A stretch of DNA of 64,000 bases from a virus, in the IMG/VR virus record IMGVR_UViG_3300032271_000682, positions 1 through 64,000 of that record. One strand, written 5' to 3'. The position numbers were made by a program, and so were the translations under genes. Shown piece after piece: positions 1-64,000 of the stretch. Numbering within the stretch: the stretch's first letter is position 1; each line of letters starts with the position of its first letter. The notes under the pieces were generated by a model that saw nothing but the letters and a program-made list of their open reading frames with translations, did not search any database and had not been told where the DNA came from.

Positions 1-1
1 A

Positions 2-2407
2 AATTCTGGAATATTAACAGGACAAGAAAGTGCAGCACAGGCTGGCGGACTAGTAATGGCTGCTAGTAATTATGGTACTAGTGCTGTATCAGGGTACATT
101 AATGCCAGTACTAGAGGATCAGGCCTATCTGCTAACGTTGGAGTAGGTGCTAATTTTGGCGGTGCTTCTGTAGGAGGATCTCTCAATGTAGGCGGTAGTG
201 GTAATAATGTAGGAATAAATGCTAATATTGGTGGTTTAATTGGAGGTGGAGCTCTAGGAAATATTAATATATCAGCAAATATTGGAGGTAAAGCAGGAGC
301 AGCCATCAAGACTGGTCTAGCAGTAGCAGGCGCAGCAGTAGCAGGAGTGGCCACAGTTAATGCAATATCAAATGCAATAGCTAGTGGCAAACTTGCTGGT
401 AGTATAGCAGATAACATTAGTAGTGGGTTGACAGGACTTGCAACAAGTGTTGCTGACTCATTAAATAATTTAGGTAAGAGTATAGCAGCAGCAGCCGCTA
501 GTTTGATCGGACCATTAAGAGCAGCGTTTGGACAAGTTGAAGCATCTCTTAAGGATCTTCAAGCAAACTTGCCAAACTTCTTAGGAGGAAGTGATAAGAG
601 TACATCATCAGTTGAAGTTAATAGTAGTGGATCAAAATATAATTCAACTCAAGCAGCGGTTAAAATTGCACAGAGTAACTATGATATGGCTCTTACAAAT
701 TATAAAAACGTATCAGACGGAATTAATAAAGCAGCATTAGACTCAGCAGAATCTGATTTAGCAGCAGCTAGAAAAGAAAGTGGTAAAGCAGCGATTGGAC
801 TAGTGACAGGAATTAATAATAGTCTAATTGGTACTGGAAATGCATTGAATTCATTACGTGGAGCAGTGGCTGGTACATTATCTATAGGTGGAATTTCTGT
901 CAAAGCTGGGCTTTCATCAAATGGAATCACAGCTGGACTACAAGCTGGTATTAGCGGGGGATTGGCAGCAGGTGGAATTAGAGGTGGATTATCACTTGGT
1001 ACAAATGGAATATCAGCAGGTATAAGCGGAGGGGTGTCAGTTGGTGGAATTGCCGCTGGTTTACAAGCTGGTATTAGCGGAGGCTTGGCATCAGCACAAA
1101 TGGCAGTTACTACATTCAACAGTGGAATCAATGGACTAAGTGGTGGCTTAAGTGCCATGGCCAGTTTAACTAATGCTACTAATCCATCTAACTTAATTAA
1201 GAATCTATCAGGAGCAGTGTCGTTCTCTGCCAGTGGAGGCAGATCATCATTATCTGTTGGAGTTCAAGGAGGAATTGGAGGGGGCGGTGGATCTCTTGGA
1301 GTATCAATACAAAATCCTCTATCATTGGCAGGCAACTTAGTTGCCAACACTACACGTTCAATAGGTAGTATATCAGCCGGAGTAAGTGCTGGAATCAACG
1401 GTGGGTTATCAGGTGGAATAGGAATCAATGCTAATTTAGGTGGGGTTCAAGTTGGTCTCAATGCTAATTTAGGAGGAATTGCTGGGGGCGTTCAAGCTGG
1501 AGTCGTTGGAGGTTTGGCCGCGGCCTCATTCGTAGCTAATGGTGGAATTCAGGCTGGTATCAATGGTATATCAGCCGGAATTCGTGGTAGTATTAGTGGA
1601 ATTAGCGGAGGAATTCAGGCTGGATTACAAGCTGGTATTAGCGGAGGTTTGGCCGCAGGAGGAATAATTGCTAGTTTACAAGCTAGTATCGCAAGTATTG
1701 GCAATGCTAGTGGACAGATAAAGACTGGTATATTAGCGTCTGGAACATTCTTAAAAGCTAACTTTGCTGTCAATGCAGGAAAATTATTAAACAACAGTAT
1801 TATTCCTATGCCACTAAGTGTTCTTCCTGGAACTGATGATGCTGGAGCAGCAGTTAATACATCAACAAATCAATTGGCAGCCAAGACTCTTGGTTCACAA
1901 AGTGAGGCGTTGAAGAAAATAAAAGATATTGAAGATAAGCTAGCTCAAGCTAGAGCACAAATTCGTGATGAAGTTAGAAATCAAACTCAAACTCTTGGAC
2001 TTTTTGATAAAATTGCTAGTTATGCTAAAGTAAAAGGATTAGAAAGTGATTTAGAAAAAGCCACAGAGCAATATAATTCATTGGTCAGTGGACAAAATAC
2101 TACTCCTCCTGATCCAAGACCAGCTACTGCCAGTACAGCAACAACTGCAGCAGTCAGTTCACAGCCTCAGTCACAGTCAATTTCAAACAACAATCTTAGT
2201 GGATTTAGTGGAGTTACTAGAGCTAAAGAAACTGATCTTTTATCCACTTCTGATCTATCAGGTCAAACTTTTGTAGGTAAAGATAAAGATGGTAACACTG
2301 TAACTACTACATACGGAAAACCTTCTAACAGATCAATATTTGCAGACGGTCAAGGTTCAGTAGTAAATCTAACTCCGGAAGAGTTTAAAAAGAAATATGG
2401 TTCATAA
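2..2407 (+). CDS. Gly/Ala/Ser-rich repetitive virion protein, 5'-truncated
   Basis: The reading frame is open to the left edge of the window, so the true start lies upstream; the ATG at 56 is only the first internal Met. The first 550 residues or so are low-complexity repeats built on the pattern GGIxAGLQAGISGGLA, with Gly, Ala, Ser, Ile and Asn dominating and a hydrophobic residue at regular spacing, as in beta-helical or fibrous proteins. A more normal, partly coiled-coil segment (about residues 610-690, with the ALKKIKDIEDKLAQARAQI stretch) and a Thr/Ser-rich linker follow, then a short charged tail ending in EEFKKKYGS. It lies 17 bp upstream of the gp25-like baseplate gene, so a baseplate or tail role is likely. 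I do not recognise a family. No signal peptide can be judged because the start is missing. Confidence 0.7.
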   Translation, partial: NSGILTGQESAAQAGGLVMAASNYGTSAVSGYINASTRGSGLSANVGVGANFGGASVGGSLNVGGSGNNVGINANIGGLIGGGALGNINISANIGGKAGAAIKTGLAVAGAAVAGVATVNAISNAIASGKLAGSIADNISSGLTGLATSVADSLNNLGKSIAAAAASLIGPLRAAFGQVEASLKDLQANLPNFLGGSDKSTSSVEVNSSGSKYNSTQAAVKIAQSNYDMALTNYKNVSDGINKAALDSAESDLAAARKESGKAAIGLVTGINNSLIGTGNALNSLRGAVAGTLSIGGISVKAGLSSNGITAGLQAGISGGLAAGGIRGGLSLGTNGISAGISGGVSVGGIAAGLQAGISGGLASAQMAVTTFNSGINGLSGGLSAMASLTNATNPSNLIKNLSGAVSFSASGGRSSLSVGVQGGIGGGGGSLGVSIQNPLSLAGNLVANTTRSIGSISAGVSAGINGGLSGGIGINANLGGVQVGLNANLGGIAGGVQAGVVGGLAAASFVANGGIQAGINGISAGIRGSISGISGGIQAGLQAGISGGLAAGGIIASLQASIASIGNASGQIKTGILASGTFLKANFAVNAGKLLNNSIIPMPLSVLPGTDDAGAAVNTSTNQLAAKTLGSQSEALKKIKDIEDKLAQARAQIRDEVRNQTQTLGLFDKIASYAKVKGLESDLEKATEQYNSLVSGQNTTPPDPRPATASTATTAAVSSQPQSQSISNNNLSGFSGVTRAKETDLLSTSDLSGQTFVGKDKDGNTVTTTYGKPSNRSIFADGQGSVVNLTPEEFKKKYGS

Positions 2408-2424
2408 ATTAAAAGGAAAATATA

Positions 2425-2862
2425 ATGCCAACATATATAGGATTTTCAACAGTAGAAGCAAATCAACCAATACAAGTTACTGGAGGAGCTATATCTACTG
2501 CTGCCACTACTAGAAAAAGTAAAAAATTTGCTTTATACGATGAGCAACTAGTTATAAGAGATTTAATTAATGCACTTAGTATACAGCAGGGTAGTAAAGT
2601 AGGTCAGCCAAATTATGGTACTACGCTGTGGACATATCTATTTGAACCAGTTAATGAAAATACAGAACAGTTATTAACAACTGAAATTAATAGAGTTATT
2701 AAATCTGATCCAAGAATAGTACTAAACTCATTAACTATAACATCTCAAGATACTGGCATGTTGATTCAAGTTGAAATGGCATTTAGCCCATTTAACAATG
2801 CGGTTACTATAGATTTCTTTTTGAATAGATATGATGGAAGTGTGCAACAGTTAGCTCAGTAA
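2425..2862 (+). CDS. 25: Baseplate wedge protein, T4 gp25-like
   Basis: The 145-residue protein has the gp25/GPW fold signature: an N-terminal strand, then a central block with RDLINAL, QPNYGTTLWTYLFEP and TTEINRVIKSDPRI, and a C-terminal strand pair. In T4, gp25 sits at the inner baseplate and helps nucleate the sheath. Length and motif order match the family. A purine-rich AAAAGGAAAA precedes the ATG. The neighbour downstream is the gp6-like wedge protein, the usual partner in myovirus baseplate modules, which makes this one of the safest calls in the window. Confidence 0.9.
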   Translation: MPTYIGFSTVEANQPIQVTGGAISTAATTRKSKKFALYDEQLVIRDLINALSIQQGSKVGQPNYGTTLWTYLFEPVNENTEQLLTTEINRVIKSDPRIVLNSLTITSQDTGMLIQVEMAFSPFNNAVTIDFFLNRYDGSVQQLAQ

Positions 2863-2883
2863 GATTCGTCTACTATTATTGAT

Positions 2884-2892
2884 GATAAATAT
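2884..2892 (+). promoter_or_regulatory. TATAAATA-like late motif (gp6)
   Basis: GATAAATAT 20 bp before the gp6 ATG (2913), followed by AGGAAAG. Consistent with T4-like late transcription of structural genes. Confidence 0.45.
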
Positions 2893-2912
2893 ATTAATAC
2901 AGGAAAGATAAA

Positions 2913-5900
2913 ATGTCAAATATACCATTATCCGGATCATTAACTAGTTCTACATCTGGATCACAAACCAGTTCATTGAGTAGTACTCGTCAAAGCTCGC
3001 TATTTGGACTTCAAGACTGGACGCGTATATATCAGACTTATAGAGCATCAAACTTAACTAGCTACGATTATACTACTCTTCGTAAAAGTTTTATTGACTA
3101 TCTTACTACATATTATCCTGAATCATTTAACGACTATACAGAATCATCTGAGTTTATAGCACTGCTTGACATTATAGCGTTTATGGGTCAGGGATTAGCA
3201 TTTCGTGATGATTTAAATGCTCGTGAAAATTTTATGGATACGGCTGAACGTCGTGATTCTGTTATTAAACTAGCAAACTTAGTTTCATATAATCCAAAAC
3301 GTAATATTGAATCCAATGGAGTTGTAAAAGTATCTTCTATTAGTAGTAGTGAAAGTATCTTTGACATTAATGGTGTCAGTCTAGGTAATACTACTGTATT
3401 TTGGAATGATCCTGCTAATCCAAACTGGCAACAACAATTCAATACTATACTAAACGCATCATTAGTTAATAGTCAAGTAGTTGGTAGACCGGGAAATACT
3501 CAAGATATTCTGGGTGTTACTATTAGCGAGTATACTATTAATATTACTCCTGGACAAAATCCAGTAATACCATATATTGCTCAGATCAATGGTGTTTTAA
3601 CAAATTTTGAATTAGTAAGTGTTACTAGTTTAAATAAACCATATTTGTACGAGTTACCTCCTGCTCCTACTGGACAATTTAATATATTATACTCTAATGA
3701 TGGATTAGGATTTGGTAGTCCAAATACTGGATTTCTTTTTTACTTTAAGCAGGGAACTTTAAACTCTTTCAATTTTAATTTCCCAGAAAGAATTCAAAAC
3801 AATGTACAAGACATAAACATTCAAGGAATCAACAACTCTGATACTTGGTTATACTCAGTGAGTAGTAATGGAGCAATTGACGCATTATGGTCTCAAGTTG
3901 AAAATCTATTCATTACTAATGGAAATTCACAGGGTAATAGCGCAACTCCAATTTTTGAAGTTGCTAGCAGATCCAATGATCAAGTTACATATATATTTGG
4001 AGATGGTGTTTTTGGTGAAATACCAGTAGGAAATTATCTTGCTTATGTAAGAAGTAGCAATGGGTTAACATATAGTATTGACCCAAGTGAAATGACAGGA
4101 ATAGCAATTTCTATTCCATATATAGGTAGATCAGGAAATACTGAGTCATTGACATTTACAATTGACTTACAATCAGTTAATAATACGGCTCAAGGTCGTC
4201 AGTCAATTGCTGACATTAAACAACGTGCTCCTGCCAGATACTATACTCAAAATCGTATGGTCAATGGAGAAGATTATACAAATTTCCCATTTACATTGTA
4301 TAACTCAATTGTTAAAAGCAGCGCAGTTAACAGAACTAGCATTGGAGTTAGTCGTGGATTAGATTTATTAGATCCTACTGGAATATACAGTAGTACAAAC
4401 GTATTTGCTAATGATGGAGCATTGTACTTAGATCCACTTCCTACTATTGTTACTTTTTCAACACAAAGTATAAATTCTGCAATTCAGTTTATATCAGTTA
4501 ATCTTCCAATATTATTAGGCTTGACCTCTGCGGTTCAGTATTATCAAAAATATTATCCTAGATATTCTGGTTATTATACAGGGATTGCTTCTATAGATAA
4601 TCGAGTATACTGGCAGCAAACTACACTAACATCAAGTAATGTTACCGGATACTTTTATATATTGACATCTGGTAATGTTAAGACACCAATTCCATTAGGA
4701 GTCTTTAGTACGTTTAATATGAGATATATTAGTCAAGGAAGTATGCTTAAGTTTGTAGCTCCCGTTGGTTATTATTTTGATAGTAATGATAGATTACAGC
4801 AGGGCATTGCTAATCCATATATGGGTGATCGTTCTAGTATTTGGATCGGAGTTTCTGCTGTAGTTGGTGATGGGTATAACTTTGGTAACGGCAATTTAGA
4901 AAACGGATTAGGGCCAGTTACAATGAATTCTTATGTGCCCACTGGAGCTTTCTTGGATATAAATCGAGCAACCCCGACTGCTATTATCCCATCATTTAGT
5001 AATGTATTAGGTTCAATACTAGTTAATAGAATGTTAGATTTAATAAGTCTAAAGCAGAACTTTGCTCTTAAATTTGACAACAGCATATTAGCAACATTGG
5101 AACAATGGACTATTGTAAATCCAATTCCAACTAATCCAAGTCCAACTGATTTGTTTGTGACATTTGTGAGCAGTGCAATTGACAATAATTACACGATCAC
5201 CGTTAGTAACACCAAGTACAATTTTGCATCAGTTGATCAAATTAGATTTATATTTAATGGATCACAAAAAATATATGACCCACAAAGCGGTCAAGTATTT
5301 TCTGATTTTGTTAATGTTTTTGCTACTAATGCTAATGCCACTAATAGTGGAACACTAGGTACTGATTATATTTTAAATGTAACTGGTCAGCCAGTACTAA
5401 GTGATGGTCACACAGATGATTATGAAGTAATGGTCAGCAGCATTGATTTAACCAGTGGATTCACATATAATCCAGATTTTTTTACTGATGTAGTGGGAAC
5501 AAGTTCTACGGCTTATGTATTTCTTCAAGTATATTATGATATCAATGATTTATATCGTACACAAGTATTACCTACTGATTATATTATATATACTTATACT
5601 ACTCAAAATCAAGTATCTAATGTAATATATGATTACCCTACTGGAACAGTATTTTACTGTAGTTCCGGAACAGTGTCAAATCCAAAACCTGTTTTCTTTC
5701 AAAGCGTTTTGGTAGTTGGAACTAACCCTCCAATATTAGTATTGAATGATGTCACTGCTAGTTATTTGGTTACTACTGGTCGAGGAGCTATTAATTTTCA
5801 ATACAGACACAATAGTAATAATACTACTAGAGTTGATCCTAGTACTACAAATATCATTGATTTGTATTTGGTAACTCAGAGTTACTATACTCAGTATCAA

Positions 5901-6410
5901 AATTGGATTCAAGATACTACTGGAACTGTTTTATTCCCATTACAGCCTACTATCAATGAATTACAACAGGCATATGGAGACTTAGATAGTTATAAAATGA
6001 TAAGTGATTCGGTAATACTAAACAGCGTGACGTTTGTTCCCTTATTTGGAACTAAAGCTAGTCCTGCTCTTCAAGGTACAATAAAAATAATAGCTAATCC
6101 AACTACAATTGCTAGCAATAGTCAAATTGTCAGTTCAGTATTAGGTGCTATGAATACTTATTTTACAATTACTAATTGGGATTTTGGAGATACGTTTTAT
6201 ATGAGTGAGTTGACAGCATATCTGCATCTTCAGCTACAGGGTTTAATAAGTTCAGTTGTATTAGTGTCTAATAATCCTAATCAAAGTTTTGGAGACTTAT
6301 ATGAGATTAAGAGTGCTCCAAATGAGATTTTTGTTAACGGAGCCACTGCTAACGACGTTATCGTAATTTCTTCACTTACACCAGCCGCGTTACAACGTGG
6401 AACAATGTAA
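2913..6410 (+). CDS. 6: Baseplate wedge protein, T4 gp6-like
   Basis: The N-terminal 130 residues carry the gp6 pattern: a DYTTLRKSFIDYLTTYYPE segment, ESSEFIALLDIIAFMGQGLAFR, then ENFMDTAERRDSVIKLANLVSYNPKR. In T4 this protein forms the dimer that joins neighbouring wedges into the baseplate ring; the middle is related to baseplate J proteins. At 1165 residues it is about twice as long as T4 gp6 (660 aa), the extra length being strand-rich, Asn/Thr/Ser/Tyr-rich insertions typical of marine myoviruses. AGGAAAG lies before the start, and a TATAAATA-like late motif lies 20 bp upstream of the ATG. Confidence 0.88.
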   Translation: MSNIPLSGSLTSSTSGSQTSSLSSTRQSSLFGLQDWTRIYQTYRASNLTSYDYTTLRKSFIDYLTTYYPESFNDYTESSEFIALLDIIAFMGQGLAFRDDLNARENFMDTAERRDSVIKLANLVSYNPKRNIESNGVVKVSSISSSESIFDINGVSLGNTTVFWNDPANPNWQQQFNTILNASLVNSQVVGRPGNTQDILGVTISEYTINITPGQNPVIPYIAQINGVLTNFELVSVTSLNKPYLYELPPAPTGQFNILYSNDGLGFGSPNTGFLFYFKQGTLNSFNFNFPERIQNNVQDINIQGINNSDTWLYSVSSNGAIDALWSQVENLFITNGNSQGNSATPIFEVASRSNDQVTYIFGDGVFGEIPVGNYLAYVRSSNGLTYSIDPSEMTGIAISIPYIGRSGNTESLTFTIDLQSVNNTAQGRQSIADIKQRAPARYYTQNRMVNGEDYTNFPFTLYNSIVKSSAVNRTSIGVSRGLDLLDPTGIYSSTNVFANDGALYLDPLPTIVTFSTQSINSAIQFISVNLPILLGLTSAVQYYQKYYPRYSGYYTGIASIDNRVYWQQTTLTSSNVTGYFYILTSGNVKTPIPLGVFSTFNMRYISQGSMLKFVAPVGYYFDSNDRLQQGIANPYMGDRSSIWIGVSAVVGDGYNFGNGNLENGLGPVTMNSYVPTGAFLDINRATPTAIIPSFSNVLGSILVNRMLDLISLKQNFALKFDNSILATLEQWTIVNPIPTNPSPTDLFVTFVSSAIDNNYTITVSNTKYNFASVDQIRFIFNGSQKIYDPQSGQVFSDFVNVFATNANATNSGTLGTDYILNVTGQPVLSDGHTDDYEVMVSSIDLTSGFTYNPDFFTDVVGTSSTAYVFLQVYYDINDLYRTQVLPTDYIIYTYTTQNQVSNVIYDYPTGTVFYCSSGTVSNPKPVFFQSVLVVGTNPPILVLNDVTASYLVTTGRGAINFQYRHNSNNTTRVDPSTTNIIDLYLVTQSYYTQYQNWIQDTTGTVLFPLQPTINELQQAYGDLDSYKMISDSVILNSVTFVPLFGTKASPALQGTIKIIANPTTIASNSQIVSSVLGAMNTYFTITNWDFGDTFYMSELTAYLHLQLQGLISSVVLVSNNPNQSFGDLYEIKSAPNEIFVNGATANDVIVISSLTPAALQRGTM

Positions 6411-6468
6411 ACTTAATATGCTACTTTTAAAAAAAGATAAGTAATAGTATCACAGGTATAATAAAAAT

Positions 6469-9400
6469 ATGGCCACTCAAGTTCGTACTCTAGATTTTCT
6501 CCCTGATGTTTTTAGAACCGACACCAATGCTCAGTTCTTATCTGCTACGCTAGATCAGTTAGTTCAACAACCTGATTTTGCTAGAGTAGAAGGATTTATT
6601 GGGCAAAAATATGGATATGCGGTTGAACCAACTGATAAGTATGTAGTTGAGCCAACTCAAAGTAGATCCAATTATCAACTCGACCCATCTGTTATCTTTT
6701 TAAAAGACAGTACTCAAACTGCAAAAGACTTTATTAACTATCCTGGAATGGTAAGCGCACTTGACAGTCAGGGTGCCATAACAAATAATAACAATCGACT
6801 ATTTGAAAATCAATTTTATAGTTGGGATAGTTTTACTGATCTAGATATGATGGTTAACTATAGTCAATACTATTGGATTCCAAATGGTCCTGATGCTGTT
6901 AGTGTTGCCACTAATAACGTATACACACTTGATAATTACATTGTGGTTAATGGCATTAATGGATATACCGTCAATGGTATTAGTCAAAAGAATCCTACGC
7001 TAACGTTACTACGTGGCGGTACATATACATTTCAAGTAGATCAGACTTCAAAATTTTGGATTCAGGGTGTTCCTGGATTGTCCGGCTATGGAACAAACGA
7101 CAATGTTAGTACAAGAGATATATTAGGAGTTACTAATAACGGAACCATTAAGGGAACAGTCACGTTTACTGTTCCACAAAAGAACGCACAGCAGCAATAT
7201 ACATTGCCTGGAAATAATTTAGTCAACATTGTAACCACGCTACAATTCAATGAGATCAATGGTCAGACTATTGCAACAGTTAACAATATTGACGGAGTAA
7301 CTCAGCTAGACGGTCAAACGCTGATGTTTTATGACAATAATGATTTAAGTACTCAGATTTATTACTATGTAGTTAGTGTAGCTCCAGTTACTGGAATTAT
7401 TACACTGACTCAAGCTGATGCAATTATTAATAATGAATTAATAATTAGTACTAGTGGTACTATATATGTTGCTAGAAATTTCTATAGAGACAATACTGGA
7501 ACAATTCAATTAATTCCATATATTAGTGCAGTGCTAGATACGCTTTATTATCAAGATGAAACTAACCCATTAAATGTAGGAAGAATCAACTTAATAGACT
7601 CTAACACAACCAATGTTATTAATATCAATGACATTATTGGTGCTACTAATTATGTTAGTCCCAATGGAGTTACATTTATTAATGGTCTTAAGGTAGTATT
7701 TGAATCACCTACTATTCCAACAAATTATCAAAATACTCAGTACTATGTAGCTGGAGTAGGAACTGCGATAAATTTATTACCAGTTAATCAATATCTTAGT
7801 TTTGAAAGTGGCGGCGAAGGAATATATATACCATGGGATTATAATCCTTGGGACAGTACAGTATGGGATCAATCTATATATGTTCCATTGGCATCAGATT
7901 ATTTAACCATCAATCGAGACAGTCGTGATCGTAATGCATGGTCACGTAGCAATCGTTGGTTTAATGAACAGGTTATTAACGCCACTGCTTTATATAATGG
8001 AGTGGCCACTACCAGCACTGCCAATACACCAGTAAGAGCACAAAGACCTATTATTCAGTTCTATGGAAATTTAGGACTATTCAATACTGGAACACAATTT
8101 TTAGGATTTGTAAATTTATTTGACAACACTACCACAAATGCATTTTTACAAGTAGCAGGACAAACTAGCTATACTATAGATGGAATTGAATTATATAGCG
8201 GGCAAACTGTTATTTTCAATGCTGATTTAAATGAGGGCGTAAGACAAAGTATATTTGAAGTTGGTTTTGCCCCAACAGGACCAGATAACACAGAAGTAAT
8301 TACTCTTACTCCTACTCCAAGAATTCGTTGGTGGACAGATCAATTTGATAGCGTATATGATACAAATTTAGAATTGATTGCTACAAATAACAATCAAATA
8401 TACGTATCAAGCGGAACAAAATACGCGGGTACTGGTTGGAGATTCTCTGAGACATTTAGTGGAGTTGATACAGACGGATTCTGGATTGAATCTCAGCTAA
8501 AAACTTCTGTAAATCAAGCTCCACTATTTGACGTGTATGATATCAATGGTTATTCATTAAGTAATCTAGCATATTATCCCGGTACAACTTTTACTGGAAC
8601 TAAATTATTTAGTTATACATCGGGAACTGGTTCAAATGATTCAGTATTAGGATTTCCTATTGCGTATAGTAGCGCCTCTAGTATCGGAGATATACTGTTC
8701 ACTGTTAATTTAAACAGTGACACATTTAATTATCAGCAGGGAACTACAACTGTTACTAATAATATTAGTATTGGTTTCATTTATGATTATTTAACTGCTA
8801 ATACTCCAGTTAATCAAACTGGATATGTTGATGCTTATCGTGCTTCTGCTCAGTATCAAGTATTTCAATTTACAGTTCAATTTATACTTGCCACTGTAAA
8901 TCAAACATCTTTTACATGCGATATATTAGTAACTAATAATGGAATTATTGACCCTCACAATGTATACTACAATGATGTATTATTAAGTGATTCAGAATAT
9001 TCGGTTACAACAAACATTGTCAGTAATACTACTACAATCACTTTATCTTTTCCCACAGCAGTTGGTAGTCAAGTTACTGTTCTATTATACAGTGATCAAG
9101 TTAGTGCTACTGCCTATTATGAGATTCCAAGTAATCTTCAAAATAATCCGTTTAATACAAATATTACTAGCGTAAATGTTGGTGATCTTAAGAATCAATA
9201 TTACTCTATATTCAGTAATTCATTAGGAACAACAGGGACAATTTTTGGACCTAATAATATATATAATCTAGGTAATTTATCTAGATATGGTACTGCAATT
9301 ATACAAAGCAGTGCTCCAATGGTACTACCGGGAGTATTTTTACGTAGACAAGAATTAAATGTTTTTGAAGCATTACAGTATAACAGTGAGCAATATATTG

Positions 9401-12400
9401 AATATAAAACATTGTTAGTTAATTTAACTGATCAAAACGACTTTAGTATATATACTACTCCGTCAAAAATGTTGGACACTATTGTTTATCAAATCTCTAC
9501 AATCAAGAATAGTTCTGATTCGTTCTTTTGGAGCGATATGTTTCCAAGTGGATCTCCATATGTTACAAATCAATATACATATACTTTCCCAGTTTCAACA
9601 GTAACATTACCATTAAACAAAGTTTATAATTTTACTAGTAGTAATTATAACGGCGTATTGATTTATTTGACTACAGTGGTTAATTCTCAGTCAGTTACTA
9701 TTCAACTAATAAGTGGCGTTGATTATGTAGTCAGTGATATTAGTCCACAAGTAGTTGTCAACTATAATATCGTCGATGGTGATGTAATCACTGTCAATGA
9801 ATATAATCAAACATACGGTCAATATTGCCCTAATACTCCGACTAAGCTTGGACTATATAAGAGTTATATTCCTGCTGTAATATTAGATACAACTTATACT
9901 ACTCCAACATACTTTATATTAGGTCATGATGGTAGTTATAATACACTTTACGGTGAGTATATCGATGGTCATTTAAATGATTTTCGTGATCAAGTTCTGC
10001 TTGAATTTGAAAGCAGAGTCTATAACAATCTAAAAATAAAGAGCGTGATACCTCTTCAAGCAGAAGATGTAATTCCTGGACAATTTAGAACCACCGATTA
10101 TACTTGGGCTGAATATATTGAAATATATCAGACTAATTTCTTAAAATGGGTCGGAGCTAACAGAGTTGATTATAAAACTCAAGTATATACTAAGTCAAAT
10201 CAATTTACATATAACTATAATCAAAGCACTAATAAACTAACTGGGGAATTATTACAGCAGGGTTACTGGCGTGGACTTTATGATTGGTTCTATGATACCT
10301 CAAATCCAGCTGCAGCACCATGGGGAATGTTGGGTTTTGCTAATGAACCAACTTGGTGGTCTAGTAGATACGGAGCTGCTCCGTACACTAGTGATAACAC
10401 ATTAATGTGGACAGAAATTAGCGAGGGATTTATTTGGAATGATGGAGCTTCTTATGTCAATCCTCTATATATCAGAGATGGACTGCTATCAGTGCTTCCA
10501 GTGGATGCTCAGGGAAGTCTAGTATCTCCTCTTCCGACTGTAGTTAAAAATTATAATTCATTAACGTTTCAACGTATTTGGGCAGTAGGAGATCAGGGTC
10601 CAGCAGAGACTAGCTATTTACGTAGCAGTAGTTGGCCGTTTGATTTAATGCGTTTGCTTGCACTTACTAAACCAGCCAAGTTCTTTAATTTATTTGTAGA
10701 TCGTGATTTATATGTACTAGATGAAACTTCGGGTCAGTACTTGTACGATCAACGATATCATTTAGATTCTAGAGCTATTCAAGTATATGGTAATGGAACA
10801 AGTAAAGCTAGTTATATTAACTGGGTGGTTGATTATATTAATCAGCGTGGAGTTAATGGTACAGATGCAGTTACCACTATATTAAAAAACATCGATGTTA
10901 GATTAACCTATAACGTGGCTGGATTTAGTGCGAAAGAATATCTTTCTTTCTTAATAGAAAAATCTACTCCTAATTCATTAAACTCTACGCTACTAATACC
11001 AGATAATAGTTATAAAGTATTGGTGTATAACAATGTGCCAGAACAACAGTTAGTATACTCTAGTATTGTAATACAAAAGACTCCAAATGGTTATACAGTG
11101 TGGGGTAATAGTAAAACTAATCCATACTTTACAGTAGCGGTTCCTGCTGGCGGCGGAAAAGAAACAATTACAGTTGCAAATACATCAGTTCAAGTAAGTA
11201 CTAGTTTTTCTAATACTACTGCTCTTATACCATATGGTACATTGTACTATAGCTCACAGGGTGTTAGTGAATTCATACAAACATACGGACAGTACTTAGT
11301 AGATAGTGGAATGAAGTTTGAATATACTACCAACACTGTTGTTTATAATTGGCAAAATATGATTAGTCAATTTCTAAACTGGACACAACAATATTGGGAA
11401 ATTGGTAGTACCATTAGCTTGAATCCTGCTGCTAAGTTAATGCAACTAGTAAGTCCTGGATTATCTGTCAGACCGTTGGATACTCAATTTAATTATATTC
11501 TGAATCAGAATTTATTATCATTGCAAAATCAAAACGTTTCTATCATAAGAGAAAATGAATCGTTTAGTGTTCAAGTATTATCGGACGGAGATACAATTGC
11601 ATTAAGTAATTTACATTTATCTAGTATAGAAAGTGCGGTTATATTCGATAACTACACTGTATTTAACGATACTATATATGATCTAGTTACTGGATTACGT
11701 CAAGATAGATTATTACTACAGGGATTTAAATCAGCTAATTGGACTGGCTACATGAATGCTCCTGGATTTATTATAAGTCAGAATAATATTCAAGATTGGG
11801 CGCCATATGTAAAATATCCACAGGGATCGGTTATTACGTTCAAGGGTAACTACTGGACTGCTATTGAATTGGTTCAACCCAATGCTCAATTCAGTCAAGA
11901 ACAATGGAAGTATGTCGAACAGAATCAGATTCAGTTTGGTCTATTACCTAATCCAAGTACGAATGCTTATGAAAGTTTATACTACTATGATACAAAAAAT
12001 CCTAGTTTAAGTAATGATAAAGACTTACTAGCATATAGTTTAATTGGATACAGACCTCGTAAATATCTAGAAGATGCGGACTTAAGCTTAATTACTCAAG
12101 TTAATGTTTATCAAAACATTATACAAGAAAAAGGTACTAACTTAATAGCAAACTCGTTTAAGAGTGCCAATCTATTACAGGGTCAAATCGATTATAATGT
12201 ATCTGAAAACTGGATAATCAAAACTGGATCATTCGGAACAATATCTAATAGTAATTTCGTTGAAGTATTACTAGATCAGAGTTTATTAACTAGTAACCCA
12301 ACATTAATTGGATTTACTGAGAACAGTGTTCCCGTAACTGGAGTAGAGCAAAATGTTAATGTTACCAACTTAATAAATTGGGGAACTCAGCCTACTAGTC

Positions 12401-15400
12401 AGTACTTTTTACCAGAATTCAATAACGTATACAGTGATGAGCGTGGATTACCCTCGGCTGGATATGTAAATCTCAATGATGTTACGTATATTACATTTAA
12501 TTTAACTGATCTAAATAATAATCCAGACAGTATTAATACACTGTATCGTAGTAATATTATATGGGTAGCTAGCTATATGGGTAGTTGGGACGTGTTTACT
12601 CCTGTTCCTATCGGTAGTCAGATCACTCAAATTACTAACAATTTAGATAACTCAGTAACAGTTACATTTGGTCAATATCATGGACTTTCAAAGTATGATC
12701 CGTTTGTAATATTTCAGTTAGATCCATCAGTAAATGGATACTATCAAGTTGCTTCGGTAGTATCGGCCACTAGTGTTATAGTAGGATTAGTATTAGCTTC
12801 TACCACTACAACAATATCAGGGCCTGGACTAGCATTTAAATTAATTAGTCGTCGTTTCGCTCAAGCAAGTGATCAAGTGTTTGATACGATTCCATACTCT
12901 GAGTTTTATGCTAAAAATAGTTGGGTAGACGAAAATACAGACGGTCAATGGGCAGTTTGGGGTTCTGCTCCAATATATAGTCCAACTCAATTATCATTAT
13001 CAACAGTAGAGGCTGCTCTTGCAGTAGGAACATCAGTTGCATATTCAACAGAAATTGGCTCAATGGTAGCTGATGAACTGTCTGGAATATTGTATCGCTA
13101 CTATCAAGATTCTGATGGTGTAGATCAATTACAAACTATTAGTATCAGTGGATCTTCCGTAGGCACAAATATGGTTGCCACCGGGTCATACTTATTTGCT
13201 AGTGATTCAATGAACGGTCGAGTTTATGTGTTTAAACTTAATACTGCAAATCAATTAGTACTAATTGATACAGTGACTCGTAACAACACAGGAGCAATTG
13301 CAGTAAGTACTGACGTTCAATGGTTATATATAGCTAACACTGTTACAAAAACTGTATTTGTATATTCATTAAATGATTCTACTAGTACATATAGTTATGT
13401 AAATTCAGTGATTGGCCCTTCAACTGCTATTGGATTTGGTACTAGTATTGCTACTAGTATAGATGGTACTAAATTAATTGTTGGCGCTCCAGATCAAAAT
13501 TTACCAACTACCAACTTTACAATAGCTAAAGCTGGAGCAACATATGTCTATAGTAGATCATATCAGAATTTCTTATCAACTGGATCTACTACTTACGTTA
13601 CGTTCAATACTATTCCAAATAATATTGCTGATGTTTATGTAAATGATGTATTGATAACTAGTGGAGTAACTGTCAGTGGATCTACTGTTACGTTTACTAC
13701 TGCCCCTGCTTATGGATCATTAGTCACTGTTAGTTATGGTTACATGACTCAAGTACAAATGATGTTGAGTGCTCAACCCATCAATGGTGGTAATTTTGGA
13801 ATTAGCGTCTCTACTAACAAATACGCGGCTCAAATATTAATAGGAACTCCGTTTGAATTATCAACTGCTAATAATATTCCTAATGTTCAGGGAGCAGTTT
13901 ATCGTTGGACTAATAGTGGTCAGCAATACGGTTCTATTATCGGAACAGTTGCTAGTTCAGTATCAGGAACAATGTTCATTGATGGCTATAGAGTCAATTT
14001 CAATGGATTAGCCGCTGATATCGTCGATCAAATCAATACTCAAACTCCAAGTAATATTAAAGCAATTGCAATTGATAACGTATTACAAATTGGAATTATC
14101 AATGGAACACAAGAATTTGTTAACAATGTCATTGATCTAGTTGCTACTGAAGCAGTGTTGTCTCAGTTAGGTATTACACTGTATACTAGCACTCAAGTAA
14201 TTGTTAGTCCAACACTTAACAGCACTGGACAGTTTGGTTCACTAGTAGCAATGGGAAATGATAATAGTTTGATAATCACCGACCCTATCGCAAGACCATT
14301 AAGCGAAACTACATTTGACTATAGCGCACAGGGACAATCTATATCTAATCTTAATAATTATACTATATTCGACAATGGTAGTACCACATACGTGGATACA
14401 TTTGGTCAAATTGGTGTTGTTTATGAGTTTAATTATTTGCCAGCATACAATGAAAGCATTAGTAATGTTGGAAATTATGTATTCGGTCAGTATATTCAAT
14501 CAATATATCGTGTTGGAATTTCAAAATCTCCTAAGTTTGGTACTAGCATTGCTAACAATGATGGAGTAATTGTAGTCGCGTCTCCCACATGGTATGCCAA
14601 TGGAGACGGAATAGCTTTTAAATTTGCTCCAGTCAATCAATCTACTAGTTGGTACTTAGATAAAACTCCATTGCCAATGGTAGATGTGAATAAATTAAAT
14701 TATATTAGCATCTATGATACTATTACAAATGAAACCTTAGGTTATCTAGATTATATTGATCCAGTTCAAGGAAAACAATTAGCGGCTGTCACAACTAACT
14801 TAGATTATATTCAGTCAAATGATCCTGCTAGTTACGTACAGGGTCTAATATGGACTATTAAGCAGGTTGGTAGCACATGGCTGGACACCACTAATCTACG
14901 TATGTTAAATTATAATCAACCAGACATTGTATATAACTCTAAGATTTGGGGTCAAGCATTTCCTGGTAGTTTAGCTGATATATACACTTGGGTTCAAAGC
15001 TCAGTAGCTCCAATTAATTGGACTAGTGGCGGCATTGTTGTAAATTATAATTTATTTAATACAACTATTGTTCAAGATAGATCCAGTGGAGCTCTTGTTA
15101 CTAATTATTTCTTCTGGGTTAAGAACTTCAATGAAATTTCATCAACCAAAACATTGAGTCCATTAACTATTAGTCAGTATGTATTAAATCCATTAAATAG
15201 TGGAATCTCATATTTAGCTGCTATAACAACTAATGTTGTAGCACTAATGAATAATAGCTCAAACATAAGAAGCAATAGTAGTGCGCTACACATTGGTTAT
15301 AGTACTGGAACTAATACAGATGAAAAGCATACTAGTTGGACATTGATTCAAGAAAATAATTCTGATAGCTTTTTGCCAGGATTACCAACGGCGATTAATT

Positions 15401-18400
15401 CAGAACCAACTAGCTTATACTTAAAGTATTTAGATAGTTTTGCTGGGCAAAATAGACTTGGAATATATATTCCTAGTACTAAGCAACCACTATTAACTCA
15501 ATTTGGAGTTGACTATTATCAAAGTATGTATGTCAATAGGCTTACAGCTTTAAATAACTATATACAGTATGCTAATGATATACTAATCAAATTACCTATA
15601 GCAGAAACAAGAAATTTTTACTTCTTGAATAAAGTTGGCGCATCATATGATACAACTAAATTCTGGGAATATACTGACTGGTGGGCTCCTGGATATAATT
15701 CTAGTACGATAGCAGTAGTTGAAGTTCAGTACTATGCTGATCTACAGACTATACAGTCTAATCAATTAATAGACAGTACTACTACACTTATTCTTGGACT
15801 TCAAGACGGATTGATTGCTAGAGTAACTGGTAGCAACAGTGGCAATGCACAAACATATGTATATAATATGGCAACTGGATGGGTATTGATTGGAATCCAA
15901 AACGGTACAATTCAAATCTTGTCTACATTGTATACAGATCCATATGGATGGGATAGTAATTCTTATGATACTGCTCCATTTGATGCCACGTATGCTCAAG
16001 AAACTTACTATATTATTCGTTGGTTAAATGAACAATGTTATATCAATGAACTTGAAATTGAACGTAACAATAGTTTGATATTAATGTTCAATTATATGAC
16101 CAGTGAGTCACTAGAACAGCAGAATTATTTAAACTGGCTTAATAAGACCAGCTTAATTAATGTTAGTCATAAAGTTCGTGAATTGCTGCCATATAAAAAA
16201 TATCAAGCGGATAATCAAGAATTTTTAGTAGGCTACTTAAACGAAGTTAAGCCGTATCACGTTAAGATCAATGATTTCTTATTCACTTATCCTGGTCTGG
16301 ACATATACACTGGCAACATCAGTGATTTTGATTTGCCTGCTCAGTATTATGCTCGTAATGGACAATTTGAAAGTCCTCAATTAGTATATACTAATCCGAA
16401 TAATAATTTTAATGAGTATTTGCCAACAAGTGATATTTGGAATCAACAGGAATATACAAATTGGTTTAACAACTATGGACTGAGTATTACTAATGAGAAT
16501 AGTATTACTAATATAACTCAGACAAGTGAACCAATAACATCATCAAGTTTAATTATTCCAGTTAAAAATTCATATGGATTCCCAACTAGTGGAACAATTA
16601 TAATTGGTGAAGAAAAAATATCATACTCTAGTATAAATCATTTACTGTCAGAATTGATTGTAACTTATCGTGGAGCAGATAATACTATTGCAACCTCTCA
16701 TTCAGCAAACTCTAATATCACTGCTATATTACCAGCAGTAATTGTTATAGATGGAGGAAGAGGATACATAGAGCCGCCTATAGTTACCGTATCTATAGAT
16801 ACAACTGAGTATTCAAGTCCTAGAGCTCCAGCAATACTATCTTGTGTGATGAGCAATCAAACTGTTTCTACTATTAATGTAGTAGACGCTGGTTCTGGAT
16901 ATGCCACAGCTCCGGTTATAATTATAGCAGCAAGCAGTATTAGTTCTACATTCACATCAACTGATATTGATTTAGTAGAAAATACTATTACTATTACTGG
17001 ACATCCTTTTGTCACTGGCGATTCAATTACCTATCGTTACAATGTTCTTACCACCGTTGCTCCTGTTGGATTGCAAAATAATGAATATTATTATGTAAGA
17101 TCAATTGACGTGGATACTATTGCTTTATACAATACTATCAGAGGAGCATATGACGTAACTAAGTTGCCAATATTTGATACAGATAGAATAGACTTGATTA
17201 CAGTAGGATCTGGAACAGATAATATATTGGCAGTAACAGCTAAGGCAATCGCATTCAATGGTGGTCAACCAGTTCGTGAAGTTACTACTACTATTAAGTT
17301 TGATAGAATAAGTTATGGTAGTAAAATTACTAGCTGGGGCGGAGGCATTACATATATTGCTCTTATAAGTTTAGTTACATATGCAGGAAAACTATGGCAA
17401 TGTATTAATTCCAATACTTCTTCGACATTTGTATATGAAGACTGGGTTCAAATATACAGCGATAATAGTATGTTAAATGCTGCTGACAGAGTAGCGGCTT
17501 TCTATGATCCAACCGCTAATATGTCAGGCAATGATCTTAGACAATTAATTACTGGAGTAGAATATCCTAACTCAATAGTGTTGGGAGAACCATTTGATTA
17601 TGGATTAAAAACTTGGGATTCTACTGGATGGGATGTTAACTTATGGGATCAAGATGTTACGTTTAATATTGATGCTAACGTACAAAGTCCTTCATTTAAC
17701 TACGACGTATTGACAAATCCAACCGTATATGATATTCAGGGTGGAAGATTCCAAGATGGATATGGGCCAGAAGAATTAGTTCCTGGAATTGTCACCGATG
17801 AATTAGAGTTCAATGTAACTACTGATCCTGCTACGCTGCCTGGAACGTATCTAAACTTTAGAATTCAAGTGAACAAGTATGGAGTTGGATCAGTATATAA
17901 TACTAATCCTTATACACAAACCACGCTTACTGAAGACTTTGTAAGTCGTAATAGTATCGCTGACGTACTATATGTAAGCGATGCCAGTGTATTAGTAGAT
18001 ACAACTATTACTAGCGGAACTACCGATATCAATGGCGTAATAATAGTTGAGGGTAATATGTCATTGATAGTTGCTCCGATTACAATTGATATTGATACTC
18101 AATTTGATGCAGTTCAAATTCCTGGAACCAATTTTATATCAATCACTATATACGGAATTACACCTCCTGTTGCTGTTACAGTGACAGTACATCAGGGTAA
18201 TATGTTATTAGTTAATAGTGAATATATACAGTTTACTGAGATTGATTTGACTGCTAATACAGTTACAGGACTATTACGTGGAAGAATGGGTTCAATTACC
18301 AATGACTTTATTGCCAGTGGTGCCATTGTTCAAAGTGTTCTTAGTAGAGATATGTTACCAGAAGAGTACTACTATCAATGGTGGTATAATAGTGCAGCAT

Positions 18401-18510
18401 GGGACAATGTTCCTTGGGACAATCAGCCATGGGATGCAACATTTGTTAGTGAAACATTAGAAGAAAGTACTACTGTTCCTGCCGAATTCTTAAAACAACA
18501 GTCTGCGTGA
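6469..18510 (+). CDS. Giant baseplate/tail structural protein (4013 aa)
   Basis: One uninterrupted frame of 12 kb. The N-terminus (VRTLDFLPDVF...FLSATLDQLVQQPDF, then YVVEPTQSRSNYQLDP and YYWIPNGPD) resembles a family of very long structural proteins that follow gp6 in aquatic T4-like phages, where T4 has gp7. Residues about 2190-2730 contain FG-GAP-like blades (FGTSIATSIDGTKLIVGAP, FGISVSTNKYAAQILIGTP, FGTSIANNDGVIVVASP), suggesting a beta-propeller. Residues about 3500-4000 are beta-rich with aromatic PWD/WDNVPWD motifs near the end. Composition is dominated by Asn, Thr, Ser, Ile and Tyr with very few Cys. It probably forms an extended baseplate-peripheral or adhesin-like arm. Family placement is from memory of motifs; exact function is inferred from position. 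Confidence 0.75.
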   Translation: MATQVRTLDFLPDVFRTDTNAQFLSATLDQLVQQPDFARVEGFIGQKYGYAVEPTDKYVVEPTQSRSNYQLDPSVIFLKDSTQTAKDFINYPGMVSALDSQGAITNNNNRLFENQFYSWDSFTDLDMMVNYSQYYWIPNGPDAVSVATNNVYTLDNYIVVNGINGYTVNGISQKNPTLTLLRGGTYTFQVDQTSKFWIQGVPGLSGYGTNDNVSTRDILGVTNNGTIKGTVTFTVPQKNAQQQYTLPGNNLVNIVTTLQFNEINGQTIATVNNIDGVTQLDGQTLMFYDNNDLSTQIYYYVVSVAPVTGIITLTQADAIINNELIISTSGTIYVARNFYRDNTGTIQLIPYISAVLDTLYYQDETNPLNVGRINLIDSNTTNVININDIIGATNYVSPNGVTFINGLKVVFESPTIPTNYQNTQYYVAGVGTAINLLPVNQYLSFESGGEGIYIPWDYNPWDSTVWDQSIYVPLASDYLTINRDSRDRNAWSRSNRWFNEQVINATALYNGVATTSTANTPVRAQRPIIQFYGNLGLFNTGTQFLGFVNLFDNTTTNAFLQVAGQTSYTIDGIELYSGQTVIFNADLNEGVRQSIFEVGFAPTGPDNTEVITLTPTPRIRWWTDQFDSVYDTNLELIATNNNQIYVSSGTKYAGTGWRFSETFSGVDTDGFWIESQLKTSVNQAPLFDVYDINGYSLSNLAYYPGTTFTGTKLFSYTSGTGSNDSVLGFPIAYSSASSIGDILFTVNLNSDTFNYQQGTTTVTNNISIGFIYDYLTANTPVNQTGYVDAYRASAQYQVFQFTVQFILATVNQTSFTCDILVTNNGIIDPHNVYYNDVLLSDSEYSVTTNIVSNTTTITLSFPTAVGSQVTVLLYSDQVSATAYYEIPSNLQNNPFNTNITSVNVGDLKNQYYSIFSNSLGTTGTIFGPNNIYNLGNLSRYGTAIIQSSAPMVLPGVFLRRQELNVFEALQYNSEQYIEYKTLLVNLTDQNDFSIYTTPSKMLDTIVYQISTIKNSSDSFFWSDMFPSGSPYVTNQYTYTFPVSTVTLPLNKVYNFTSSNYNGVLIYLTTVVNSQSVTIQLISGVDYVVSDISPQVVVNYNIVDGDVITVNEYNQTYGQYCPNTPTKLGLYKSYIPAVILDTTYTTPTYFILGHDGSYNTLYGEYIDGHLNDFRDQVLLEFESRVYNNLKIKSVIPLQAEDVIPGQFRTTDYTWAEYIEIYQTNFLKWVGANRVDYKTQVYTKSNQFTYNYNQSTNKLTGELLQQGYWRGLYDWFYDTSNPAAAPWGMLGFANEPTWWSSRYGAAPYTSDNTLMWTEISEGFIWNDGASYVNPLYIRDGLLSVLPVDAQGSLVSPLPTVVKNYNSLTFQRIWAVGDQGPAETSYLRSSSWPFDLMRLLALTKPAKFFNLFVDRDLYVLDETSGQYLYDQRYHLDSRAIQVYGNGTSKASYINWVVDYINQRGVNGTDAVTTILKNIDVRLTYNVAGFSAKEYLSFLIEKSTPNSLNSTLLIPDNSYKVLVYNNVPEQQLVYSSIVIQKTPNGYTVWGNSKTNPYFTVAVPAGGGKETITVANTSVQVSTSFSNTTALIPYGTLYYSSQGVSEFIQTYGQYLVDSGMKFEYTTNTVVYNWQNMISQFLNWTQQYWEIGSTISLNPAAKLMQLVSPGLSVRPLDTQFNYILNQNLLSLQNQNVSIIRENESFSVQVLSDGDTIALSNLHLSSIESAVIFDNYTVFNDTIYDLVTGLRQDRLLLQGFKSANWTGYMNAPGFIISQNNIQDWAPYVKYPQGSVITFKGNYWTAIELVQPNAQFSQEQWKYVEQNQIQFGLLPNPSTNAYESLYYYDTKNPSLSNDKDLLAYSLIGYRPRKYLEDADLSLITQVNVYQNIIQEKGTNLIANSFKSANLLQGQIDYNVSENWIIKTGSFGTISNSNFVEVLLDQSLLTSNPTLIGFTENSVPVTGVEQNVNVTNLINWGTQPTSQYFLPEFNNVYSDERGLPSAGYVNLNDVTYITFNLTDLNNNPDSINTLYRSNIIWVASYMGSWDVFTPVPIGSQITQITNNLDNSVTVTFGQYHGLSKYDPFVIFQLDPSVNGYYQVASVVSATSVIVGLVLASTTTTISGPGLAFKLISRRFAQASDQVFDTIPYSEFYAKNSWVDENTDGQWAVWGSAPIYSPTQLSLSTVEAALAVGTSVAYSTEIGSMVADELSGILYRYYQDSDGVDQLQTISISGSSVGTNMVATGSYLFASDSMNGRVYVFKLNTANQLVLIDTVTRNNTGAIAVSTDVQWLYIANTVTKTVFVYSLNDSTSTYSYVNSVIGPSTAIGFGTSIATSIDGTKLIVGAPDQNLPTTNFTIAKAGATYVYSRSYQNFLSTGSTTYVTFNTIPNNIADVYVNDVLITSGVTVSGSTVTFTTAPAYGSLVTVSYGYMTQVQMMLSAQPINGGNFGISVSTNKYAAQILIGTPFELSTANNIPNVQGAVYRWTNSGQQYGSIIGTVASSVSGTMFIDGYRVNFNGLAADIVDQINTQTPSNIKAIAIDNVLQIGIINGTQEFVNNVIDLVATEAVLSQLGITLYTSTQVIVSPTLNSTGQFGSLVAMGNDNSLIITDPIARPLSETTFDYSAQGQSISNLNNYTIFDNGSTTYVDTFGQIGVVYEFNYLPAYNESISNVGNYVFGQYIQSIYRVGISKSPKFGTSIANNDGVIVVASPTWYANGDGIAFKFAPVNQSTSWYLDKTPLPMVDVNKLNYISIYDTITNETLGYLDYIDPVQGKQLAAVTTNLDYIQSNDPASYVQGLIWTIKQVGSTWLDTTNLRMLNYNQPDIVYNSKIWGQAFPGSLADIYTWVQSSVAPINWTSGGIVVNYNLFNTTIVQDRSSGALVTNYFFWVKNFNEISSTKTLSPLTISQYVLNPLNSGISYLAAITTNVVALMNNSSNIRSNSSALHIGYSTGTNTDEKHTSWTLIQENNSDSFLPGLPTAINSEPTSLYLKYLDSFAGQNRLGIYIPSTKQPLLTQFGVDYYQSMYVNRLTALNNYIQYANDILIKLPIAETRNFYFLNKVGASYDTTKFWEYTDWWAPGYNSSTIAVVEVQYYADLQTIQSNQLIDSTTTLILGLQDGLIARVTGSNSGNAQTYVYNMATGWVLIGIQNGTIQILSTLYTDPYGWDSNSYDTAPFDATYAQETYYIIRWLNEQCYINELEIERNNSLILMFNYMTSESLEQQNYLNWLNKTSLINVSHKVRELLPYKKYQADNQEFLVGYLNEVKPYHVKINDFLFTYPGLDIYTGNISDFDLPAQYYARNGQFESPQLVYTNPNNNFNEYLPTSDIWNQQEYTNWFNNYGLSITNENSITNITQTSEPITSSSLIIPVKNSYGFPTSGTIIIGEEKISYSSINHLLSELIVTYRGADNTIATSHSANSNITAILPAVIVIDGGRGYIEPPIVTVSIDTTEYSSPRAPAILSCVMSNQTVSTINVVDAGSGYATAPVIIIAASSISSTFTSTDIDLVENTITITGHPFVTGDSITYRYNVLTTVAPVGLQNNEYYYVRSIDVDTIALYNTIRGAYDVTKLPIFDTDRIDLITVGSGTDNILAVTAKAIAFNGGQPVREVTTTIKFDRISYGSKITSWGGGITYIALISLVTYAGKLWQCINSNTSSTFVYEDWVQIYSDNSMLNAADRVAAFYDPTANMSGNDLRQLITGVEYPNSIVLGEPFDYGLKTWDSTGWDVNLWDQDVTFNIDANVQSPSFNYDVLTNPTVYDIQGGRFQDGYGPEELVPGIVTDELEFNVTTDPATLPGTYLNFRIQVNKYGVGSVYNTNPYTQTTLTEDFVSRNSIADVLYVSDASVLVDTTITSGTTDINGVIIVEGNMSLIVAPITIDIDTQFDAVQIPGTNFISITIYGITPPVAVTVTVHQGNMLLVNSEYIQFTEIDLTANTVTGLLRGRMGSITNDFIASGAIVQSVLSRDMLPEEYYYQWWYNSAAWDNVPWDNQPWDATFVSETLEESTTVPAEFLKQQSA

Positions 18511-18525
18511 TGACTAAATAATATA

Positions 18526-18669
18526 ATGAATGATAAAGTTAAACCTATTGTAATGCAGCAATCACCCGCTAAAAAACCAAATGAAAATGTTGGATTTAGA
18601 TTTAGCAGCGCGGTTACAATAAAAGACCCAGAAACCAATAAAGTATTGGTTCAATTAAGATGTAGTTAA
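18526..18669 (+). CDS. Small conserved virion-module protein (47 aa)
   Basis: A short frame, MNDKVKPIVM...KVLVQLRCS, lies between the giant tail protein and the next structural gene. The second half reads GFRFSSAVTIKDPETNKVL, a compact strand-turn-strand segment that looks like real protein rather than noise. The ATG is 16 bp past the previous stop. No clear Shine-Dalgarno is visible, but a CTAAATAAT motif lies immediately upstream. Its function is unknown; the location suggests a small baseplate or tail component. Confidence 0.6.
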   Translation: MNDKVKPIVMQQSPAKKPNENVGFRFSSAVTIKDPETNKVLVQLRCS

Positions 18670-18680
18670 CGGATAAAAAT

Positions 18681-19298
18681 ATGAAGACAAACATTACGCT
18701 AGATGTACGAGGATTTCTTAAGATATATGATCCCAATACTGGAGAAGTATTTGAAGAAAAAAATAATGCAATCAACTACGAAACAATGTCTCAATCATTG
18801 GCTCTTACGTTGAGTGATCGTGGTTATGGGCAAATTTATCAAATGGCATTTGGTAATGGTGCTGCTAGTATTGATAGCACTGGATTAATAACCTATCTTC
18901 CTCCAAACGTAACTGGCATTAATGCCTCATTATATAATCAGACATATGAAAAAATTGTTGATGATACACTGGTTAGTAACACTGATCCATTAAACAATAA
19001 TATGACCGTTAATCATGTAGTTGGTAACATGTATACTGATATACTAGTAAAATGTTTACTAAATTACGGAGAACCGGGTGGTCAAATGGCATTTGACAAT
19101 GGAACTCAAACTGATAGTACATATACATTTGATGAGTTGGGATTATTAGCAAATTACGGTTTAGATCAAGAAGGAAATATACAAACCGTACTACTGACTC
19201 ATGTAGTATTTGCTCCAATTCAAAAAGCTCTCAATCGTCAAATTCAAATTGATTATACAGTTAGAATTCAAGCACTAACCAACTTAATAACAATTTAA
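18681..19298 (+). CDS. Putative tail/baseplate structural protein
   Basis: A 205-residue protein starting LDVRGFLKIYDPNTGEVFEEKNNAINYETMS, a pattern I associate with small structural proteins beside fibre genes in marine T4-like phages. The middle holds QMAFGNGAASIDSTGLITYLPPN and the rest is strand-rich. The gene sits between the giant baseplate protein and a fibre gene and is read with them. No enzymatic motif is visible. A fibre-attachment or baseplate-periphery role is inferred from position only. Confidence 0.65.
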   Translation: MKTNITLDVRGFLKIYDPNTGEVFEEKNNAINYETMSQSLALTLSDRGYGQIYQMAFGNGAASIDSTGLITYLPPNVTGINASLYNQTYEKIVDDTLVSNTDPLNNNMTVNHVVGNMYTDILVKCLLNYGEPGGQMAFDNGTQTDSTYTFDELGLLANYGLDQEGNIQTVLLTHVVFAPIQKALNRQIQIDYTVRIQALTNLITI

Positions 19299-19302
19299 TT
19301 AT

Positions 19303-19310
19303 GATAAATA
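19303..19310 (+). promoter_or_regulatory. TATAAATA-like late motif (fibre)
   Basis: GATAAATA 41 bp before the fibre ATG (19352), just after the stop of the upstream gene, with AAAGGAAA in the leader. Confidence 0.42.
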
Positions 19311-19351
19311 AACATATATATTTTAAACATACTAAAGGAAATATCTAGATC

Positions 19352-20311
19352 ATGGCTTATACACTTACCTATTCTTTAGGAACTATAACAGTTGTTGACA
19401 CAACTATTAACACTAGCACGAGTTTGAGTTTGCCTGGAAGAAATTTTTCTGGGTACGGGGCAGCCGTTGATCAGAATCAACTATCTCTACTAGAAAATTT
19501 TGCTAGTTATACTTCTGGTCCTGTTAACCCTATTCCAGGACAAACATGGTATAATAATGCTAATACTACCCTCAATGTTAACGTGAGTGCAAATGCAACT
19601 CCGATTTGGCAAACTTTGACTGTTAGTGGAAGCAATGCTAACATTACATACGGAAATCTAACAGTTACTGGATTGGGTACATTTGGAAATTTAATCGTTA
19701 CTGGACTTGGTACATTTGGAAATCTATCAGTTACGGGAACAGGCACATTTGGAAATCTATCAGTTCTAGGAAATTTAACAGTACTTAACACAGAAACAGT
19801 GGCCAATTTGTCTGTTACTAGTAGATTAACCACAAGAGTAATCACCACAGGCGCTAATACTACTACTGGAAACTTAACTGGTACGTGGACATTAACAGCC
19901 GGAAGTTCTCTTAATGCTACTTATGCCGACTTGGGTGAAAGATTTGAAGCAGATGCTGAGTATGAAACTGGCACGGTAGTAGAATTAGGCGGGTCAAAAG
20001 AAATTACAGCAGTAGTAGATGATGCTAGTGACAATGTATTTGGCGTTATTAGTAGCAGCATGGGTTACTTGATGAATAGTGCTGCTGGGCCACAAACTAC
20101 TCATCCAGCAATCGCAATGACTGGTAGAGTTCCAGTTAAAGTTCGAGGCCAAGTTCGCAAGGGAAATCGTTTGGTATCTGCTGGCGGTGGTTATGCCAGA
20201 GCAGCAAAAGTTGGGGAAGCTACTTCATTCAATACAGTTGGAAGAAGTTTAGAAGATAAACTCACTGATGATGACGGAAAGATATTAGCAGCAGTAAGCG
20301 TTAAGTTATAA
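19352..20311 (+). CDS. Tail fibre-like protein with Peptidase_G2-like C-terminal domain
   Basis: The 319-residue protein has three parts: an N-terminal domain (to about residue 85, with NPIPGQTWYNN), a shaft of short repeats built on GNLxVTGxGTFGNL (about residues 95-150, nucleotide copies near 19650-19790), and a C-terminal domain from about 190 (YADLGERFEADAEYETGTVVELGG, then GRVPVKVRGQVRKGNRLV). That last part resembles the Peptidase_G2 / intramolecular-chaperone autoprocessing domains at the ends of phage fibres and neck appendages. Such domains help trimerise the fibre and may be cut off afterwards. A TATAAATA-like motif (19303) and AAAGGAAA precede the start. The cleavage residue was not assigned. 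Confidence 0.75.
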   Translation: MAYTLTYSLGTITVVDTTINTSTSLSLPGRNFSGYGAAVDQNQLSLLENFASYTSGPVNPIPGQTWYNNANTTLNVNVSANATPIWQTLTVSGSNANITYGNLTVTGLGTFGNLIVTGLGTFGNLSVTGTGTFGNLSVLGNLTVLNTETVANLSVTSRLTTRVITTGANTTTGNLTGTWTLTAGSSLNATYADLGERFEADAEYETGTVVELGGSKEITAVVDDASDNVFGVISSSMGYLMNSAAGPQTTHPAIAMTGRVPVKVRGQVRKGNRLVSAGGGYARAAKVGEATSFNTVGRSLEDKLTDDDGKILAAVSVKL

Positions 20312-20337
20312 ATTTTGGTCAATCAGGAGAACTATAA

Positions 20338-21267
20338 ATGACATATGTCCGAGGTGGATTGATACAAGCAGTAGACTACAATGGATTTGTTAGTACTGGG
20401 TCACCCAATCTAAATGAAATATGGTCTGTTGGTAGCAACGCTATTGGATATGGTCAAACTGCATTAAGTACAGTAGCCGCTTCTGATTTAGTTGAAGCAG
20501 TTAGTTGGTATGATTTAGTTAACTCTATTAATAATGTAGCTTTACATCAGGGCACTACAATAGCTACTATAACTCCTCCTACCACAAATGATACTATTAC
20601 TTTTGAAGCCGATCTAGCAACAAACTTAAGTAATATCTATACTGGAAGATTAAATTGTTCAACCAACGGGACCGATATTACCGATACTGGAACTAGAACT
20701 GCGGCTTGGGGTACGGCTGCTGCAGCACCGTATGTTGTAAGTACCGTCACTGTAACTTTTGGAAGTGCAAATGAAGCCAGATATTTCTTTAATACCGGTG
20801 GTGCAGTATTAGTTAGTTGTAGTAGAACTGGAGGTAGTGTCTCCGTTCCTAATACTACATGGACCACATTGTGTAATGATATTGGAACTATTGGTCTTCC
20901 AGCTGTTCTTACTGCTCAAACAATAGCCGCGGCCAGTTATGTTGGACTGACCAAATTTGGAGGAGGAGGAGTAACTCCTACTATATACACTAGATTCGGA
21001 TATTATAATCTAACTGGGACTCCGTTAATATTATTCAGACAGTTCGCGGTAACTGGTGTATATACAAGTGACTACATTCAATTAACATACAGTTTTGTTA
21101 CTAATGTATTGACCATATCTGTAAGATTCGTAGATTCTATCGGAGATGCTACTAGTATTGATGGCAATCTAAGCGTGACTGCTGTAGCTAGACCGTCCGA
21201 ATCTACTTATATTTCAAACAGTTGGGGTACTCCTGTAGTTGATGTAACAGTCCCGACATACCCATAA
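20338..21267 (+). CDS. Putative tail appendage protein, paralogue 1
   Basis: The 309-residue protein opens MTYVRGGLIQAVDYNGFVST, then IGYGQTALSTV and a VALHQGTT segment. The core has VTVTFGSANEARYFFNTGGAVLVSCSRTGG, an 'ARYFFNxGG' motif recurrent in virion proteins of aquatic myoviruses, and the end is EARPSESTYIS-type strands. The next gene encodes a protein of almost identical length and motif order, so the pair arose by duplication. AGGAGAA precedes the ATG. Probably a fibre tip or decoration protein; no enzymatic motif is visible. Confidence 0.65.
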   Translation: MTYVRGGLIQAVDYNGFVSTGSPNLNEIWSVGSNAIGYGQTALSTVAASDLVEAVSWYDLVNSINNVALHQGTTIATITPPTTNDTITFEADLATNLSNIYTGRLNCSTNGTDITDTGTRTAAWGTAAAAPYVVSTVTVTFGSANEARYFFNTGGAVLVSCSRTGGSVSVPNTTWTTLCNDIGTIGLPAVLTAQTIAAASYVGLTKFGGGGVTPTIYTRFGYYNLTGTPLILFRQFAVTGVYTSDYIQLTYSFVTNVLTISVRFVDSIGDATSIDGNLSVTAVARPSESTYISNSWGTPVVDVTVPTYP

Positions 21268-21279
21268 CTGGAAAAATAA

Positions 21280-22212
21280 ATGACTTATGCACAATACGGA
21301 AGAATTCAAGCAACAGATTATAATAATTTTGTAAGTACTGGTACTCCAAACTTTAATAATATTTGGTCTACTGGATCAGGAAATAGTGGATACGGACAAT
21401 CATCATTATCAACGGTCTCATCTGGAGATCGTGTTACTGCCAATTCATGGAGTAATTTTGTTAATTTTACAGCCAATGTGGCTCTTCATCAAGGCTCTAG
21501 TATTACTGCAGTAACTCCTCCCCCAGCTGGAAATATTATTGCATTTATTTCAGCTCTTAGTACAAATTTAACAACAATCAATACAAATAGACTAAATGCT
21601 AATTTAGTAGGTACCGATATTTCAAATACCGCAACTAGAAGTACTTCATGGGGTACTGGCGTGGCATTGGCCAATGTTACTAGTACAGTAACTATAACTT
21701 TTGCTACAACGGCCGCCGCTAGATACTATTTTAATGCTGGTGGAACTATTAGAATTACATGTAGTAAAACTGGCGCTGCGTTGCCAGTAGATACTGCTTG
21801 GATTAATCTGTGTGCTGATATTGGAGCTATTGCTTTACCTGCAGTTTCAACCTCTCAAACAATTGCATCTCAGTCTTATACTGGATTAACTAAGATTGGT
21901 GGGGGCGGTACTGCTCCTATCACGTATGTAAGAAATGGATTTTATGATTTAACAGTTACTCCAACGGCATACTTTAAACAACTTAGTAACTATAGTGTAT
22001 ACACCGGCGATTATATACAAATGACATACAGTGTAAATACAGTTACACCTAATATTATAACAGTGGCAGTGCTATTTCACGATAGCGCAACATTTGGCAA
22101 CAATACTATAACAGGAAATTTAAGTGTAACAGCGGTTGCTCGTCAGCCAGAAAGTACTTATATTACTAGTACTTGGGGCACACCAACTGTTGCTGTAACA
22201 GCTCCAGCTTAA
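21280..22212 (+). CDS. Putative tail appendage protein, paralogue 2
   Basis: Paralogue of the preceding gene: the same start (MTYAQYGRIQATDYNNFVST), the same SGYGQSSLSTV and VALHQGSS blocks, the same ARYYFNAGGTIRITCSKTGA core and the same QPESTYITSTWGTP ending. The start lies 12 bp after the upstream stop, consistent with co-transcription. It is the last structural gene of the module; a hairpin follows before the accessory cluster. Divergence between the copies is substantial, so the duplication is not recent. A phage-particle surface role is inferred. Confidence 0.65.
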   Translation: MTYAQYGRIQATDYNNFVSTGTPNFNNIWSTGSGNSGYGQSSLSTVSSGDRVTANSWSNFVNFTANVALHQGSSITAVTPPPAGNIIAFISALSTNLTTINTNRLNANLVGTDISNTATRSTSWGTGVALANVTSTVTITFATTAAARYYFNAGGTIRITCSKTGAALPVDTAWINLCADIGAIALPAVSTSQTIASQSYTGLTKIGGGGTAPITYVRNGFYDLTVTPTAYFKQLSNYSVYTGDYIQMTYSVNTVTPNIITVAVLFHDSATFGNNTITGNLSVTAVARQPESTYITSTWGTPTVAVTAPA

Positions 22213-22225
22213 AAATTCATGATCA

Positions 22226-22248
22226 TACTACTTATTGAATAAGTAGTA
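22226..22248. repeat. Perfect inverted repeat between tail and accessory modules
   Basis: Two 11-base arms, TACTACTTATT and its exact complement, are separated by one base, giving a stable hairpin (practically about 9-10 bp with a 3-nt loop). It has no U-tract, so it is not a typical rho-independent terminator. It ends 2 bp before the ATG at 22251. It may act as an RNA processing site, attenuator or protein-binding palindrome. Confidence 0.6.
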
Positions 22249-22250
22249 CT

Positions 22251-22556
22251 ATGAATACAGAACTAATCAAGCAAACCACTAAAATTAAATACGATCACGG
22301 TGTGGCAAAAATATCGGCCAAAGAGAATCATCAAGCAAGACTCTTGCTGACTCAATCCGGCGGTACATTTCGTGTCACGCCTGAATTAATCTCATTTCTA
22401 TCCATCGATAAATCTGAAACTATCATACTCTTAGATATATACGACAACCCTATTAGAGTCAATCGTGAAAATTTATTCAGCGCAGCGATATTGCTATATG
22501 AAGAGGTCATGACCGATTGGTGGAACACTGTAAACAAAATCAACAATCAACGATGA
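22251..22556 (+). CDS. Conserved phage hypothetical protein (101 aa)
   Basis: Small mixed alpha/beta protein. The C-terminal half (FRVTPELISFLSIDKSETIILLDIYDNPIRVNRENL, ending EEVMTDWWNTV) resembles a small family of unknown function in T4-like cyanophages that ends in a Tyr/Met/Trp helix. It starts directly after a hairpin with no visible Shine-Dalgarno. It overlaps the next gene by ATGA, so translation of the glycosyltransferase cluster may be coupled to it. No function is claimed. Confidence 0.6.
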   Translation: MNTELIKQTTKIKYDHGVAKISAKENHQARLLLTQSGGTFRVTPELISFLSIDKSETIILLDIYDNPIRVNRENLFSAAILLYEEVMTDWWNTVNKINNQR

Positions 22557-23356
22557 AACAGGGTGTATTACTATTTGCCGTTGATACTAATACTGTGTCT
22601 TATACAAGTATTGCCAGTTACTGTGCTAAAAAAATCAAACAACATCTTAATTTAAGCGTGACATTGGTTACCGACAGTACTATTTTAAATCCAATATTTG
22701 ACAATGTCATTACAATAGATAAAGTTGATAGTCAAGAACGTTCTATATCTGGTGGAATTGAAACATGGCGTAATTTTAATAGATATCATGCCTACGAACT
22801 TAGTCCATATGATCAAACATTGTTGTTAGATTGTGATTACATATGTAATAGCACTCAGCTACTCAAATTATTTGATTTTAATCAGAATCTATTATGTCAT
22901 AAACGTAGAATGTATTTGGGTAGCTTAGATCCTACTCATGAAATTGAATTATTTGGAAACAATATTGAAATGTATTGGGCCACTGTAGTGTACTTTACTA
23001 AAAGTGACGAGAGCAAGTGTGTGTTTGAAATGATAAAAATGATTCAGCATAATTATGATCATTATGCCAAATTATATAGATTTAATCCAAATCCTTATCG
23101 TAATGACTATGCACTAAGTATTGCTCTAAATGCAGTATATGGACATGCTATACCAACGACAGTTGAAATACCATGGCGACTAACAAATGCTGAATTTAAT
23201 ACTAAAATAAAACAACTATCTGATAATAATTATGAATTGACATTCAACAAATATATTAATTCTCAGCAGAAAACTGTTAAAATTTCTACACACGATCAAG
23301 ATATACATTTTCTAAATAAATCAGACTTACTAACTATTATTGAGCAAAACAAATGA
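22553..23356 (+). CDS. GT-A-fold glycosyltransferase-like protein
   Basis: The protein opens MKQGVLLFAVDTNTVSYTS, followed by a Rossmann-type segment (LSVTLVTDS) and LSPYDQTLLLDCDYICN, in which DCD is a plausible metal-binding DxD motif. This layout is that of nucleotide-diphospho-sugar transferases; the acceptor is unknown. I chose ATG 22553, which forms an ATGA overlap with the upstream stop, over the in-frame ATG at 22517, which would extend 12 residues into the upstream gene. The next gene is a second, divergent member of the same kind. The cluster continues with radical SAM genes, so a shared modification pathway for a surface or virion polymer is possible. Confidence 0.65.
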   Translation: MKQGVLLFAVDTNTVSYTSIASYCAKKIKQHLNLSVTLVTDSTILNPIFDNVITIDKVDSQERSISGGIETWRNFNRYHAYELSPYDQTLLLDCDYICNSTQLLKLFDFNQNLLCHKRRMYLGSLDPTHEIELFGNNIEMYWATVVYFTKSDESKCVFEMIKMIQHNYDHYAKLYRFNPNPYRNDYALSIALNAVYGHAIPTTVEIPWRLTNAEFNTKIKQLSDNNYELTFNKYINSQQKTVKISTHDQDIHFLNKSDLLTIIEQNK

Positions 23357-24156
23357 CACAAGGATATCTGATTCAAGCAGTTAATACCGATGAAGTAGAC
23401 TATGTATGCTGTGCTCGTGTGCTAGCGCATTCAATTAGAGCAACTGAGGATACTAGACCCATTACGTTATTGACTAATCATAGTAACTATGAACGATTAG
23501 ATGTATTTGACAGTGTAATACTACTAGATTCTGATGTAGTTAATTCTCAAACATGTGGTTCATATAGTGATGACTGGCAAGTATATCACAAGTCTCCGTA
23601 TGATGAAACGTTTAAATTAGAAGCAGATATATTAGTAACTAGATCACTTGATAGTTGGTGGACGTTATGTCATGATAGAAATATTCATATAGCAACTGGA
23701 TGTAGAGATTATAAACAAAATATATCTAAATCTAGAGATTATAGACACACTAATGATAAGAACTTACTACCAGACTGCTATAACGGAATTACATATTTTA
23801 AAAAATGTCAGCTTAGTGAAACATTCTATTCAATAGTTAGAACTATATTTGCAAATTGGACTGAAATTAATAATGAACTCAAACATTCATCTATTCTAGA
23901 GTATGGAGACACTGACACTGTATATGCTATAGCAGCAACTTGTATTGGTATTGAACAGTGTACGCTTCCAAATAATATTATTCAATTTGTTCATATGAAG
24001 CAACGTATTAATAATACATTGAATGTAGATTGGACACAAGAATTAATATGGGAATACTTTAAGTCTGACTTTAGAATACATACTCGTAGTCAATTATATC
24101 CAGTTCATTACTATATTAAATCATTAGCAAAAAAATTGGAACAATATTATGTATAG
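23353..24156 (+). CDS. GT-A-like glycosyltransferase, second copy
   Basis: The 267-residue protein starts MTQGYLIQAVNTDEVDYVCCARVLAHSIR, a typical GT-A first strand and helix, then ITLLTNHS and FDSVILLDSD. SPYDETFKLEADILV follows, the position at which the upstream paralogue has SPYDQTLLLDCDY, so EAD replaces DCD at the metal site. The CYNGITYFKK segment matches acceptor-side strands of this superfamily. It overlaps the upstream stop by ATGA. The altered DxD could mean changed metal use or a structural rather than catalytic role. Cys content is higher than in its neighbours. Confidence 0.6.
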   Translation: MTQGYLIQAVNTDEVDYVCCARVLAHSIRATEDTRPITLLTNHSNYERLDVFDSVILLDSDVVNSQTCGSYSDDWQVYHKSPYDETFKLEADILVTRSLDSWWTLCHDRNIHIATGCRDYKQNISKSRDYRHTNDKNLLPDCYNGITYFKKCQLSETFYSIVRTIFANWTEINNELKHSSILEYGDTDTVYAIAATCIGIEQCTLPNNIIQFVHMKQRINNTLNVDWTQELIWEYFKSDFRIHTRSQLYPVHYYIKSLAKKLEQYYV

Positions 24157-24433
24157 ACTATATTATAACAGTGATGGGTCTCCAAAATATTACACAATGG
24201 AAGACTTAGAGGGTGAATACATTGAGGTTGATGAACAAACTTATCATGTGGGCAGATACGATGTTAAGATTGTCAATAAAAAATTAAAATCATTAAACGA
24301 AAATATTGTATCCAAGTATACAATAGTAAAGCAAAGAACATTATCTACCGTTTCATGTGATCCAACAGATATTTTACTAGTAGTTGATATATCTCAAGAT
24401 AATATATTATGGGACTACTTAGATAGCAACTAA
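24149..24433 (+). CDS. Hypothetical protein in glycosyltransferase cluster (94 aa)
   Basis: Overlaps the upstream glycosyltransferase by 8 bp. The sequence (MYRLYYNSDGSPKYYTMEDLEGEYIEVD...) is strand-rich with no recognisable motif, membrane segment or Cys pattern. The DGSPKYYTMEDLEGEYIEV part resembles small beta proteins found next to tail genes in marine phages, but I cannot name a family. Probably co-translated with its neighbours. Confidence 0.55.
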   Translation: MYRLYYNSDGSPKYYTMEDLEGEYIEVDEQTYHVGRYDVKIVNKKLKSLNENIVSKYTIVKQRTLSTVSCDPTDILLVVDISQDNILWDYLDSN

Positions 24434-24442
24434 ATATTCTAT

Positions 24443-25375
24443 ATGAATATTGAATACATAGATGTTGCTGATCTCGACACAATTTTTTTAACTTATGATG
24501 AACCAAAAAAAGAAGAATTTTGGGTCAGAATAAAAAACATGATTCCATGGGCAAAGCGTGTAGATAACGTATATGGAAGTGATGCTGCTCATAAAGCTGC
24601 CGCTGATCAATCCGAAACTGAGCGTTTTATACTAATTGACGGTGATAACATGCCAGATCAAAAGTTCTTTGATTTAACACTAGAGATCACTGATCAAAAT
24701 AAACATCATCAAATGCGTTGGCGTGCAAAGAATCACGTTAATGGATTATATTATGGAAATGGTGGCATATCTAGTTGGACAAAAACATACGTTCATAATA
24801 TGAAGACTCATGAAAACACCGATGGTAGCGACAAAACTAACATAGAGTTTTGTTTTGATCCAATGTATGTGCCAATGCATGATTCTTATAGTACTACATA
24901 CATTAATCACAGTCCAAAGCAAGCATGGCGTGCAGGATTTCGTGAGGGTGTTAAGATGTGTACTCGTGATGGAGTAATACCTAAAAATAGACAAGAATTC
25001 TTAACGTGGTTGTGGCCCAGTAATTTACAAAATTTGTCAATATGGCATAGTATGGGACGTGATGTTGAGAATGGATTTTGGGCTATATTAGGTGCTAGAC
25101 TAGGAACTCACTATCTAATGTTACACGAGGGCTGGGATCACACAGATGTTCGTGACTTCAACAAATTAGATGAATTATGGGAAAGACACAAAAACAATGA
25201 TGAACAAGTTGCTATTGATATTGCTAAAGATTTAAACAAATATCTCGGAACAAACATTGTTGAGTTTGATGAAAGACAAAGTAAATTTTTTAAAGATTAC
25301 ATTAGTAAAAATTGGCATAATATGGGACCAATGATTACAGAAATGTCAGTAGTTAGAGCAAGAGAAGGATGGTAA
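24443..25375 (+). CDS. GT-A-like domain protein (TYDEP family)
   Basis: The 310-residue protein begins with a strand, DTIFLTYDEPKKEEFW, then SDAAHKAAADQSETERFILIDGDNM, where DGDN is in the place of a DxD motif. NHVNGLYYGNGGISSW and a Trp-rich part (AWRAGFREGVKMC, FLTWLWPSN, VENGFWAILGAR) follow. The same order of motifs (IIFFSNNEPAAEENF, SQHAAANTSETSWYFLVNG, VNGLEYGHQAIV, WRTAFREVIKL, GEWSIKGAQ) forms residues about 789-990 of the 1012-residue protein at 32711, where the acidic motif is lost (LVNGK). A nucleotide-sugar-binding role is inferred. CTAAATATT lies 4 bp before the ATG. Confidence 0.6.
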   Translation: MNIEYIDVADLDTIFLTYDEPKKEEFWVRIKNMIPWAKRVDNVYGSDAAHKAAADQSETERFILIDGDNMPDQKFFDLTLEITDQNKHHQMRWRAKNHVNGLYYGNGGISSWTKTYVHNMKTHENTDGSDKTNIEFCFDPMYVPMHDSYSTTYINHSPKQAWRAGFREGVKMCTRDGVIPKNRQEFLTWLWPSNLQNLSIWHSMGRDVENGFWAILGARLGTHYLMLHEGWDHTDVRDFNKLDELWERHKNNDEQVAIDIAKDLNKYLGTNIVEFDERQSKFFKDYISKNWHNMGPMITEMSVVRAREGW

Positions 25376-26670
25376 TGATAGATAACAATAATAAAAGTTT
25401 TTGTGCAGTTCCGTTTGTAAGTACAATGGTCAACACAGATACAACAATTAGATACTGCTGTATGGTTCGAGGAACACATAATAAATTAAAAAAAGAGGAC
25501 GGCACATTCTATTCTTGTAAGGATAATTTTATAACCGACTCTTGGAATAGTTCAGACATGAGAACAATCAGATTGAATATGATTGATGGCAATAAAATAG
25601 AAGGGTGTACGGTATGTTATGATCAAGAATCCAACGGCAGAACTTCTAATCGTGAACATGCTAATCGTGAATGGTCATGGCGTTTAGGTCAAGAACATAT
25701 GAATGATCTTATTACACAAGCAATTGACAACAATGGTCACTTAGATAGTGATCCAGTATATTTGGATTTACGTCTTGGCAATCTGTGCAATCTAAAATGT
25801 CGTATGTGCAACCCATGGAATTCTAGTCAGATCGTTAAAGAACACGTTGAACTAGCAGAGAAAAATCCTGAGTATAATGAAGTATGGCGCAAAACATTTG
25901 GTAAATTTCCTATCACAGTAATGGATGATCAACAATGGTTTGATCATGACATCTTGTGGGATCAAGTTATTTCCTTAATCCCTACCTTAAAAAAAGTCTA
26001 CATGACCGGCGGTGAACCTACACTTATCAAAAACAACATCAAGTTTATGCAACGTTGCATTGACGCTGGTCGTACAGATATTGTATTGTTCTTTAATACC
26101 AACTGCACAAACATAAACAAAAAGTTTTTAGAATTGATCTCACAATTCAAACAAGTAAACATAAATGCGAGTATGGATGGTATTGGTGTTGTCAATGAAT
26201 ATATACGTGCGCCGAGTGATTGGAAATTAATCAGTGAGAATATTGAGAAGCTAGCTCAAATGCCCAATATCAATCTGGGAGTTACTCCCACAATTCAAGT
26301 GTACAATGTATTCGACATTGTGAATATGTTAAACTGGGTAGATGAACTGAATATTCGTCACGGTAAACAAATCTTTATCGACTTCTTGGTCAATCATCAC
26401 CCACATCATCTTGCTGTGCGAATACTAGATGATGAGATGCGAGGAGCTGCATTGGATATGATATCGGGCTATATGGCAGTGACAAAGATCCAGCCTTCAA
26501 CACAAACATTTAACTCGCTTAAAGGCATCATTGGTTTACTACAGCAGCCGCGAGTTGATGACTGGGAAGAACAATTACATCGATTTAAAGTCTACACCAA
26601 TGCATTGGATGTAGAACGTGGGCAATCTATTACTAATATTGATCAACGACTGGCGGTCTTATGTCACTAA
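25375..26670 (+). CDS. Radical SAM protein with accessory Cys region (1 of 3)
   Basis: The core cluster motif is CNLKCRMC (CxxxCxxC) within LDLRLGNLCNLKCRMCNPW, followed by GGEPTLIKN (the GGE motif that binds the SAM amino group). An N-terminal module with SFCAVPF and IRYCCMV, then CTVCYDQE, looks like a Cys-rich auxiliary-cluster region placed before the barrel, as in phage 'twitch-type' radical SAM proteins. The start is at the TAATG overlap (25375); an ATG two codons earlier is also in frame. It likely uses SAM to make a 5'-deoxyadenosyl radical; the substrate is unknown. It overlaps the next, homologous gene by 10 bp. Confidence 0.8.
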   Translation: MIDNNNKSFCAVPFVSTMVNTDTTIRYCCMVRGTHNKLKKEDGTFYSCKDNFITDSWNSSDMRTIRLNMIDGNKIEGCTVCYDQESNGRTSNREHANREWSWRLGQEHMNDLITQAIDNNGHLDSDPVYLDLRLGNLCNLKCRMCNPWNSSQIVKEHVELAEKNPEYNEVWRKTFGKFPITVMDDQQWFDHDILWDQVISLIPTLKKVYMTGGEPTLIKNNIKFMQRCIDAGRTDIVLFFNTNCTNINKKFLELISQFKQVNINASMDGIGVVNEYIRAPSDWKLISENIEKLAQMPNINLGVTPTIQVYNVFDIVNMLNWVDELNIRHGKQIFIDFLVNHHPHHLAVRILDDEMRGAALDMISGYMAVTKIQPSTQTFNSLKGIIGLLQQPRVDDWEEQLHRFKVYTNALDVERGQSITNIDQRLAVLCH

Positions 26671-27926
26671 ACTCAAAGAAAAACTTCTGTATTCAACCGT
26701 GGATACACTTGGCTAGTTACAATGATGGAAGTGTACCGCTATGTTGCATTGCTGAACCTGAGTATGATCTAAATCTGAACAGACAAACCCCAGTTCAAAT
26801 ATGGAACAGCTCACAGTTTAAAGCTGCAAGACTACAGATTATGAAGGGCGAACGACTATCACAGTGTTCAAGTTGCTGGAAAGAAGAAGATAGCGGAATA
26901 AGAAGCCACAGACAAATTGAAAACTTTATGTGGGAAAAAAAGTTTGGTCTAGAACATCTAGAAGAACTAGTCAATAAGACACACGAAGATGGAACAGTTG
27001 ATCACAAACCTATGACTCTTGATCTACGTTTGTCTAATCTATGTAATCTACAATGTGTGATGTGTCGTCCGCGTGATAGTAGCAAATGGCTAGCAGATAG
27101 CAAAAAGTTAAGTGAAAGTTTAGTTAGTGTGCATGCCAAGAATGACTGGCAACACAAAGCTAACAGTATCTCTAATACAGATATGTTTGACTGGTTTGAA
27201 CGTCTAGAAACACAAGAAGCTCTAGAAGAATTCTTAGGCGATATCAGACACATTATTTTTGGTGGTGGTGAGCCACTGCTTATCAAAGAGCACGACAGAT
27301 TTATCAGAAGATTGGTAGAATCAGGAAACTCTAGACGCATATCATTACGTTATCACACTAACGGAACTCAATTGAATGAAGAGATTATTGAATTATGGAG
27401 TCATTTTGAGCAAGTAGAATTGATGATCAGTCTAGATGATTGGGGACAGCGTAATGAGTATGTCAGATACCCTGCCAAGTGGGCAACAATTAAAAAGAAT
27501 CTAGACAGATTGGATACAACTCCTGACAACATTGTTGTCAATATGTTAGCCAGTATACATGCTATGAATATATATAATTTACCTGAGTTTGCAATGCTGA
27601 TGATACACAGTGAATGGAAAAAGATTTGTGTTCGTAACGACAAGATGTTCAATGTGGGTACTGTTCACTGGCCACGATACATGAGTACTAAAGTATTACC
27701 ACAAGATGTTAAGAATACAATCTTAAATTACTGGAATTTATTCACGGAATTAAATAAGCATCAGTACTGGGTGAATCGTGTAAAGCCTCAATTGGATTTT
27801 ATGATGAGCGGTGATGAGTCTAGATTGTATACTGATCTACTAGACTATATTGAAAAGCTAGACGCAATTAGACCTATTAAATTTACTGATGTATACAGTG
27901 ACTACTACAAAATATTAACAGAGTAA
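26661..27926 (+). CDS. Radical SAM protein (2 of 3)
   Basis: Paralogue of the upstream gene with the same architecture: N-terminal KNFCIQPWIHLA...VPLCCIAEPE and CSSCWKEED, then LDLRLSNLCNLQCVMCRPRDSS (CxxxCxxC) and a FGGGEPLLIKEHD GGE motif. The Arg/Trp-rich helices after the first Cys pairs (SHRQIENFMWEKKFG) correspond to the NREHANREWSWRLG stretch of its partner. Two adjacent copies with distinct sequence suggest successive steps or a heterodimer. The stop is followed 3 bp later by the next gene. Confidence 0.8.
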   Translation: MSLNSKKNFCIQPWIHLASYNDGSVPLCCIAEPEYDLNLNRQTPVQIWNSSQFKAARLQIMKGERLSQCSSCWKEEDSGIRSHRQIENFMWEKKFGLEHLEELVNKTHEDGTVDHKPMTLDLRLSNLCNLQCVMCRPRDSSKWLADSKKLSESLVSVHAKNDWQHKANSISNTDMFDWFERLETQEALEEFLGDIRHIIFGGGEPLLIKEHDRFIRRLVESGNSRRISLRYHTNGTQLNEEIIELWSHFEQVELMISLDDWGQRNEYVRYPAKWATIKKNLDRLDTTPDNIVVNMLASIHAMNIYNLPEFAMLMIHSEWKKICVRNDKMFNVGTVHWPRYMSTKVLPQDVKNTILNYWNLFTELNKHQYWVNRVKPQLDFMMSGDESRLYTDLLDYIEKLDAIRPIKFTDVYSDYYKILTE

Positions 27927-27929
27927 TCT

Positions 27930-28874
27930 ATGACAACTTTACAACTACATTTTTTAGACAATTTAGACAAAAAGCACATTATAAATTTTTTTATCTATAA
28001 TAGTAATCTGGCCAAACGCTGGATTGAGCTTACAAAAAAGAATCAAGCTATACCAGAAAAGAGTATTTCTGCTAAGTTTTCAAATGTAAGCCCAACTCAA
28101 ATAGCTAGTGTTAGAAAAAGATTGATTGACTGTATTACTCGAATAAATGAAGTGTACGATGAGCAACTTCCTCTTTATTCGGACGTTGAAACTCTACGTA
28201 CTTCGGAGTTGAACTATCTACATGAACAATTTGAACTTTATGGTGACAGATATGAAAAACTCATGGCAGAAAAAACATACTGGACTCAAGAACTTCACGA
28301 GAATTTCTTACAACTAAATGAATTGATTCATCTACACGAAGATGTTAATCTCAGCGCATCACAGAAATTTCCATCAATGTCGTTACTATATGATTATTAT
28401 CTACAGGGATTACATGAGCCTATACTAGAGTCAGATAAAATATGGTTAAGCAATCAATTTGATTGGGGTCAAGTATATCTAGGATACAACACATTAGGCA
28501 AAGATTGGATGAAAGTCATGGCAGATAACGACTTAGCAGTAATTGAGCGTGAACAAGTTCGACCACAACGACGATTTGCAGCAGAGACCTGGATCAACTT
28601 TGGTCCATATAGTGGAGACTATGCTCTGACTATATTTGAACGTTGGTTAAATGATCTTCCAGAGAGTATACGAAGCAAAGTTCCTGTTGATAATTTAAAT
28701 ACTATGACTCTTGGAAGATTCAAAATAGGACAAGTTATCATTGATGATTACTTTTTAAAATATAATTCAGACCGCGCTCAGTGGAAAATTTTCAACAGTC
28801 AAGCTAAACTAGACTGGAACATTAATGTGTTTAGTACTTTTGTAAAATTAATAGATGTAAGATTTTATGACTAA
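27930..28874 (+). CDS. Hypothetical protein between radical SAM genes (314 aa)
   Basis: Mostly helical N-terminal half (residues 1-160, with HIINFFIYNSNLAKRWIELTKK and a long charged helix around ELNYLHEQFELYGDRYEKL), then a more compact part with LSNQFDWGQVYLGYNTLGKDWMKVM and RRFAAETWINFGPYS. No metal-binding or nucleotide motif is evident. It sits between two radical SAM genes and overlaps the next one by 8 bp, so it may be the substrate-binding partner or substrate carrier of the pathway. Unrecognised family. Confidence 0.6.
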   Translation: MTTLQLHFLDNLDKKHIINFFIYNSNLAKRWIELTKKNQAIPEKSISAKFSNVSPTQIASVRKRLIDCITRINEVYDEQLPLYSDVETLRTSELNYLHEQFELYGDRYEKLMAEKTYWTQELHENFLQLNELIHLHEDVNLSASQKFPSMSLLYDYYLQGLHEPILESDKIWLSNQFDWGQVYLGYNTLGKDWMKVMADNDLAVIEREQVRPQRRFAAETWINFGPYSGDYALTIFERWLNDLPESIRSKVPVDNLNTMTLGRFKIGQVIIDDYFLKYNSDRAQWKIFNSQAKLDWNINVFSTFVKLIDVRFYD

Positions 28875-29955
28875 GCAAATAATTAGCATCAAACGAAAAT
28901 CTAATGTATGTCAACTAACATGGATACTAAACAACATCTGTACTAATCATTGCGATTATTGTCCTCCTACTCTACACAGCGGAACAAATCATCATTATGA
29001 TTGGGTTATAGCCAAAAATTTTGTAGATCGCTTGATGAATAGATACTCTCAAATACATTGCACGATTAGTGGAGGAGAACCTACTTTATCTCCTCATTTT
29101 CCGGAATTAGTAAAGATGTTTCATGATCGTGGACATACCGTGGGTATTACCTCTAATGGTGCTCGTACAGTTAGATACTGGGAAGAAGTAGCACCACTTT
29201 TGTCCTACATCTGTTTTTCATATCACCCTAGTTTTCACGATAAAGAATTTTTAGACAAAGCAATAGCTGCCGCCAAACATACACAAGTAACTGTACGAGT
29301 TATGATGGACAGTCGTCACTGGGCTCGCTCAGTTGAAATGTTCAATGAATGCTATAATAATCCTGTCTTGTGTGTAGAGGCTGTTAAAATATTGGCAGAA
29401 ACATCGATGCGTAGTGGAGTTGGAGAAGACTACAGTACTGAGCAACTTGAATGGATATCTAGTCAACGATTGAAATTTTCAACGTTGCGTCAGTATAAAG
29501 ATAATCCAAACTGGAAACAAGCTGAGATTGACGCAGTGGGTTATTATGATGATGGCTCAGTCGATTCTAGTATAGACACTAATTACTTAGTGTCTACTGG
29601 TCAAACTGATTTTCGTGGATGGGCATGCAACATAGGATTAGAAAGTTTATTTGTACACTGGGATGGATTTGTAAAGAAGGGTAATTGTATGCAGGGCGGT
29701 AACTTATTTCATCTTAATGATCATGAACAACATGAATTACCATCTACTGGAGAAATTTGTTTACAGAATCTATGTAGTTGTGGAACGGATGTACTAATCA
29801 CCAAAGCGGCAATGTTAGATAAAGAACATCCATATATTGTACAAAATCAGTATGTCAGACCAGTACTCAACAATGAACAATACAAGCAAATGTTCTACGA
29901 TAAAAATGAAAAAGTGATAGGAGCAAAAGTAATTAGGATAGTGAAAGATGAATGA
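28867..29955 (+). CDS. Radical SAM protein with SPASM-like C-terminus (3 of 3)
   Basis: The cluster motif is CTNHCDYC in WILNNICTNHCDYCPP, followed by CTISGGEPTLSPHFPEL and GITSNGART, a classical radical SAM barrel. The last third carries further Cys residues (WACNIGLES, KKGNCMQGG, GEICLQNLCSCG) resembling a SPASM-type auxiliary cluster, as in peptide-modifying maturases. It differs from the other two by having its barrel at the N-terminus. It overlaps the 2OG-oxygenase gene by 8 bp, so the two are probably made together and may act on one substrate. Confidence 0.8.
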   Translation: MTKQIISIKRKSNVCQLTWILNNICTNHCDYCPPTLHSGTNHHYDWVIAKNFVDRLMNRYSQIHCTISGGEPTLSPHFPELVKMFHDRGHTVGITSNGARTVRYWEEVAPLLSYICFSYHPSFHDKEFLDKAIAAAKHTQVTVRVMMDSRHWARSVEMFNECYNNPVLCVEAVKILAETSMRSGVGEDYSTEQLEWISSQRLKFSTLRQYKDNPNWKQAEIDAVGYYDDGSVDSSIDTNYLVSTGQTDFRGWACNIGLESLFVHWDGFVKKGNCMQGGNLFHLNDHEQHELPSTGEICLQNLCSCGTDVLITKAAMLDKEHPYIVQNQYVRPVLNNEQYKQMFYDKNEKVIGAKVIRIVKDE

Positions 29956-30625
29956 AGCACTATTAGAATTTATAAGAGTAAACACAAAAAATCAATGGCA
30001 CCCAATAATTTTACCACAAGATTTATGGAAGAGTAACTGGCCATGGGCTCCTATAATACCAAATGAGTCTATTACATCAGTGATATTAGAAGAACTAGCA
30101 GCAGTTGATCATCTATTTGTAGATCATCGTGCTAACGACAAGATCAATAGTTATGGTCACGAAGGTTGGGCCGCGCTTACACTACATGGAATTAATTACG
30201 ATAAGACAGAGAACTATGATCGGTATGGATTTAAGACCGAGCAAGAGGCAGATTATCACTGGACTTCTGTGTGTGATCAATTATCTGATACTGTAGAGTT
30301 AATAAAACGTTTGCCATTCACTAATTGGGGGCGTGTGCGTATTATGAGACTAGCACCTAATGGTTACATTATGCCACATACAGACGGCACAGGAAGGATA
30401 TTTGGACCATGTAACTTTGCTCTGACTAACCCAGAGGGATGTGAGTTTGTATTTGAAGATCACGGTCGAGTACCATTTGAACAGGGTCGTGGGTTTATGC
30501 TTGACTTAGGAATTAAACATGCTGTATACAACAATTCAGATGAATACAGATATCATGTTATAATACATGGCAAACCATATTCAGACATAAATTCCATAGT
30601 AAAACAATCAATTGAAAAATTATGA
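29948..30625 (+). CDS. Aspartyl/asparaginyl beta-hydroxylase-like 2OG-Fe(II) oxygenase
   Basis: The 225-residue protein has RIMRLAPNGYIMPHTDGTGR with the HxD iron ligands (His about 143, Asp about 145), then NFALTNPEGCEFVFEDHG, and LGIKHAVYNNSDEYRYHVIIHG with the distal His (about 191) and an Arg for 2-oxoglutarate. These features match the Asp/Asn hydroxylase family, which hydroxylates Asp or Asn side chains in proteins. It overlaps both neighbours by a few bases. The context of radical SAM and glycosyltransferase genes suggests protein or small-molecule decoration during infection. Confidence 0.78.
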   Translation: MNEALLEFIRVNTKNQWHPIILPQDLWKSNWPWAPIIPNESITSVILEELAAVDHLFVDHRANDKINSYGHEGWAALTLHGINYDKTENYDRYGFKTEQEADYHWTSVCDQLSDTVELIKRLPFTNWGRVRIMRLAPNGYIMPHTDGTGRIFGPCNFALTNPEGCEFVFEDHGRVPFEQGRGFMLDLGIKHAVYNNSDEYRYHVIIHGKPYSDINSIVKQSIEKL

Positions 30626-32019
30626 ACATTATAGACAAACGATTTAGCAATCAGATAAAACTGGCAATTTGTATTTTCCCCAGTGATATACTCAAGAACG
30701 AAATTCTTGCCGAGAAAATGACAGAGTATACTCGCTTCTACGCACTACGTTTCAATCAAATATTAGAGACTGATAGTACGCTGGACGTACATTATGCTTC
30801 AACAATTGAAGCTGCACTAGAACAATACAGTGACAAGTACGATCATCTGCTATTAATGGCGGCCGGTGTTCGTATATTCAAAATGGACATTTTATTTGAT
30901 ATTGAGCAAATGATACTAGATAATCCAAACTACTTCTGTGCAGCACATATATTAGACTGGAAAGAACGTTGGTTTGAGTTACATCATCAGTTTGTATTAG
31001 TAAACACTCAGCAGTGGAAGAAATGTGGTCGTCCTGAGTACGGAGGATGGACTGAAGCTATAGAAGAATTACCTGTGATAGAACGTAGTGTAGAAAACTT
31101 TCATGATGACTACACACCGTTATGGATTAAATTCACCGGTGAGTATTCACAACAACGTCATCAAGTACAGGGTTGGAATTTTATTAATGTAGCAGCAAGA
31201 CATGACATGGAAATCTTAAATTGGCCACAGCACATTAGACTTAAGCGTACATACTATTATCCAGAGAGTCAAAGCGATGATTTCTTAAATAGTTTAAATA
31301 CTTTAGATGTCACAAAAATTACAAACCCTAATCAACAAAGACTGATAGAGTCATGTAATGCCGTCAGACATCAAATTTGGGTAATCAATAGTGAACATAT
31401 GAGATTCATTGATACAGAAGAAACTTACGATACGGTAGTAACAACCGCCAGTGGTTTTAAGTTTCTAGACGCTTATCATAGTAATTTATTGTTTTGTGGA
31501 GTATGCCGACACTGTGATGAATCAAGCAAGTTGATTATTTATGATTTTAACCCACTTAGCATTGCTTGGGTAAAATATCTACACAGTAGTGATAATGAAA
31601 ATATTGCTGAGTTAGTTGAGACGTTTGAACATCGTCAGCACTTTAAGATATTAGGTGATGATGTGTTTAGTTCAACCGGCTCTTATACTAAATCATTCAG
31701 TGATGGGTTAGAGATTACCAAAGAATATTTTGGAGGACACAGTAACTTTATAGCACTACTGCGACAATTCAGACAGTCACGAGTAGAATTTATATTGAGT
31801 GATCTTTATAACGCTTCTCAAGAATTAATTGTTCATTTCAGAGGTAAAACACTGTTCAATATATCAAACATATTCTGTACTGATGTGGGCAATGCCTATT
31901 ATGGAATGAGAGAGACAAAGCTAAGATATCGACGATTACTAGACAGTATTAGCGTTGACTGTACTATTGTTGGGCATGATGCTGACTGTGAACAAATTAG
32001 TTTAAGAATTAATAACTAA
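30622..32019 (+). CDS. Two-domain protein, GT-like N-terminus and methyltransferase-like C-terminus
   Basis: The first half (IKLAICIFPSDI, DHLLLMAAGVRIFKMDILFDI, YFCAAHILDWKERWFELHHQFVLVN) resembles the nucleotide-sugar-transferase-like domains seen in phage surface-modification loci. The second half begins at about residue 270 with TVVTTASGFKFLDAY, LIIYDFNPLSIAWVKYLHS (an acidic motif like the SAM-binding loop) and SRVEFILSDLYN, suggesting a Rossmann methyltransferase-like domain. The call is tentative. It overlaps the upstream oxygenase by ATGA and abuts the convergent methyltransferase gene on the other strand with no gap. Confidence 0.5.
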   Translation: MNIIDKRFSNQIKLAICIFPSDILKNEILAEKMTEYTRFYALRFNQILETDSTLDVHYASTIEAALEQYSDKYDHLLLMAAGVRIFKMDILFDIEQMILDNPNYFCAAHILDWKERWFELHHQFVLVNTQQWKKCGRPEYGGWTEAIEELPVIERSVENFHDDYTPLWIKFTGEYSQQRHQVQGWNFINVAARHDMEILNWPQHIRLKRTYYYPESQSDDFLNSLNTLDVTKITNPNQQRLIESCNAVRHQIWVINSEHMRFIDTEETYDTVVTTASGFKFLDAYHSNLLFCGVCRHCDESSKLIIYDFNPLSIAWVKYLHSSDNENIAELVETFEHRQHFKILGDDVFSSTGSYTKSFSDGLEITKEYFGGHSNFIALLRQFRQSRVEFILSDLYNASQELIVHFRGKTLFNISNIFCTDVGNAYYGMRETKLRYRRLLDSISVDCTIVGHDADCEQISLRINN

Positions 32020-32670
32020 TTATTTTCGCCAGATGCTCATGTAACGTGTGTATTCTTTTGTGTGCAAATGCCCACTAAAGAGTGCATCACGTACATAATT
32101 AGCATCCATAAATTCATTTAGATTATTATTACAGCGAATATGTTCGGGACAACTGAAATAATTATTGCTTTGAGCTACTATCAAACTACCAGTAGCAATT
32201 CTGTCATACCACTCAGTATATGCTTCTTGAGTAAGATGTTCACATACAGTATTAATAACCACATCACTTGTAATACCCCAGTCATAGTCGTAGCGAGTCA
32301 TGTCAGCAGTTACGGCTTTAAAGCGCCATCCATCCATTTCATAGGGTTTATTAATCGTATCAGCTATCTCTTCACATAGTGGATCCATATCAATGCTACG
32401 AATCTTTTTAACTGGTATTTTGCTATTGAATAACATTGATGATAACACTCCAGTCCACCCACCGAAGATATAAACGTTGCTTGAATGCTCTACATAGTAT
32501 GATAAACAATGAATTAACCATCCTTTGCTTAATAGTTGTCCTGAATAAAATGATTCAAGAGCACGAGTTCGTCGTTCTTCTGATAAATTTCTAATGGAAT
32601 TAAACCACGCTGCTATATCTTCTAGATTAATTGATAAATTATTAGTAAATGTTTTCATATCGGTTTTCAT
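32020..32670 (-). CDS. SAM-dependent methyltransferase-like protein
   Basis: On the - strand, inside an otherwise + strand cluster. The core is SNVYIFGGWTGVLSSMLFNS (motif I, although GGWTG replaces the usual GxGxG), then IRSIDMDPLCEEIADTIN (acidic motif II) and SDVVINTVCEHL (motif IV region). This is a class I methyltransferase layout; the substrate is unknown. The frame opens at 32712, but that would overlap the divergent start at 32711. ATG 32670 (MKTDMKTF) with CTAAATATT just before it, or ATG 32658, is more likely. It is convergent with the gene to its left. Confidence 0.62.
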   Translation of the reverse strand: MKTDMKTFTNNLSINLEDIAAWFNSIRNLSEERRTRALESFYSGQLLSKGWLIHCLSYYVEHSSNVYIFGGWTGVLSSMLFNSKIPVKKIRSIDMDPLCEEIADTINKPYEMDGWRFKAVTADMTRYDYDWGITSDVVINTVCEHLTQEAYTEWYDRIATGSLIVAQSNNYFSCPEHIRCNNNLNEFMDANYVRDALFSGHLHTKEYTRYMSIWRK

Positions 32671-32710
32671 ATAAATATTTAGTGTTCTAGATATAGTATT
32701 AAATATTATC

Positions 32711-35700
32711 ATGATGATAGATAGAACAGAACAAAATCGTAGAAAGCAATTAAATGAAAGTGGTCATTGGGAAATTCCTGATAATTTAGATACTAGTAAT
32801 TTTGATTTTAATTGGCGTCCACATGACAATGAAAGACCATATATACATCAATTCGGAACACAATGGCAACGAACTGGTGGACCAAGATATATAGTTTCTG
32901 AACACGAGGGAATCAAATATCAATCTGTTCAACATGCAATTAGACTTTCAGATACTAGCAACTTTAAAAAATTAATTGAAGAAGAAATTGAATTTGATTA
33001 TAGTTGGCACCCAGACGATACAGAACCATCGCTAATATATATATTTGGTAATAAATGGAACGATCCAGCTACAGAACCAACTATTGAATATAGATCAGAA
33101 AGTGCTACTGACTTAAAATACATGTCTGAGCCAATCGCCACAGTTTTTTCTAATTTACATAATTGGAAAATTTTAATCAAGGGTGCAACAATAGACCAAA
33201 GCTGGAGACCTAACCCATTTGATCCTCCCTATATATATGTATTCGGTAATCAATGGAACGATCCAGCTACAGAACCAACTATTGAATATAGAGTAACTGA
33301 GTTAGCAGTTGATAGAAAGTATATGAATAATATGATAGCTATTGTTCCGTCAACAACTGAAAATTGGCATATACTTATTGATGGAGCAACAATAGACCAA
33401 AGCTGGAGACCTAACCCATTTGATCCTCCCTATATCTATGTATGGGGTAATCAATGGAACGATCCAGCTACAGAACCGACAATTGAATATAGAGTTTCGG
33501 GAGCCGTTGATAGAAAGTATATGAATAATATGATAGCTATTGTTCCGTCAACAACTGAAAATTGGACAGTGTTCGTAGAAGATGATTACAAAACTTTTGA
33601 TTTTAGTTGGAGACCTAATCCGCACGCACCCTCTCAAATTTATCAATGGGAAAATAATGGTCCAATGTATACAATGAAAGATGCAGTTCATGTATCATTG
33701 ATGACTAGATCAGATATAAATCAAAGTAATGTGTCTAGATATAAAATAGAAACTACACTAGAACATCTGATTGAACAGCATCCAACTGAAGTATTCTGGG
33801 CACTAAACTCGGAACTGAATTACGATCAGTTTGATTTTAATTGGAGACCAACAGAAGAAAATTTTAGACATATTAATGTATTTGGAAATGCATTGAGCAA
33901 AGATGTAACTACATATTATGTAAATGGCCCAGCTTTTATTAAAGGATTCAGAGAATATAATTATATCGACAATCATCAAATTGAAATCACTACTGATATT
34001 GATATGTTTTATATTATTAAAGGATCATCTATAGATCAATACGAAGAATTAAAACTACAGTTTCCTAAGTTACAAAAAACAAGATACTTAAACAGTTGGG
34101 TTGATACCATTAATCGTTGTGTTAAAAAAGCTACTACTAAGTTGATTTGGATACTTAGTAGTGAGGTTGATTATACTGACTTTAAGTTTGATTTTTATCC
34201 TACTACGTGGCAACGTAATATGATTCATGTATTTGGAACTCAATGGTCACACTGGGGTAATACCTATATGATTAACACTGAGACTTTTGAAGAAGATACC
34301 AAATATGTTAAGATCATTGAACATTTAACAAATATTAATTTTGTAAGAAAACGTATAGCAAAGATTACTCAATGTCTTTATGACATTGTGTATATAGATC
34401 ATGGCAATGCTAGTATCTCACTAGATCAGCTCAAACAAAAATGTCCAAACAGTACAGTTACTATTTTAAAATATAACGATAGTTATCTTAAAACGTTAAG
34501 CAATTGGACATCAACGCTTAATGTATTTGAAATCAAGCAAGAGCATTATCTATGGGTATGTAGTAGCTTATGTGACTATAGTGAATTTGATTTTACATGG
34601 GCTAGTGATCCATTTAAACAAGAACAATTACATGTGTTTTCTAGTAAGCTTGGAACTGACAGACAAAAATTTGGTGATACTTTTCTATTGAATTTAAATA
34701 CATTCAAGAAAGAAGCAGAGTTTCTATCTAAGCTTGAAGATTATAGTTGTTCAATAGATTATATTGGACATATTTCTGCTCGTCGATTACCACATCCAGT
34801 TATAGAACATGATCATGATAGTCAAGTTATTGCTATTAAAGAAATTAAAAACAGAACTTGGCCCTATTATGAATTAATTAATCGTGATAGCAAACCAGTT
34901 AAAAATCAATTCATAGTGCCTAATATGTGGAATGTTCATGAAAGACAAGTACTAGTATCTAGTACTGGTGCAAGTAGAATTGTTGTTCCAGAAGTCGCTA
35001 TAGATTATATTCACAGCGAAGTATATGATTATCATAATATTCAAGAAATGGATCAAGTTGATCAGTCTAAGCCATTGGATATAATATTTTTTAGTAATAA
35101 TGAGCCAGCAGCAGAAGAGAATTTTATACATTTGTCTAATTTAGTAAAGAGTAAAAAACTATCAAACAAACTACACTGGGTCAAAAATGTTAGTGGCAGA
35201 GTAGCAAGCCAACACGCAGCTGCTAATACAAGTGAGACCAGTTGGTATTTCTTAGTCAATGGTAAACTTCGTATAAATGAAAAGTTTGACTTTAATTGGC
35301 AACCAGATAGATTACAAAGAGCAAAGCATTACATATTCTCTGCTACTAATCCAGTCAATGGATTAGAATACGGTCATCAAGCAATAGTAGCCAATAATCG
35401 AACATTGACATTGAATACTATTGTACAGGGATTAGATTTTACACTTGACAGTCCACACGAGGTTGTAGAGATGAATTGTGGAGTAGCAAGATTTAATACT
35501 GACCCATGGACTACGTGGCGTACTGCGTTTCGAGAAGTAATCAAATTAAGTTGTAATACAGATGAAGCATCAGTCGAACGCTTACGTGCTTGGGTAAACA
35601 TAGGCAATGGAGCGAACGGTGAATGGTCTATTAAAGGTGCACAAGACGCAGTATCATACTATGATAAAGTCAATGGCAATTTAACTGAACTTATGAAGAG

Positions 35701-35749
35701 TTATGACTGGCAATGGTTAGAAAAATTATATAAAAAACGTTATTGTTGA
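32711..35749 (+). CDS. Multi-repeat 'FDFxWRP' protein with C-terminal GT-like domain (1012 aa)
   Basis: Nine copies of a roughly 30-residue motif, (D/T)xDxFDFxWRPxxxxPxYIYxFGNQW, begin near residues 31, 95, 161, 228, 296, 373, 490, 625 and 858. Copies three and four are nearly identical in DNA. Each is followed by a strand-rich or helical spacer. Residues about 789-990 are homologous to the protein at 24443. Repeat modules of this kind occur in phage glycosyltransferase-like proteins; they may bind sugar or a repeated target, but I do not know the family. The start may be 32711 or the adjacent ATG 32714. It has a late-motif-like TTAAATATT right before the ATG. Confidence 0.65.
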   Translation: MMIDRTEQNRRKQLNESGHWEIPDNLDTSNFDFNWRPHDNERPYIHQFGTQWQRTGGPRYIVSEHEGIKYQSVQHAIRLSDTSNFKKLIEEEIEFDYSWHPDDTEPSLIYIFGNKWNDPATEPTIEYRSESATDLKYMSEPIATVFSNLHNWKILIKGATIDQSWRPNPFDPPYIYVFGNQWNDPATEPTIEYRVTELAVDRKYMNNMIAIVPSTTENWHILIDGATIDQSWRPNPFDPPYIYVWGNQWNDPATEPTIEYRVSGAVDRKYMNNMIAIVPSTTENWTVFVEDDYKTFDFSWRPNPHAPSQIYQWENNGPMYTMKDAVHVSLMTRSDINQSNVSRYKIETTLEHLIEQHPTEVFWALNSELNYDQFDFNWRPTEENFRHINVFGNALSKDVTTYYVNGPAFIKGFREYNYIDNHQIEITTDIDMFYIIKGSSIDQYEELKLQFPKLQKTRYLNSWVDTINRCVKKATTKLIWILSSEVDYTDFKFDFYPTTWQRNMIHVFGTQWSHWGNTYMINTETFEEDTKYVKIIEHLTNINFVRKRIAKITQCLYDIVYIDHGNASISLDQLKQKCPNSTVTILKYNDSYLKTLSNWTSTLNVFEIKQEHYLWVCSSLCDYSEFDFTWASDPFKQEQLHVFSSKLGTDRQKFGDTFLLNLNTFKKEAEFLSKLEDYSCSIDYIGHISARRLPHPVIEHDHDSQVIAIKEIKNRTWPYYELINRDSKPVKNQFIVPNMWNVHERQVLVSSTGASRIVVPEVAIDYIHSEVYDYHNIQEMDQVDQSKPLDIIFFSNNEPAAEENFIHLSNLVKSKKLSNKLHWVKNVSGRVASQHAAANTSETSWYFLVNGKLRINEKFDFNWQPDRLQRAKHYIFSATNPVNGLEYGHQAIVANNRTLTLNTIVQGLDFTLDSPHEVVEMNCGVARFNTDPWTTWRTAFREVIKLSCNTDEASVERLRAWVNIGNGANGEWSIKGAQDAVSYYDKVNGNLTELMKSYDWQWLEKLYKKRYC
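33185..33560 (+). repeat. Tandem DNA duplication inside the FDFxWRP gene
   Basis: Two units starting at 33185 and 33386 (period 201 bp, 67 codons) share long identical runs, including the stretch coding for TIDQSWRPNPFDPPYIYV. The following part (from 33311 and 33509) repeats with a 198-bp period, a one-codon difference. The near identity at synonymous sites indicates a recent duplication or gene conversion, whereas the other repeat copies in the protein are diverged. Confidence 0.8.
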
Positions 35750-35751
35750 TT

Positions 35752-36420
35752 TTATGCTGATCTCAACAGCGCGGAATCTATAAAAACTGGATCAGTTATT
35801 ACTAATGTACCATCTGATCTAGCCATTACATTGGCAGCATGAAGATCGGGTTCAAAGTCTCCAGAGTTAATCAATGTTTTTGCTATGTCTAATGCGTCGA
35901 TCCATTGAGGATGAGTTGATCCCCAATTTATATAAAAACTACTATCTTTATATTTTGGACTATTAGTCATATCGCTTGGCATGCCACTATTTCTTAGTAC
36001 ACTATTTGACCATTTAATTATTCTTATATCATCATCGTTAGTAACTGGAGTAAGCTTTTCCATTCTAATAGCTGATACTTCAGGAGTAACAGAAACTATT
36101 CGTTTACTAATAAATTTGGGCATGTGAACGTTATTTGTGTGTTTACGTGCGGTTGATATCCAAGCAGTATAGGCAGTATCGGTTGAGATAAACACTTTAA
36201 GAACATAAGATAATTTTGAATGACTCCATACTGTCCCAAAACCGCCTGAGCCCAATGGGTGAAATCCATTCTTTAGTAGTACGTCATGCCATTCAACTCC
36301 CATAGGATAGGGACTATCACTATTTCTGATTCTTTTAGGAACAGGCAAATCTTTAATTTGACTTTTAATGCCAATTAATTCTGTCAATGTATCTTCTAGT
36401 ATGATTTCTGTTATTTTCAT
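35752..36420 (-). CDS. Protein kinase-like protein with T4-type capsid-targeting N-terminus
   Basis: The 222-residue protein has a glycine-rich loop (GSGGFGTVW, 57-65), a candidate ATP-binding Lys in YVLKVF (K75), a catalytic-loop-like DLHAANVM (192-199) and ITDP (208-211) at the metal-binding position. These are the key features of kinase-fold phosphotransferases; the fold is small and the C-lobe is short. The N-terminus, MKITEIILE, resembles the T4 capsid-targeting peptide and ends in an [LI]xE cleavage-type site at residues 7-9. It is the last gene of a three-gene - strand operon, starting in a TAATG overlap, and has a full-length paralogue two genes upstream. Kinase activity is inferred from motifs. 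Confidence 0.68.
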   Translation of the reverse strand: MKITEIILEDTLTELIGIKSQIKDLPVPKRIRNSDSPYPMGVEWHDVLLKNGFHPLGSGGFGTVWSHSKLSYVLKVFISTDTAYTAWISTARKHTNNVHMPKFISKRIVSVTPEVSAIRMEKLTPVTNDDDIRIIKWSNSVLRNSGMPSDMTNSPKYKDSSFYINWGSTHPQWIDALDIAKTLINSGDFEPDLHAANVMARSDGTLVITDPVFIDSALLRSA

Positions 36421-36743
36421 TATGAAAAATATGATCCACTTAACTGTTTATCTTGTTCTATTTTTTGTGCTATTGCCAATTTAACTTCTTCACAGGGATT
36501 GATTTTACAATATTTCATAAATTCCAAAGTTTTTTCAGGAGATTCAAATGAATCAATTGCGCCACCCCATGTGCCCCACGTTCCTGGTTGTTCTACTTTT
36601 CGTGATCGATGAGCGATACACAATCGTTCGGTGTCAAGTGCTAAGAAAATACATCCAGCGCCTTGTCTGCCCCAAAATCCAGTCTGCTTTAATGCATCTC
36701 GATGCTCGGAGTCGTTTTCAATGAGGAATTCGTATGATTTCAT
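36420..36743 (-). CDS. Degenerate Nudix-like protein with capsid-targeting N-terminus
   Basis: The 107-residue protein holds a clear Nudix start: RQGAGCIFLALDTERLCIAHRS, then PGTWGTWGGAIDSFES. The Nudix box GX5EX7REUXEEXGU begins correctly (GAIDSFE), but the REUXEE part is absent: FMKYCKINP occupies that position and the protein ends about 40 residues early for a Nudix domain. It is therefore probably catalytically dead or a remnant. The N-terminus MKSYEFLIE matches the T4-type targeting peptide with LIE at 7-9. It lies between two kinase-like genes, 5 bp after one and overlapping the other. Confidence 0.62.
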   Translation of the reverse strand: MKSYEFLIENDSEHRDALKQTGFWGRQGAGCIFLALDTERLCIAHRSRKVEQPGTWGTWGGAIDSFESPEKTLEFMKYCKINPCEEVKLAIAQKIEQDKQLSGSYFS

Positions 36744-36748
36744 AATTA

Positions 36749-37438
36749 TTAATCTCTATTCATAAGAGCATCAGTGTCATACACGGGGTCGGTCATTACC
36801 AAAGTATTACCACGTAACATAAAATTTCCAGTATGTATGTCAAATTTAAATTTAGAGTTATAACTAAATTCTTTTAAAATTTGAATCGCATCCATCAATT
36901 GTGGATAGGCATTACAGTATTTATTAAACAGATCAATTTCTTCTTTCGACATTCTTCTAGTTTCATTGTGTAACGTTAGTTTAATGAAATATATAATATC
37001 ATTCATTAATTGACCTCTCGTTGGGGCTAATTTTTCCATTCTAATTGCTGATACTTCTGGCGTAATTGGAAATGCTTTCGTACTAATAAATTTGGGAAAA
37101 TGTGGATTATTTTTATTTTGAATGCACACGTTAACCCATCCAAGGTATGCTACGTCTGTAGTTCTAAACACTTTTAATACATATTGCAACTTTGGATGTT
37201 CCCATACTGTTCCGAATGATCCAGAACCCATTGCAGTGAATCCATTATTTGTCATGACATCATGCCATTCTAATCCCAATGGTCGAGTATCAGCCGCACC
37301 TTGATCTTCATCTGGTTTAGGATATTTGAATCCAGGTTTAGGCAAATCTTTGATTTTATTTTTAATACCAACTAGTTCTGTCAATTTTTCTTCATCGATT
37401 GAGCTATTGGTTTCGGGTAAAAATTCATGTGATTTCAT
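36749..37438 (-). CDS. Protein kinase-like protein, paralogue, with capsid-targeting N-terminus
   Basis: Paralogue of the gene at 35752: shared TELVGIKxxIKDLP, then LEWHDVMTNNGF, the glycine loop GSGSFGTVW (71-79), YVLKVF with K89, VSAIRMEKLAP, DIHTGNFM (200-207) and MTDPV (215-219). Active-site-like residues are intact. The frame extends to ATG 37468, but I choose ATG 37438: it gives MKSHEFLPE, parallel to the MKSYEFLIE of the neighbouring gene, and lies 6 bp after GATAAATAC on this strand. The upstream ATG overlaps the -35 box of the divergent promoter. It is first of three - strand genes. An injected kinase is a plausible role but unproven. Confidence 0.68.
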   Translation of the reverse strand: MKSHEFLPETNSSIDEEKLTELVGIKNKIKDLPKPGFKYPKPDEDQGAADTRPLGLEWHDVMTNNGFTAMGSGSFGTVWEHPKLQYVLKVFRTTDVAYLGWVNVCIQNKNNPHFPKFISTKAFPITPEVSAIRMEKLAPTRGQLMNDIIYFIKLTLHNETRRMSKEEIDLFNKYCNAYPQLMDAIQILKEFSYNSKFKFDIHTGNFMLRGNTLVMTDPVYDTDALMNRD

Positions 37439-37444
37439 TGTATA

Positions 37445-37453
37445 GTATTTATC
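37445..37453 (-). promoter_or_regulatory. TATAAATA-like late motif (- strand)
   Basis: GATAAATAC on the - strand, resembling the T4 late promoter TATAAATA. It ends 6 bp before ATG 37438, so transcription from it would start at or next to the start codon, giving a leaderless or almost leaderless mRNA. Confidence 0.5.
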
Positions 37454-37461
37454 CAAAGTAG

Positions 37462-37490
37462 TTGACATATGATATTCATTACAGTATACT
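37462..37490 (+). promoter_or_regulatory. Sigma70 promoter, leaderless configuration
   Basis: TTGACA (37462-37467), 17-bp spacer, TATACT (37485-37490). The ATG at 37497 lies exactly where transcription should begin (about 7 bp after the -10 box). No Shine-Dalgarno can exist unless the start point is unusual. Confidence 0.7.
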
Positions 37491-37496
37491 TATAAA

Positions 37497-37682
37497 ATGA
37501 GCACAGAAAATTTATTTGATTTTACAAACGTACCTCAGTCTAAAAAACGAAAAGAGGTCATCGACGATGTTCGTAACATATTGATTGTGGAATTCTTGGG
37601 AGACAAATCCGGAGAATTACAAGCTAAAAAACTATTTGAAGAACTAGTAGGTCGTGGTTTAAAAGTGAAGATAATGTCATGA
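37497..37682 (+). CDS. Small protein ahead of ABC-GNAT gene (61 aa)
   Basis: Starts MSTENLFDFTNVPQSKKRKEV and continues with two amphipathic segments (DDVRNILIVEFLGD, ELQAKKLFEELVGRGLKVKIM). No known motif. It overlaps the following ATPase-acetyltransferase gene by ATGA and so is probably translated with it and may be its partner. The 5' end is placed by the sigma70 promoter, whose predicted transcription start coincides with the ATG. Confidence 0.6.
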   Translation: MSTENLFDFTNVPQSKKRKEVIDDVRNILIVEFLGDKSGELQAKKLFEELVGRGLKVKIMS

Positions 37683-38791
37683 GAACATATGAATTAACAT
37701 TAAAATGTGATGCGCCAACTGACTTCTATTGTGTCAAAGCAGCCAACTCGGTTGACTTAGATATTGATAAGAAATTAACACATAATATTAAGATTAGAGC
37801 TGATCTTGACACTCGGTACAATGTTGGTCTTATCATTGGAGCAAGTGGATCAGGTAAGACTACTCTTGCTAAACATATTTGGGGAAACAATTGCTTTGAT
37901 ACACTACTAAAACCAGATACAGCTCCTATTTCACAATTCGATGAATCATATAGCTATGATGAACGAGTGGCATTCTTAAGCGGAGTTGGTTTAGCATCAC
38001 CCACTTGTTGGATTGCTCCATCTAAAACATTAAGTAACGGTCAACAAGCAAGAGCAGAAGCAGCATTACAAATGGCTAGATTAGACGGTAAGTTTACAGT
38101 CATTGATGAATTTACTAGTGTAGTAGATAGAACTGTAGCCAAAGCAATGGCACACGCGGTACAAAAACATGCACGAAAAACAGGCAAGACTATAGCACTG
38201 CTCAGTTGTCACTATGATGTATTAGAATGGTTGAACCCAGATTGGGTCATCGATTGTAATACTCAAGAGTACACTGACCGGAGGTCACTTTGTCGAGGGT
38301 TTACCAGAACCGAAGAGCTTGTTTTTGGGATTAGACAACTTACTGACAACAAAAGTTGGAAAGTCTTTAGCAAGTATCACTATCTAAGCGATACTCTACC
38401 ACCAGGAAAAAACTATAGTTTTGGATTGTTTAGTGGAGATAATCAGATTGGATTCTGTGCCTTTTCAAATTATGTAATGTGGAAACAAGAACATAAAGAT
38501 AAAGGCATTCCAATGGTGTTACATGCTAATCGAATTGTAATTCATCCTGATTATTGTGGGTTCGGTTTGGGTGGCAAGTTTACTGATATATGTGCTGATC
38601 ACTTACAAAATGAAATGGGCTTTGATGTTCAGATCAAATTGAGCAGTGCTAGTATGGCTATTTCGCTTAAACGAAATCCACGTTGGGAACTAAGAGAAGT
38701 TAAACGAAACATTCATAATATCTGGAGCAATCACGAGAATCGTAAGGGTAGAATGGATGTAAAAACGTGGTCGTTTAATTTTCTTGGCTAA
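37679..38791 (+). CDS. ABC-type ATPase fused to GNAT acetyltransferase
   Basis: N-terminal ATPase: Walker A GASGSGKTT (54-62), signature-like LSNGQQARAEA (about 118-128), Walker B FTVIDEF (about 138-144) and an H-switch LLSCH. C-terminal GNAT from about residue 215, with HANRIVIHPDYCGFGLGGKFTDI as the acetyl-CoA-binding strand and P-loop. There are no membrane segments, so it is not a transporter. This fusion recurs in large phages and some bacteria; the acetyl acceptor is unknown. The Walker A and B residues look intact. It ends just before the tmRNA promoter. Confidence 0.8.
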   Translation: MRTYELTLKCDAPTDFYCVKAANSVDLDIDKKLTHNIKIRADLDTRYNVGLIIGASGSGKTTLAKHIWGNNCFDTLLKPDTAPISQFDESYSYDERVAFLSGVGLASPTCWIAPSKTLSNGQQARAEAALQMARLDGKFTVIDEFTSVVDRTVAKAMAHAVQKHARKTGKTIALLSCHYDVLEWLNPDWVIDCNTQEYTDRRSLCRGFTRTEELVFGIRQLTDNKSWKVFSKYHYLSDTLPPGKNYSFGLFSGDNQIGFCAFSNYVMWKQEHKDKGIPMVLHANRIVIHPDYCGFGLGGKFTDICADHLQNEMGFDVQIKLSSASMAISLKRNPRWELREVKRNIHNIWSNHENRKGRMDVKTWSFNFLG

Positions 38792-38802
38792 TCCAAATTT
38801 TA

Positions 38803-38831
38803 TTGACAATAACGATAAATACGTGTATACT
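38803..38831 (+). promoter_or_regulatory. Sigma70 promoter of the tmRNA gene, with embedded late motif
   Basis: TTGACA (38803-38808), exactly 17 bp, TATACT (38826-38831). Start expected near 38838, just before the acceptor piece. The spacer also contains GATAAATAC (38814-38822), the late-type motif, so the RNA could be made by both early and late transcription. Confidence 0.75.
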
Positions 38832-38837
38832 ATGTTT

Positions 38838-38927
38838 TTAAAGAATTGTTGTAAACCCTGAGTAATCAGGACAGAAGTAAAGAGAAAAGTGTCCAAGACG
38901 AGGGTTCGATTCCCTCCAGCTTCACCA
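38838..38927 (+). ncRNA. tmRNA acceptor piece
   Basis: From the predicted transcription start to the encoded CCA. Contains a hairpin CCTGA-GTAA-TCAGG (38857-38870), the proposed P2 3' strand TGTCCA (38890-38895), a perfect 5-bp T stem with 7-nt loop, and the acceptor 3' strand. The mature 5' end is not known; 38838 is the predicted transcription start. Confidence 0.8.
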
Positions 38928-39068
38928 TAAAGGGATTACATGAATTACATTGACAATACAATAGTGCTTGAAAACGGCAGAACAGTACATTATACAAAAG
39001 ATGTATCTAAAATGTCGCTTAAAGAAGCTAATAAAATGTTAGTCACTATTAGAAAGTCTCTTTATGAT
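38928..39068 (+). other. tmRNA intervening segment (141 nt)
   Basis: The segment between the CCA and the GGGGCTG 5' end. In two-piece tmRNAs it is transcribed and then removed by tRNA-type processing (RNase P making the 5' end of the coding piece). Here it contains an AAAGGGA ribosome-binding site and an ATG (38940). Confidence 0.7.
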
Positions 39069-39128
39069 GGGGCTGACCAGGTTTCGATTGGGCAAAGAGT
39101 AACGGAATGGACAACTCGACACAGATAG
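38940..39128 (+). CDS. Small ORF inside the tmRNA intervening segment (62 aa)
   Basis: Starts 12 bp after the tmRNA CCA, preceded by AAAGGGA at good spacing. The first 43 codons, in the intervening segment, read like a genuine protein: MNYIDNTIVLENGRTVHYTK, then SKMSLKEANKMLVTIRKSL. The last 19 codons (from about 39069) run into the tmRNA coding piece and are constrained by RNA structure. The frame could be a real phage protein that shares its DNA with the tmRNA, or chance. RNA processing would cut its mRNA, so translation and tmRNA maturation may compete. No function is recognised. Confidence 0.5.
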   Translation: MNYIDNTIVLENGRTVHYTKDVSKMSLKEANKMLVTIRKSLYDGADQVSIGQRVTEWTTRHR

Positions 39129-39230
39129 TCGTAAAAAGTAAACAACCAATAAATGCTAACGATGAAAATTGGGCATTAGCCGCTTGAAAAAGTTGCTTAG
39201 GGTAGGAAATACCTCGTAACAGAAAATACC
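39069..39230 (+). ncRNA. tmRNA coding piece
   Basis: Begins with acceptor 5' strand GGGGCTG, then the D-loop-like region, a P2 strand (39108-39113), an A-rich stretch upstream of the resume codon, the tag frame (39155-39187), and a hairpin GGTA-GGAAA-TACC (39201-39213). The 3' end is set by the terminator immediately after. Confidence 0.82.
39155..39187 (+). other. tmRNA tag reading frame (ANDENWALAA)
   Basis: GCT AAC GAT GAA AAT TGG GCA TTA GCC GCT TGA. It differs from the E. coli tag ANDENYALAA only by Trp for Tyr at position 6. The C-terminal ALAA needed for ClpXP/ClpAP recognition is kept. The resume codon is taken as GCT by analogy with other tmRNAs. Confidence 0.88.
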
Positions 39231-39259
39231 AATAGGGACTTTCGAGTCCCTATTTTTTT
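39231..39259 (+). terminator. Rho-independent terminator of tmRNA
   Basis: Stem ATAGGGACT / AGTCCCTAT with a TTCG tetraloop (39232-39252), followed by a run of seven Ts. A textbook terminator, and a defined 3' end for the permuted tmRNA transcript. Confidence 0.92.
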
Positions 39260-39262
39260 GAC

Positions 39263-39271
39263 GATAAATAC
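39263..39271 (+). promoter_or_regulatory. TATAAATA-like late motif
   Basis: GATAAATAC directly after the tmRNA terminator and 21 bp before the ATG at 39293. It resembles the T4 late promoter and would restart transcription. Confidence 0.45.
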
Positions 39272-39292
39272 AGTATATGTTAGAGTATCACA

Positions 39293-39547
39293 ATGAAAAT
39301 AGATAATAGCTCAGATTGGCAATTGGTAGACTTAGAGCTTAGCCGTCAAATTAGATCGTTAAACTTTAATTCTGATCTAAATAAAATGAAACGTAATTTA
39401 GAAAAAATGGTTACAGAATTGAACAAGTCTGAAGTTGAGGCTCGTAGAGTCAAAACTAATAAATATATTCGTCCTAAGATAGACGAGATAAATATAGCAA
39501 TAGATCAATTGGAAAAATTGATCATTGTACTTATATTACGACAATAA
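39293..39547 (+). CDS. Small coiled-coil hypothetical protein (84 aa)
   Basis: Highly charged and helical throughout: LVDLELSRQIRSLNFNSDLNKMKRNLEKMVTELNKSEVEARRVKTNKYI, ending in INIAIDQLEKLIIVLIL with hydrophobic heptads. This suggests a coiled coil. No catalytic motif is seen. It follows the tmRNA terminator and a late-type motif. Confidence 0.55.
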   Translation: MKIDNSSDWQLVDLELSRQIRSLNFNSDLNKMKRNLEKMVTELNKSEVEARRVKTNKYIRPKIDEINIAIDQLEKLIIVLILRQ

Positions 39548-39559
39548 TGGAGAAATAAA

Positions 39560-39709
39560 ATGAATACCTATTGGGCACATGTAAAAACCGGAACTGGTGG
39601 TTTTATCAAAGTAACAGTGCAGGCAGACAATGCTTATATTGCTGGTGAAATTCTTAAGAATACATATGGGGCAAATCTGATGACCTCAGCGGCTCTAGTA
39701 ACAAGATAA
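39560..39709 (+). CDS. Small conserved phage protein (49 aa)
   Basis: MNTYWAHVKTGTGGFIKVTV, then QADNAYIAGEILKNTYG. The sequence matches a family of about 50-residue beta-beta-alpha proteins in T4-like aquatic phages with a 'ADNxYxA...L...YG' core. GGAGAA lies 6 bp upstream of the ATG. Function unknown. Confidence 0.6.
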   Translation: MNTYWAHVKTGTGGFIKVTVQADNAYIAGEILKNTYGANLMTSAALVTR

Positions 39710-39735
39710 GTGTTGTAAAAATACAACATAATATA

Positions 39736-39764
39736 TTGACATTAAACCCATTATAGCTTATAAT
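39736..39764 (+). promoter_or_regulatory. Consensus sigma70 promoter
   Basis: TTGACA (39736-39741), 17 bp, TATAAT (39759-39764): a perfect match to consensus. Drives the gene at 39795, with a GGAG Shine-Dalgarno in the leader. Confidence 0.82.
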
Positions 39765-39794
39765 GGCTTTACAGTAACAGAAACGGAGTAAAAA

Positions 39795-39998
39795 ATGTCA
39801 GATAATAAAATTGATCGTACCGAGTACGATATGTTGTTTCCATCCGCTCAAGAATTCAAAACTTGGGTCGAAAATCAAGAGCTTATGGATGTTCGTGCCG
39901 AACTCAAGCGCCGCTTAACTGCTGCCATAGCTGAATCTAGTGAATCTCGTAAATATCCTAAAGAAGACTTTAGCCCATTCAACACGATTAATAGCTAA
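39795..39998 (+). CDS. Small acidic helical protein (67 aa)
   Basis: MSDNKIDRTEYDMLFPSAQE, then KTWVENQELMDVRAELKRRL and a short tail. Behind a perfect sigma70 promoter and strong Shine-Dalgarno, so likely an abundant early protein, possibly acting on host functions. No known motif. Confidence 0.6.
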   Translation: MSDNKIDRTEYDMLFPSAQEFKTWVENQELMDVRAELKRRLTAAIAESSESRKYPKEDFSPFNTINS

Positions 39999-40023
39999 TG
40001 TTGTGTAAAAACAACACTTTTTA

Positions 40024-40052
40024 TTGACAATAAATCCATATTTCTGTATAAT
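40024..40052 (+). promoter_or_regulatory. Consensus sigma70 promoter
   Basis: TTGACA (40024-40029), 17 bp, TATAAT (40047-40052). The spacer begins ATAAATCCAT, nearly the same as at 40242, indicating a duplicated promoter cassette. Confidence 0.82.
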
Positions 40053-40083
40053 ATACACATACACTAGAGAAAAGGAAGTAAAA

Positions 40084-40236
40084 ATGTTCAAGCTAATTTA
40101 TGTCGATACTAAAGCTGATTTCACCAAAAAAGGTGAAGTTCTCACGTTCCCCACTCAACGAGATGCGGAATTTTACGTTCATTTTTATCATATGAATCAT
40201 TCAAACTATAACGTACAAGTTGCGTCTGTCAAATAG
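40084..40236 (+). CDS. Small basic/aromatic protein (50 aa)
   Basis: MFKLIYVDTKADFTKKGEVL, then FPTQRDAEFYVHFYHM. Start chosen at 40084: AAAGGAAG lies just upstream, and the longer in-frame start (40024) begins within the promoter -35 box. The fold is likely beta-beta-alpha. Function unknown; probably early. Confidence 0.6.
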   Translation: MFKLIYVDTKADFTKKGEVLTFPTQRDAEFYVHFYHMNHSNYNVQVASVK

Positions 40237-40241
40237 TTTGC

Positions 40242-40270
40242 TTGACAATAAATCCATTTTCCTGTAAAAT
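40242..40270 (+). promoter_or_regulatory. Sigma70 promoter
   Basis: TTGACA (40242-40247), 17 bp, TAAAAT (40265-40270). The leader that follows (ACACACATACACT...AAGGAATTAAAC) resembles those of neighbouring small genes. Confidence 0.78.
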
Positions 40271-40302
40271 ACACACATACACTCAAAAACAAGGAATTAA
40301 AC

Positions 40303-40530
40303 ATGAATCAAAAAGTCGCTCAAGAACTTTCCGCTCAGTTTCAGATCAAAATGACTGACGCTGCCGATGTTCAGTATCATGCCGGTCTTGCTAAACGTCG
40401 TCTAGAGACTGCCTTAGAAAATGCTCGTTTAGCATGGGAATCAATCATCGATGACGAGCGGGCATTACGCGCTCTTTACGTAGGTCGTCTTGAGGGCTGG
40501 AAGGGAAAATCTTGGTATACTGGCGTTTAA
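40303..40530 (+). CDS. Small helical protein (75 aa)
   Basis: MNQKVAQELSAQFQIKMTDA, then HAGLAKRRLETALENARLAW with strongly helical, amphipathic character, and a Trp-rich tail (GWKGKSWYTGV). GC content is locally higher than the surroundings. Behind a sigma70 promoter with AAGGAA. No known family. Confidence 0.58.
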   Translation: MNQKVAQELSAQFQIKMTDAADVQYHAGLAKRRLETALENARLAWESIIDDERALRALYVGRLEGWKGKSWYTGV

Positions 40531-40571
40531 GCGGTATTCAATAAACACACACTCACATAAAGGAATTAAAC

Positions 40572-40838
40572 ATGAAAGCAAAAATCACTCTTTTGTATTA
40601 CACGGATCCTGGTCATGGCTGGCTTCGCGTGCCGCTTAAAACTCTCACTAAACTGGGCATCGCCGATAAAATCACTTCATTTTCTTATAAACGAACTGAG
40701 TACGCTTATCTTGAAGAAGATCAAGATATGACAACTTTTCTTCTGGCAATGAACGAAAAGGGCGTTGAAGTTGCTCGTAAAAATCGCAATACTAATCGCG
40801 AATCTCGTATTCGTAAGTATGAGTCATACACAGTTTAA
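40572..40838 (+). CDS. Small basic protein (88 aa)
   Basis: MKAKITLLYYTDPGHGWLRV, then KTLTKLGIADKITSFSYKRT and a C-terminal Arg/Asn-rich tail (KNRNTNRESRIRKYES). The GHGWLRVPLKTLTKLGI segment resembles small phage and plasmid proteins of unknown function with a 'DPGHGWLxVP' start. Leader AAAGGAATTAAAC repeats that of the upstream gene. Likely early, nucleic-acid-interacting by charge only. Confidence 0.6.
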   Translation: MKAKITLLYYTDPGHGWLRVPLKTLTKLGIADKITSFSYKRTEYAYLEEDQDMTTFLLAMNEKGVEVARKNRNTNRESRIRKYESYTV

Positions 40839-40863
40839 TCTGTCACAATCAAAGGATTTCACA

Positions 40864-41082
40864 ATGAATGCAGTCTATTTGCTAATGATGCGTTATACTC
40901 TTGACGGCGAAACGGCACTTGATGATGTTGATATTGATCAAGTGGGTAACATGGTCATTGGCGTATATCTTTCTCAAGAAAACGCAGTTGCCGAAATGGA
41001 AAAAACTAAAAAAGAATCTCAGTATCAGGATGACGTAGAATACTACGTTGACTATAAACAAATTCGTGATTCAGTCGTTTAA
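40864..41082 (+). CDS. Small acidic protein (72 aa)
   Basis: MNAVYLLMMRYTLDGETALD, then MVIGVYLSQENAVAEMEK and a charged end. Start at 40864 after AAAGGAT; a longer in-frame start at 40765 would overlap the upstream gene and give a spurious hydrophobic N-terminus. Beta-strand followed by helix; function unknown. Confidence 0.58.
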   Translation: MNAVYLLMMRYTLDGETALDDVDIDQVGNMVIGVYLSQENAVAEMEKTKKESQYQDDVEYYVDYKQIRDSVV

Positions 41083-41094
41083 TCGGGAAATTAA

Positions 41095-41301
41095 ATGTTC
41101 GAGACAATTTTAGGTAGCATGATTTACATTTTAGCGTTTGCGATTGGCTGGATGGGCGGTGTTAGATCGTTTGATAACGGTTGGATTGGCATTGCTATAG
41201 TAGCTGGGGGTATTGCGCTTACTGTAATTAGTATCAAATCAATGTTCAAATCAATGTTAACCGATATGGAAGAAAAAAGGAAAGTAAAACAAAATGATTG
41301 A
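41095..41301 (+). CDS. Small membrane protein, two TM segments (68 aa)
   Basis: Residues about 4-22 (TILGSMIYILAFAIGWMGG) and about 31-50 (IGIAIVAGGIALTVISI) are hydrophobic helices separated by a short loop (VRSFDNGW). The C-terminus is charged (MEEKRKVKQND). Possibly an early inner-membrane protein; a holin role is not supported by more than topology. Confidence 0.55.
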   Translation: MFETILGSMIYILAFAIGWMGGVRSFDNGWIGIAIVAGGIALTVISIKSMFKSMLTDMEEKRKVKQND

Positions 41302-41398
41302 CATTATACGCTCTACATCTCACGCTTTCAGTTGGCTCAGCACCAAACAAGTGTGTCAACGCTGGTCGGCATACTACTCAGCAATTAACTGGAGTTAA
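41294..41398 (+). CDS. Very small ORF (34 aa)
   Basis: MIDIIRSTSHAFSWLSTKQV then CQRWSAYYSAINWS. Overlaps the upstream gene by 8 bp and is followed 3 bp later by the next start. Trp/Ser-rich. Could be a genuine small early protein or chance. Confidence 0.35.
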   Translation: MIDIIRSTSHAFSWLSTKQVCQRWSAYYSAINWS

Positions 41399-41401
41399 AG
41401 A

Positions 41402-41569
41402 ATGAGTTTCATGAGAGAAGCGGTTCGAGAATGGACTTGGAATGTCGGGCAAGATCGATCAGATCAACAGTGGATTCTTTCTGCCTATGACACATGGGAA
41501 CGTAATCCGCATTATCACGGACTCGATCAAGGTCATCCGGAAGATGACTATTATGAAGATGAAGAGTAA
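41402..41569 (+). CDS. Small conserved phage protein (55 aa)
   Basis: MSFMREAVREWTWNVGQDRS, then ILSAYDTWERNPHYHG and an acidic tail (PEDDYYEDEE). The 'YDTWxxNPxYxG...HPED' core recurs as a small protein of unknown function in T4-like aquatic phages. TTAAAGA is the only weak ribosome-binding element. Confidence 0.6.
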   Translation: MSFMREAVREWTWNVGQDRSDQQWILSAYDTWERNPHYHGLDQGHPEDDYYEDEE

Positions 41570-41586
41570 TTCGGTCAATGTAATCA

Positions 41587-41615
41587 TTGACAATAAATCG
41601 CTTTCGTAATATAAT
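41587..41615 (+). promoter_or_regulatory. Consensus sigma70 promoter of the MoxR operon
   Basis: TTGACA (41587-41592), 17 bp, TATAAT (41610-41615). Spacer begins ATAAATCGC, close to the 40024/40242 cassettes. Confidence 0.82.
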
Positions 41616-41643
41616 TACTACTTACTTACTTCAAGGAAATTAC

Positions 41644-42744
41644 ATGGCACAGTCATCAACTGACAGTTATTCAGTCAATGCCGTTTTGGCACAAAAAGCA
41701 ATTCTAGGATGTTTCGAGGCGGATTTATCTGCATTTATTTGGGGACCCCCAGGAATTGGTAAATCAGAATTAGTTGCCAAAATCGCTGAAGAAGGCGGTG
41801 GGCATATCATCGATATGCGTATGGCTCAAATGGAACCCACTGATTTACGTGGCATTCCATTCTTCAATCAAATTACTAAAAAAATGGATTGGGCTGACCC
41901 ATCTGAATTGCCAAGCGAAGAACTTGCCAGCAAATATCCATTCGTCATCTTATTCTTAGATGAAATGAATAGTGCCCCTAGTACCGTTCAGGGCGCCGCA
42001 TATCAATTGATCTTAAATGGTCGAATTGGTACATATGTAAAACCAAAAAATGTAAGAATTGTAGCCGCCGGTAATCGAGATAGTGATCGTGGTGTTACTT
42101 ATCGTATGCCAATGCCATTGGCTAATCGATTTATTCATATTGAAATGAAACCAGATTTTGCTTCTTGGCAAGAATGGGCAATGATGAACGATGTTCATCA
42201 GGACGTAGTGTCATACTTGTCATATGCAAAACAACATATGTATGATTTTGATGCTAAATCTAGCAGCAAAGCATTTGCCACTCCTCGCTCATGGGGTTTT
42301 GTTAGTAAGTTTCTGTATACATGTACTGACCCAGAAACTTTATACACATTAGTTGCTGGTTCTGTAGGCGAGGGATTAGCTACATCTTTGATGGCTCATC
42401 GTAAAATTGCTTCTAAACTTCCAAATGCCGCTGATATTTTATCGGGTAAAGTAACAACATTGGAAACTAAAGAAATTTCAGCTCAATATTCATTGACAGT
42501 TTCTTTATGTTACGAAATGAAAGATATTACTGATAACAAACGAGCTACTCGTGATGAATTCAATAAAATCTTTGATAACTTTCTTGGTTATATGTTAGCT
42601 AATTTTGAACCAGATTTGATTATTCTTGGTGGAAGAACTGCTCTCAAGACATATAAATTAGACTTTGATGTTACTAAACTTACTAATTTTGAAACTTTTC
42701 ATAAAAAATACGGACGACACATTCTTTCGGCTGTAAAAAAGTAA
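41644..42744 (+). CDS. MoxR-type AAA+ ATPase
   Basis: Walker A WGPPGIGKSEL (about 33-43), Walker B VILFLDEMN (about 101-109), sensor-1 AAGNRDSD (about 141-148) and a PLANRFIHIEM arginine-finger region. These are hallmarks of MoxR ATPases, chaperone-like machines that pair with von Willebrand A-domain proteins to insert metals or remodel complexes. The adjacent gene is such a partner. Start at 41644 (AAGGAAAT upstream) rather than 41587, which lies in the promoter. 366 residues, normal for the family. The target in infection is unknown. Confidence 0.85.
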   Translation: MAQSSTDSYSVNAVLAQKAILGCFEADLSAFIWGPPGIGKSELVAKIAEEGGGHIIDMRMAQMEPTDLRGIPFFNQITKKMDWADPSELPSEELASKYPFVILFLDEMNSAPSTVQGAAYQLILNGRIGTYVKPKNVRIVAAGNRDSDRGVTYRMPMPLANRFIHIEMKPDFASWQEWAMMNDVHQDVVSYLSYAKQHMYDFDAKSSSKAFATPRSWGFVSKFLYTCTDPETLYTLVAGSVGEGLATSLMAHRKIASKLPNAADILSGKVTTLETKEISAQYSLTVSLCYEMKDITDNKRATRDEFNKIFDNFLGYMLANFEPDLIILGGRTALKTYKLDFDVTKLTNFETFHKKYGRHILSAVKK

Positions 42745-42765
42745 TCAATCATTTACGGAGAAATA

Positions 42766-44016
42766 ATGAGTAATATTCACGCCAATAGTACACATAAAAA
42801 AAAGAATGACAAATTTTCTAATTTAATCGGCAAAACTGATTTAAAAATTGACGAAAAAGCTCGTGATATGTTACTCATGGCACGAGTGAGTTTGTTAATC
42901 AATCATCCATTTTTTGGAAACTTAGCCACTCGTCTTAGAATGGTTAATGCTGATGAATGGTGTAGCACTGCTGCTACTGATGGTCGATTCTTTTATTACA
43001 ATAGTCGATTCATTACAATGTTGCGTGAAAAAGAAGTTGAATTTCTTTTTGGACACGAAGTGTTGCACGTAGTCTACGATCACATTGGTCGTACTGAACA
43101 TCGTGATCATGAATTGTTTAATATTGCTAATGATTATGTGGTTAATGCTGATTTACGGCGACACAAAATCGGAGAATTCATTACATCAGTTCCTTGTTTG
43201 TATGAAGTAAAATACGATGGAAAGGCTAGCGAATGGGTCTACGATGATCTACTGAAAAATGCTCAACACATTGACATTAATTCTCTTATCGAACAAATGA
43301 TTGATCAACATCTTGAAGGTGAAGATGATGACTCAGAAGAGGGAAAGGGTCCAGCCAAAATGACACAGGCTGAACGAGATGAATTACGTCAAGAAATTAA
43401 ACAAAGCATTATCAGCGCAGCACAATATGCATCAGCGGGTGAATTGCCTAAGGGGGTAGCTCGTTTATTAAATCAGTTTACTAATCCAACAATGCCATGG
43501 CAAGAATTGATTCAGACCAACTTGACTTCTTCCATTAAAAATGATTATTCTTTTTCTAGACCTAATCGTCGCGGCTGGCATCTAGATGCTGTTTTGCCAA
43601 GTATGACTCCGGGAGAAGAAATAGATGTATGTATCGCTCTTGATATGTCTGGTAGTATTTCTACTAAAGTTGGAAATCAATTTATCAGCGAAGTCGCTGG
43701 AATGATGGATATGTTTGCTGGCTATAAGATTCATATTTTTTGTTTCGACACAAATGTATATGCTGAGGCTGATTTTGATAGTCAGAATTTGGAAACTATC
43801 GATGAGTATAAACCAAAGGGTGGCGGCGGTACTGACTTTACTGCGATCTTTAATCATCTTAAAAATCGTGGAGAACCAGTAAATCGTTTAATCGTATTTA
43901 CTGATGGTCTGCCTTTTGGAAGTTGGGGAACAGAAGATTTCTGTGATACAACTTGGATCATTCATGGAAGTAAAGATATTATTCCTCCATGGGGAACCTA
44001 CGCTTATTTTGATTAA
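42766..44016 (+). CDS. VWA-domain, HExxH metallopeptidase-like protein (DUF2201 type)
   Basis: The 416-residue partner of the MoxR ATPase. The N-terminal half has EFLFGHEVLHVVYDHIGR, with HEVLH at about 98-102, a zinc-metallopeptidase-like motif. The C-terminal half is a von Willebrand A domain: DVCIALDMSGSISTKV (MIDAS DxSxS at about 292-296), GGGGTDFTAIF and IVFTDGLPFG supplying further MIDAS residues. An acidic linker with DDDSEEGKGPAK separates them. This arrangement matches DUF2201-family proteins that co-occur with MoxR in bacteria and phages. Whether it cleaves proteins or acts as a chaperone is unknown. Confidence 0.82.
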   Translation: MSNIHANSTHKKKNDKFSNLIGKTDLKIDEKARDMLLMARVSLLINHPFFGNLATRLRMVNADEWCSTAATDGRFFYYNSRFITMLREKEVEFLFGHEVLHVVYDHIGRTEHRDHELFNIANDYVVNADLRRHKIGEFITSVPCLYEVKYDGKASEWVYDDLLKNAQHIDINSLIEQMIDQHLEGEDDDSEEGKGPAKMTQAERDELRQEIKQSIISAAQYASAGELPKGVARLLNQFTNPTMPWQELIQTNLTSSIKNDYSFSRPNRRGWHLDAVLPSMTPGEEIDVCIALDMSGSISTKVGNQFISEVAGMMDMFAGYKIHIFCFDTNVYAEADFDSQNLETIDEYKPKGGGGTDFTAIFNHLKNRGEPVNRLIVFTDGLPFGSWGTEDFCDTTWIIHGSKDIIPPWGTYAYFD

Positions 44017-44041
44017 AAATATTTTACTCTCTTAAATTAGT

Positions 44042-44050
44042 CATAAATAT
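44042..44050 (+). promoter_or_regulatory. TATAAATA-like late motif
   Basis: CATAAATAT 35 bp before the ATG at 44086, with AAGGAGAG in the leader. Similar in form and position to other late-type motifs in the window. Confidence 0.4.
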
Positions 44051-44085
44051 TTTAAGATATTTCTAACTAATTCAAGGAGAGTAAT

Positions 44086-44853
44086 ATGGCAAAATTTATC
44101 AAGCACGTAGGTAAGATCGGTGATAGAAAAGTAGCAGTTGTATTCAGAGAAATTCCAAATGAGGAATGGATGTGTCTGGTAGTTTATACTGAAACATTAA
44201 ATCAAAACATTCATGATCCTCTTATTACATGTATTGAGAGTGAGCCAGCTCAACGAATGGATAACTTGGCAGATGCGTTGAACAAAAATTATACTCGTGA
44301 TGGTAAAATTTTGTTACAGGTTTTGCATGCCGAGGGTATGATGAAGAAAGTTCAAACAAGTCAAGTATTAATGACTCCAGCTCCAAATCAAGCAATTAGA
44401 TTAAGTGAACTCAACAGCATCATGAATGAAATGAGCAAGGGCGAAGATGCGGTCAAACGTTTGGCTGAGTTAGATGCTAGTCGTGGTCTTCAAGATCCAA
44501 AAGATATTGCTCGTCGTATGCGTGAGAATCAAGAGCGTGAAGTAGCATCAAGAGACAATCGTAGTATTCCATCTACTAACGATGTAATTGGCGACAGTGA
44601 TTTAGCTCGTCAGCGTTTACAACAAGCTGAAAAAATGGCAGCAGAAGCTCGTGGATTATTAGCTGAAAGTGAAAGACTAACTCAAGAAGCCTATGGAATG
44701 GATAGTAGTTTGAATCCAGTTAAAGACAAAGTCAAAAAGACAGTAGATAAAACTACTAAGAAAGCGGCAGAGCCATTATCAGTATCGCAGATTTTGGCAG
44801 AACAAGCTCCTAGAAAAGCTGGTCGTCCTCGTAAGGCAACCGTAACAGGATAA
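44086..44853 (+). CDS. Phage hypothetical protein with C-terminal AT-hook (255 aa)
   Basis: Conserved-looking N-terminal domain (MAKFIKHVGKIGDRKVAVVF, REIPNEEWMCLVVYTETL) with a beta-rich start, then a helical charged middle (SDLARQRLQQAEKMAAEARGLL) and a basic tail ending RKAGRPRKA. GRP with flanking basic residues is an AT-hook core, so minor-groove DNA binding is likely. A Lys-rich stretch (VKKTVDKTTKK) precedes it. I recall the N-terminal domain from other large T4-like phages without an assigned role. Strong Shine-Dalgarno AAGGAGAG. Confidence 0.65.
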   Translation: MAKFIKHVGKIGDRKVAVVFREIPNEEWMCLVVYTETLNQNIHDPLITCIESEPAQRMDNLADALNKNYTRDGKILLQVLHAEGMMKKVQTSQVLMTPAPNQAIRLSELNSIMNEMSKGEDAVKRLAELDASRGLQDPKDIARRMRENQEREVASRDNRSIPSTNDVIGDSDLARQRLQQAEKMAAEARGLLAESERLTQEAYGMDSSLNPVKDKVKKTVDKTTKKAAEPLSVSQILAEQAPRKAGRPRKATVTG

Positions 44854-44857
44854 TACA

Positions 44858-45157
44858 ATGTCTCCAGAAGTTTTCGCAAAGTGGGAACATATAATTGACG
44901 GAGTAGAAAAGACTAAAATACCCATCAAATTCGTCGAGAAACTCATTCTTAAGCTAGATGGTCGCAAACAAAAAACAATTAATATTAAAAAATTGTTTAG
45001 TCAGGGTCTTGAAGCTGAAGAAATTGAAATGGCAGTTGTTCGTAAATTAGACGAATATGATGAAGAAATGGTTGGTATTGAGTTTGTTCTAGATTATCAG
45101 GGAATTGCCGACACTGTACAGCCAGAAATTGATGATCTCTTAAAATCGGTCAAATAG
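44858..45157 (+). CDS. Small hypothetical protein (99 aa)
   Basis: Starts MSPEVFAKWEHIIDGVEKTK, then VEKLILKLDGRKQKTINIKK and an acidic C-terminus (RKLDEYDEEMVGIEF). Helical, charged, no known motif. It lies 4 bp after the AT-hook protein gene and is probably co-expressed; the acidic protein could counter the basic tail of its neighbour, but this is speculation. Confidence 0.55.
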   Translation: MSPEVFAKWEHIIDGVEKTKIPIKFVEKLILKLDGRKQKTINIKKLFSQGLEAEEIEMAVVRKLDEYDEEMVGIEFVLDYQGIADTVQPEIDDLLKSVK

Positions 45158-45160
45158 AAT

Positions 45161-45189
45161 TTGACAAGACATTGTAATAATGTCATAAT
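45161..45189 (+). promoter_or_regulatory. Sigma70 promoter of thyX
   Basis: TTGACA (45161-45166), 17 bp, CATAAT (45184-45189). The ATG of thyX is 20 bp downstream, so the leader is short. Confidence 0.7.
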
Positions 45190-45209
45190 ATCGTTTTAGA
45201 GAATATTCA

Positions 45210-45884
45210 ATGAAAGTTAAATTAATTAGTTATTCGCAACCAAGTCAAGAAGTCTTAGAAGAAGGTTTAAAAGACGCTCAAGACTTGGTTGCTTTTTGTG
45301 CGCGAGTGTCAAATCCAAGTAATCAAATGAACACTGAGACTAGTGAAAAGTTGATTAAATATCTGATCAAACATAAGCACTGGTCTCCAATGGAAATGGT
45401 GTCTGTATGTTTAGAAATAGAAACTACTAGAGATATCGGACGTCAATTACTTCGTCATAGATCATTTTCGTTTCAAGAATTCTCACAACGATATGCTGAT
45501 CCAACAAAGGACTTGAGCTTTGTCGTTCGCGAAGCTAGACTTCAAGATACAAAAAATCGTCAAAACAGTGTTGCTCTAGATATGACTAATGATGATCAAC
45601 GTCGCATTGCCTATCAATGGGAACAAGGTCAGCTAAATCTAACAAAACAAGCACAAGAATTATATACTTGGGCAATCTCAAAAGGTATTGCCAAAGAACA
45701 AGCACGTGCAGTGTTACCTGAGGGACTGACGATGAGTAGATTGTATGTTAATGGACCACTACGTAGCTGGATTCATTATATTGAAGTTCGCGCTGATGAA
45801 AGTACTCAACTTGAGCATCGCGAGATTGCAATTGAATGTGCTAGAGTAATTGCCAAAGTATTTCCATTAATATCGGATTTATAA
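45210..45884 (+). CDS. thyX: Flavin-dependent thymidylate synthase ThyX
   Basis: Contains RHRSFSFQEFSQRYAD, the ThyX motif region (RHRxxSxNExSxRY) with Gln in place of Asn. ARAVLPEGLTMSRLYVNGPLRSWIHYIE and ADESTQLEHREIA follow, matching the C-terminal active-site and folate/dUMP-binding blocks. The enzyme makes dTMP from dUMP with FAD, NADPH and methylene-tetrahydrofolate, supplying thymidine for AT-rich phage DNA. 224 residues, normal length. The next gene overlaps it (TAATG). Confidence 0.93.
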   Translation: MKVKLISYSQPSQEVLEEGLKDAQDLVAFCARVSNPSNQMNTETSEKLIKYLIKHKHWSPMEMVSVCLEIETTRDIGRQLLRHRSFSFQEFSQRYADPTKDLSFVVREARLQDTKNRQNSVALDMTNDDQRRIAYQWEQGQLNLTKQAQELYTWAISKGIAKEQARAVLPEGLTMSRLYVNGPLRSWIHYIEVRADESTQLEHREIAIECARVIAKVFPLISDL

Positions 45885-46207
45885 TGGCATTTATGGCACC
45901 CAGTCAGGAAGAGCGGCGTAAGCCTCCGTCGTTTAGGCGAGTCGGTGATCTAGTAGTTGAAGAGTCTGACATGCTAGTTTATGAATTTGTAATAGATAAT
46001 ATAACAGAATCAAATCCAACGGCAGCTGCCTATTGGCAATTAGAAGATTGGCTAAAGACAGATTCTGGGCAATGGATACTTGAACATTCGGTAGACGAGC
46101 CGTATATATTGTGGTACGAAAATGCCATATACGGTGGGTATACATATCGTATAATGGTCAGACTACGCAAACAAGATCAAACTTATTTCGCATTGAAATA
46201 TAAATGA
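45884..46207 (+). CDS. Conserved phage hypothetical protein (107 aa)
   Basis: After a variable, Pro/Arg-rich start, the core reads MLVYEFVIDNITE, AAAYWQLEDWLKTDSGQWILEHS and YRIMVRLRKQDQTYFALKYK. The next gene encodes a paralogue with the same W...GxW..EH core. Such small 'VYEF...W..S..G.W' proteins recur in T4-like aquatic phages with no known function. Starts in the stop codon of thyX. Confidence 0.6.
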   Translation: MAFMAPSQEERRKPPSFRRVGDLVVEESDMLVYEFVIDNITESNPTAAAYWQLEDWLKTDSGQWILEHSVDEPYILWYENAIYGGYTYRIMVRLRKQDQTYFALKYK

Positions 46208-46228
46208 AAACTATTAATCGGATTTATA

Positions 46229-46564
46229 ATGTCAACTAGTGTGGATAATGATTATACTTATACAGACTGTGGTTATCCAATTGAATACAAAATAGTCGAA
46301 GATAAAGTAAAGAAAATTATACCAGTACTGGTATATAAATTTGAGTATGACGCGTACGGTGGTGTACATGGAGCCAATCCATTATGGACTTCACAATTTC
46401 AACATTGGAGACTTGGAGAAGAATCAACATGGCTCATGGAACATAGAGTTGGAGATATTAAATTATTCAAATACGTGAATCCTGATACATACTCAGATAT
46501 GATGGGAGTCGTAGTTAAATTGTACGAAGAACACGCAGTGTATCATGCACTGAAATGGAGATAA
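46229..46564 (+). CDS. Conserved phage hypothetical protein, paralogue (111 aa)
   Basis: Paralogue of the upstream gene: IPVLVYKFEYDAYG, PLWTSQFQHWRLGEESTWLMEHRVGDIKLF and VVVKLYEEHAVYHALKWR align by position with the partner's VYEFVID, QLEDWLKTDSGQWILEHSVDEPYI and YRIMVRL...YFALKYK. It precedes an NAD-dependent epimerase by 1 bp. Function unknown; tandem duplication with strong divergence. Confidence 0.6.
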   Translation: MSTSVDNDYTYTDCGYPIEYKIVEDKVKKIIPVLVYKFEYDAYGGVHGANPLWTSQFQHWRLGEESTWLMEHRVGDIKLFKYVNPDTYSDMMGVVVKLYEEHAVYHALKWR

Positions 46565-46565
46565 A

Positions 46566-47546
46566 ATGAGAGTATTAGTAACCGGTGGATGTGGATTAAT
46601 TGGTCATAATGTCGTTCAACGACTAGAAGAACAGGGTCATGATGTTAGAATCATCGACAATCAAACTGACTATGGTATTATTCCAGAAGATGAACTTAAA
46701 TATGTCATGACTGAGCGTATTAAAAAGATCAGTCATAAAACTCAAATTCATAAGATTGATATTGAAAGTAAATTTACTGGAAATGTATTTGAGATGTTTC
46801 TTCCTGAAATTGTAATTCATCTTGCATCTTTCCCTAGACAAAAAGTAGTCAATGCAAACCCACGACGTGGTGCTCAAGTAATGTGCGAAGGGTTGATCAA
46901 TTTGCTAGAATTATCGGCAAAATTCAAAGTGTCAAAATTTGTATATATCAGCAGCAGCATGGTATACGGAGACTTTGAAGACGATGTTCGTGAAGATGCT
47001 ATTTGTACTCCACAAGGACAGTACGGAATTATGAAATTAGCAGGTGAGATGTTAGTTCGTGATTATAGTCGTAAACATGAATCGCTTACTCATACGATAC
47101 TCAGACCCAGTGCTGTATATGGAGAACTAGATATCGAAGACAGAGTTATCAGTAAGTTTATTCTAACTGCTATGAGAAACAATACTATTATGGTTCATGG
47201 TGCTAATACTACGTTGGATTTTACCTATGTAGATGACGCAGCAGATGGTATCGTATCAGCAACGTTTAGTGAAGTAACTAAAAACAAAACTTATAACATT
47301 ACAAAAAGTCATGGTGTCAAACTAGTAGATGCAGCAAAAATGACAATCGATATGGTAACAACTGGTAAGATATATGTTGGACCAAGAGACTTAGATTTCC
47401 CAGTTCGTGGATCACTTAACGTAGATGAGGCTCGTCAAGATTTTGGATTTAATCCAAAAATTGGAGTACAAGAAGGTTTCCATCGATACTATGAATGGCT
47501 TAGAAATAGTCCATTCTGGCAAAAAAAGATCAAATTTTCTAAATAA
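46566..47546 (+). CDS. NAD-dependent epimerase/dehydratase (extended SDR)
   Basis: N-terminal dinucleotide-binding loop VLVTGGCGLIGHNVVQRL (TGGxGxxG) with an acidic IIDN at the end of the second strand, and a YGIMKLAGEML segment holding the catalytic YxxxK. FVYISSSMVYGD supplies the Ser/Tyr region, and TYVDDAADGI and LRPSAVYGE are typical of nucleotide-sugar epimerases/dehydratases such as UDP-glucose epimerase relatives. It probably alters a nucleotide sugar used by the glycosyltransferases of the window or for capsule/LPS change. 326 residues, normal. Confidence 0.85.
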   Translation: MRVLVTGGCGLIGHNVVQRLEEQGHDVRIIDNQTDYGIIPEDELKYVMTERIKKISHKTQIHKIDIESKFTGNVFEMFLPEIVIHLASFPRQKVVNANPRRGAQVMCEGLINLLELSAKFKVSKFVYISSSMVYGDFEDDVREDAICTPQGQYGIMKLAGEMLVRDYSRKHESLTHTILRPSAVYGELDIEDRVISKFILTAMRNNTIMVHGANTTLDFTYVDDAADGIVSATFSEVTKNKTYNITKSHGVKLVDAAKMTIDMVTTGKIYVGPRDLDFPVRGSLNVDEARQDFGFNPKIGVQEGFHRYYEWLRNSPFWQKKIKFSK

Positions 47547-47550
47547 TAGA

Positions 47551-48267
47551 TTATTGACCTAGCCCAAATTTCATACCAGTTGCTTGCTCAATAACGGACA
47601 TTGGAACTTGATATTTAGGTAAATCTTGTACCGGAAGAGTAGCATTTGGCATTAAGTACGCTTGTACTTTTTGACTATGCTTCTCTATAATTATTTTGTA
47701 TAGTCTAGTTGGAATTCCTAATCCATTACCGACTATTTGATGACCTTGATCAAAAATCCCTCCGGAAATGACGTAAAAGTCTGTTCCATTTGTCATCGCC
47801 CACTGACGCTCAAATGTTTCTAATTGTTTCCATATTCCTCTGTTATTATTTGCTACTTGAGGAACCATATTGCTTAAATTAAAACTCTCACTCATTATTT
47901 GATCATTCTGAGTATTGTTTCCAGCTGGCGACATATGACCACGATCATGAGTTTTCCCCACAATAGCATAATCAGATAGACTAGCAGAACATTGCGGCGT
48001 AACCATTGCATCTGGATGAAAGTTATCTCTGCGTTTGGCTGGCCCACTAATTTCTGCTATTGTTAAATGTTCAAATACGGCGATTGGCGCTTTGACATCA
48101 CAACGATGAATCACCGCATAATTCATATGACAAATTTCTTGATCACCTTGATGAATTTGATACTGTGGTGTTCCGTTGACCGTGAATTGAGGGCACTGAT
48201 TGTCAATTGTGCCAGCTAACGATGACATTGACCATAGCAATATTATTAGAGAGACAATGTGTTTCAT
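47551..48267 (-). CDS. Secreted DNA/RNA non-specific endonuclease (DRGH type)
   Basis: Contains KTHDRGHMSPAGNN, the DRGHxxPA motif with the catalytic His, then MSESFNLSNMVPQVANNNRGIWKQLE with the metal-binding Asn, characteristic of Serratia-nuclease-like enzymes. The N-terminus MKHIVSLIILLWSMSSLAG is a Sec signal peptide with likely cleavage after SLA-G. I chose ATG 48267, preceded by AAGGAT and a TATAAATAC motif; the frame extends to 48474 but lacks support. On the - strand, convergent with the epimerase and divergent from a metallopeptidase gene. A periplasmic nuclease may degrade host or competitor DNA or clear released DNA. Confidence 0.85.
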   Translation of the reverse strand: MKHIVSLIILLWSMSSLAGTIDNQCPQFTVNGTPQYQIHQGDQEICHMNYAVIHRCDVKAPIAVFEHLTIAEISGPAKRRDNFHPDAMVTPQCSASLSDYAIVGKTHDRGHMSPAGNNTQNDQIMSESFNLSNMVPQVANNNRGIWKQLETFERQWAMTNGTDFYVISGGIFDQGHQIVGNGLGIPTRLYKIIIEKHSQKVQAYLMPNATLPVQDLPKYQVPMSVIEQATGMKFGLGQ

Positions 48268-48285
48268 GATTATCCTTTGTATATT

Positions 48286-48294
48286 GTATTTATA
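48286..48294 (-). promoter_or_regulatory. TATAAATA late motif (nuclease)
   Basis: TATAAATAC on the - strand, containing an exact T4 late consensus octamer, 18 bp before the nuclease ATG (48267). With the + strand motif 8 bp away it forms a divergent pair. Confidence 0.6.
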
Positions 48295-48301
48295 TACAAA
48301 C

Positions 48302-48310
48302 GATAAATAC
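48302..48310 (+). promoter_or_regulatory. TATAAATA-like late motif (peptidase), leaderless spacing
   Basis: GATAAATAC, ending 6 bp before the ATG at 48317, so the transcript would begin at or near the start codon. Confidence 0.5.
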
Positions 48311-48316
48311 TTAACT

Positions 48317-48706
48317 ATGAGACTATTTGAATTCGATGAATCATCCACTAAAATACCCAAACTCAATGAGTTTGTAAAATGGGTGTGTAAGAAAATAGGC
48401 GCAAAAGATTGCCCAACTGTAAAGTATGGCACTAGTTTAGATAAAGTAAAACAACTTAGAACTTTTGGTAGCACAACTAGTAACGGTGATATATGGGTTC
48501 ACATTGAAAATAGAAACTTAGCTGACATTATGAGAACACTGTGTCATGAGATTATACATTTTAAGCAATTTGGAGCAGGCACTGCCAGCGATGATATGGA
48601 TGATAAACAACGCCAGCACATAGAAGATGAAGCCAATGCTTATGCCGGTCGATTAATGAGAGACTACGGCAAAATTCACAAAGACATATACGAAAATATC
48701 AATTAA
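48317..48706 (+). CDS. Small HExxH zinc metallopeptidase-like protein
   Basis: The 129-residue protein has LCHEIIHFKQFG (HEIIH 77-81) and EDEANAYAGRLM (third ligand probably Glu 103 or 105), the pattern of small gluzincin or SprT/IrrE-like proteases of phages. N-terminus MRLFEFDES resembles the capsid-targeting peptides of nearby genes, but lacks an exact [LI]xE site. Start at 48317: the open frame extends to 48200 but would run through the divergent promoter and into the nuclease signal region. Possibly an injected or head-processing-linked protease; unproven. Confidence 0.68.
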   Translation: MRLFEFDESSTKIPKLNEFVKWVCKKIGAKDCPTVKYGTSLDKVKQLRTFGSTTSNGDIWVHIENRNLADIMRTLCHEIIHFKQFGAGTASDDMDDKQRQHIEDEANAYAGRLMRDYGKIHKDIYENIN

Positions 48707-48708
48707 GT

Positions 48709-48757
48709 ATCCTAATCTATTTAAATAGATTAAGATAAATACTCTATTGATTAGGAT
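48709..48757. repeat. Nested inverted repeats around a late motif
   Basis: Outer arms ATCCTAATC (48709-48717) and GATTAGGAT (48749-48757) are perfect complements. Partly overlapping the left arm is an 18-bp palindrome AATCTATTT/AAATAGATT (48714-48731). GATAAATAC (48734-48742) lies between the arms. Likely a regulatory hairpin or protein-binding site. Confidence 0.6.
48734..48742 (+). promoter_or_regulatory. TATAAATA-like late motif
   Basis: GATAAATAC 23 bp before ATG 48766, inside an inverted repeat; the ATG is preceded by AGGATG. Confidence 0.45.
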
Positions 48758-48765
48758 GTATAAAC

Positions 48766-51700
48766 ATGTCAGACATTAAAAAATTTATGGATATCATGAT
48801 GGAAACTACCGCTGGAGCAACCTCTAGTGGTTCAGTCGCTGAAGTATCTCAGCCAATGATGTCTACTCAACGAAGAGTAAATCCTAGTATCTATACTAAT
48901 CAAGCTTCAAAATCTGATGATCATTGTCCTGAGTGTAAATGTAATCCATGTGAATGTCATGAAGCAAGCAGAAAAGCTCCAACAGCACCAAAAGCAAAAG
49001 AATTTGGTTTATGGCAAAATAGCGTATTAGCTGGAAAAGCACAAAAAGATAAAAAAACTAAAAAAGAAACCAATGAATCAGTTAAAATTTTAAAAACTAC
49101 TAAAACTCCTACTGGTAAGCAAGTACAAGGAAATTACGGTCTAGATTATCAGCCGGAAGAAAAACTAGATATGTACGGGCACTCAATGAGAGGAAGTCCA
49201 AAGTTACATTCTCCTAGAATCCCTGACAATAAATATCCTGGACAAGGACCTGGACGCCCTGAAAATATTAGCTCAACTGATGCATTTGACGTTTTAAAAA
49301 AAGATCCATTTGGTCGTGACAGCAATATGACAGAAGATGATCTAGAAGAAGATTGGGAAGACATTAAGAATGCTGGTAAAAAAACAATTGGGGCTGGAGC
49401 AATAGGGTTAGCAGCATTAGGCGGAGGCGGAACGCAAGCACAAACCGTTCCTGCTAATACAGGTACAAACGTAGCTCAAACACAGTCGGTTTCATCTAAT
49501 GCAGCAATAGTAAAAAGTTTGGTGAATCCCGAGGCACGACAAAGATTCTTAAAACAACACTCGGATACTACGGCTCAATTAAAAGATCCAAAATATGATC
49601 ATAATCCAGATGCTTTAGCACAACATGCAACTTATCCTAAAGAACAACATAGTCAATATATACAAAATGTCAAGAATGTGGCAGAATTTCAAAATCCCTA
49701 TCAGATTATTCGCACTGCGTTAAACATGGCAGGATTAACTCCACAGGAAGTTTTACAAAATCTACCTAAAGGATACAAACTTCCATCAACAGAGCCTAAA
49801 TCTGAGCCAGTGCGAATTCCAGGTGATCCAGGATACAAAGCACCGGTAAACGAATTTAAAAAATCTTCAAGAAATATTAATGAACTTGAATATGGTCAAG
49901 GTCAGCGCCAACTAAGATTAGCAGAAGTAGATGATAAAAGTGAACTAGATAGCTCTGGTATTCAAAGAATTATCAAAAAAATGGCGGCTAAACATCAAGA
50001 CGAAAAATGGACTAAAGAGCAGTTAGCTGCATTAGGTAAAAAATTAGCAGCGGCTGGTCGTAGAGAAGAAGAACGTAAGAATAAAAAGGGCGTTAAAGAA
50101 ACAGCAAACAAACCTAAATCTCCAAATCGTAATGATCCATGGGAACAAGGTTGGTCTGCTGCTCATCGACTTCAAAGCAACTATGAGTGTCCATATAAAA
50201 AAGGTACCGCTGAGTACGAGCGTTGGATGAATGGTTACGAAGAAGGCAGCTCACAACGTGGACATTATGATGAAAGTGTGAAGGAAGGCTCTGATCAACA
50301 GTTAACGATTCAACAGTTAGCTACTATCAGTGACGAAGCATTAGACAATGCTTATCACTATGGTCGTAGCACACCGGGAAATACATTTGGTTGGCAGGCA
50401 AATTTAAAATCTGCTGCTTATGCTAAACAAATGATTGATAAGGGTATCACTGATATTGAAGCAATTAGTGACGCTATTCATAAAGGATGGAATGTTACTG
50501 CTAAAGCATTTGTACAAAATCCTGATAAATTTGACGACACAAAAAAATTAAAAGCAGCTGGCAAACTAGAAGCAAAACTTCAACAACGAGAAAAATTGAT
50601 GAACATTGGTTATAGTCAATTACCAGACGAAGAACAAGAAAAAGATCGTGTAGTTGCTAGAGCGTTATTACAAGCCATTACAGGTCAACAAGATATGTCT
50701 GAAGCAGTAGAAGATCATACTAAAATCAAAGTTGATAGAATATCATCTAAATATCCAGGAACAAATATTTTAACTGGGAGTTCGTCCGTTCGTGTTGGAA
50801 GAAAGGGAAAATCTTCAATTGGAACATTTCCAACTTTTGAAATAGATGGACACAGATATATAACTCTTGCTGACGGAAATAAAATAGAAAGAGCGTTGAG
50901 ACAAGATGTAGCGGAAGACCTAGAAGAAAGCAAACGCACAATGAGTCGTGCTGCTAAGGGTAATGAAAAGTATGGTAAAGATGGAATGCAGGCATTAGCC
51001 AAAGCAGGTCGTGAAGGTAAAGATTTAGATAAAATCAGAGCCAAGTATAACAAATATGACGAAGACATTGAAGAAGGTTGGAGTCAAAAATACAAAAATT
51101 CAATCAACTGCTCACATCCTAAAGGATTTTCACAAAAAGCACATTGTGCAGGAAAAAAGAAACACAACGAATCAATAGAAATGGAAATGACTTGTGAAGA
51201 TTGTGGTATGTGTAAAACACACGGAGATCATAATCACAACGCTCTTGATGAAGCCTGTTGGAAAGGTTATCACAAAGAAGGTATGAAAACTATGTTTGGA
51301 AAAGAATACCCTAACTGTAAAAAAAATAAAAATGAGAGTCTAGAAACTTATATTCGTAAAGGTGAGTGTCCTGGGTGTGGAGGATCAATGATTGCTGAAG
51401 GGCAATTAAACGAAAAACAAGATGCGTGTTATCACAAAGTAAAATCAAGATACAAAGTGTGGCCTAGTGCTTATGCGTCAGGAGCATTGGTTCAATGTAG
51501 AAAAAAAGGTGCTGCCAATTGGGGTAACAGTACAAAAAAAGAATCCATTGATCTAGATGAAAATCTACATGACTGGTTCGGAAAAGAAAAATGGGTGCGT
51601 ATGGATACGAAGGGCAACATAAAAGGCCCTTGCGCTAGAGGTTCAAAAAGTGAAGGTAAGCCCAAGTGCTTACCACAAAGCAAAGCACACAGTATAGGTA

Positions 51701-52131
51701 AAAAAGGACGAGCCAGTGCCGCCACGAAAAAACGCAGAGAAGATCCAAATCCAGAACGCAGTGGAAAGGCTATCAATGTTAAGACTTCTACTAAATCAAC
51801 AGCTAAGACTGAAGGAATGTCGGCAAAAATCAAACCTATTCAAGAATTATCTTCTGCTATATTAGATAGATACAAAGAGAAGGCTAAGAAATCTTCGGAT
51901 GAATTAATCAGACAGGGTAAATATCGTAAGGCTAATGACAGAACCATGAATGTTATGAAGGCAACAGGTAAACAAATTGATAATACTGTATCAAGTATTA
52001 GAAAATCTTTGAGAAATGACAAAAGCGTAGCAGAAGGATCAAATACAAAAGTTACAAAAACATCTTCTGATATTCGTGCAATAAATAAAGCTGCTATGAA
52101 AGAAATATCATCACTGAAAAAGAATAAATAA
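48766..52131 (+). CDS. Long modular virion-type protein with multiple [LI]xE sites (1121 aa)
   Basis: Disordered, Lys/Ser-rich linkers join short folded modules: an N-terminal Cys-rich element (DHCPECKCNPCECHE), a middle part (about 390-680, including DPWEQGWSAAHRLQSN), a basic repeat-like module (RTMSRAAKGNEKYGKDG), a His/Cys motif (MTCEDCGMCKTHGDHNHN), CPGCGG, and a C-terminal module with KSRYKVWPSAYASGALVQCRKKGAANWG that resembles DUF5872. Cleavage-type [LI]xE tripeptides fall between modules: LAE near 386, LEE near 719, IEE near 769, IAE and LNE near 876-881, LDE near 930. The N-terminus MSDIKKFMDIMME is CTS-like. I infer an internal head protein, perhaps a polyprotein cut by the prohead protease. 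Confidence 0.6.
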   Translation: MSDIKKFMDIMMETTAGATSSGSVAEVSQPMMSTQRRVNPSIYTNQASKSDDHCPECKCNPCECHEASRKAPTAPKAKEFGLWQNSVLAGKAQKDKKTKKETNESVKILKTTKTPTGKQVQGNYGLDYQPEEKLDMYGHSMRGSPKLHSPRIPDNKYPGQGPGRPENISSTDAFDVLKKDPFGRDSNMTEDDLEEDWEDIKNAGKKTIGAGAIGLAALGGGGTQAQTVPANTGTNVAQTQSVSSNAAIVKSLVNPEARQRFLKQHSDTTAQLKDPKYDHNPDALAQHATYPKEQHSQYIQNVKNVAEFQNPYQIIRTALNMAGLTPQEVLQNLPKGYKLPSTEPKSEPVRIPGDPGYKAPVNEFKKSSRNINELEYGQGQRQLRLAEVDDKSELDSSGIQRIIKKMAAKHQDEKWTKEQLAALGKKLAAAGRREEERKNKKGVKETANKPKSPNRNDPWEQGWSAAHRLQSNYECPYKKGTAEYERWMNGYEEGSSQRGHYDESVKEGSDQQLTIQQLATISDEALDNAYHYGRSTPGNTFGWQANLKSAAYAKQMIDKGITDIEAISDAIHKGWNVTAKAFVQNPDKFDDTKKLKAAGKLEAKLQQREKLMNIGYSQLPDEEQEKDRVVARALLQAITGQQDMSEAVEDHTKIKVDRISSKYPGTNILTGSSSVRVGRKGKSSIGTFPTFEIDGHRYITLADGNKIERALRQDVAEDLEESKRTMSRAAKGNEKYGKDGMQALAKAGREGKDLDKIRAKYNKYDEDIEEGWSQKYKNSINCSHPKGFSQKAHCAGKKKHNESIEMEMTCEDCGMCKTHGDHNHNALDEACWKGYHKEGMKTMFGKEYPNCKKNKNESLETYIRKGECPGCGGSMIAEGQLNEKQDACYHKVKSRYKVWPSAYASGALVQCRKKGAANWGNSTKKESIDLDENLHDWFGKEKWVRMDTKGNIKGPCARGSKSEGKPKCLPQSKAHSIGKKGRASAATKKRREDPNPERSGKAINVKTSTKSTAKTEGMSAKIKPIQELSSAILDRYKEKAKKSSDELIRQGKYRKANDRTMNVMKATGKQIDNTVSSIRKSLRNDKSVAEGSNTKVTKTSSDIRAINKAAMKEISSLKKNK

Positions 52132-52135
52132 TAAT

Positions 52136-53284
52136 ATGAAAATGTCTGAAATCATCAATGATGATATTATTTCAAAAGAAAAACGAAAATCAAGTGAGTT
52201 GGTAAAATCACGAACTACTCCTATAGCAAGAGATTATTTCGGAAATAAATCTACACAACAAAAACCAATTGATCGTGAAGTTCAAAAGAAATCCAAACAA
52301 AAAGAATGGTTTGAAGAGAGTAATCAAATTACAGATGAAGAGTCATTAGACAATACACTTAACATGACTGCATTTGAAGATACAGTATCATTAGATAGTA
52401 AGTATACAGTTTGTGCTAAGGGCAGTAATCAGCCTACACTATTATATCATACTAAGCACGAAGCAGAAGAAGCATCAAAAAAAGTTCCTGGTTCTACAGT
52501 TAGACTAGTAGTACCAAAACAAAAAACTGGACAAATGGGCGAGAGTAGTATGAAAGCTGCTACTCGTAAACCAGAAGGATCAAAATTTGGTGGCTACTAT
52601 AAGGGAACTCAAAAAGGTGCTCCAAAACCAAATCAAAGTTTTGGAAGCACTGATGAAAGCATAGAGTTAGATGAGTTCGCTCCAAGCAAAGGTTATCCGG
52701 GTTATGTTAACTCATCTGATACTGACGACAGCCCTCCTACAGCACCACCCGCACCACCCACTACCTCTTCAAGACGAGGGCGTGACGATGACGATGATGG
52801 TGAATTTTTTCTAGACTTAGACAGTGTCGGAGGAGTAGGCGGGCGCGACAAAAACGGTAAACACAAAGTCTATACTAAGTATCAGTTTAGTATCTATCAA
52901 CAAGCAACTCCAGTTGGCAAGCATCACAATGATGATTTAATTCCAGTTGGTGATTATCCTTCTGGTGACTATTTTTTTGTAAAAGAAGTGGGCCATTGTG
53001 AATTGGATGAATCTAAAGGAAATAGTCTGAAAGGTTATGTATTTGTTCAAGGTCAAGGTAGAAAGTTTTTTAATTATGACATGAGCGACAATTCTAACCC
53101 AATGGTTAGACAAGCACAAGACAAAATTGAAGATAGTCAAAAAGACTTAAAGGAAGTTGCTCCTCCAGGAAAAGAAAAATTGGTTAGAAAACTGAAAAAA
53201 GAATATCCAGGACATCCAGAAAAAGCATTTGCAACTGCGTGGGCAATAAAAAATAAAACAGTAAATAACAAAGGTAAAAAATAA
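52136..53284 (+). CDS. Modular head-cargo-type protein (382 aa)
   Basis: N-terminus MKMSEIINDD resembles capsid-targeting peptides (I-N-D instead of [LI]xE at 7-9). The rest is disordered and charged with an Asp run (about 215-220) next to a Pro-rich segment, then a compact domain (TKYQFSIYQQATPVGKHH, YFFVKEVGHCELDE) and a C-terminal element EVAPPGKEKLVRKLKKEYPG then PEKAFATAWAIKNK. That last element follows LKE, and other modules follow LDE, so [LI]xE sites mark module borders. The C-terminal 'APPG...VKxLKK...AFAxAW' piece recurs in large-phage proteins. Translated just after the 1121-residue protein and overlapping the Dps-like gene by one base. Confidence 0.58.
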   Translation: MKMSEIINDDIISKEKRKSSELVKSRTTPIARDYFGNKSTQQKPIDREVQKKSKQKEWFEESNQITDEESLDNTLNMTAFEDTVSLDSKYTVCAKGSNQPTLLYHTKHEAEEASKKVPGSTVRLVVPKQKTGQMGESSMKAATRKPEGSKFGGYYKGTQKGAPKPNQSFGSTDESIELDEFAPSKGYPGYVNSSDTDDSPPTAPPAPPTTSSRRGRDDDDDGEFFLDLDSVGGVGGRDKNGKHKVYTKYQFSIYQQATPVGKHHNDDLIPVGDYPSGDYFFVKEVGHCELDESKGNSLKGYVFVQGQGRKFFNYDMSDNSNPMVRQAQDKIEDSQKDLKEVAPPGKEKLVRKLKKEYPGHPEKAFATAWAIKNKTVNNKGKK

Positions 53285-53724
53285 TGTTAGCAGATAATTT
53301 AAAAATACTATTAGGTAGCACATATGGTCTTTATTTTAAGACTCACGGTTTTCACTGGAACGTAGAAGGAAGTGATTTCCCACAATATCACAAATTTCTA
53401 AACAAATATTATGATGAAATTTATGGTTCTGCTGATACAATAGCTGAGTACATTCGTAGTCTTGGAGCGTTTGCGCCAGGAAGCATGACACGAATGATGG
53501 AGTTGAATGTCGTTCAAGATCAACTAAAGATTCCACGAGCAGAACTTATGTTTGCTGAGTTACTTCAAGATACAGAAAAAATGATTGAAATGGTTAAAGA
53601 CATATTCGACGAAGCAACCGAAAATAGAGAACAGGGAATTGCTAACTTTATGGCCGATTTGCAAGATTTGTACAGTAAAAGACGTTGGATGATAGCAGCT
53701 ATTCTAAAAAAGGAACGTGAGTGA
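53284..53724 (+). CDS. Dps-like ferritin
   Basis: The 146-residue protein fits the Dps family: FKTHGFHWNVEGSDFPQYHKF then YYDEIYGSADTIAEYIRSLG. Relative to E. coli Dps, H24, H36, D51 and E55 fall at the ferroxidase positions (H51, H63, D78, E82), while the D67 position is Asn. The family binds iron and protects DNA from oxidation. In a phage it could protect its genome or bind iron from the host. It lies between two genes with capsid-targeting-like starts, but has no such peptide. The start codon ATG overlaps the upstream stop (TAATG). Confidence 0.85.
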   Translation: MLADNLKILLGSTYGLYFKTHGFHWNVEGSDFPQYHKFLNKYYDEIYGSADTIAEYIRSLGAFAPGSMTRMMELNVVQDQLKIPRAELMFAELLQDTEKMIEMVKDIFDEATENREQGIANFMADLQDLYSKRRWMIAAILKKERE

Positions 53725-53978
53725 AGATCAGTGATTTACTAAGTGAGAATATGGATCATAGTAAAGATGATCAAGCTGTTCCACAATTAAAAGCTGCATT
53801 ATTAGCTCAGAAGAAAAAGATCCAATCTGTTAAAGACGATAAAAATGAAGTGTATGACATCATTGATGGCATGATGACTAGCATTTCCAAAGCTCATAGT
53901 ATTAGTGGTCAAAAACTTCATGATATGTGGACCAAAAAGTACAAAGAGATTCCTGATACTTGGATCATGAATCAGTAA
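53721..53978 (+). CDS. Small CTS-bearing protein (85 aa), GTG start
   Basis: Begins at GTG in a GTGA overlap with the Dps-like stop codon. N-terminus M(V)KISDLLSE carries an LSE site at 7-9, matching the T4 capsid-targeting/cleavage pattern. The rest is helical (LKAALLAQKKKIQSVKDDKNE...) and ends in HDMWTKKYKEIPDTW. No catalytic motif. Probably a small internal head protein, coupled to the ferritin gene. Confidence 0.62.
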   Translation: MKISDLLSENMDHSKDDQAVPQLKAALLAQKKKIQSVKDDKNEVYDIIDGMMTSISKAHSISGQKLHDMWTKKYKEIPDTWIMNQ

Positions 53979-53993
53979 TATTACCGAAATACA

Positions 53994-54021
53994 TTGACAT
54001 TTAGCACAACTCCTGTATAAT
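53994..54021 (+). promoter_or_regulatory. Sigma70 promoter of the replication genes
   Basis: TTGACA (53994-53999), 16 bp, TATAAT (54016-54021), preceded by TG one base before -10. AAAAGGAG lies before the ATG at 54047. Confidence 0.75.
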
Positions 54022-54046
54022 AAGTACTATCTCAAAAGGAGTAACA

Positions 54047-54325
54047 ATGTCAGACACACAAGATCATGATCAAACGATGTTTACGAGTGATCAAAAATTA
54101 AAACTAAATCAACTAATCAACGAGGGCATGCAAGTCATGAACGAAGTTGAAACACTCAATAGTGGTTTATCGGATACCATTAAGGCAATGGCAGAAGAAA
54201 TGAATATCAAAGCCACTGTTCTTAAAAAAGCAATTAAGGTTGCTCATAAAATGGAATTTGGCCAAACTCAACGCGATCACGAATTGCTAGAAAACATTCT
54301 TACTACAGTAGGAAAAACTCTTTAA
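54047..54325 (+). CDS. Probable DsbA-like dsDNA-binding protein
   Basis: The 92-residue protein is acidic at the start and helical afterwards: LKLNQLINEGMQVMNEVETL, SDTIKAMAEEMNIKATVLKKAIKVAHK, HELLENILTTVG. The pattern of helices with 'MAEEMNIKxxxLKKAI' resembles T4 DsbA, a small dsDNA-binding protein linked to late promoters. The match is moderate; an alternative is another small replication accessory. Overlaps the DNA polymerase start (TAATG), so the two are translationally coupled. Confidence 0.5.
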   Translation: MSDTQDHDQTMFTSDQKLKLNQLINEGMQVMNEVETLNSGLSDTIKAMAEEMNIKATVLKKAIKVAHKMEFGQTQRDHELLENILTTVGKTL

Positions 54326-57048
54326 TGAGTTATGTTGATTGTCTGCATGATCGTGATAAAGACGTTATTCACGTTGTAGAACGAGTTGACGGTAAACGTA
54401 TTTACAAAGAGTATCCAACAAACTACGTATTGTATTACGAAGATTCAAAAGGAAAATATCGTTCTGTATACGAAGATTCTCTAAGCAAATTTTCTTGTAG
54501 AAAGCGAACTGAGTTTCAAAAAGAACTTAGAATGCATTCTGGAAAGAAAATATTTGAAAGCGATATTAATCCAGTTTTTCGTATGCTATCAGATAATTAT
54601 CTTGGAAAAGAAAGTCCTAAGCTTCATACATGCTTTTTTGACATTGAAACTGACTTTGATCCACAAAAAGGTTTTGCGCCAACTACTGATCCATTTAATC
54701 CAGTTACCGCTATATCGCTATATCTAGATTGGGCTGATCAATTAGTTACTCTTTGTATTCCTCCTAGACATATGGATCCAGAAACTGTAACAGAGATATC
54801 CAACTCATTTGAAAACACATTTGTTTTTAAAAATGAAACTGATATGTTCAATATGTTTTTTGAGTTGATTGAAGATGCAGACGTACTAACTGGTTGGAAC
54901 TCAGCAGGCTATGATATTCCGTATATGGTTAATAGAGTAACTAGAGTAATGTCTAAAGATGATACTCGCAGATTCTGTTTATGGAATCAATTGCCAAAAC
55001 CTAGAACCTATATCATGTTCGATCAAGAACAAGAAACGTATGATCTAAGCGGCAGAATTCATATGGACTATCTAGAACTGTATAAGAAATATAACTATGA
55101 ATCACGACACAGTTATAAGTTAGATAGTATTGGAGAAATGGAAGTTGGAGAAAACAAAACTCAATACGAAGGATCTCTTGATCAATTATACAATAAAGAT
55201 TGGCGTAAGTTTTTAGAATACAATCGTCAAGATACTATGTTATTGTTCAAGATTCATGACAAATTAGAGTTTTTATATCTAGCTAACGATATTGCTCATC
55301 AAAACGGAGTATTGTTACCAACTGCCATGGGCAGTGTGGCTATGATTGATCAATCAATTATCAATAAAGCTCACGCTCGTGGTTTTATAGTTCCATCAAA
55401 AACGAGACAAATACAAAATGACGACGACGATGACGAAAAAGCAGCAGGTGCCTACGTTGCTGTGCCTAAGAAAGGAATCCATGAATCTATCGGGGCAGTC
55501 GACCTTAAATCACTTTACCCGTCAAACATCCGTGCTCTTAACATGGCGCCAGAAACCATCATCGGTCAAATTAGACCGCACATGACCGATAAGTACATTT
55601 CTGATCGTATGGCAGATTCTATATCAGCCAAAGGAAAGAAAATCAAAGGTATGAAGTTTGCAGAAGCATGGGACGGATTATTTGGTACACTTGAATATAC
55701 TGCAGTAATGAATCAAGAGCGTGGCACTATGCTAACTGTTGATTGGGAACGTGGTGATTCTGAAGAGGCCAGCGCAGCAGAAATTTGGAAAATGATATTT
55801 GATTCAAATCAACCATGGATGCTATCAGCTAATGGTACTATCTTTACTTATGAAAAAGAGGGTATTATTCCTGGTCTGTTAACTGAATGGTTCAATGAAC
55901 GTATTGAAATACAAAAACAAATGAACTTGGCAACCACTGTCGAAGAGCGTGAGTTTCTTGATAAACGTCAGTTAGTTAGAAAGATTTTACTAAACTCTGC
56001 ATATGGTGCATTACTGAATGAACATAGTAGATTCTATGACATCAGATTGGGTCAAAGTACTACACTGGGCGGTCGTTGTATTGTTAAGCATATGAGTGCT
56101 TTCTTAAACGAAGCAATCACTGGAGTATACGATCATAATGGTGAAGCTATCATTTATGGTGACACTGACTCTTGTTATTTTTCTGCTTGGCCAATTTTGT
56201 CTAAAGATCCAGAAATGAAAGAACGTTGGAATAAAGACATGGCAATTGAAGTGTATAATGGTCTTAGTGAACAGGTCAATGCATCATTTCCTCAGTTTAT
56301 GGAATCATCATTTCATGTGCCTCGTAAAAATGGTAAGATTATTGAGTGTAGCAGAGAACTAGTTGCTGATCGTGGCATCTTTATGACCAAGAAACGTTAC
56401 GCTGTGAATATCTACGACAAAGAAGGCAAACGTCTTGATGTTAATGGTAAGCGTGGTAAGATTAAAGCCATGGGTCTTGATTTGAAACGAGCAGATACAC
56501 CTAAGTATGTTCAGCAATTCTTGTCTAAGATTCTTGATTTTGTACTAGAAGGAACCAATCGTGATGTTATCATTAAAGAGATTAGAGAGTTTAAACATCT
56601 GTTATCTAAAAATGATCCATGGACTAAAGGTAGACCAATGGGCGTCAAGAAAATAACTCACTACGCTGAATTACTAAAAAGAGAAGCACAATCTACCACT
56701 AGAAGAATGACTAAGAAAGTAAGCCCACCCGGTCACGTTAATGCTTCTATCAATTGGAATTTCTTACGTGATATGAATGGAGACAAATATTCACAAAAAA
56801 TTGTGGATGGAATGAAGATTGTAGTTTGTCAACTTAAAGATAATCCACTTCAGATGACTTCAGTTGCTTATCCAGTAGATCAGCTAAGATTGCCAACTTG
56901 GTTTAAAGATTTGCCATTTGATGAAGAGGCAATGATGCAGTCTTTGGTTAACGATAAGATTGAGAATTTGATTGGAGTTCTTAACTGGGACGTAGAAGCA
57001 GATAGCAATATTAATAGCACATTCTCTTCGCTATTCTCATTCGGTTAA
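54325..57048 (+). CDS. 43: Family B DNA polymerase (T4 gp43-like)
   Basis: All motifs are intact: ExoI FFDIETDFD (about 104-112), ExoII TGWNSAGYDIPYM, ExoIII YNRQDTMLLF, PolA DLKSLYPSNI (about 393-402), PolB KILLNSAYGALLN (about 553-565) and PolC YGDTDS (about 611-616). This is the replicative polymerase with 3'-5' proofreading. Length (907 aa) equals that of T4 gp43 (898 aa) closely. A conserved C-terminal tail (SSLFSFG) may contact the sliding clamp encoded next door. It overlaps the upstream small protein and is followed by a promoter for the clamp. Confidence 0.97.
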   Translation: MSYVDCLHDRDKDVIHVVERVDGKRIYKEYPTNYVLYYEDSKGKYRSVYEDSLSKFSCRKRTEFQKELRMHSGKKIFESDINPVFRMLSDNYLGKESPKLHTCFFDIETDFDPQKGFAPTTDPFNPVTAISLYLDWADQLVTLCIPPRHMDPETVTEISNSFENTFVFKNETDMFNMFFELIEDADVLTGWNSAGYDIPYMVNRVTRVMSKDDTRRFCLWNQLPKPRTYIMFDQEQETYDLSGRIHMDYLELYKKYNYESRHSYKLDSIGEMEVGENKTQYEGSLDQLYNKDWRKFLEYNRQDTMLLFKIHDKLEFLYLANDIAHQNGVLLPTAMGSVAMIDQSIINKAHARGFIVPSKTRQIQNDDDDDEKAAGAYVAVPKKGIHESIGAVDLKSLYPSNIRALNMAPETIIGQIRPHMTDKYISDRMADSISAKGKKIKGMKFAEAWDGLFGTLEYTAVMNQERGTMLTVDWERGDSEEASAAEIWKMIFDSNQPWMLSANGTIFTYEKEGIIPGLLTEWFNERIEIQKQMNLATTVEEREFLDKRQLVRKILLNSAYGALLNEHSRFYDIRLGQSTTLGGRCIVKHMSAFLNEAITGVYDHNGEAIIYGDTDSCYFSAWPILSKDPEMKERWNKDMAIEVYNGLSEQVNASFPQFMESSFHVPRKNGKIIECSRELVADRGIFMTKKRYAVNIYDKEGKRLDVNGKRGKIKAMGLDLKRADTPKYVQQFLSKILDFVLEGTNRDVIIKEIREFKHLLSKNDPWTKGRPMGVKKITHYAELLKREAQSTTRRMTKKVSPPGHVNASINWNFLRDMNGDKYSQKIVDGMKIVVCQLKDNPLQMTSVAYPVDQLRLPTWFKDLPFDEEAMMQSLVNDKIENLIGVLNWDVEADSNINSTFSSLFSFG

Positions 57049-57062
57049 TGTGTCCAATAGTA

Positions 57063-57091
57063 TTGACTTAACTCAATCATTATAGTATTAT
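57063..57091 (+). promoter_or_regulatory. Sigma70 promoter of the sliding clamp gene
   Basis: TTGACT (57063-57068), 17 bp, TATTAT (57086-57091), then AAAGGAAA before the ATG at 57112. Confidence 0.65.
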
Positions 57092-57111
57092 AACTTATAT
57101 AAAGGAAAAAC

Positions 57112-57843
57112 ATGAAAGATAATTTAAATGACATGATTAGTCATACTTCTCAATTGGGATTTATTGATCTAATCAAAGTCGTTGGAACTGATAAACAAAC
57201 TGTAATTGCAGCTTTGGCAGAAGATAGATCAGTGATTGTAAGTGGAAAATTTAAAGTTCCAATGTTAGAATTCGTTGGCACATTTGGAATGCCAAATTTG
57301 GCTAAACTTAAAACCATTCTTGGTTTTGATGAGTATGATGAGAACGCAACTCTTACTATGATTAGTGATAATCTAGAATATCCAGATGCTCCAACTGCTA
57401 TTCACTTTGAAACTCAGAGTGGAGACTTTGTAAACGATTATAGATTAATGATGCAATCTATCATTGAAACTAAATTGCCAGATGTTAAGTTTGCTGGCGC
57501 AACTTGGAATATTAATTTTGAACCTAAAATTGCCAATATTCAAAGATTACAAAAGCAATCTGGTGCTAATAGTGAATCAACTACATTCGTTACAAAAATG
57601 GATGGAACTAATCTCAAGATTTACTTTGGTGACGTTAGCAGTCATAGTGCTAACTTTGTATTTGAGAGTGATGTAGTTGGAACATTATCTAGATCATGGG
57701 CATGGCCTACAAAACAGTTTATCAGTGTTATGCAATGTGTTGGAGATAAAAAGATTTATATCTCTGATCAGGGCGCAATGAAAATCACTGTTGATAGTGG
57801 CATTGCTGATTATGAATATTTATTTCCAGCACAACAACCTTAA
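57112..57843 (+). CDS. 45: Sliding clamp, T4 gp45-like
   Basis: The 243-residue protein has the length and two-domain layout of gp45: FIDLIKVVGTDKQTVIAALAEDRSVIVSGKF, then LEFVGTFGMPNLAKLKTILGF and a second copy-like half, with NINFEPKIANIQRLQKQSGA and FVFESDVVGTLSRSWAWPTKQFISVM. gp45 trimerises on DNA, tethers the polymerase and activates late transcription. It lies next to the polymerase, as expected, behind its own promoter. The match is structural and positional rather than motif-perfect. Confidence 0.78.
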   Translation: MKDNLNDMISHTSQLGFIDLIKVVGTDKQTVIAALAEDRSVIVSGKFKVPMLEFVGTFGMPNLAKLKTILGFDEYDENATLTMISDNLEYPDAPTAIHFETQSGDFVNDYRLMMQSIIETKLPDVKFAGATWNINFEPKIANIQRLQKQSGANSESTTFVTKMDGTNLKIYFGDVSSHSANFVFESDVVGTLSRSWAWPTKQFISVMQCVGDKKIYISDQGAMKITVDSGIADYEYLFPAQQP

Positions 57844-57845
57844 GT

Positions 57846-58226
57846 ATGATTAATAATTATCTGACCACTAGTGGTAACGGAATCGTTATTATGGGCGCAG
57901 ATCAGCAGTCAATGCCACACATTAACGAATCTATAACTCCGTATCCAGATGGCACTGGTAGATTATGCTACAACGGAGATATTAAATATGTTAATGGATC
58001 ACATCATATTTTCAGAAATGGAGTATGGCAGCATCTACCATATACTTCACTAAGTATAGGATTGACTACTGAATTTGAAAATGCCATACGTTGGGCTGAA
58101 AAGAAAATGAAACAAGAAGATAGACTTTTGCAAATGGCAAAAGAATATCCAGTGGTTTTGACTGCTCTTGATAATTTGAAAACAGCACAAGAACAAGTAG
58201 ATATAATTGCGGCATTGGTGAAATAA
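57846..58226 (+). CDS. Conserved phage hypothetical protein (126 aa)
   Basis: Starts MINNYLTTSGNGIVIMGADQ and includes TPYPDGTGRLCYNGDIKYVNG, HIFRNGVWQHLP, then a C-terminal helix with WAEKKMKQEDRLLQMAKEYP. A small beta domain plus helix, of a kind found next to the clamp in T4-like phages. No enzymatic motif. It begins 2 bp after the clamp stop and is probably co-expressed. Confidence 0.58.
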   Translation: MINNYLTTSGNGIVIMGADQQSMPHINESITPYPDGTGRLCYNGDIKYVNGSHHIFRNGVWQHLPYTSLSIGLTTEFENAIRWAEKKMKQEDRLLQMAKEYPVVLTALDNLKTAQEQVDIIAALVK

Positions 58227-58227
58227 C

Positions 58228-58578
58228 ATGTCAGATCAACGAGAAATAGCACTAGCTGAAAATAGACGTAGAATTATTTTTGGAGCAAATAGAATGTACT
58301 GGCTAACATCGTTGATTTGGCATGATTATACATTTAATTTTGCCGTTCAGATTAAGTACAATCATATATTAAAAAATACTGACGAGTTAGAGTTGTCCAC
58401 ATTACTTGACGATATATCAATTACTGTGTTACAATATGACTTGTCTACACTAATAATGATCAGTGATACTCTTTATGATAAGATCGCTGAATATTATACC
58501 ACTCACGATATTCAAATTGATATTGTGAATTTAAATCAACCGGTACTTAGTACCACTTATACTAGCAAACCGCTATAG
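58228..58578 (+). CDS. Hypothetical protein (116 aa)
   Basis: Starts MSDQREIALAENRRRIIFGA, followed by MYWLTSLIWHDYTFNFAVQI and a helical acidic end. No motif recognised. It starts 1 bp after the stop of the upstream gene; the layout suggests a single operon from the clamp to 58976. Confidence 0.55.
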   Translation: MSDQREIALAENRRRIIFGANRMYWLTSLIWHDYTFNFAVQIKYNHILKNTDELELSTLLDDISITVLQYDLSTLIMISDTLYDKIAEYYTTHDIQIDIVNLNQPVLSTTYTSKPL

Positions 58579-58590
58579 TAGGAAATTATC

Positions 58591-58827
58591 ATGGCAAAAG
58601 TACAAATTCAATCCAATCCTCGTGTTAAACAAATCTTTGATGATTTGAATAAGTTCAAGGACTTCTGTGTAGAGTATGGATATAAATTTGATGAATCATG
58701 CTTATACAATATGCGTAATTATGCATATCAACAGTATAGCAAATTCATCGCTCAGAAAAACTTTAAAAATCAATGGGCAGAAGACGGCAAACGTTTTGCT
58801 CAAATTGCTGAACGATATCAGTCATGA
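58591..58827 (+). CDS. Conserved small phage protein (78 aa)
   Basis: Reads QSNPRVKQIFDDLNKFKDFCVEYGYKFDE, then CLYNMRNYAYQQYSKFI. This 'NPRV..IFDDL...FC..YGY.F....LYNMR..AY' pattern recurs in T4-like cyanophages. Helical. AGGAAAT precedes the start. Overlaps the next gene by ATGA. Confidence 0.62.
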   Translation: MAKVQIQSNPRVKQIFDDLNKFKDFCVEYGYKFDESCLYNMRNYAYQQYSKFIAQKNFKNQWAEDGKRFAQIAERYQS

Positions 58828-58976
58828 AATCATTAGTCTATTTTATGTTTATCATTCTTTGGCTTTGCGGTATCGTTATTGCCAAAGGTTTCTGGTCAAC
58901 GTTCTTCGCGTTAGTGTTTCCATTCTGGGGATATTATCTTGTCGCTGAACAACTGGTACACAAATACTTATTATGA
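58824..58976 (+). CDS. Small membrane protein (50 aa)
   Basis: MKSLVYFMFIILWLCGIVIA, then KGFWSTFFALVFPFWGYYLV: two hydrophobic segments with a short polar turn and a C-terminal HKYLL. Overlaps both neighbours by ATGA, so it is coupled to the upstream gene and to uvsE. Function unknown; topology is compatible with a holin or an inner-membrane anchor. Confidence 0.58.
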   Translation: MKSLVYFMFIILWLCGIVIAKGFWSTFFALVFPFWGYYLVAEQLVHKYLL

Positions 58977-59992
58977 ACAAACGAATCGGGTTTGCATGTA
59001 AATGGATTGATACTCCAGATCAAACTGACGGTATCAAACCAAAAGACAATGCTCGTCAATACACGACAGGTACTACAACAGTAGCTTGGCTTTCACGTCA
59101 AACTCGTGACGTTGCTGAACAACGTCTGTGGGACTTAATGGTAGGTAACATCGAGGCAACACGCAAACTAGTAGAAAAGGTAGGAACACTAAATGAACGA
59201 TTACGTATGGTACGTCTTAGTAGCGATATCTTGCCCGTTTATACTCATTGCGATTGGAGTTATTTCTGGGCTAGGAGTGACGTTATTACGTACTGCGAAA
59301 AGCACTTTAGATCGATTGGAGATAGTGCTATCGCTCGTGGGGTTAGGCTTAGTTTTCATCCAGGTCAGTTTACTGTTCTGGCTAGTGCTAACGACAACAT
59401 TGTAGAAAACTCAATAAAGGAATTTGAATATCATGCAGACATGGCTAGATGGATGGGCTACGGAAAAAGTTTTCAAGACTTCAAAATCAACGTTCACATT
59501 TCCGGCAAACGCGGCCCGCAAGGTATCCGTGAAGTATTGGGCAGATTGTCATCAGAAGCTCGTAACTGTATCACGTTAGAGAATGAGGAGTGCGCTTGGG
59601 GTTTAGATGATTGTCTCAGTCTTAGCGATGTTGTCCCCACTGTATTAGATATACATCACAACTGGATAAAAACAGGTGAATACATTGATACAAATAGTGA
59701 CAGTGTTAAACGAGTTATAGATAGCTGGAGGGGCATACGTCCTACTATGCACTACTCAGTCAGCCGCGAAGATGTTCTAGCGGATCATTGTAAAAAAACA
59801 TTGCCTGATCGTGATCTCTTAATCAAGAATGGTAGCAACAAGCAGAAATTACGTGCTCATTCGGACTTCTATTGGAATACCGCGGTAAGTGATTGGGCGT
59901 TATCGTTCAATGACAACTTTGATATCATGTGTGAATCAAAAGGAAAAAATCTTGCCTCATTTGAATTATATGAACGAACTAAAAACGTCTGA
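58973..59992 (+). CDS. uvsE: UV damage endonuclease UvsE/UVDE
   Basis: The TIM-barrel family signature is present: RIGFACKWID, the MVRLSSDILPVYTHCDW segment, GVRLSFHPGQFTVLASANDN (metal-site His), KINVHISGKRG, ITLENEECAWGL and VLDIHHNWI. The enzyme nicks DNA 5' of UV photoproducts and abasic sites; metal ligands His and Glu are visible in these blocks. Phages of sunlit water carry it for photorepair-independent repair. Length 339 aa is normal. A hydrophobic frame lies out of phase within it (59193-59405). The end overlaps the next gene. Confidence 0.93.
   Translation: MNKRIGFACKWIDTPDQTDGIKPKDNARQYTTGTTTVAWLSRQTRDVAEQRLWDLMVGNIEATRKLVEKVGTLNERLRMVRLSSDILPVYTHCDWSYFWARSDVITYCEKHFRSIGDSAIARGVRLSFHPGQFTVLASANDNIVENSIKEFEYHADMARWMGYGKSFQDFKINVHISGKRGPQGIREVLGRLSSEARNCITLENEECAWGLDDCLSLSDVVPTVLDIHHNWIKTGEYIDTNSDSVKRVIDSWRGIRPTMHYSVSREDVLADHCKKTLPDRDLLIKNGSNKQKLRAHSDFYWNTAVSDWALSFNDNFDIMCESKGKNLASFELYERTKNV
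59193..59405 (+). CDS. Nested hydrophobic ORF inside uvsE (70 aa), candidate
   Basis: Out of frame with uvsE. MNDYVWYVLVAISCPFILIA and IGVISGLGVTLLRTAK are followed by a charged turn, then SLVGLGLVFIQVSLLFWLVL: two to three strong TM segments. AGGA sits 7 bp before the ATG. The form is holin- or small-membrane-protein-like. It may equally be a by-product of the uvsE codons; without conservation data I treat it as a candidate only. Confidence 0.3.
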   Translation: MNDYVWYVLVAISCPFILIAIGVISGLGVTLLRTAKSTLDRLEIVLSLVGLGLVFIQVSLLFWLVLTTTL

Positions 59993-60224
59993 TTTTAATT
60001 TACCTATTAGTCCATTCTTAGATAATGCTACTAATTGGTATCTTAGTAGTCATACTAATTGTTATGATGATCATGACTTTCTTTATTCTAAGTATAAAGA
60101 TTGGATGAGTGAACAAGGAGTTGTCATTAAAAATCGTGATCTGAGAAATAAAGATAATTATCCTTTTTTAGATTTCGTAGACGAGCAATCAATGATTATC
60201 TTTATTCTACGATGGGGAAATTAA
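59970..60224 (+). CDS. Hypothetical protein (84 aa)
   Basis: MNELKTSDFNLPISPFLDNA, then HTNCYDDHDFLYSKYKDWM and a C-terminal strand (SMIIFILRWGN). Start chosen at 59970, overlapping uvsE by 23 bp; a longer frame from 59889 would overlap by about 100 bp without a ribosome site. Function unknown. Confidence 0.5.
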   Translation: MNELKTSDFNLPISPFLDNATNWYLSSHTNCYDDHDFLYSKYKDWMSEQGVVIKNRDLRNKDNYPFLDFVDEQSMIIFILRWGN

Positions 60225-60242
60225 GCAAACACAATGTTAATC

Positions 60243-60250
60243 TATAAATA
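60243..60250 (+). promoter_or_regulatory. TATAAATA late motif, leaderless spacing
   Basis: Exact TATAAATA octamer, ending 5 bp before the ATG at 60256, so the mRNA would start near the start codon. Confidence 0.55.
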
Positions 60251-60255
60251 TAACT

Positions 60256-60729
60256 ATGTTAAATAAACTTAAAAGTCTCTTTCAAAAATCAGTTTCTATT
60301 CCAGAAATAGTCCCAGATGTAGTAGTAGAATCTCCAAAGGAAAAGAAACCTAGAAAACCCAGAAAACCTAAAGAAATTACTGTTCCAGTAAAAACAGAAA
60401 AAGAATTAGCAACTGAAATGGGCGAACCATATATATCTATTTTAAAAATAGATATAGACCCAAATAATATCAATGCCGGATCATTTGAGTTAGATTGGAA
60501 TTCTAAGTTTGCAGCCAATTTGGCTCGTGCTGGATATCAAATGAAACCGGGTGAATCCGAGGATGTTATAGTCGATAGATGGTTTAAAGAAATTTGCCGT
60601 AATATCGTATTGGAAATGTACGAACAAGATCAGGCGGATCCAGAAAATAGAGAAGTGGATATGCTCAAAGAAGAACTTCGTCATATTCGTTCTAAAGATA
60701 TTGGAAATGGCCGAACTGAAATAAGCTAA
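60256..60729 (+). CDS. Conserved phage hypothetical protein (157 aa)
   Basis: A basic, Pro/Lys-rich N-terminal part (EKKPRKPRKPKEITV) is followed by a conserved domain: ATEMGEPYISILKIDIDPNNINAGSFELDWN, then EDVIVDRWFKEICRNI. This domain is widespread in T4-like aquatic phages with unassigned function. The RKPRKPK stretch is a possible nucleic-acid-binding tail. It has an exact TATAAATA motif directly before the ATG. Confidence 0.62.
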   Translation: MLNKLKSLFQKSVSIPEIVPDVVVESPKEKKPRKPRKPKEITVPVKTEKELATEMGEPYISILKIDIDPNNINAGSFELDWNSKFAANLARAGYQMKPGESEDVIVDRWFKEICRNIVLEMYEQDQADPENREVDMLKEELRHIRSKDIGNGRTEIS

Positions 60730-60743
60730 TCTATCCAAATTCA

Positions 60744-60772
60744 TTGACAATAATGCTTTTTTATTCTATAAT
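60744..60772 (+). promoter_or_regulatory. Consensus sigma70 promoter of the exonuclease gene
   Basis: TTGACA (60744-60749), 17 bp, TATAAT (60767-60772): a perfect match. A late-type GATAAATAA (60787-60795) follows in the leader. Confidence 0.82.
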
Positions 60773-60786
60773 ATACATATATTATA

Positions 60787-60795
60787 GATAAATAA
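60787..60795 (+). promoter_or_regulatory. TATAAATA-like late motif (exonuclease)
   Basis: GATAAATAA, ending 8 bp before ATG 60804; lies downstream of a sigma70 promoter, so early and late expression are both possible. Confidence 0.4.
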
Positions 60796-60803
60796 GAGCC
60801 ACA

Positions 60804-61826
60804 ATGAAATATATTTTGATCGATACTGCTAATTTGTTCTTTAAATCACGTCACTTTGCTAGTCGTGGCAGCGATGATTGGGAAAAGATCGGCATGGCTT
60901 TACATCTTACACTTTCTGGTGTTCAAAGTATAGTCAGACGTTTTGTAGGAACTGAACCATGTCACGTTATCTTTGCACTAGAGGGTCGTTCATGGCGTAA
61001 AGACTTTTATACTCCGTACAAAGCAAATCGTGCCGTTAAGCGTGCAGCTCTGACTGAAAAAGAAGTTGAGCAAGATCAAATGTTCTGGGATACTTATGAC
61101 ACATTTACCAAATTTCTTGACGAAAAAACAAATGTATCAGTATTACGATGCCCTACTGCCGAGGCAGATGACATTATTGCACGCTTTGTTCAAACTCATC
61201 CAGATGATGAGCATTTCATTATTAGCAGTGATGGTGACTTTGCTCAACTGATTGCATCTAATGTTAAACAATATAATTCAATGGCTGGTCATTTGATCAC
61301 GCTTGAAGGATTCTATGATGACAAGGGTAAAGAAGTTAAAGATAAGAAAACCAAAGAGCATAAGAAACTAGAAGAACCACAGTATTTACTTTTTGAAAAG
61401 TGTATGCGTGGTGATACTAGTGACAATGTATTTTCTGCTTATCCGGGTGTTAGAACTAAGGGTACAAAGAAGTCAATTGGTCTAATCGATGCCTATGCTG
61501 ATCGTGAACGTAAAGGATTCAACTGGAATAACATGATGCTACAGCGTTGGGTTGATCATAATGGCGTTGAGCATCGTGTAACAGATGACTATCAACGTAA
61601 CGTCACATTATGTGATCTTACTGCTCAACCACAAGAAATTAAAGATGCGGTCGATCAATGTATTCAGGATCAAATCAGAGTAGTTCCTAAGACTGGAGTT
61701 GGAATGAATTTGATGAAATTCGTAGCAAAATACGAACTGACTAAAATCAGTGAACAGGTCGAACAGTATGCTCGGTGGATGAATGCCACTTATGATGGCC
61801 CACTTAAGGAAAAAACGAATGAGTGA
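60804..61826 (+). CDS. rnh: 5'-3' exonuclease / RNase H (FEN-like, T4 Rnh type)
   Basis: The protein has the FEN/T4 RNase H pattern: ILIDTANLFFKS (first acidic site), FALEGRSWRKDFYTPYKANR (arch basic residues), RCPTAEADDIIARFVQ and FIISSDGDFAQLI (acidic residues for metals), then KCMRGDTSDNVFSAYPGV (H3TH start). It removes RNA primers and trims flaps during lagging-strand synthesis. 340 residues is near the T4 size (305). It has its own consensus promoter and overlaps the next gene by 8 bp. Confidence 0.9.
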   Translation: MKYILIDTANLFFKSRHFASRGSDDWEKIGMALHLTLSGVQSIVRRFVGTEPCHVIFALEGRSWRKDFYTPYKANRAVKRAALTEKEVEQDQMFWDTYDTFTKFLDEKTNVSVLRCPTAEADDIIARFVQTHPDDEHFIISSDGDFAQLIASNVKQYNSMAGHLITLEGFYDDKGKEVKDKKTKEHKKLEEPQYLLFEKCMRGDTSDNVFSAYPGVRTKGTKKSIGLIDAYADRERKGFNWNNMMLQRWVDHNGVEHRVTDDYQRNVTLCDLTAQPQEIKDAVDQCIQDQIRVVPKTGVGMNLMKFVAKYELTKISEQVEQYARWMNATYDGPLKEKTNE

Positions 61827-61974
61827 CAAAGAAGAAATTGAATTAGAATTCACAGATGAAGAGCTATTAACATACATGAAAATGGCTCATAAATTGGATA
61901 TTACATTCAACGAACTTATTGAACGAGCAATAAAATCAATGATTGAAAATTATAAACCAGAGGACAAATCATGA
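61819..61974 (+). CDS. Small RHH-like phage protein (51 aa)
   Basis: MSDKEEIELEFTDEELLTYM, then KMAHKLDITFNELIERAIKSM. A beta strand followed by two helices with 'DITFNELIERA' resembles ribbon-helix-helix DNA-binding regulators. Start chosen at 61819 after AAGGAAA; an earlier in-frame ATG (61783) lies further inside the exonuclease gene. It overlaps the next gene by ATGA. Possibly a transcriptional regulator. Confidence 0.55.
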   Translation: MSDKEEIELEFTDEELLTYMKMAHKLDITFNELIERAIKSMIENYKPEDKS

Positions 61975-62417
61975 ATCTAATAGCAAAAACAATTGTAAAG
62001 AATCAGCTTTGGGTTATCACAGACGGTAATCGTAAAATTGGTAACGTTGAGGCAGATCAAACTGGATATTGTGTCAAAATCGGTGGTGACACTAGACACT
62101 ATGCTGACACAAAATCAATTGAGCAGATTTTTAAAGTTGAATTTGATATTCCTAAAAAAATAGCAAAAACAGAAGAACTTCCATATGCTCGTTGGCCAAC
62201 TGAGGGTAAAACCTATAACAATTTCTATGATATAAAACGTAAATTACACGTTTATACAAAAACTCCAAAAAGTCTTTGCTATCACTGTGCTGGATATTTT
62301 CGTATCAATATGAATGGAACATGGGAAACTATTTTTTGTCCTAAGTATATTTTCGTTCAACGATATGAAAATAGTGGGCCATTTAATTCTGAGATAGAAG
62401 CTTCGCTAACTAAATAG
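61971..62417 (+). CDS. Conserved phage hypothetical protein (148 aa)
   Basis: Starts MNLIAKTIVKNQLWVITDGN, then RKIGNVEADQTGYCVKIGG, ending with TPKSLCYHCAGYFRINMNGTWETIFCPKYIF. CYHC...C could bind metal. The pattern 'LCYHCAGYF..N..GxW....CPKYI' is shared by T4-like aquatic phages. Overlaps the upstream gene by ATGA. No function is known. Confidence 0.62.
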   Translation: MNLIAKTIVKNQLWVITDGNRKIGNVEADQTGYCVKIGGDTRHYADTKSIEQIFKVEFDIPKKIAKTEELPYARWPTEGKTYNNFYDIKRKLHVYTKTPKSLCYHCAGYFRINMNGTWETIFCPKYIFVQRYENSGPFNSEIEASLTK

Positions 62418-62421
62418 TAAT

Positions 62422-62616
62422 ATGGTAAACATTAAACGTTTTATAGATCGTGTAAGTAGTATGGATCAAAGTCCAGGTAAAAATCTTGTCTTGCCGGCAC
62501 AAGAGGCTAGACAATTACGTGATGAAATTGTCAAATTATTGGCTGATAAATTAGAAGCATATCAAACTGCTCCACAAGAGACAATTCAAATTGAACTTGG
62601 TGGCGGTAAGTTTTAA
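62422..62616 (+). CDS. Small helical protein (64 aa)
   Basis: MVNIKRFIDRVSSMDQSPGK, then LVLPAQEARQLRDEIVKLLADKLEAY: a long amphipathic helix, possibly coiled coil, with a short IQIELGGGKF end. It overlaps the next gene (TAATG). A pattern 'LPxxEARxLRDEIxKLLxDxxE' is common in small T4-like phage proteins. Function unknown. Confidence 0.58.
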   Translation: MVNIKRFIDRVSSMDQSPGKNLVLPAQEARQLRDEIVKLLADKLEAYQTAPQETIQIELGGGKF

Positions 62617-62906
62617 TGTCTAGAACACAACCAAAAATACTATTAGAAATAGTAGACAAACAAACTTACAAGATTGATCAAGTGGTCGAGGCTAATGGTA
62701 TCTGGGCTGTATTTTATTTAGATCAACCAATCAATCTTAAGAATCAACACTACTTGGATAGTAATTCGGTTCCTAAATACAAAAAGACTAGTTTTTCAAA
62801 TCCAGGACATGCCAGAAATCTATGTCGTAAATTGAATAGTCAATTTAAAACTGATAAGTTTAGTGTAGTATTCTTGAATCAGGGTCAAAAAGTTTATCCA
62901 GATTAA
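62616..62906 (+). CDS. Small hypothetical protein (96 aa)
   Basis: Strand-rich start (KILLEIVDKQTYKIDQVVEA, ANGIWAVFYLDQPINLK) then a basic C-terminal segment (KKTSFSNPGHARNLCRKLN). No motif recognised. Starts in the upstream stop (TAATG); the next gene starts 9 bp after its stop. Confidence 0.55.
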   Translation: MSRTQPKILLEIVDKQTYKIDQVVEANGIWAVFYLDQPINLKNQHYLDSNSVPKYKKTSFSNPGHARNLCRKLNSQFKTDKFSVVFLNQGQKVYPD

Positions 62907-62915
62907 TGAGATATC

Positions 62916-63350
62916 ATGATAACGTTCGTCACTGATAAAAAAACAATAATTAACGCAGTATTATTGTTATTACCTACAGATGAAATAGAAATGTTAGATA
63001 GTGCTATGAAAACATGGTGGACTAATATTAGACGAACAGAAGGATTGGGATTGACTGGTGGACTAGGGCTAACTGAGCATGGCGATAAGATGTTTCAGCT
63101 TGCCAGGTTAGAAAGTTACGATTTTGAAATTATCCCTGACCCTAAGATTGGTCTTTTATTCATGACTATAATGATAAATCGAGAACTTACTTGTCCTCAT
63201 TTCATGTATTATGAAAACAAAAAAAGATATATTCGAATTTATGATAGTAGAATAGCAATGATAATAGCATTAGAGGGTAGCGTAAATGATTACTTATCAA
63301 AGTTAGTAAGTAGAAAAAAGGAGATCAATAATGACCGAACCAAAGCGTAA
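62916..63350 (+). CDS. Hypothetical protein (144 aa)
   Basis: Starts ITFVTDKKTIINAVLLLLPT, then RTEGLGLTGGLGLTEHG, a short direct repeat of GLGLT, and ends in a charged helix. No known motif. It overlaps the next gene by 20 bp. Confidence 0.5.
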   Translation: MITFVTDKKTIINAVLLLLPTDEIEMLDSAMKTWWTNIRRTEGLGLTGGLGLTEHGDKMFQLARLESYDFEIIPDPKIGLLFMTIMINRELTCPHFMYYENKKRYIRIYDSRIAMIIALEGSVNDYLSKLVSRKKEINNDRTKA

Positions 63351-63516
63351 TCCAAATCCATTTATTAGAGCAGCAATGGAAGCAAAGAATATCAGAGAAC
63401 AAAAGTTTAATATTTCTGGAGTTCAAGACAAAGCAGAACAAGTTGGCAAAGTAGTAAAAATGTCTTCAGTTCCAAAAGCAGCAAAAGTAATGCGTAAAGC
63501 AGGGCGTGGTAGATAA
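63331..63516 (+). CDS. Small basic protein (61 aa)
   Basis: MTEPKRNPNPFIRAAMEAKN, then REQKFNISGVQDKAEQVG and a basic end (KAAKVMRKAGRGR). AAAAAGGAG lies upstream. Strongly basic, so nucleic-acid contact is possible. No family recognised. Confidence 0.5.
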   Translation: MTEPKRNPNPFIRAAMEAKNIREQKFNISGVQDKAEQVGKVVKMSSVPKAAKVMRKAGRGR

Positions 63517-63528
63517 TATATATTTATA

Positions 63529-63605
63529 TTATGTTGCTATACAGCATAAGTAAGATTGAAGAACACAATTTTTCAATCATAATTTAAGAATTACAATTTC
63601 TTAAA
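63529..63605 (+). repeat. Three consecutive hairpins in an intergenic leader
   Basis: Hairpin 1: TTATGTTG/CAGCATAA (63529-63549, one G-U). Hairpin 2: GATTGAA/TTCAATC (63554-63578). Hairpin 3: TTTAAGAA/TTCTTAAA (63583-63605). They are followed by AGGAGAA before the ATG at 63624, so they may shape the mRNA leader. None has a T-run typical of terminators. Confidence 0.5.
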
Positions 63606-63623
63606 CACACACAGGAGAAAATT

Positions 63624-63788
63624 ATGAAAATGTACACGATGTTACAAAGACTTGCGGAAATGTTTCCAAAGCAAGATTATCACACTAGACTAGAAAGATA
63701 TCTAGAATCAAAAAATGTTAAATCTATATCAGATATAGAGCATTGGGCAAAACAATTTGAACAAAATTCTGATAGAGGATTAGCATAA
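63624..63788 (+). CDS. Small protein (54 aa)
   Basis: MKMYTMLQRLAEMFPKQDYH, then RLERYLESKNVKSISDIEHW. Helical; the 'LERYLxSxxxxSxxDIExWxxxF' pattern is reminiscent of small conserved proteins of marine phages. AGGAGAA upstream. It overlaps the next gene (TAATG). Confidence 0.58.
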   Translation: MKMYTMLQRLAEMFPKQDYHTRLERYLESKNVKSISDIEHWAKQFEQNSDRGLA

Positions 63789-63934
63789 TGAAATCATTAA
63801 TTAAAAAAATAGCAGTATCTATCTACTCATTTTTTGAGCATATCGGACAAGCTAGAGCGGCAGGAATACTTGCTAGATCAGGTAACTTCGAAGCAGCTAA
63901 AGCAGTAATGATGTCAGACAAGAAACCAGCTTAA
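63788..63934 (+). CDS. Small basic DUF1127-like protein (48 aa)
   Basis: MKSLIKKIAVSIYSFFEHIG, then QARAAGILARSGNFEAAKAV. Resembles the small, basic, helical proteins (DUF1127-type, 'RAAxxLaxxg') of bacteria and phages. Translation is coupled to the preceding gene (TAATG). Function unknown. Confidence 0.52.
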   Translation: MKSLIKKIAVSIYSFFEHIGQARAAGILARSGNFEAAKAVMMSDKKPA

Positions 63935-63943
63935 CCAAATTAC

Positions 63944-63972
63944 TTGTAATCTAATAAATTATAAAGTATAAT
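63944..63972 (+). promoter_or_regulatory. Probable sigma70 promoter
   Basis: TTGTAA (63944-63949), 17 bp, TATAAT (63967-63972). The last bases of the window (TTTTGAC) may begin another -35 box; the downstream gene is outside the window. Confidence 0.5.
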
Positions 63973-64000
63973 AGTACTACAGTAGAGATACTGTTTTGAC

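Follow-up and report, generated by a model that had tools for sequence, protein, structure and literature searches.

The window, a stretch of 64,000 nucleotides belonging to an 89,795-bp virus record, encodes a two-piece phage tmRNA, and the spacer excised from between the two pieces probably doubles as the gene of a small protein, which would make the transcript both a tmRNA precursor and a nested mRNA. Protein genes nested in tmRNA spacers appear to be the new element, and judging by their sequences they recur in dozens of related viruses. A search of open-access text found no earlier description of such a gene; the contents described there are a tRNA and a repeat for cellular spacers and, for group I introns, endonuclease genes. 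The tmRNA of the window is not new by itself, since a two-piece tmRNA has already been published by Buchholz et al. 2022 for the T4-like phage Melnitz, with 53 two-piece forms among 133 unique phage tmRNA structures (PMC9004378). An initial annotation of the window, made from its letters without database searches, had known of no well-described permuted tmRNA in a T4-like phage, a statement that Melnitz contradicts. The 2025 tmRNA database contains 79 phage sequences (PMC11915505).

The same annotation had proposed a phage-encoded, circularly permuted tmRNA and a covariance-model search as a check on it. ARAGORN called a permuted tmRNA at about 38824-39256, and two Rfam models gave scores above their gathering cut-offs, RF01850 (beta_tmRNA) at 38824-39256 (103.4 bits, gathering 84, E 2.4e-30) and RF04321 (tmRNA_permuted) at 38869-39187 (94.3 bits, gathering 47, E 5.5e-17). 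Related contigs carry this gene as well. The permuted tmRNA of the window is real and lies far above chance. Its acceptor piece is located 5' and its coding piece 3', both joined by a 7-bp acceptor stem that includes G3.U70 (Table 1). The order described initially (T arm, acceptor strand and encoded CCA, then 141 nt, then GGGGCTG) agrees with the sequence in its coordinates, and so do the tag ANDENWALAA and the promoter and terminator that bound the unit. The acceptor pairing with its G3.U70 wobble was also right, with a second wobble, G2.U71, to be added; the P2-like helix exists, with 7 pairs (one of them G.U) instead of the 6 bp proposed. The longer tag suggested by ARAGORN, VKSKQPINANDENWALAA, was discarded because its resume codon is placed too early when compared to the Rfam alignment, and the Rfam-aligned resume codon was preferred. 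The T loop of the window has no group I intron, the T arm being continuous.

Table 1. Features of the tmRNA locus in the window. Positions are those of the window.
Feature	Position	Strand	Details
Sigma70-type promoter TTGACA-N17-TATACT	38803..38831	+	11/12 consensus matches; kept in sister phage L002
P2-like helix, 5' strand TGTCCAA	38890..38896	+	Partner TTGGGCA 39088-39094; sequence, RF04321 alignment
T arm GAGGG-TTCGATT-CCCTC	38900..38916	+	Sequence, Rfam
Acceptor 3' strand CAGCTTC (38917-38923), discriminator A73 and encoded CCA (38924-38927)	38917..38927	+	End of acceptor piece
Spacer helix, 5' strand, A76 and TAAAGGGATTA	38927..38938	+	Pairs with 39054-39065 (MFE); holds Shine-Dalgarno AAAGGGA
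Intervening sequence (spacer), 141 nt, proposed nested mRNA	38928..39068	+	Boundaries from acceptor pieces
Nested ORF, 62 aa, MNYIDNTIVLENGRTVHYTKDVSKMSLKEANKMLVTIRKSLYD followed across the boundary by GADQVSIGQRVTEWTTRHR	38940..39128	+	43 codons in spacer, 19 in coding piece; stop TAG 39126-39128
Spacer helix, 3' strand (39054-39065), and conserved GAT (39066-39068) opposite A73-C74-C75	39054..39068	+	MFE folds, covariation
Acceptor 5' strand GGGGCTG	39069..39075	+	7/7 pairs with 38917-38923; predicted RNase P product end 39069
D-loop motif GGTTTCGA	39080..39087	+	Sequence, Rfam
Tag reading frame ANDENWALAA and TGA (GCT..GCT TGA)	39155..39187	+	Sequence, ARAGORN, Rfam; degron-like C-terminus
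Intrinsic terminator	39231..39259	+	10-pair stem and T tract

The piece order, the G3.U70 acceptor stem, the T arm, the D-loop motif, the tag frame and the encoded CCA are shared with the permuted tmRNAs that define RF04321 and RF01850, whereas the gene of the window is phage-encoded, has an apparently protein-coding spacer and carries a coding-piece signature that gave no match in cellular genomes. The predicted pair of RNA pieces, of about 90 and 190 nt, is reasonable; that prediction omits a third expected product, the spacer RNA, which resembles a small mRNA.

The ORF in this spacer had been overlooked. Its ATG is located 12 nt past the CCA and is preceded by the Shine-Dalgarno sequence AAAGGGA (38929-38935), and the frame is open through 39068, with no stop codon ahead of the boundary, and it reads GAT/GGG into the coding piece. 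Its codon-usage score was higher than that of 100% of the off-frame 43-codon windows taken from the genes of the phage itself, and it lay within the lowest 7.5% of the true gene windows. The ORF is kept in contigs L005 and L056 with two synonymous changes and one nonsynonymous change, the only three substitutions available for this allele, and the spacer cluster holding it has a probability of 0.015 in dinucleotide shuffles. No homologues were found in PHROGs, in Pfam, in isolate phages or in IMG/VR outside its own spacer allele. The spacers of the sister phages L002 and L003 are short and contain no comparable ORF, and the nested gene is therefore dispensable for the tmRNA. As the evidence from the window ORF is weak by itself, relatives were collected.

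Three scans of IMG/VR together with the loci of relatives collected earlier yielded 256 loci, 197 of which were permuted tmRNAs by acceptor and T-arm criteria, with 111 unique spacers that formed 88 clusters. The metagenomic contigs were retrieved with short patterns, one of which fixes the last bases of the spacer, and make up a convenience sample. Among the 32 clusters with spacers of at least 140 nt, 26 were open from a canonical Shine-Dalgarno sequence and start near the CCA to the boundary, when only 0.47 were expected (P ~1e-47) from dinucleotide shuffles, a statistic that ignores phylogenetic relatedness. A Shine-Dalgarno sequence was present in the 5' strand of the terminal helix in 46 of the 61 clusters with spacers of at least 82 nt, versus 2 of the 27 shorter ones (p 2e-9). 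The frames of these 61 clusters end in different ways: 31 stop at the TGA inside the conserved boundary TTATGAT/GGG, 11 stop 9-13 nt before the boundary, and 7 run into the coding piece (the run-in class), with the last full codon exactly at the predicted cut in six of them; the remaining 12 have no single ORF of this kind, some of them showing tandem or offset ORFs (L225, L105, L207). The 475-nt spacer of L225 (locus 8628-9102) contains two tandem ORFs, the second of which is 112 aa long and resembles GNAT acetyltransferases by its GYRRKG motif (only E 0.02 in Pfam).

Some of the nested products belong to known families. A NifU_N/IscU-type scaffold protein is encoded wholly within the spacer of L243 (E 3.3e-55), and a thioredoxin (E 4e-21) within those of L171, L204 and L224, which come from three metagenomes. 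Other cargo includes a PGDYG protein, transmembrane proteins and hydrophobic miniproteins of 22-24 aa. The contig L204 also encodes a ribonucleotide reductase, an endolysin-like protein and a tail-spike-like protein. Homologues of nested genes are found free near the tmRNA in related contigs: iscU is free-standing 1.7-7 kb upstream of the tmRNA in several relatives, the gene nested in L066 has a free homologue in L105, 53 nt upstream of the T arm, and that of L103 has one in L119, just downstream of the tmRNA. No iscU other than the spacer copy was found in the L243 contig. The dN/dS ratios, calculated between pairs of relatives, show purifying selection on several nested genes (0.05 for L066/L099, 0.08 for L153/L247, 0.10 for L087/L102 and 0.17 for L157/L165), and two run-in families, L077/L111 (ratio 0.9) and L152/L235 (2.0), showed weak or no constraint.

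A conserved helix of about 12 bp, formed between the two ends of the spacer, extends the acceptor stem. Across the 88 clusters, a mean of 8.70 of nine tested pairs formed in the register contiguous with the acceptor stem, compared to 4.1-5.6 in other registers, and at the variable positions each spacer's own ends made 4.77 of five pairs versus 3.27 for swapped ends (permutation p <=1e-4, relatedness ignored). Covariation was also observed in the acceptor stem itself (for example GGGGCTG/CAGCTCC, GGGGAAG/CTTCTCC, GGGCCTG/CAGGTCC), which is not independent evidence because the loci were picked by this pairing; the spacer helix was not used for picking. The MFE fold of the window contains the acceptor stem, an A73:U-1 pair, a C.A mismatch, a C75:G-3 pair and the 12-bp helix (z -5.0 and -3.7), with the Shine-Dalgarno sequence buried in the helix and the ATG just outside it, and the isolated spacer folded alone retains the helix. 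The 3' strand with its GAT also provides the stop codon in about half of the families with spacers of at least 82 nt.

Two cultured phages were informative about the spacers. Melnitz (MZ577097) has a spacer of 143 nt, counted from the A of the CCA, and shares with the window a two-piece tmRNA in a T4-like phage, a similar spacer length, the terminal helix and a run-in ORF, differing in its alpha-type elbow (T-loop GGCAGTA). The Melnitz ORF (MFKWLSKTRLVVITRDYFRERNRKADAKIPKYLSGTRSVYD, followed across the boundary by GGELGSTGRNRKV) would give a product beginning MFKWLSKTRLVV; it is unannotated in the record, where only SsrA is marked across the region, and no mention of it was found in the sections of PMC9004378 consulted, which propose a glutamine riboswitch nearby. 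Among unique equal-length IMG/VR alleles of the Melnitz family the ORF frame has a pN/pS of about 0.30, when the other two frames give 1.28 and 0.48, and a longer group of relatives keeps the frame across an 8-codon insertion. This constraint indicates that run-in ORFs are genuine genes in at least one family. In the distant relatives L287-L290 the same protein core ends at its own stop codon ahead of the boundary, and a nonstop end is thus tolerated, not essential, in this family. The second phage, the cultured jumbo phage Phosso of Sinorhizobium (PV764938, 349596-350198; L265), has a permuted alpha-type tmRNA with no annotated feature and a spacer of 411 nt that is not coding, which indicates that spacer length alone does not imply coding.

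A nested gene in the window itself has to be weighed against an ordinary phage permuted tmRNA in which the spacer ORF, open by chance or left by a decayed passenger, makes no protein. This alternative is rather unlikely, and several observations agree with it: the tmRNA alone accounts for the Rfam matches, the frame is off the boundary TGA by one register and enters the coding piece, the ORF has no free homologue, and three substitutions with respect to L005 are too few for measuring selection. However, the codon usage surpasses every off-frame window of the phage genes, the Shine-Dalgarno sequence and the start lie exactly at the nested-gene start site of dozens of other spacers, and purifying selection acts on the run-in class in the Melnitz family. 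The spacer is better read as a probable small protein gene.

In this proposed dual-use locus, a single transcript would start at the sigma70 promoter and finish at the terminator. It would be cut by RNase P and 3' processing enzymes of the host, at 39068/39069 and after the CCA at 38927, and the two tmRNA pieces would act with host SmpB, EF-Tu, AlaRS and ClpXP. The spacer freed by the cutting may be translated, before or after its release, into a small phage protein, and translation would compete with, or come after, processing of the precursor. The unprocessed precursor of the window would give the 62-aa protein, and the spacer, once processed, would become a nonstop mRNA with the complete Asp codon GAT at its end, itself a tmRNA substrate. 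A functional coupling between this nonstop mRNA and the tmRNA can only be put forward as a doubtful extension. It would take the form of a self-referring switch, in which ribosomes stalled on the stopless spacer mRNA are rescued by the tmRNA from the same transcript and the level of active tmRNA sets the accumulation of the nested protein, the spacer being a general cargo slot in other phages; this combination is equally improbable. A related alternative, with a similarly low probability, is that the helix blocks the ribosome-binding site until the RNase P cut, and that the run-in spacer then recruits its own tmRNA, the product being made only when tmRNA is scarce or being tagged for degradation. 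The position of the Shine-Dalgarno sequence within the helix that continues the acceptor stem, the full codon at the cut in the six run-in clusters and the frame preserved in the Melnitz relatives are consistent with this putative control; however, L287-L290 end the same core at their own stop, so that nonstop status is not essential there, and an A-U-rich helix may be opened by ribosomes anyway.

The phage RNA might instead be a decoy that titrates SmpB and EF-Tu, blocking host trans-translation rather than performing it. Inhibition of host tmRNA has been reported for the TLD-only RNA of phage DS6A (PMC4131195; PMC11915505), and no SmpB (PF01668) was detected in 30 phage contigs (the window record and 29 others, nearly all tmRNA-bearing, some of which may be fragments). 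Nevertheless, the tag frame, the stop, the resume region and the ...ALAA degron are intact in the window and in most relatives, unlike DS6A, and this explanation is improbable. As no SmpB was found in those contigs, host SmpB must serve the phage tmRNA, and it is plausible that the phage supplies its own ribosome rescue in this way. Recent capture of a two-piece tmRNA from a host, which the initial annotation had suggested, is very improbable: the best older Rfam model is betaproteobacterial and hosts with two-piece tmRNA exist, but an exact-pattern scan of 84,980 cellular species genomes gave zero matches to the tag DNA and zero to the coding-piece signature, and the nearest sequences are those of sister phages, whose alleles compose the gene.

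This composition is a mosaic of two sister-phage alleles, as judged by the identities along the gene. The window and L002 share 70 of 75 positions in the promoter region, 87 of 91 in the acceptor piece and 85 of 88 in the first part of the coding piece, and the window and L005 share 139 of 142 in the spacer, 31 of 31 in the tag and 68 of 69 in the 3' part; this pattern indicates that tag and spacer move between phages by recombination inside the tmRNA gene. Among isolates, the jumbo phage Atu_ph07 has the DNA polymerase closest to that of the window phage (46%), which places the latter among the T4-related large phages, and BUCT-ZZ01 is the only isolate phage with the tmRNA lineage of the window, its spacer having no ORF with a Shine-Dalgarno sequence. 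The proposed dual-use locus of the window and of its relatives can be compared with two known cases. The tmRNA with a group I intron and a homing endonuclease gene (PMC11915505) also loses from its precursor a segment containing a protein gene, but that segment is a self-splicing T-loop intron with a mobile endonuclease, whereas the window has no intron and the phage spacers lie between mature ends and carry diverse cargo (thioredoxin, IscU, transmembrane miniproteins). One permuted tmRNA has a tRNA-Ala in its intervening sequence (PMC11915505), likewise an additional gene in a spacer, but this is a single case and the gene is an RNA gene, not a protein-coding one.

Several other observations were made on these phages. 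The elbow variants among relatives are of alpha-type versus beta/cyano-type by their loop sequences, and covariation of the D-loop/T-loop elbow was discarded as a novelty because the Rfam alpha_tmRNA consensus already pairs a GGCgGUA T-loop with a AGGAUCGA D-loop. In L005 (T arm just before 5846), L006 and L058, three contigs of separate metagenomes, an otherwise intact tmRNA has an 8-nt T loop (TATCGTAT) rather than one of 7 nt. Unusual tag C-termini are found in L105, L120, L123 and L134 (ANDEKFLMAA, ANDESYRIAA, ANDSEYRLAA and AKKVNANDSQFLMVA), and these ends may alter protease targeting. Tandem-repeat-like DNA with GGTCTTTGT-type units lies 3' of the sister-phage tmRNA at 5540-5700 of L002. 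In the window, the gene of a 370-aa ATPase/acetyltransferase-like protein (phrog_11143, 37679-38791) adjoins the tmRNA, and in the close relatives L002, L003, L005 and L006 the tmRNA is also within about 1.3 kb downstream of the phrog_11143 gene. Two proteins that resemble the T7 gp0.7-type kinase family (phrog_15752) are encoded on the minus strand 1.4-3 kb upstream of the tmRNA (35752-36420 and 36749-37468); the family is annotated as acting on RNase III, RNase E and the transcription of the host, and these neighbours deserve notice given that host RNases are required by the tmRNA precursor. A radical SAM protein (25369-26670) and a single ORF of 4013 aa (6469-18510) are also present in the window.

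If the spacers are translated, one phage transcript would hold both a two-piece structural RNA and an mRNA, the processing helix would give the ribosome-binding site and often the stop codon too, and the synthesis of phage protein may be tied to the maturation of the tmRNA. Since spacers are regarded as discarded sequence, nested genes are skipped by annotators, as in the Melnitz record. Nested spacer genes would be a possible reason for phages to keep the permuted form of tmRNA, and their recognition would expose a set of hidden small genes.
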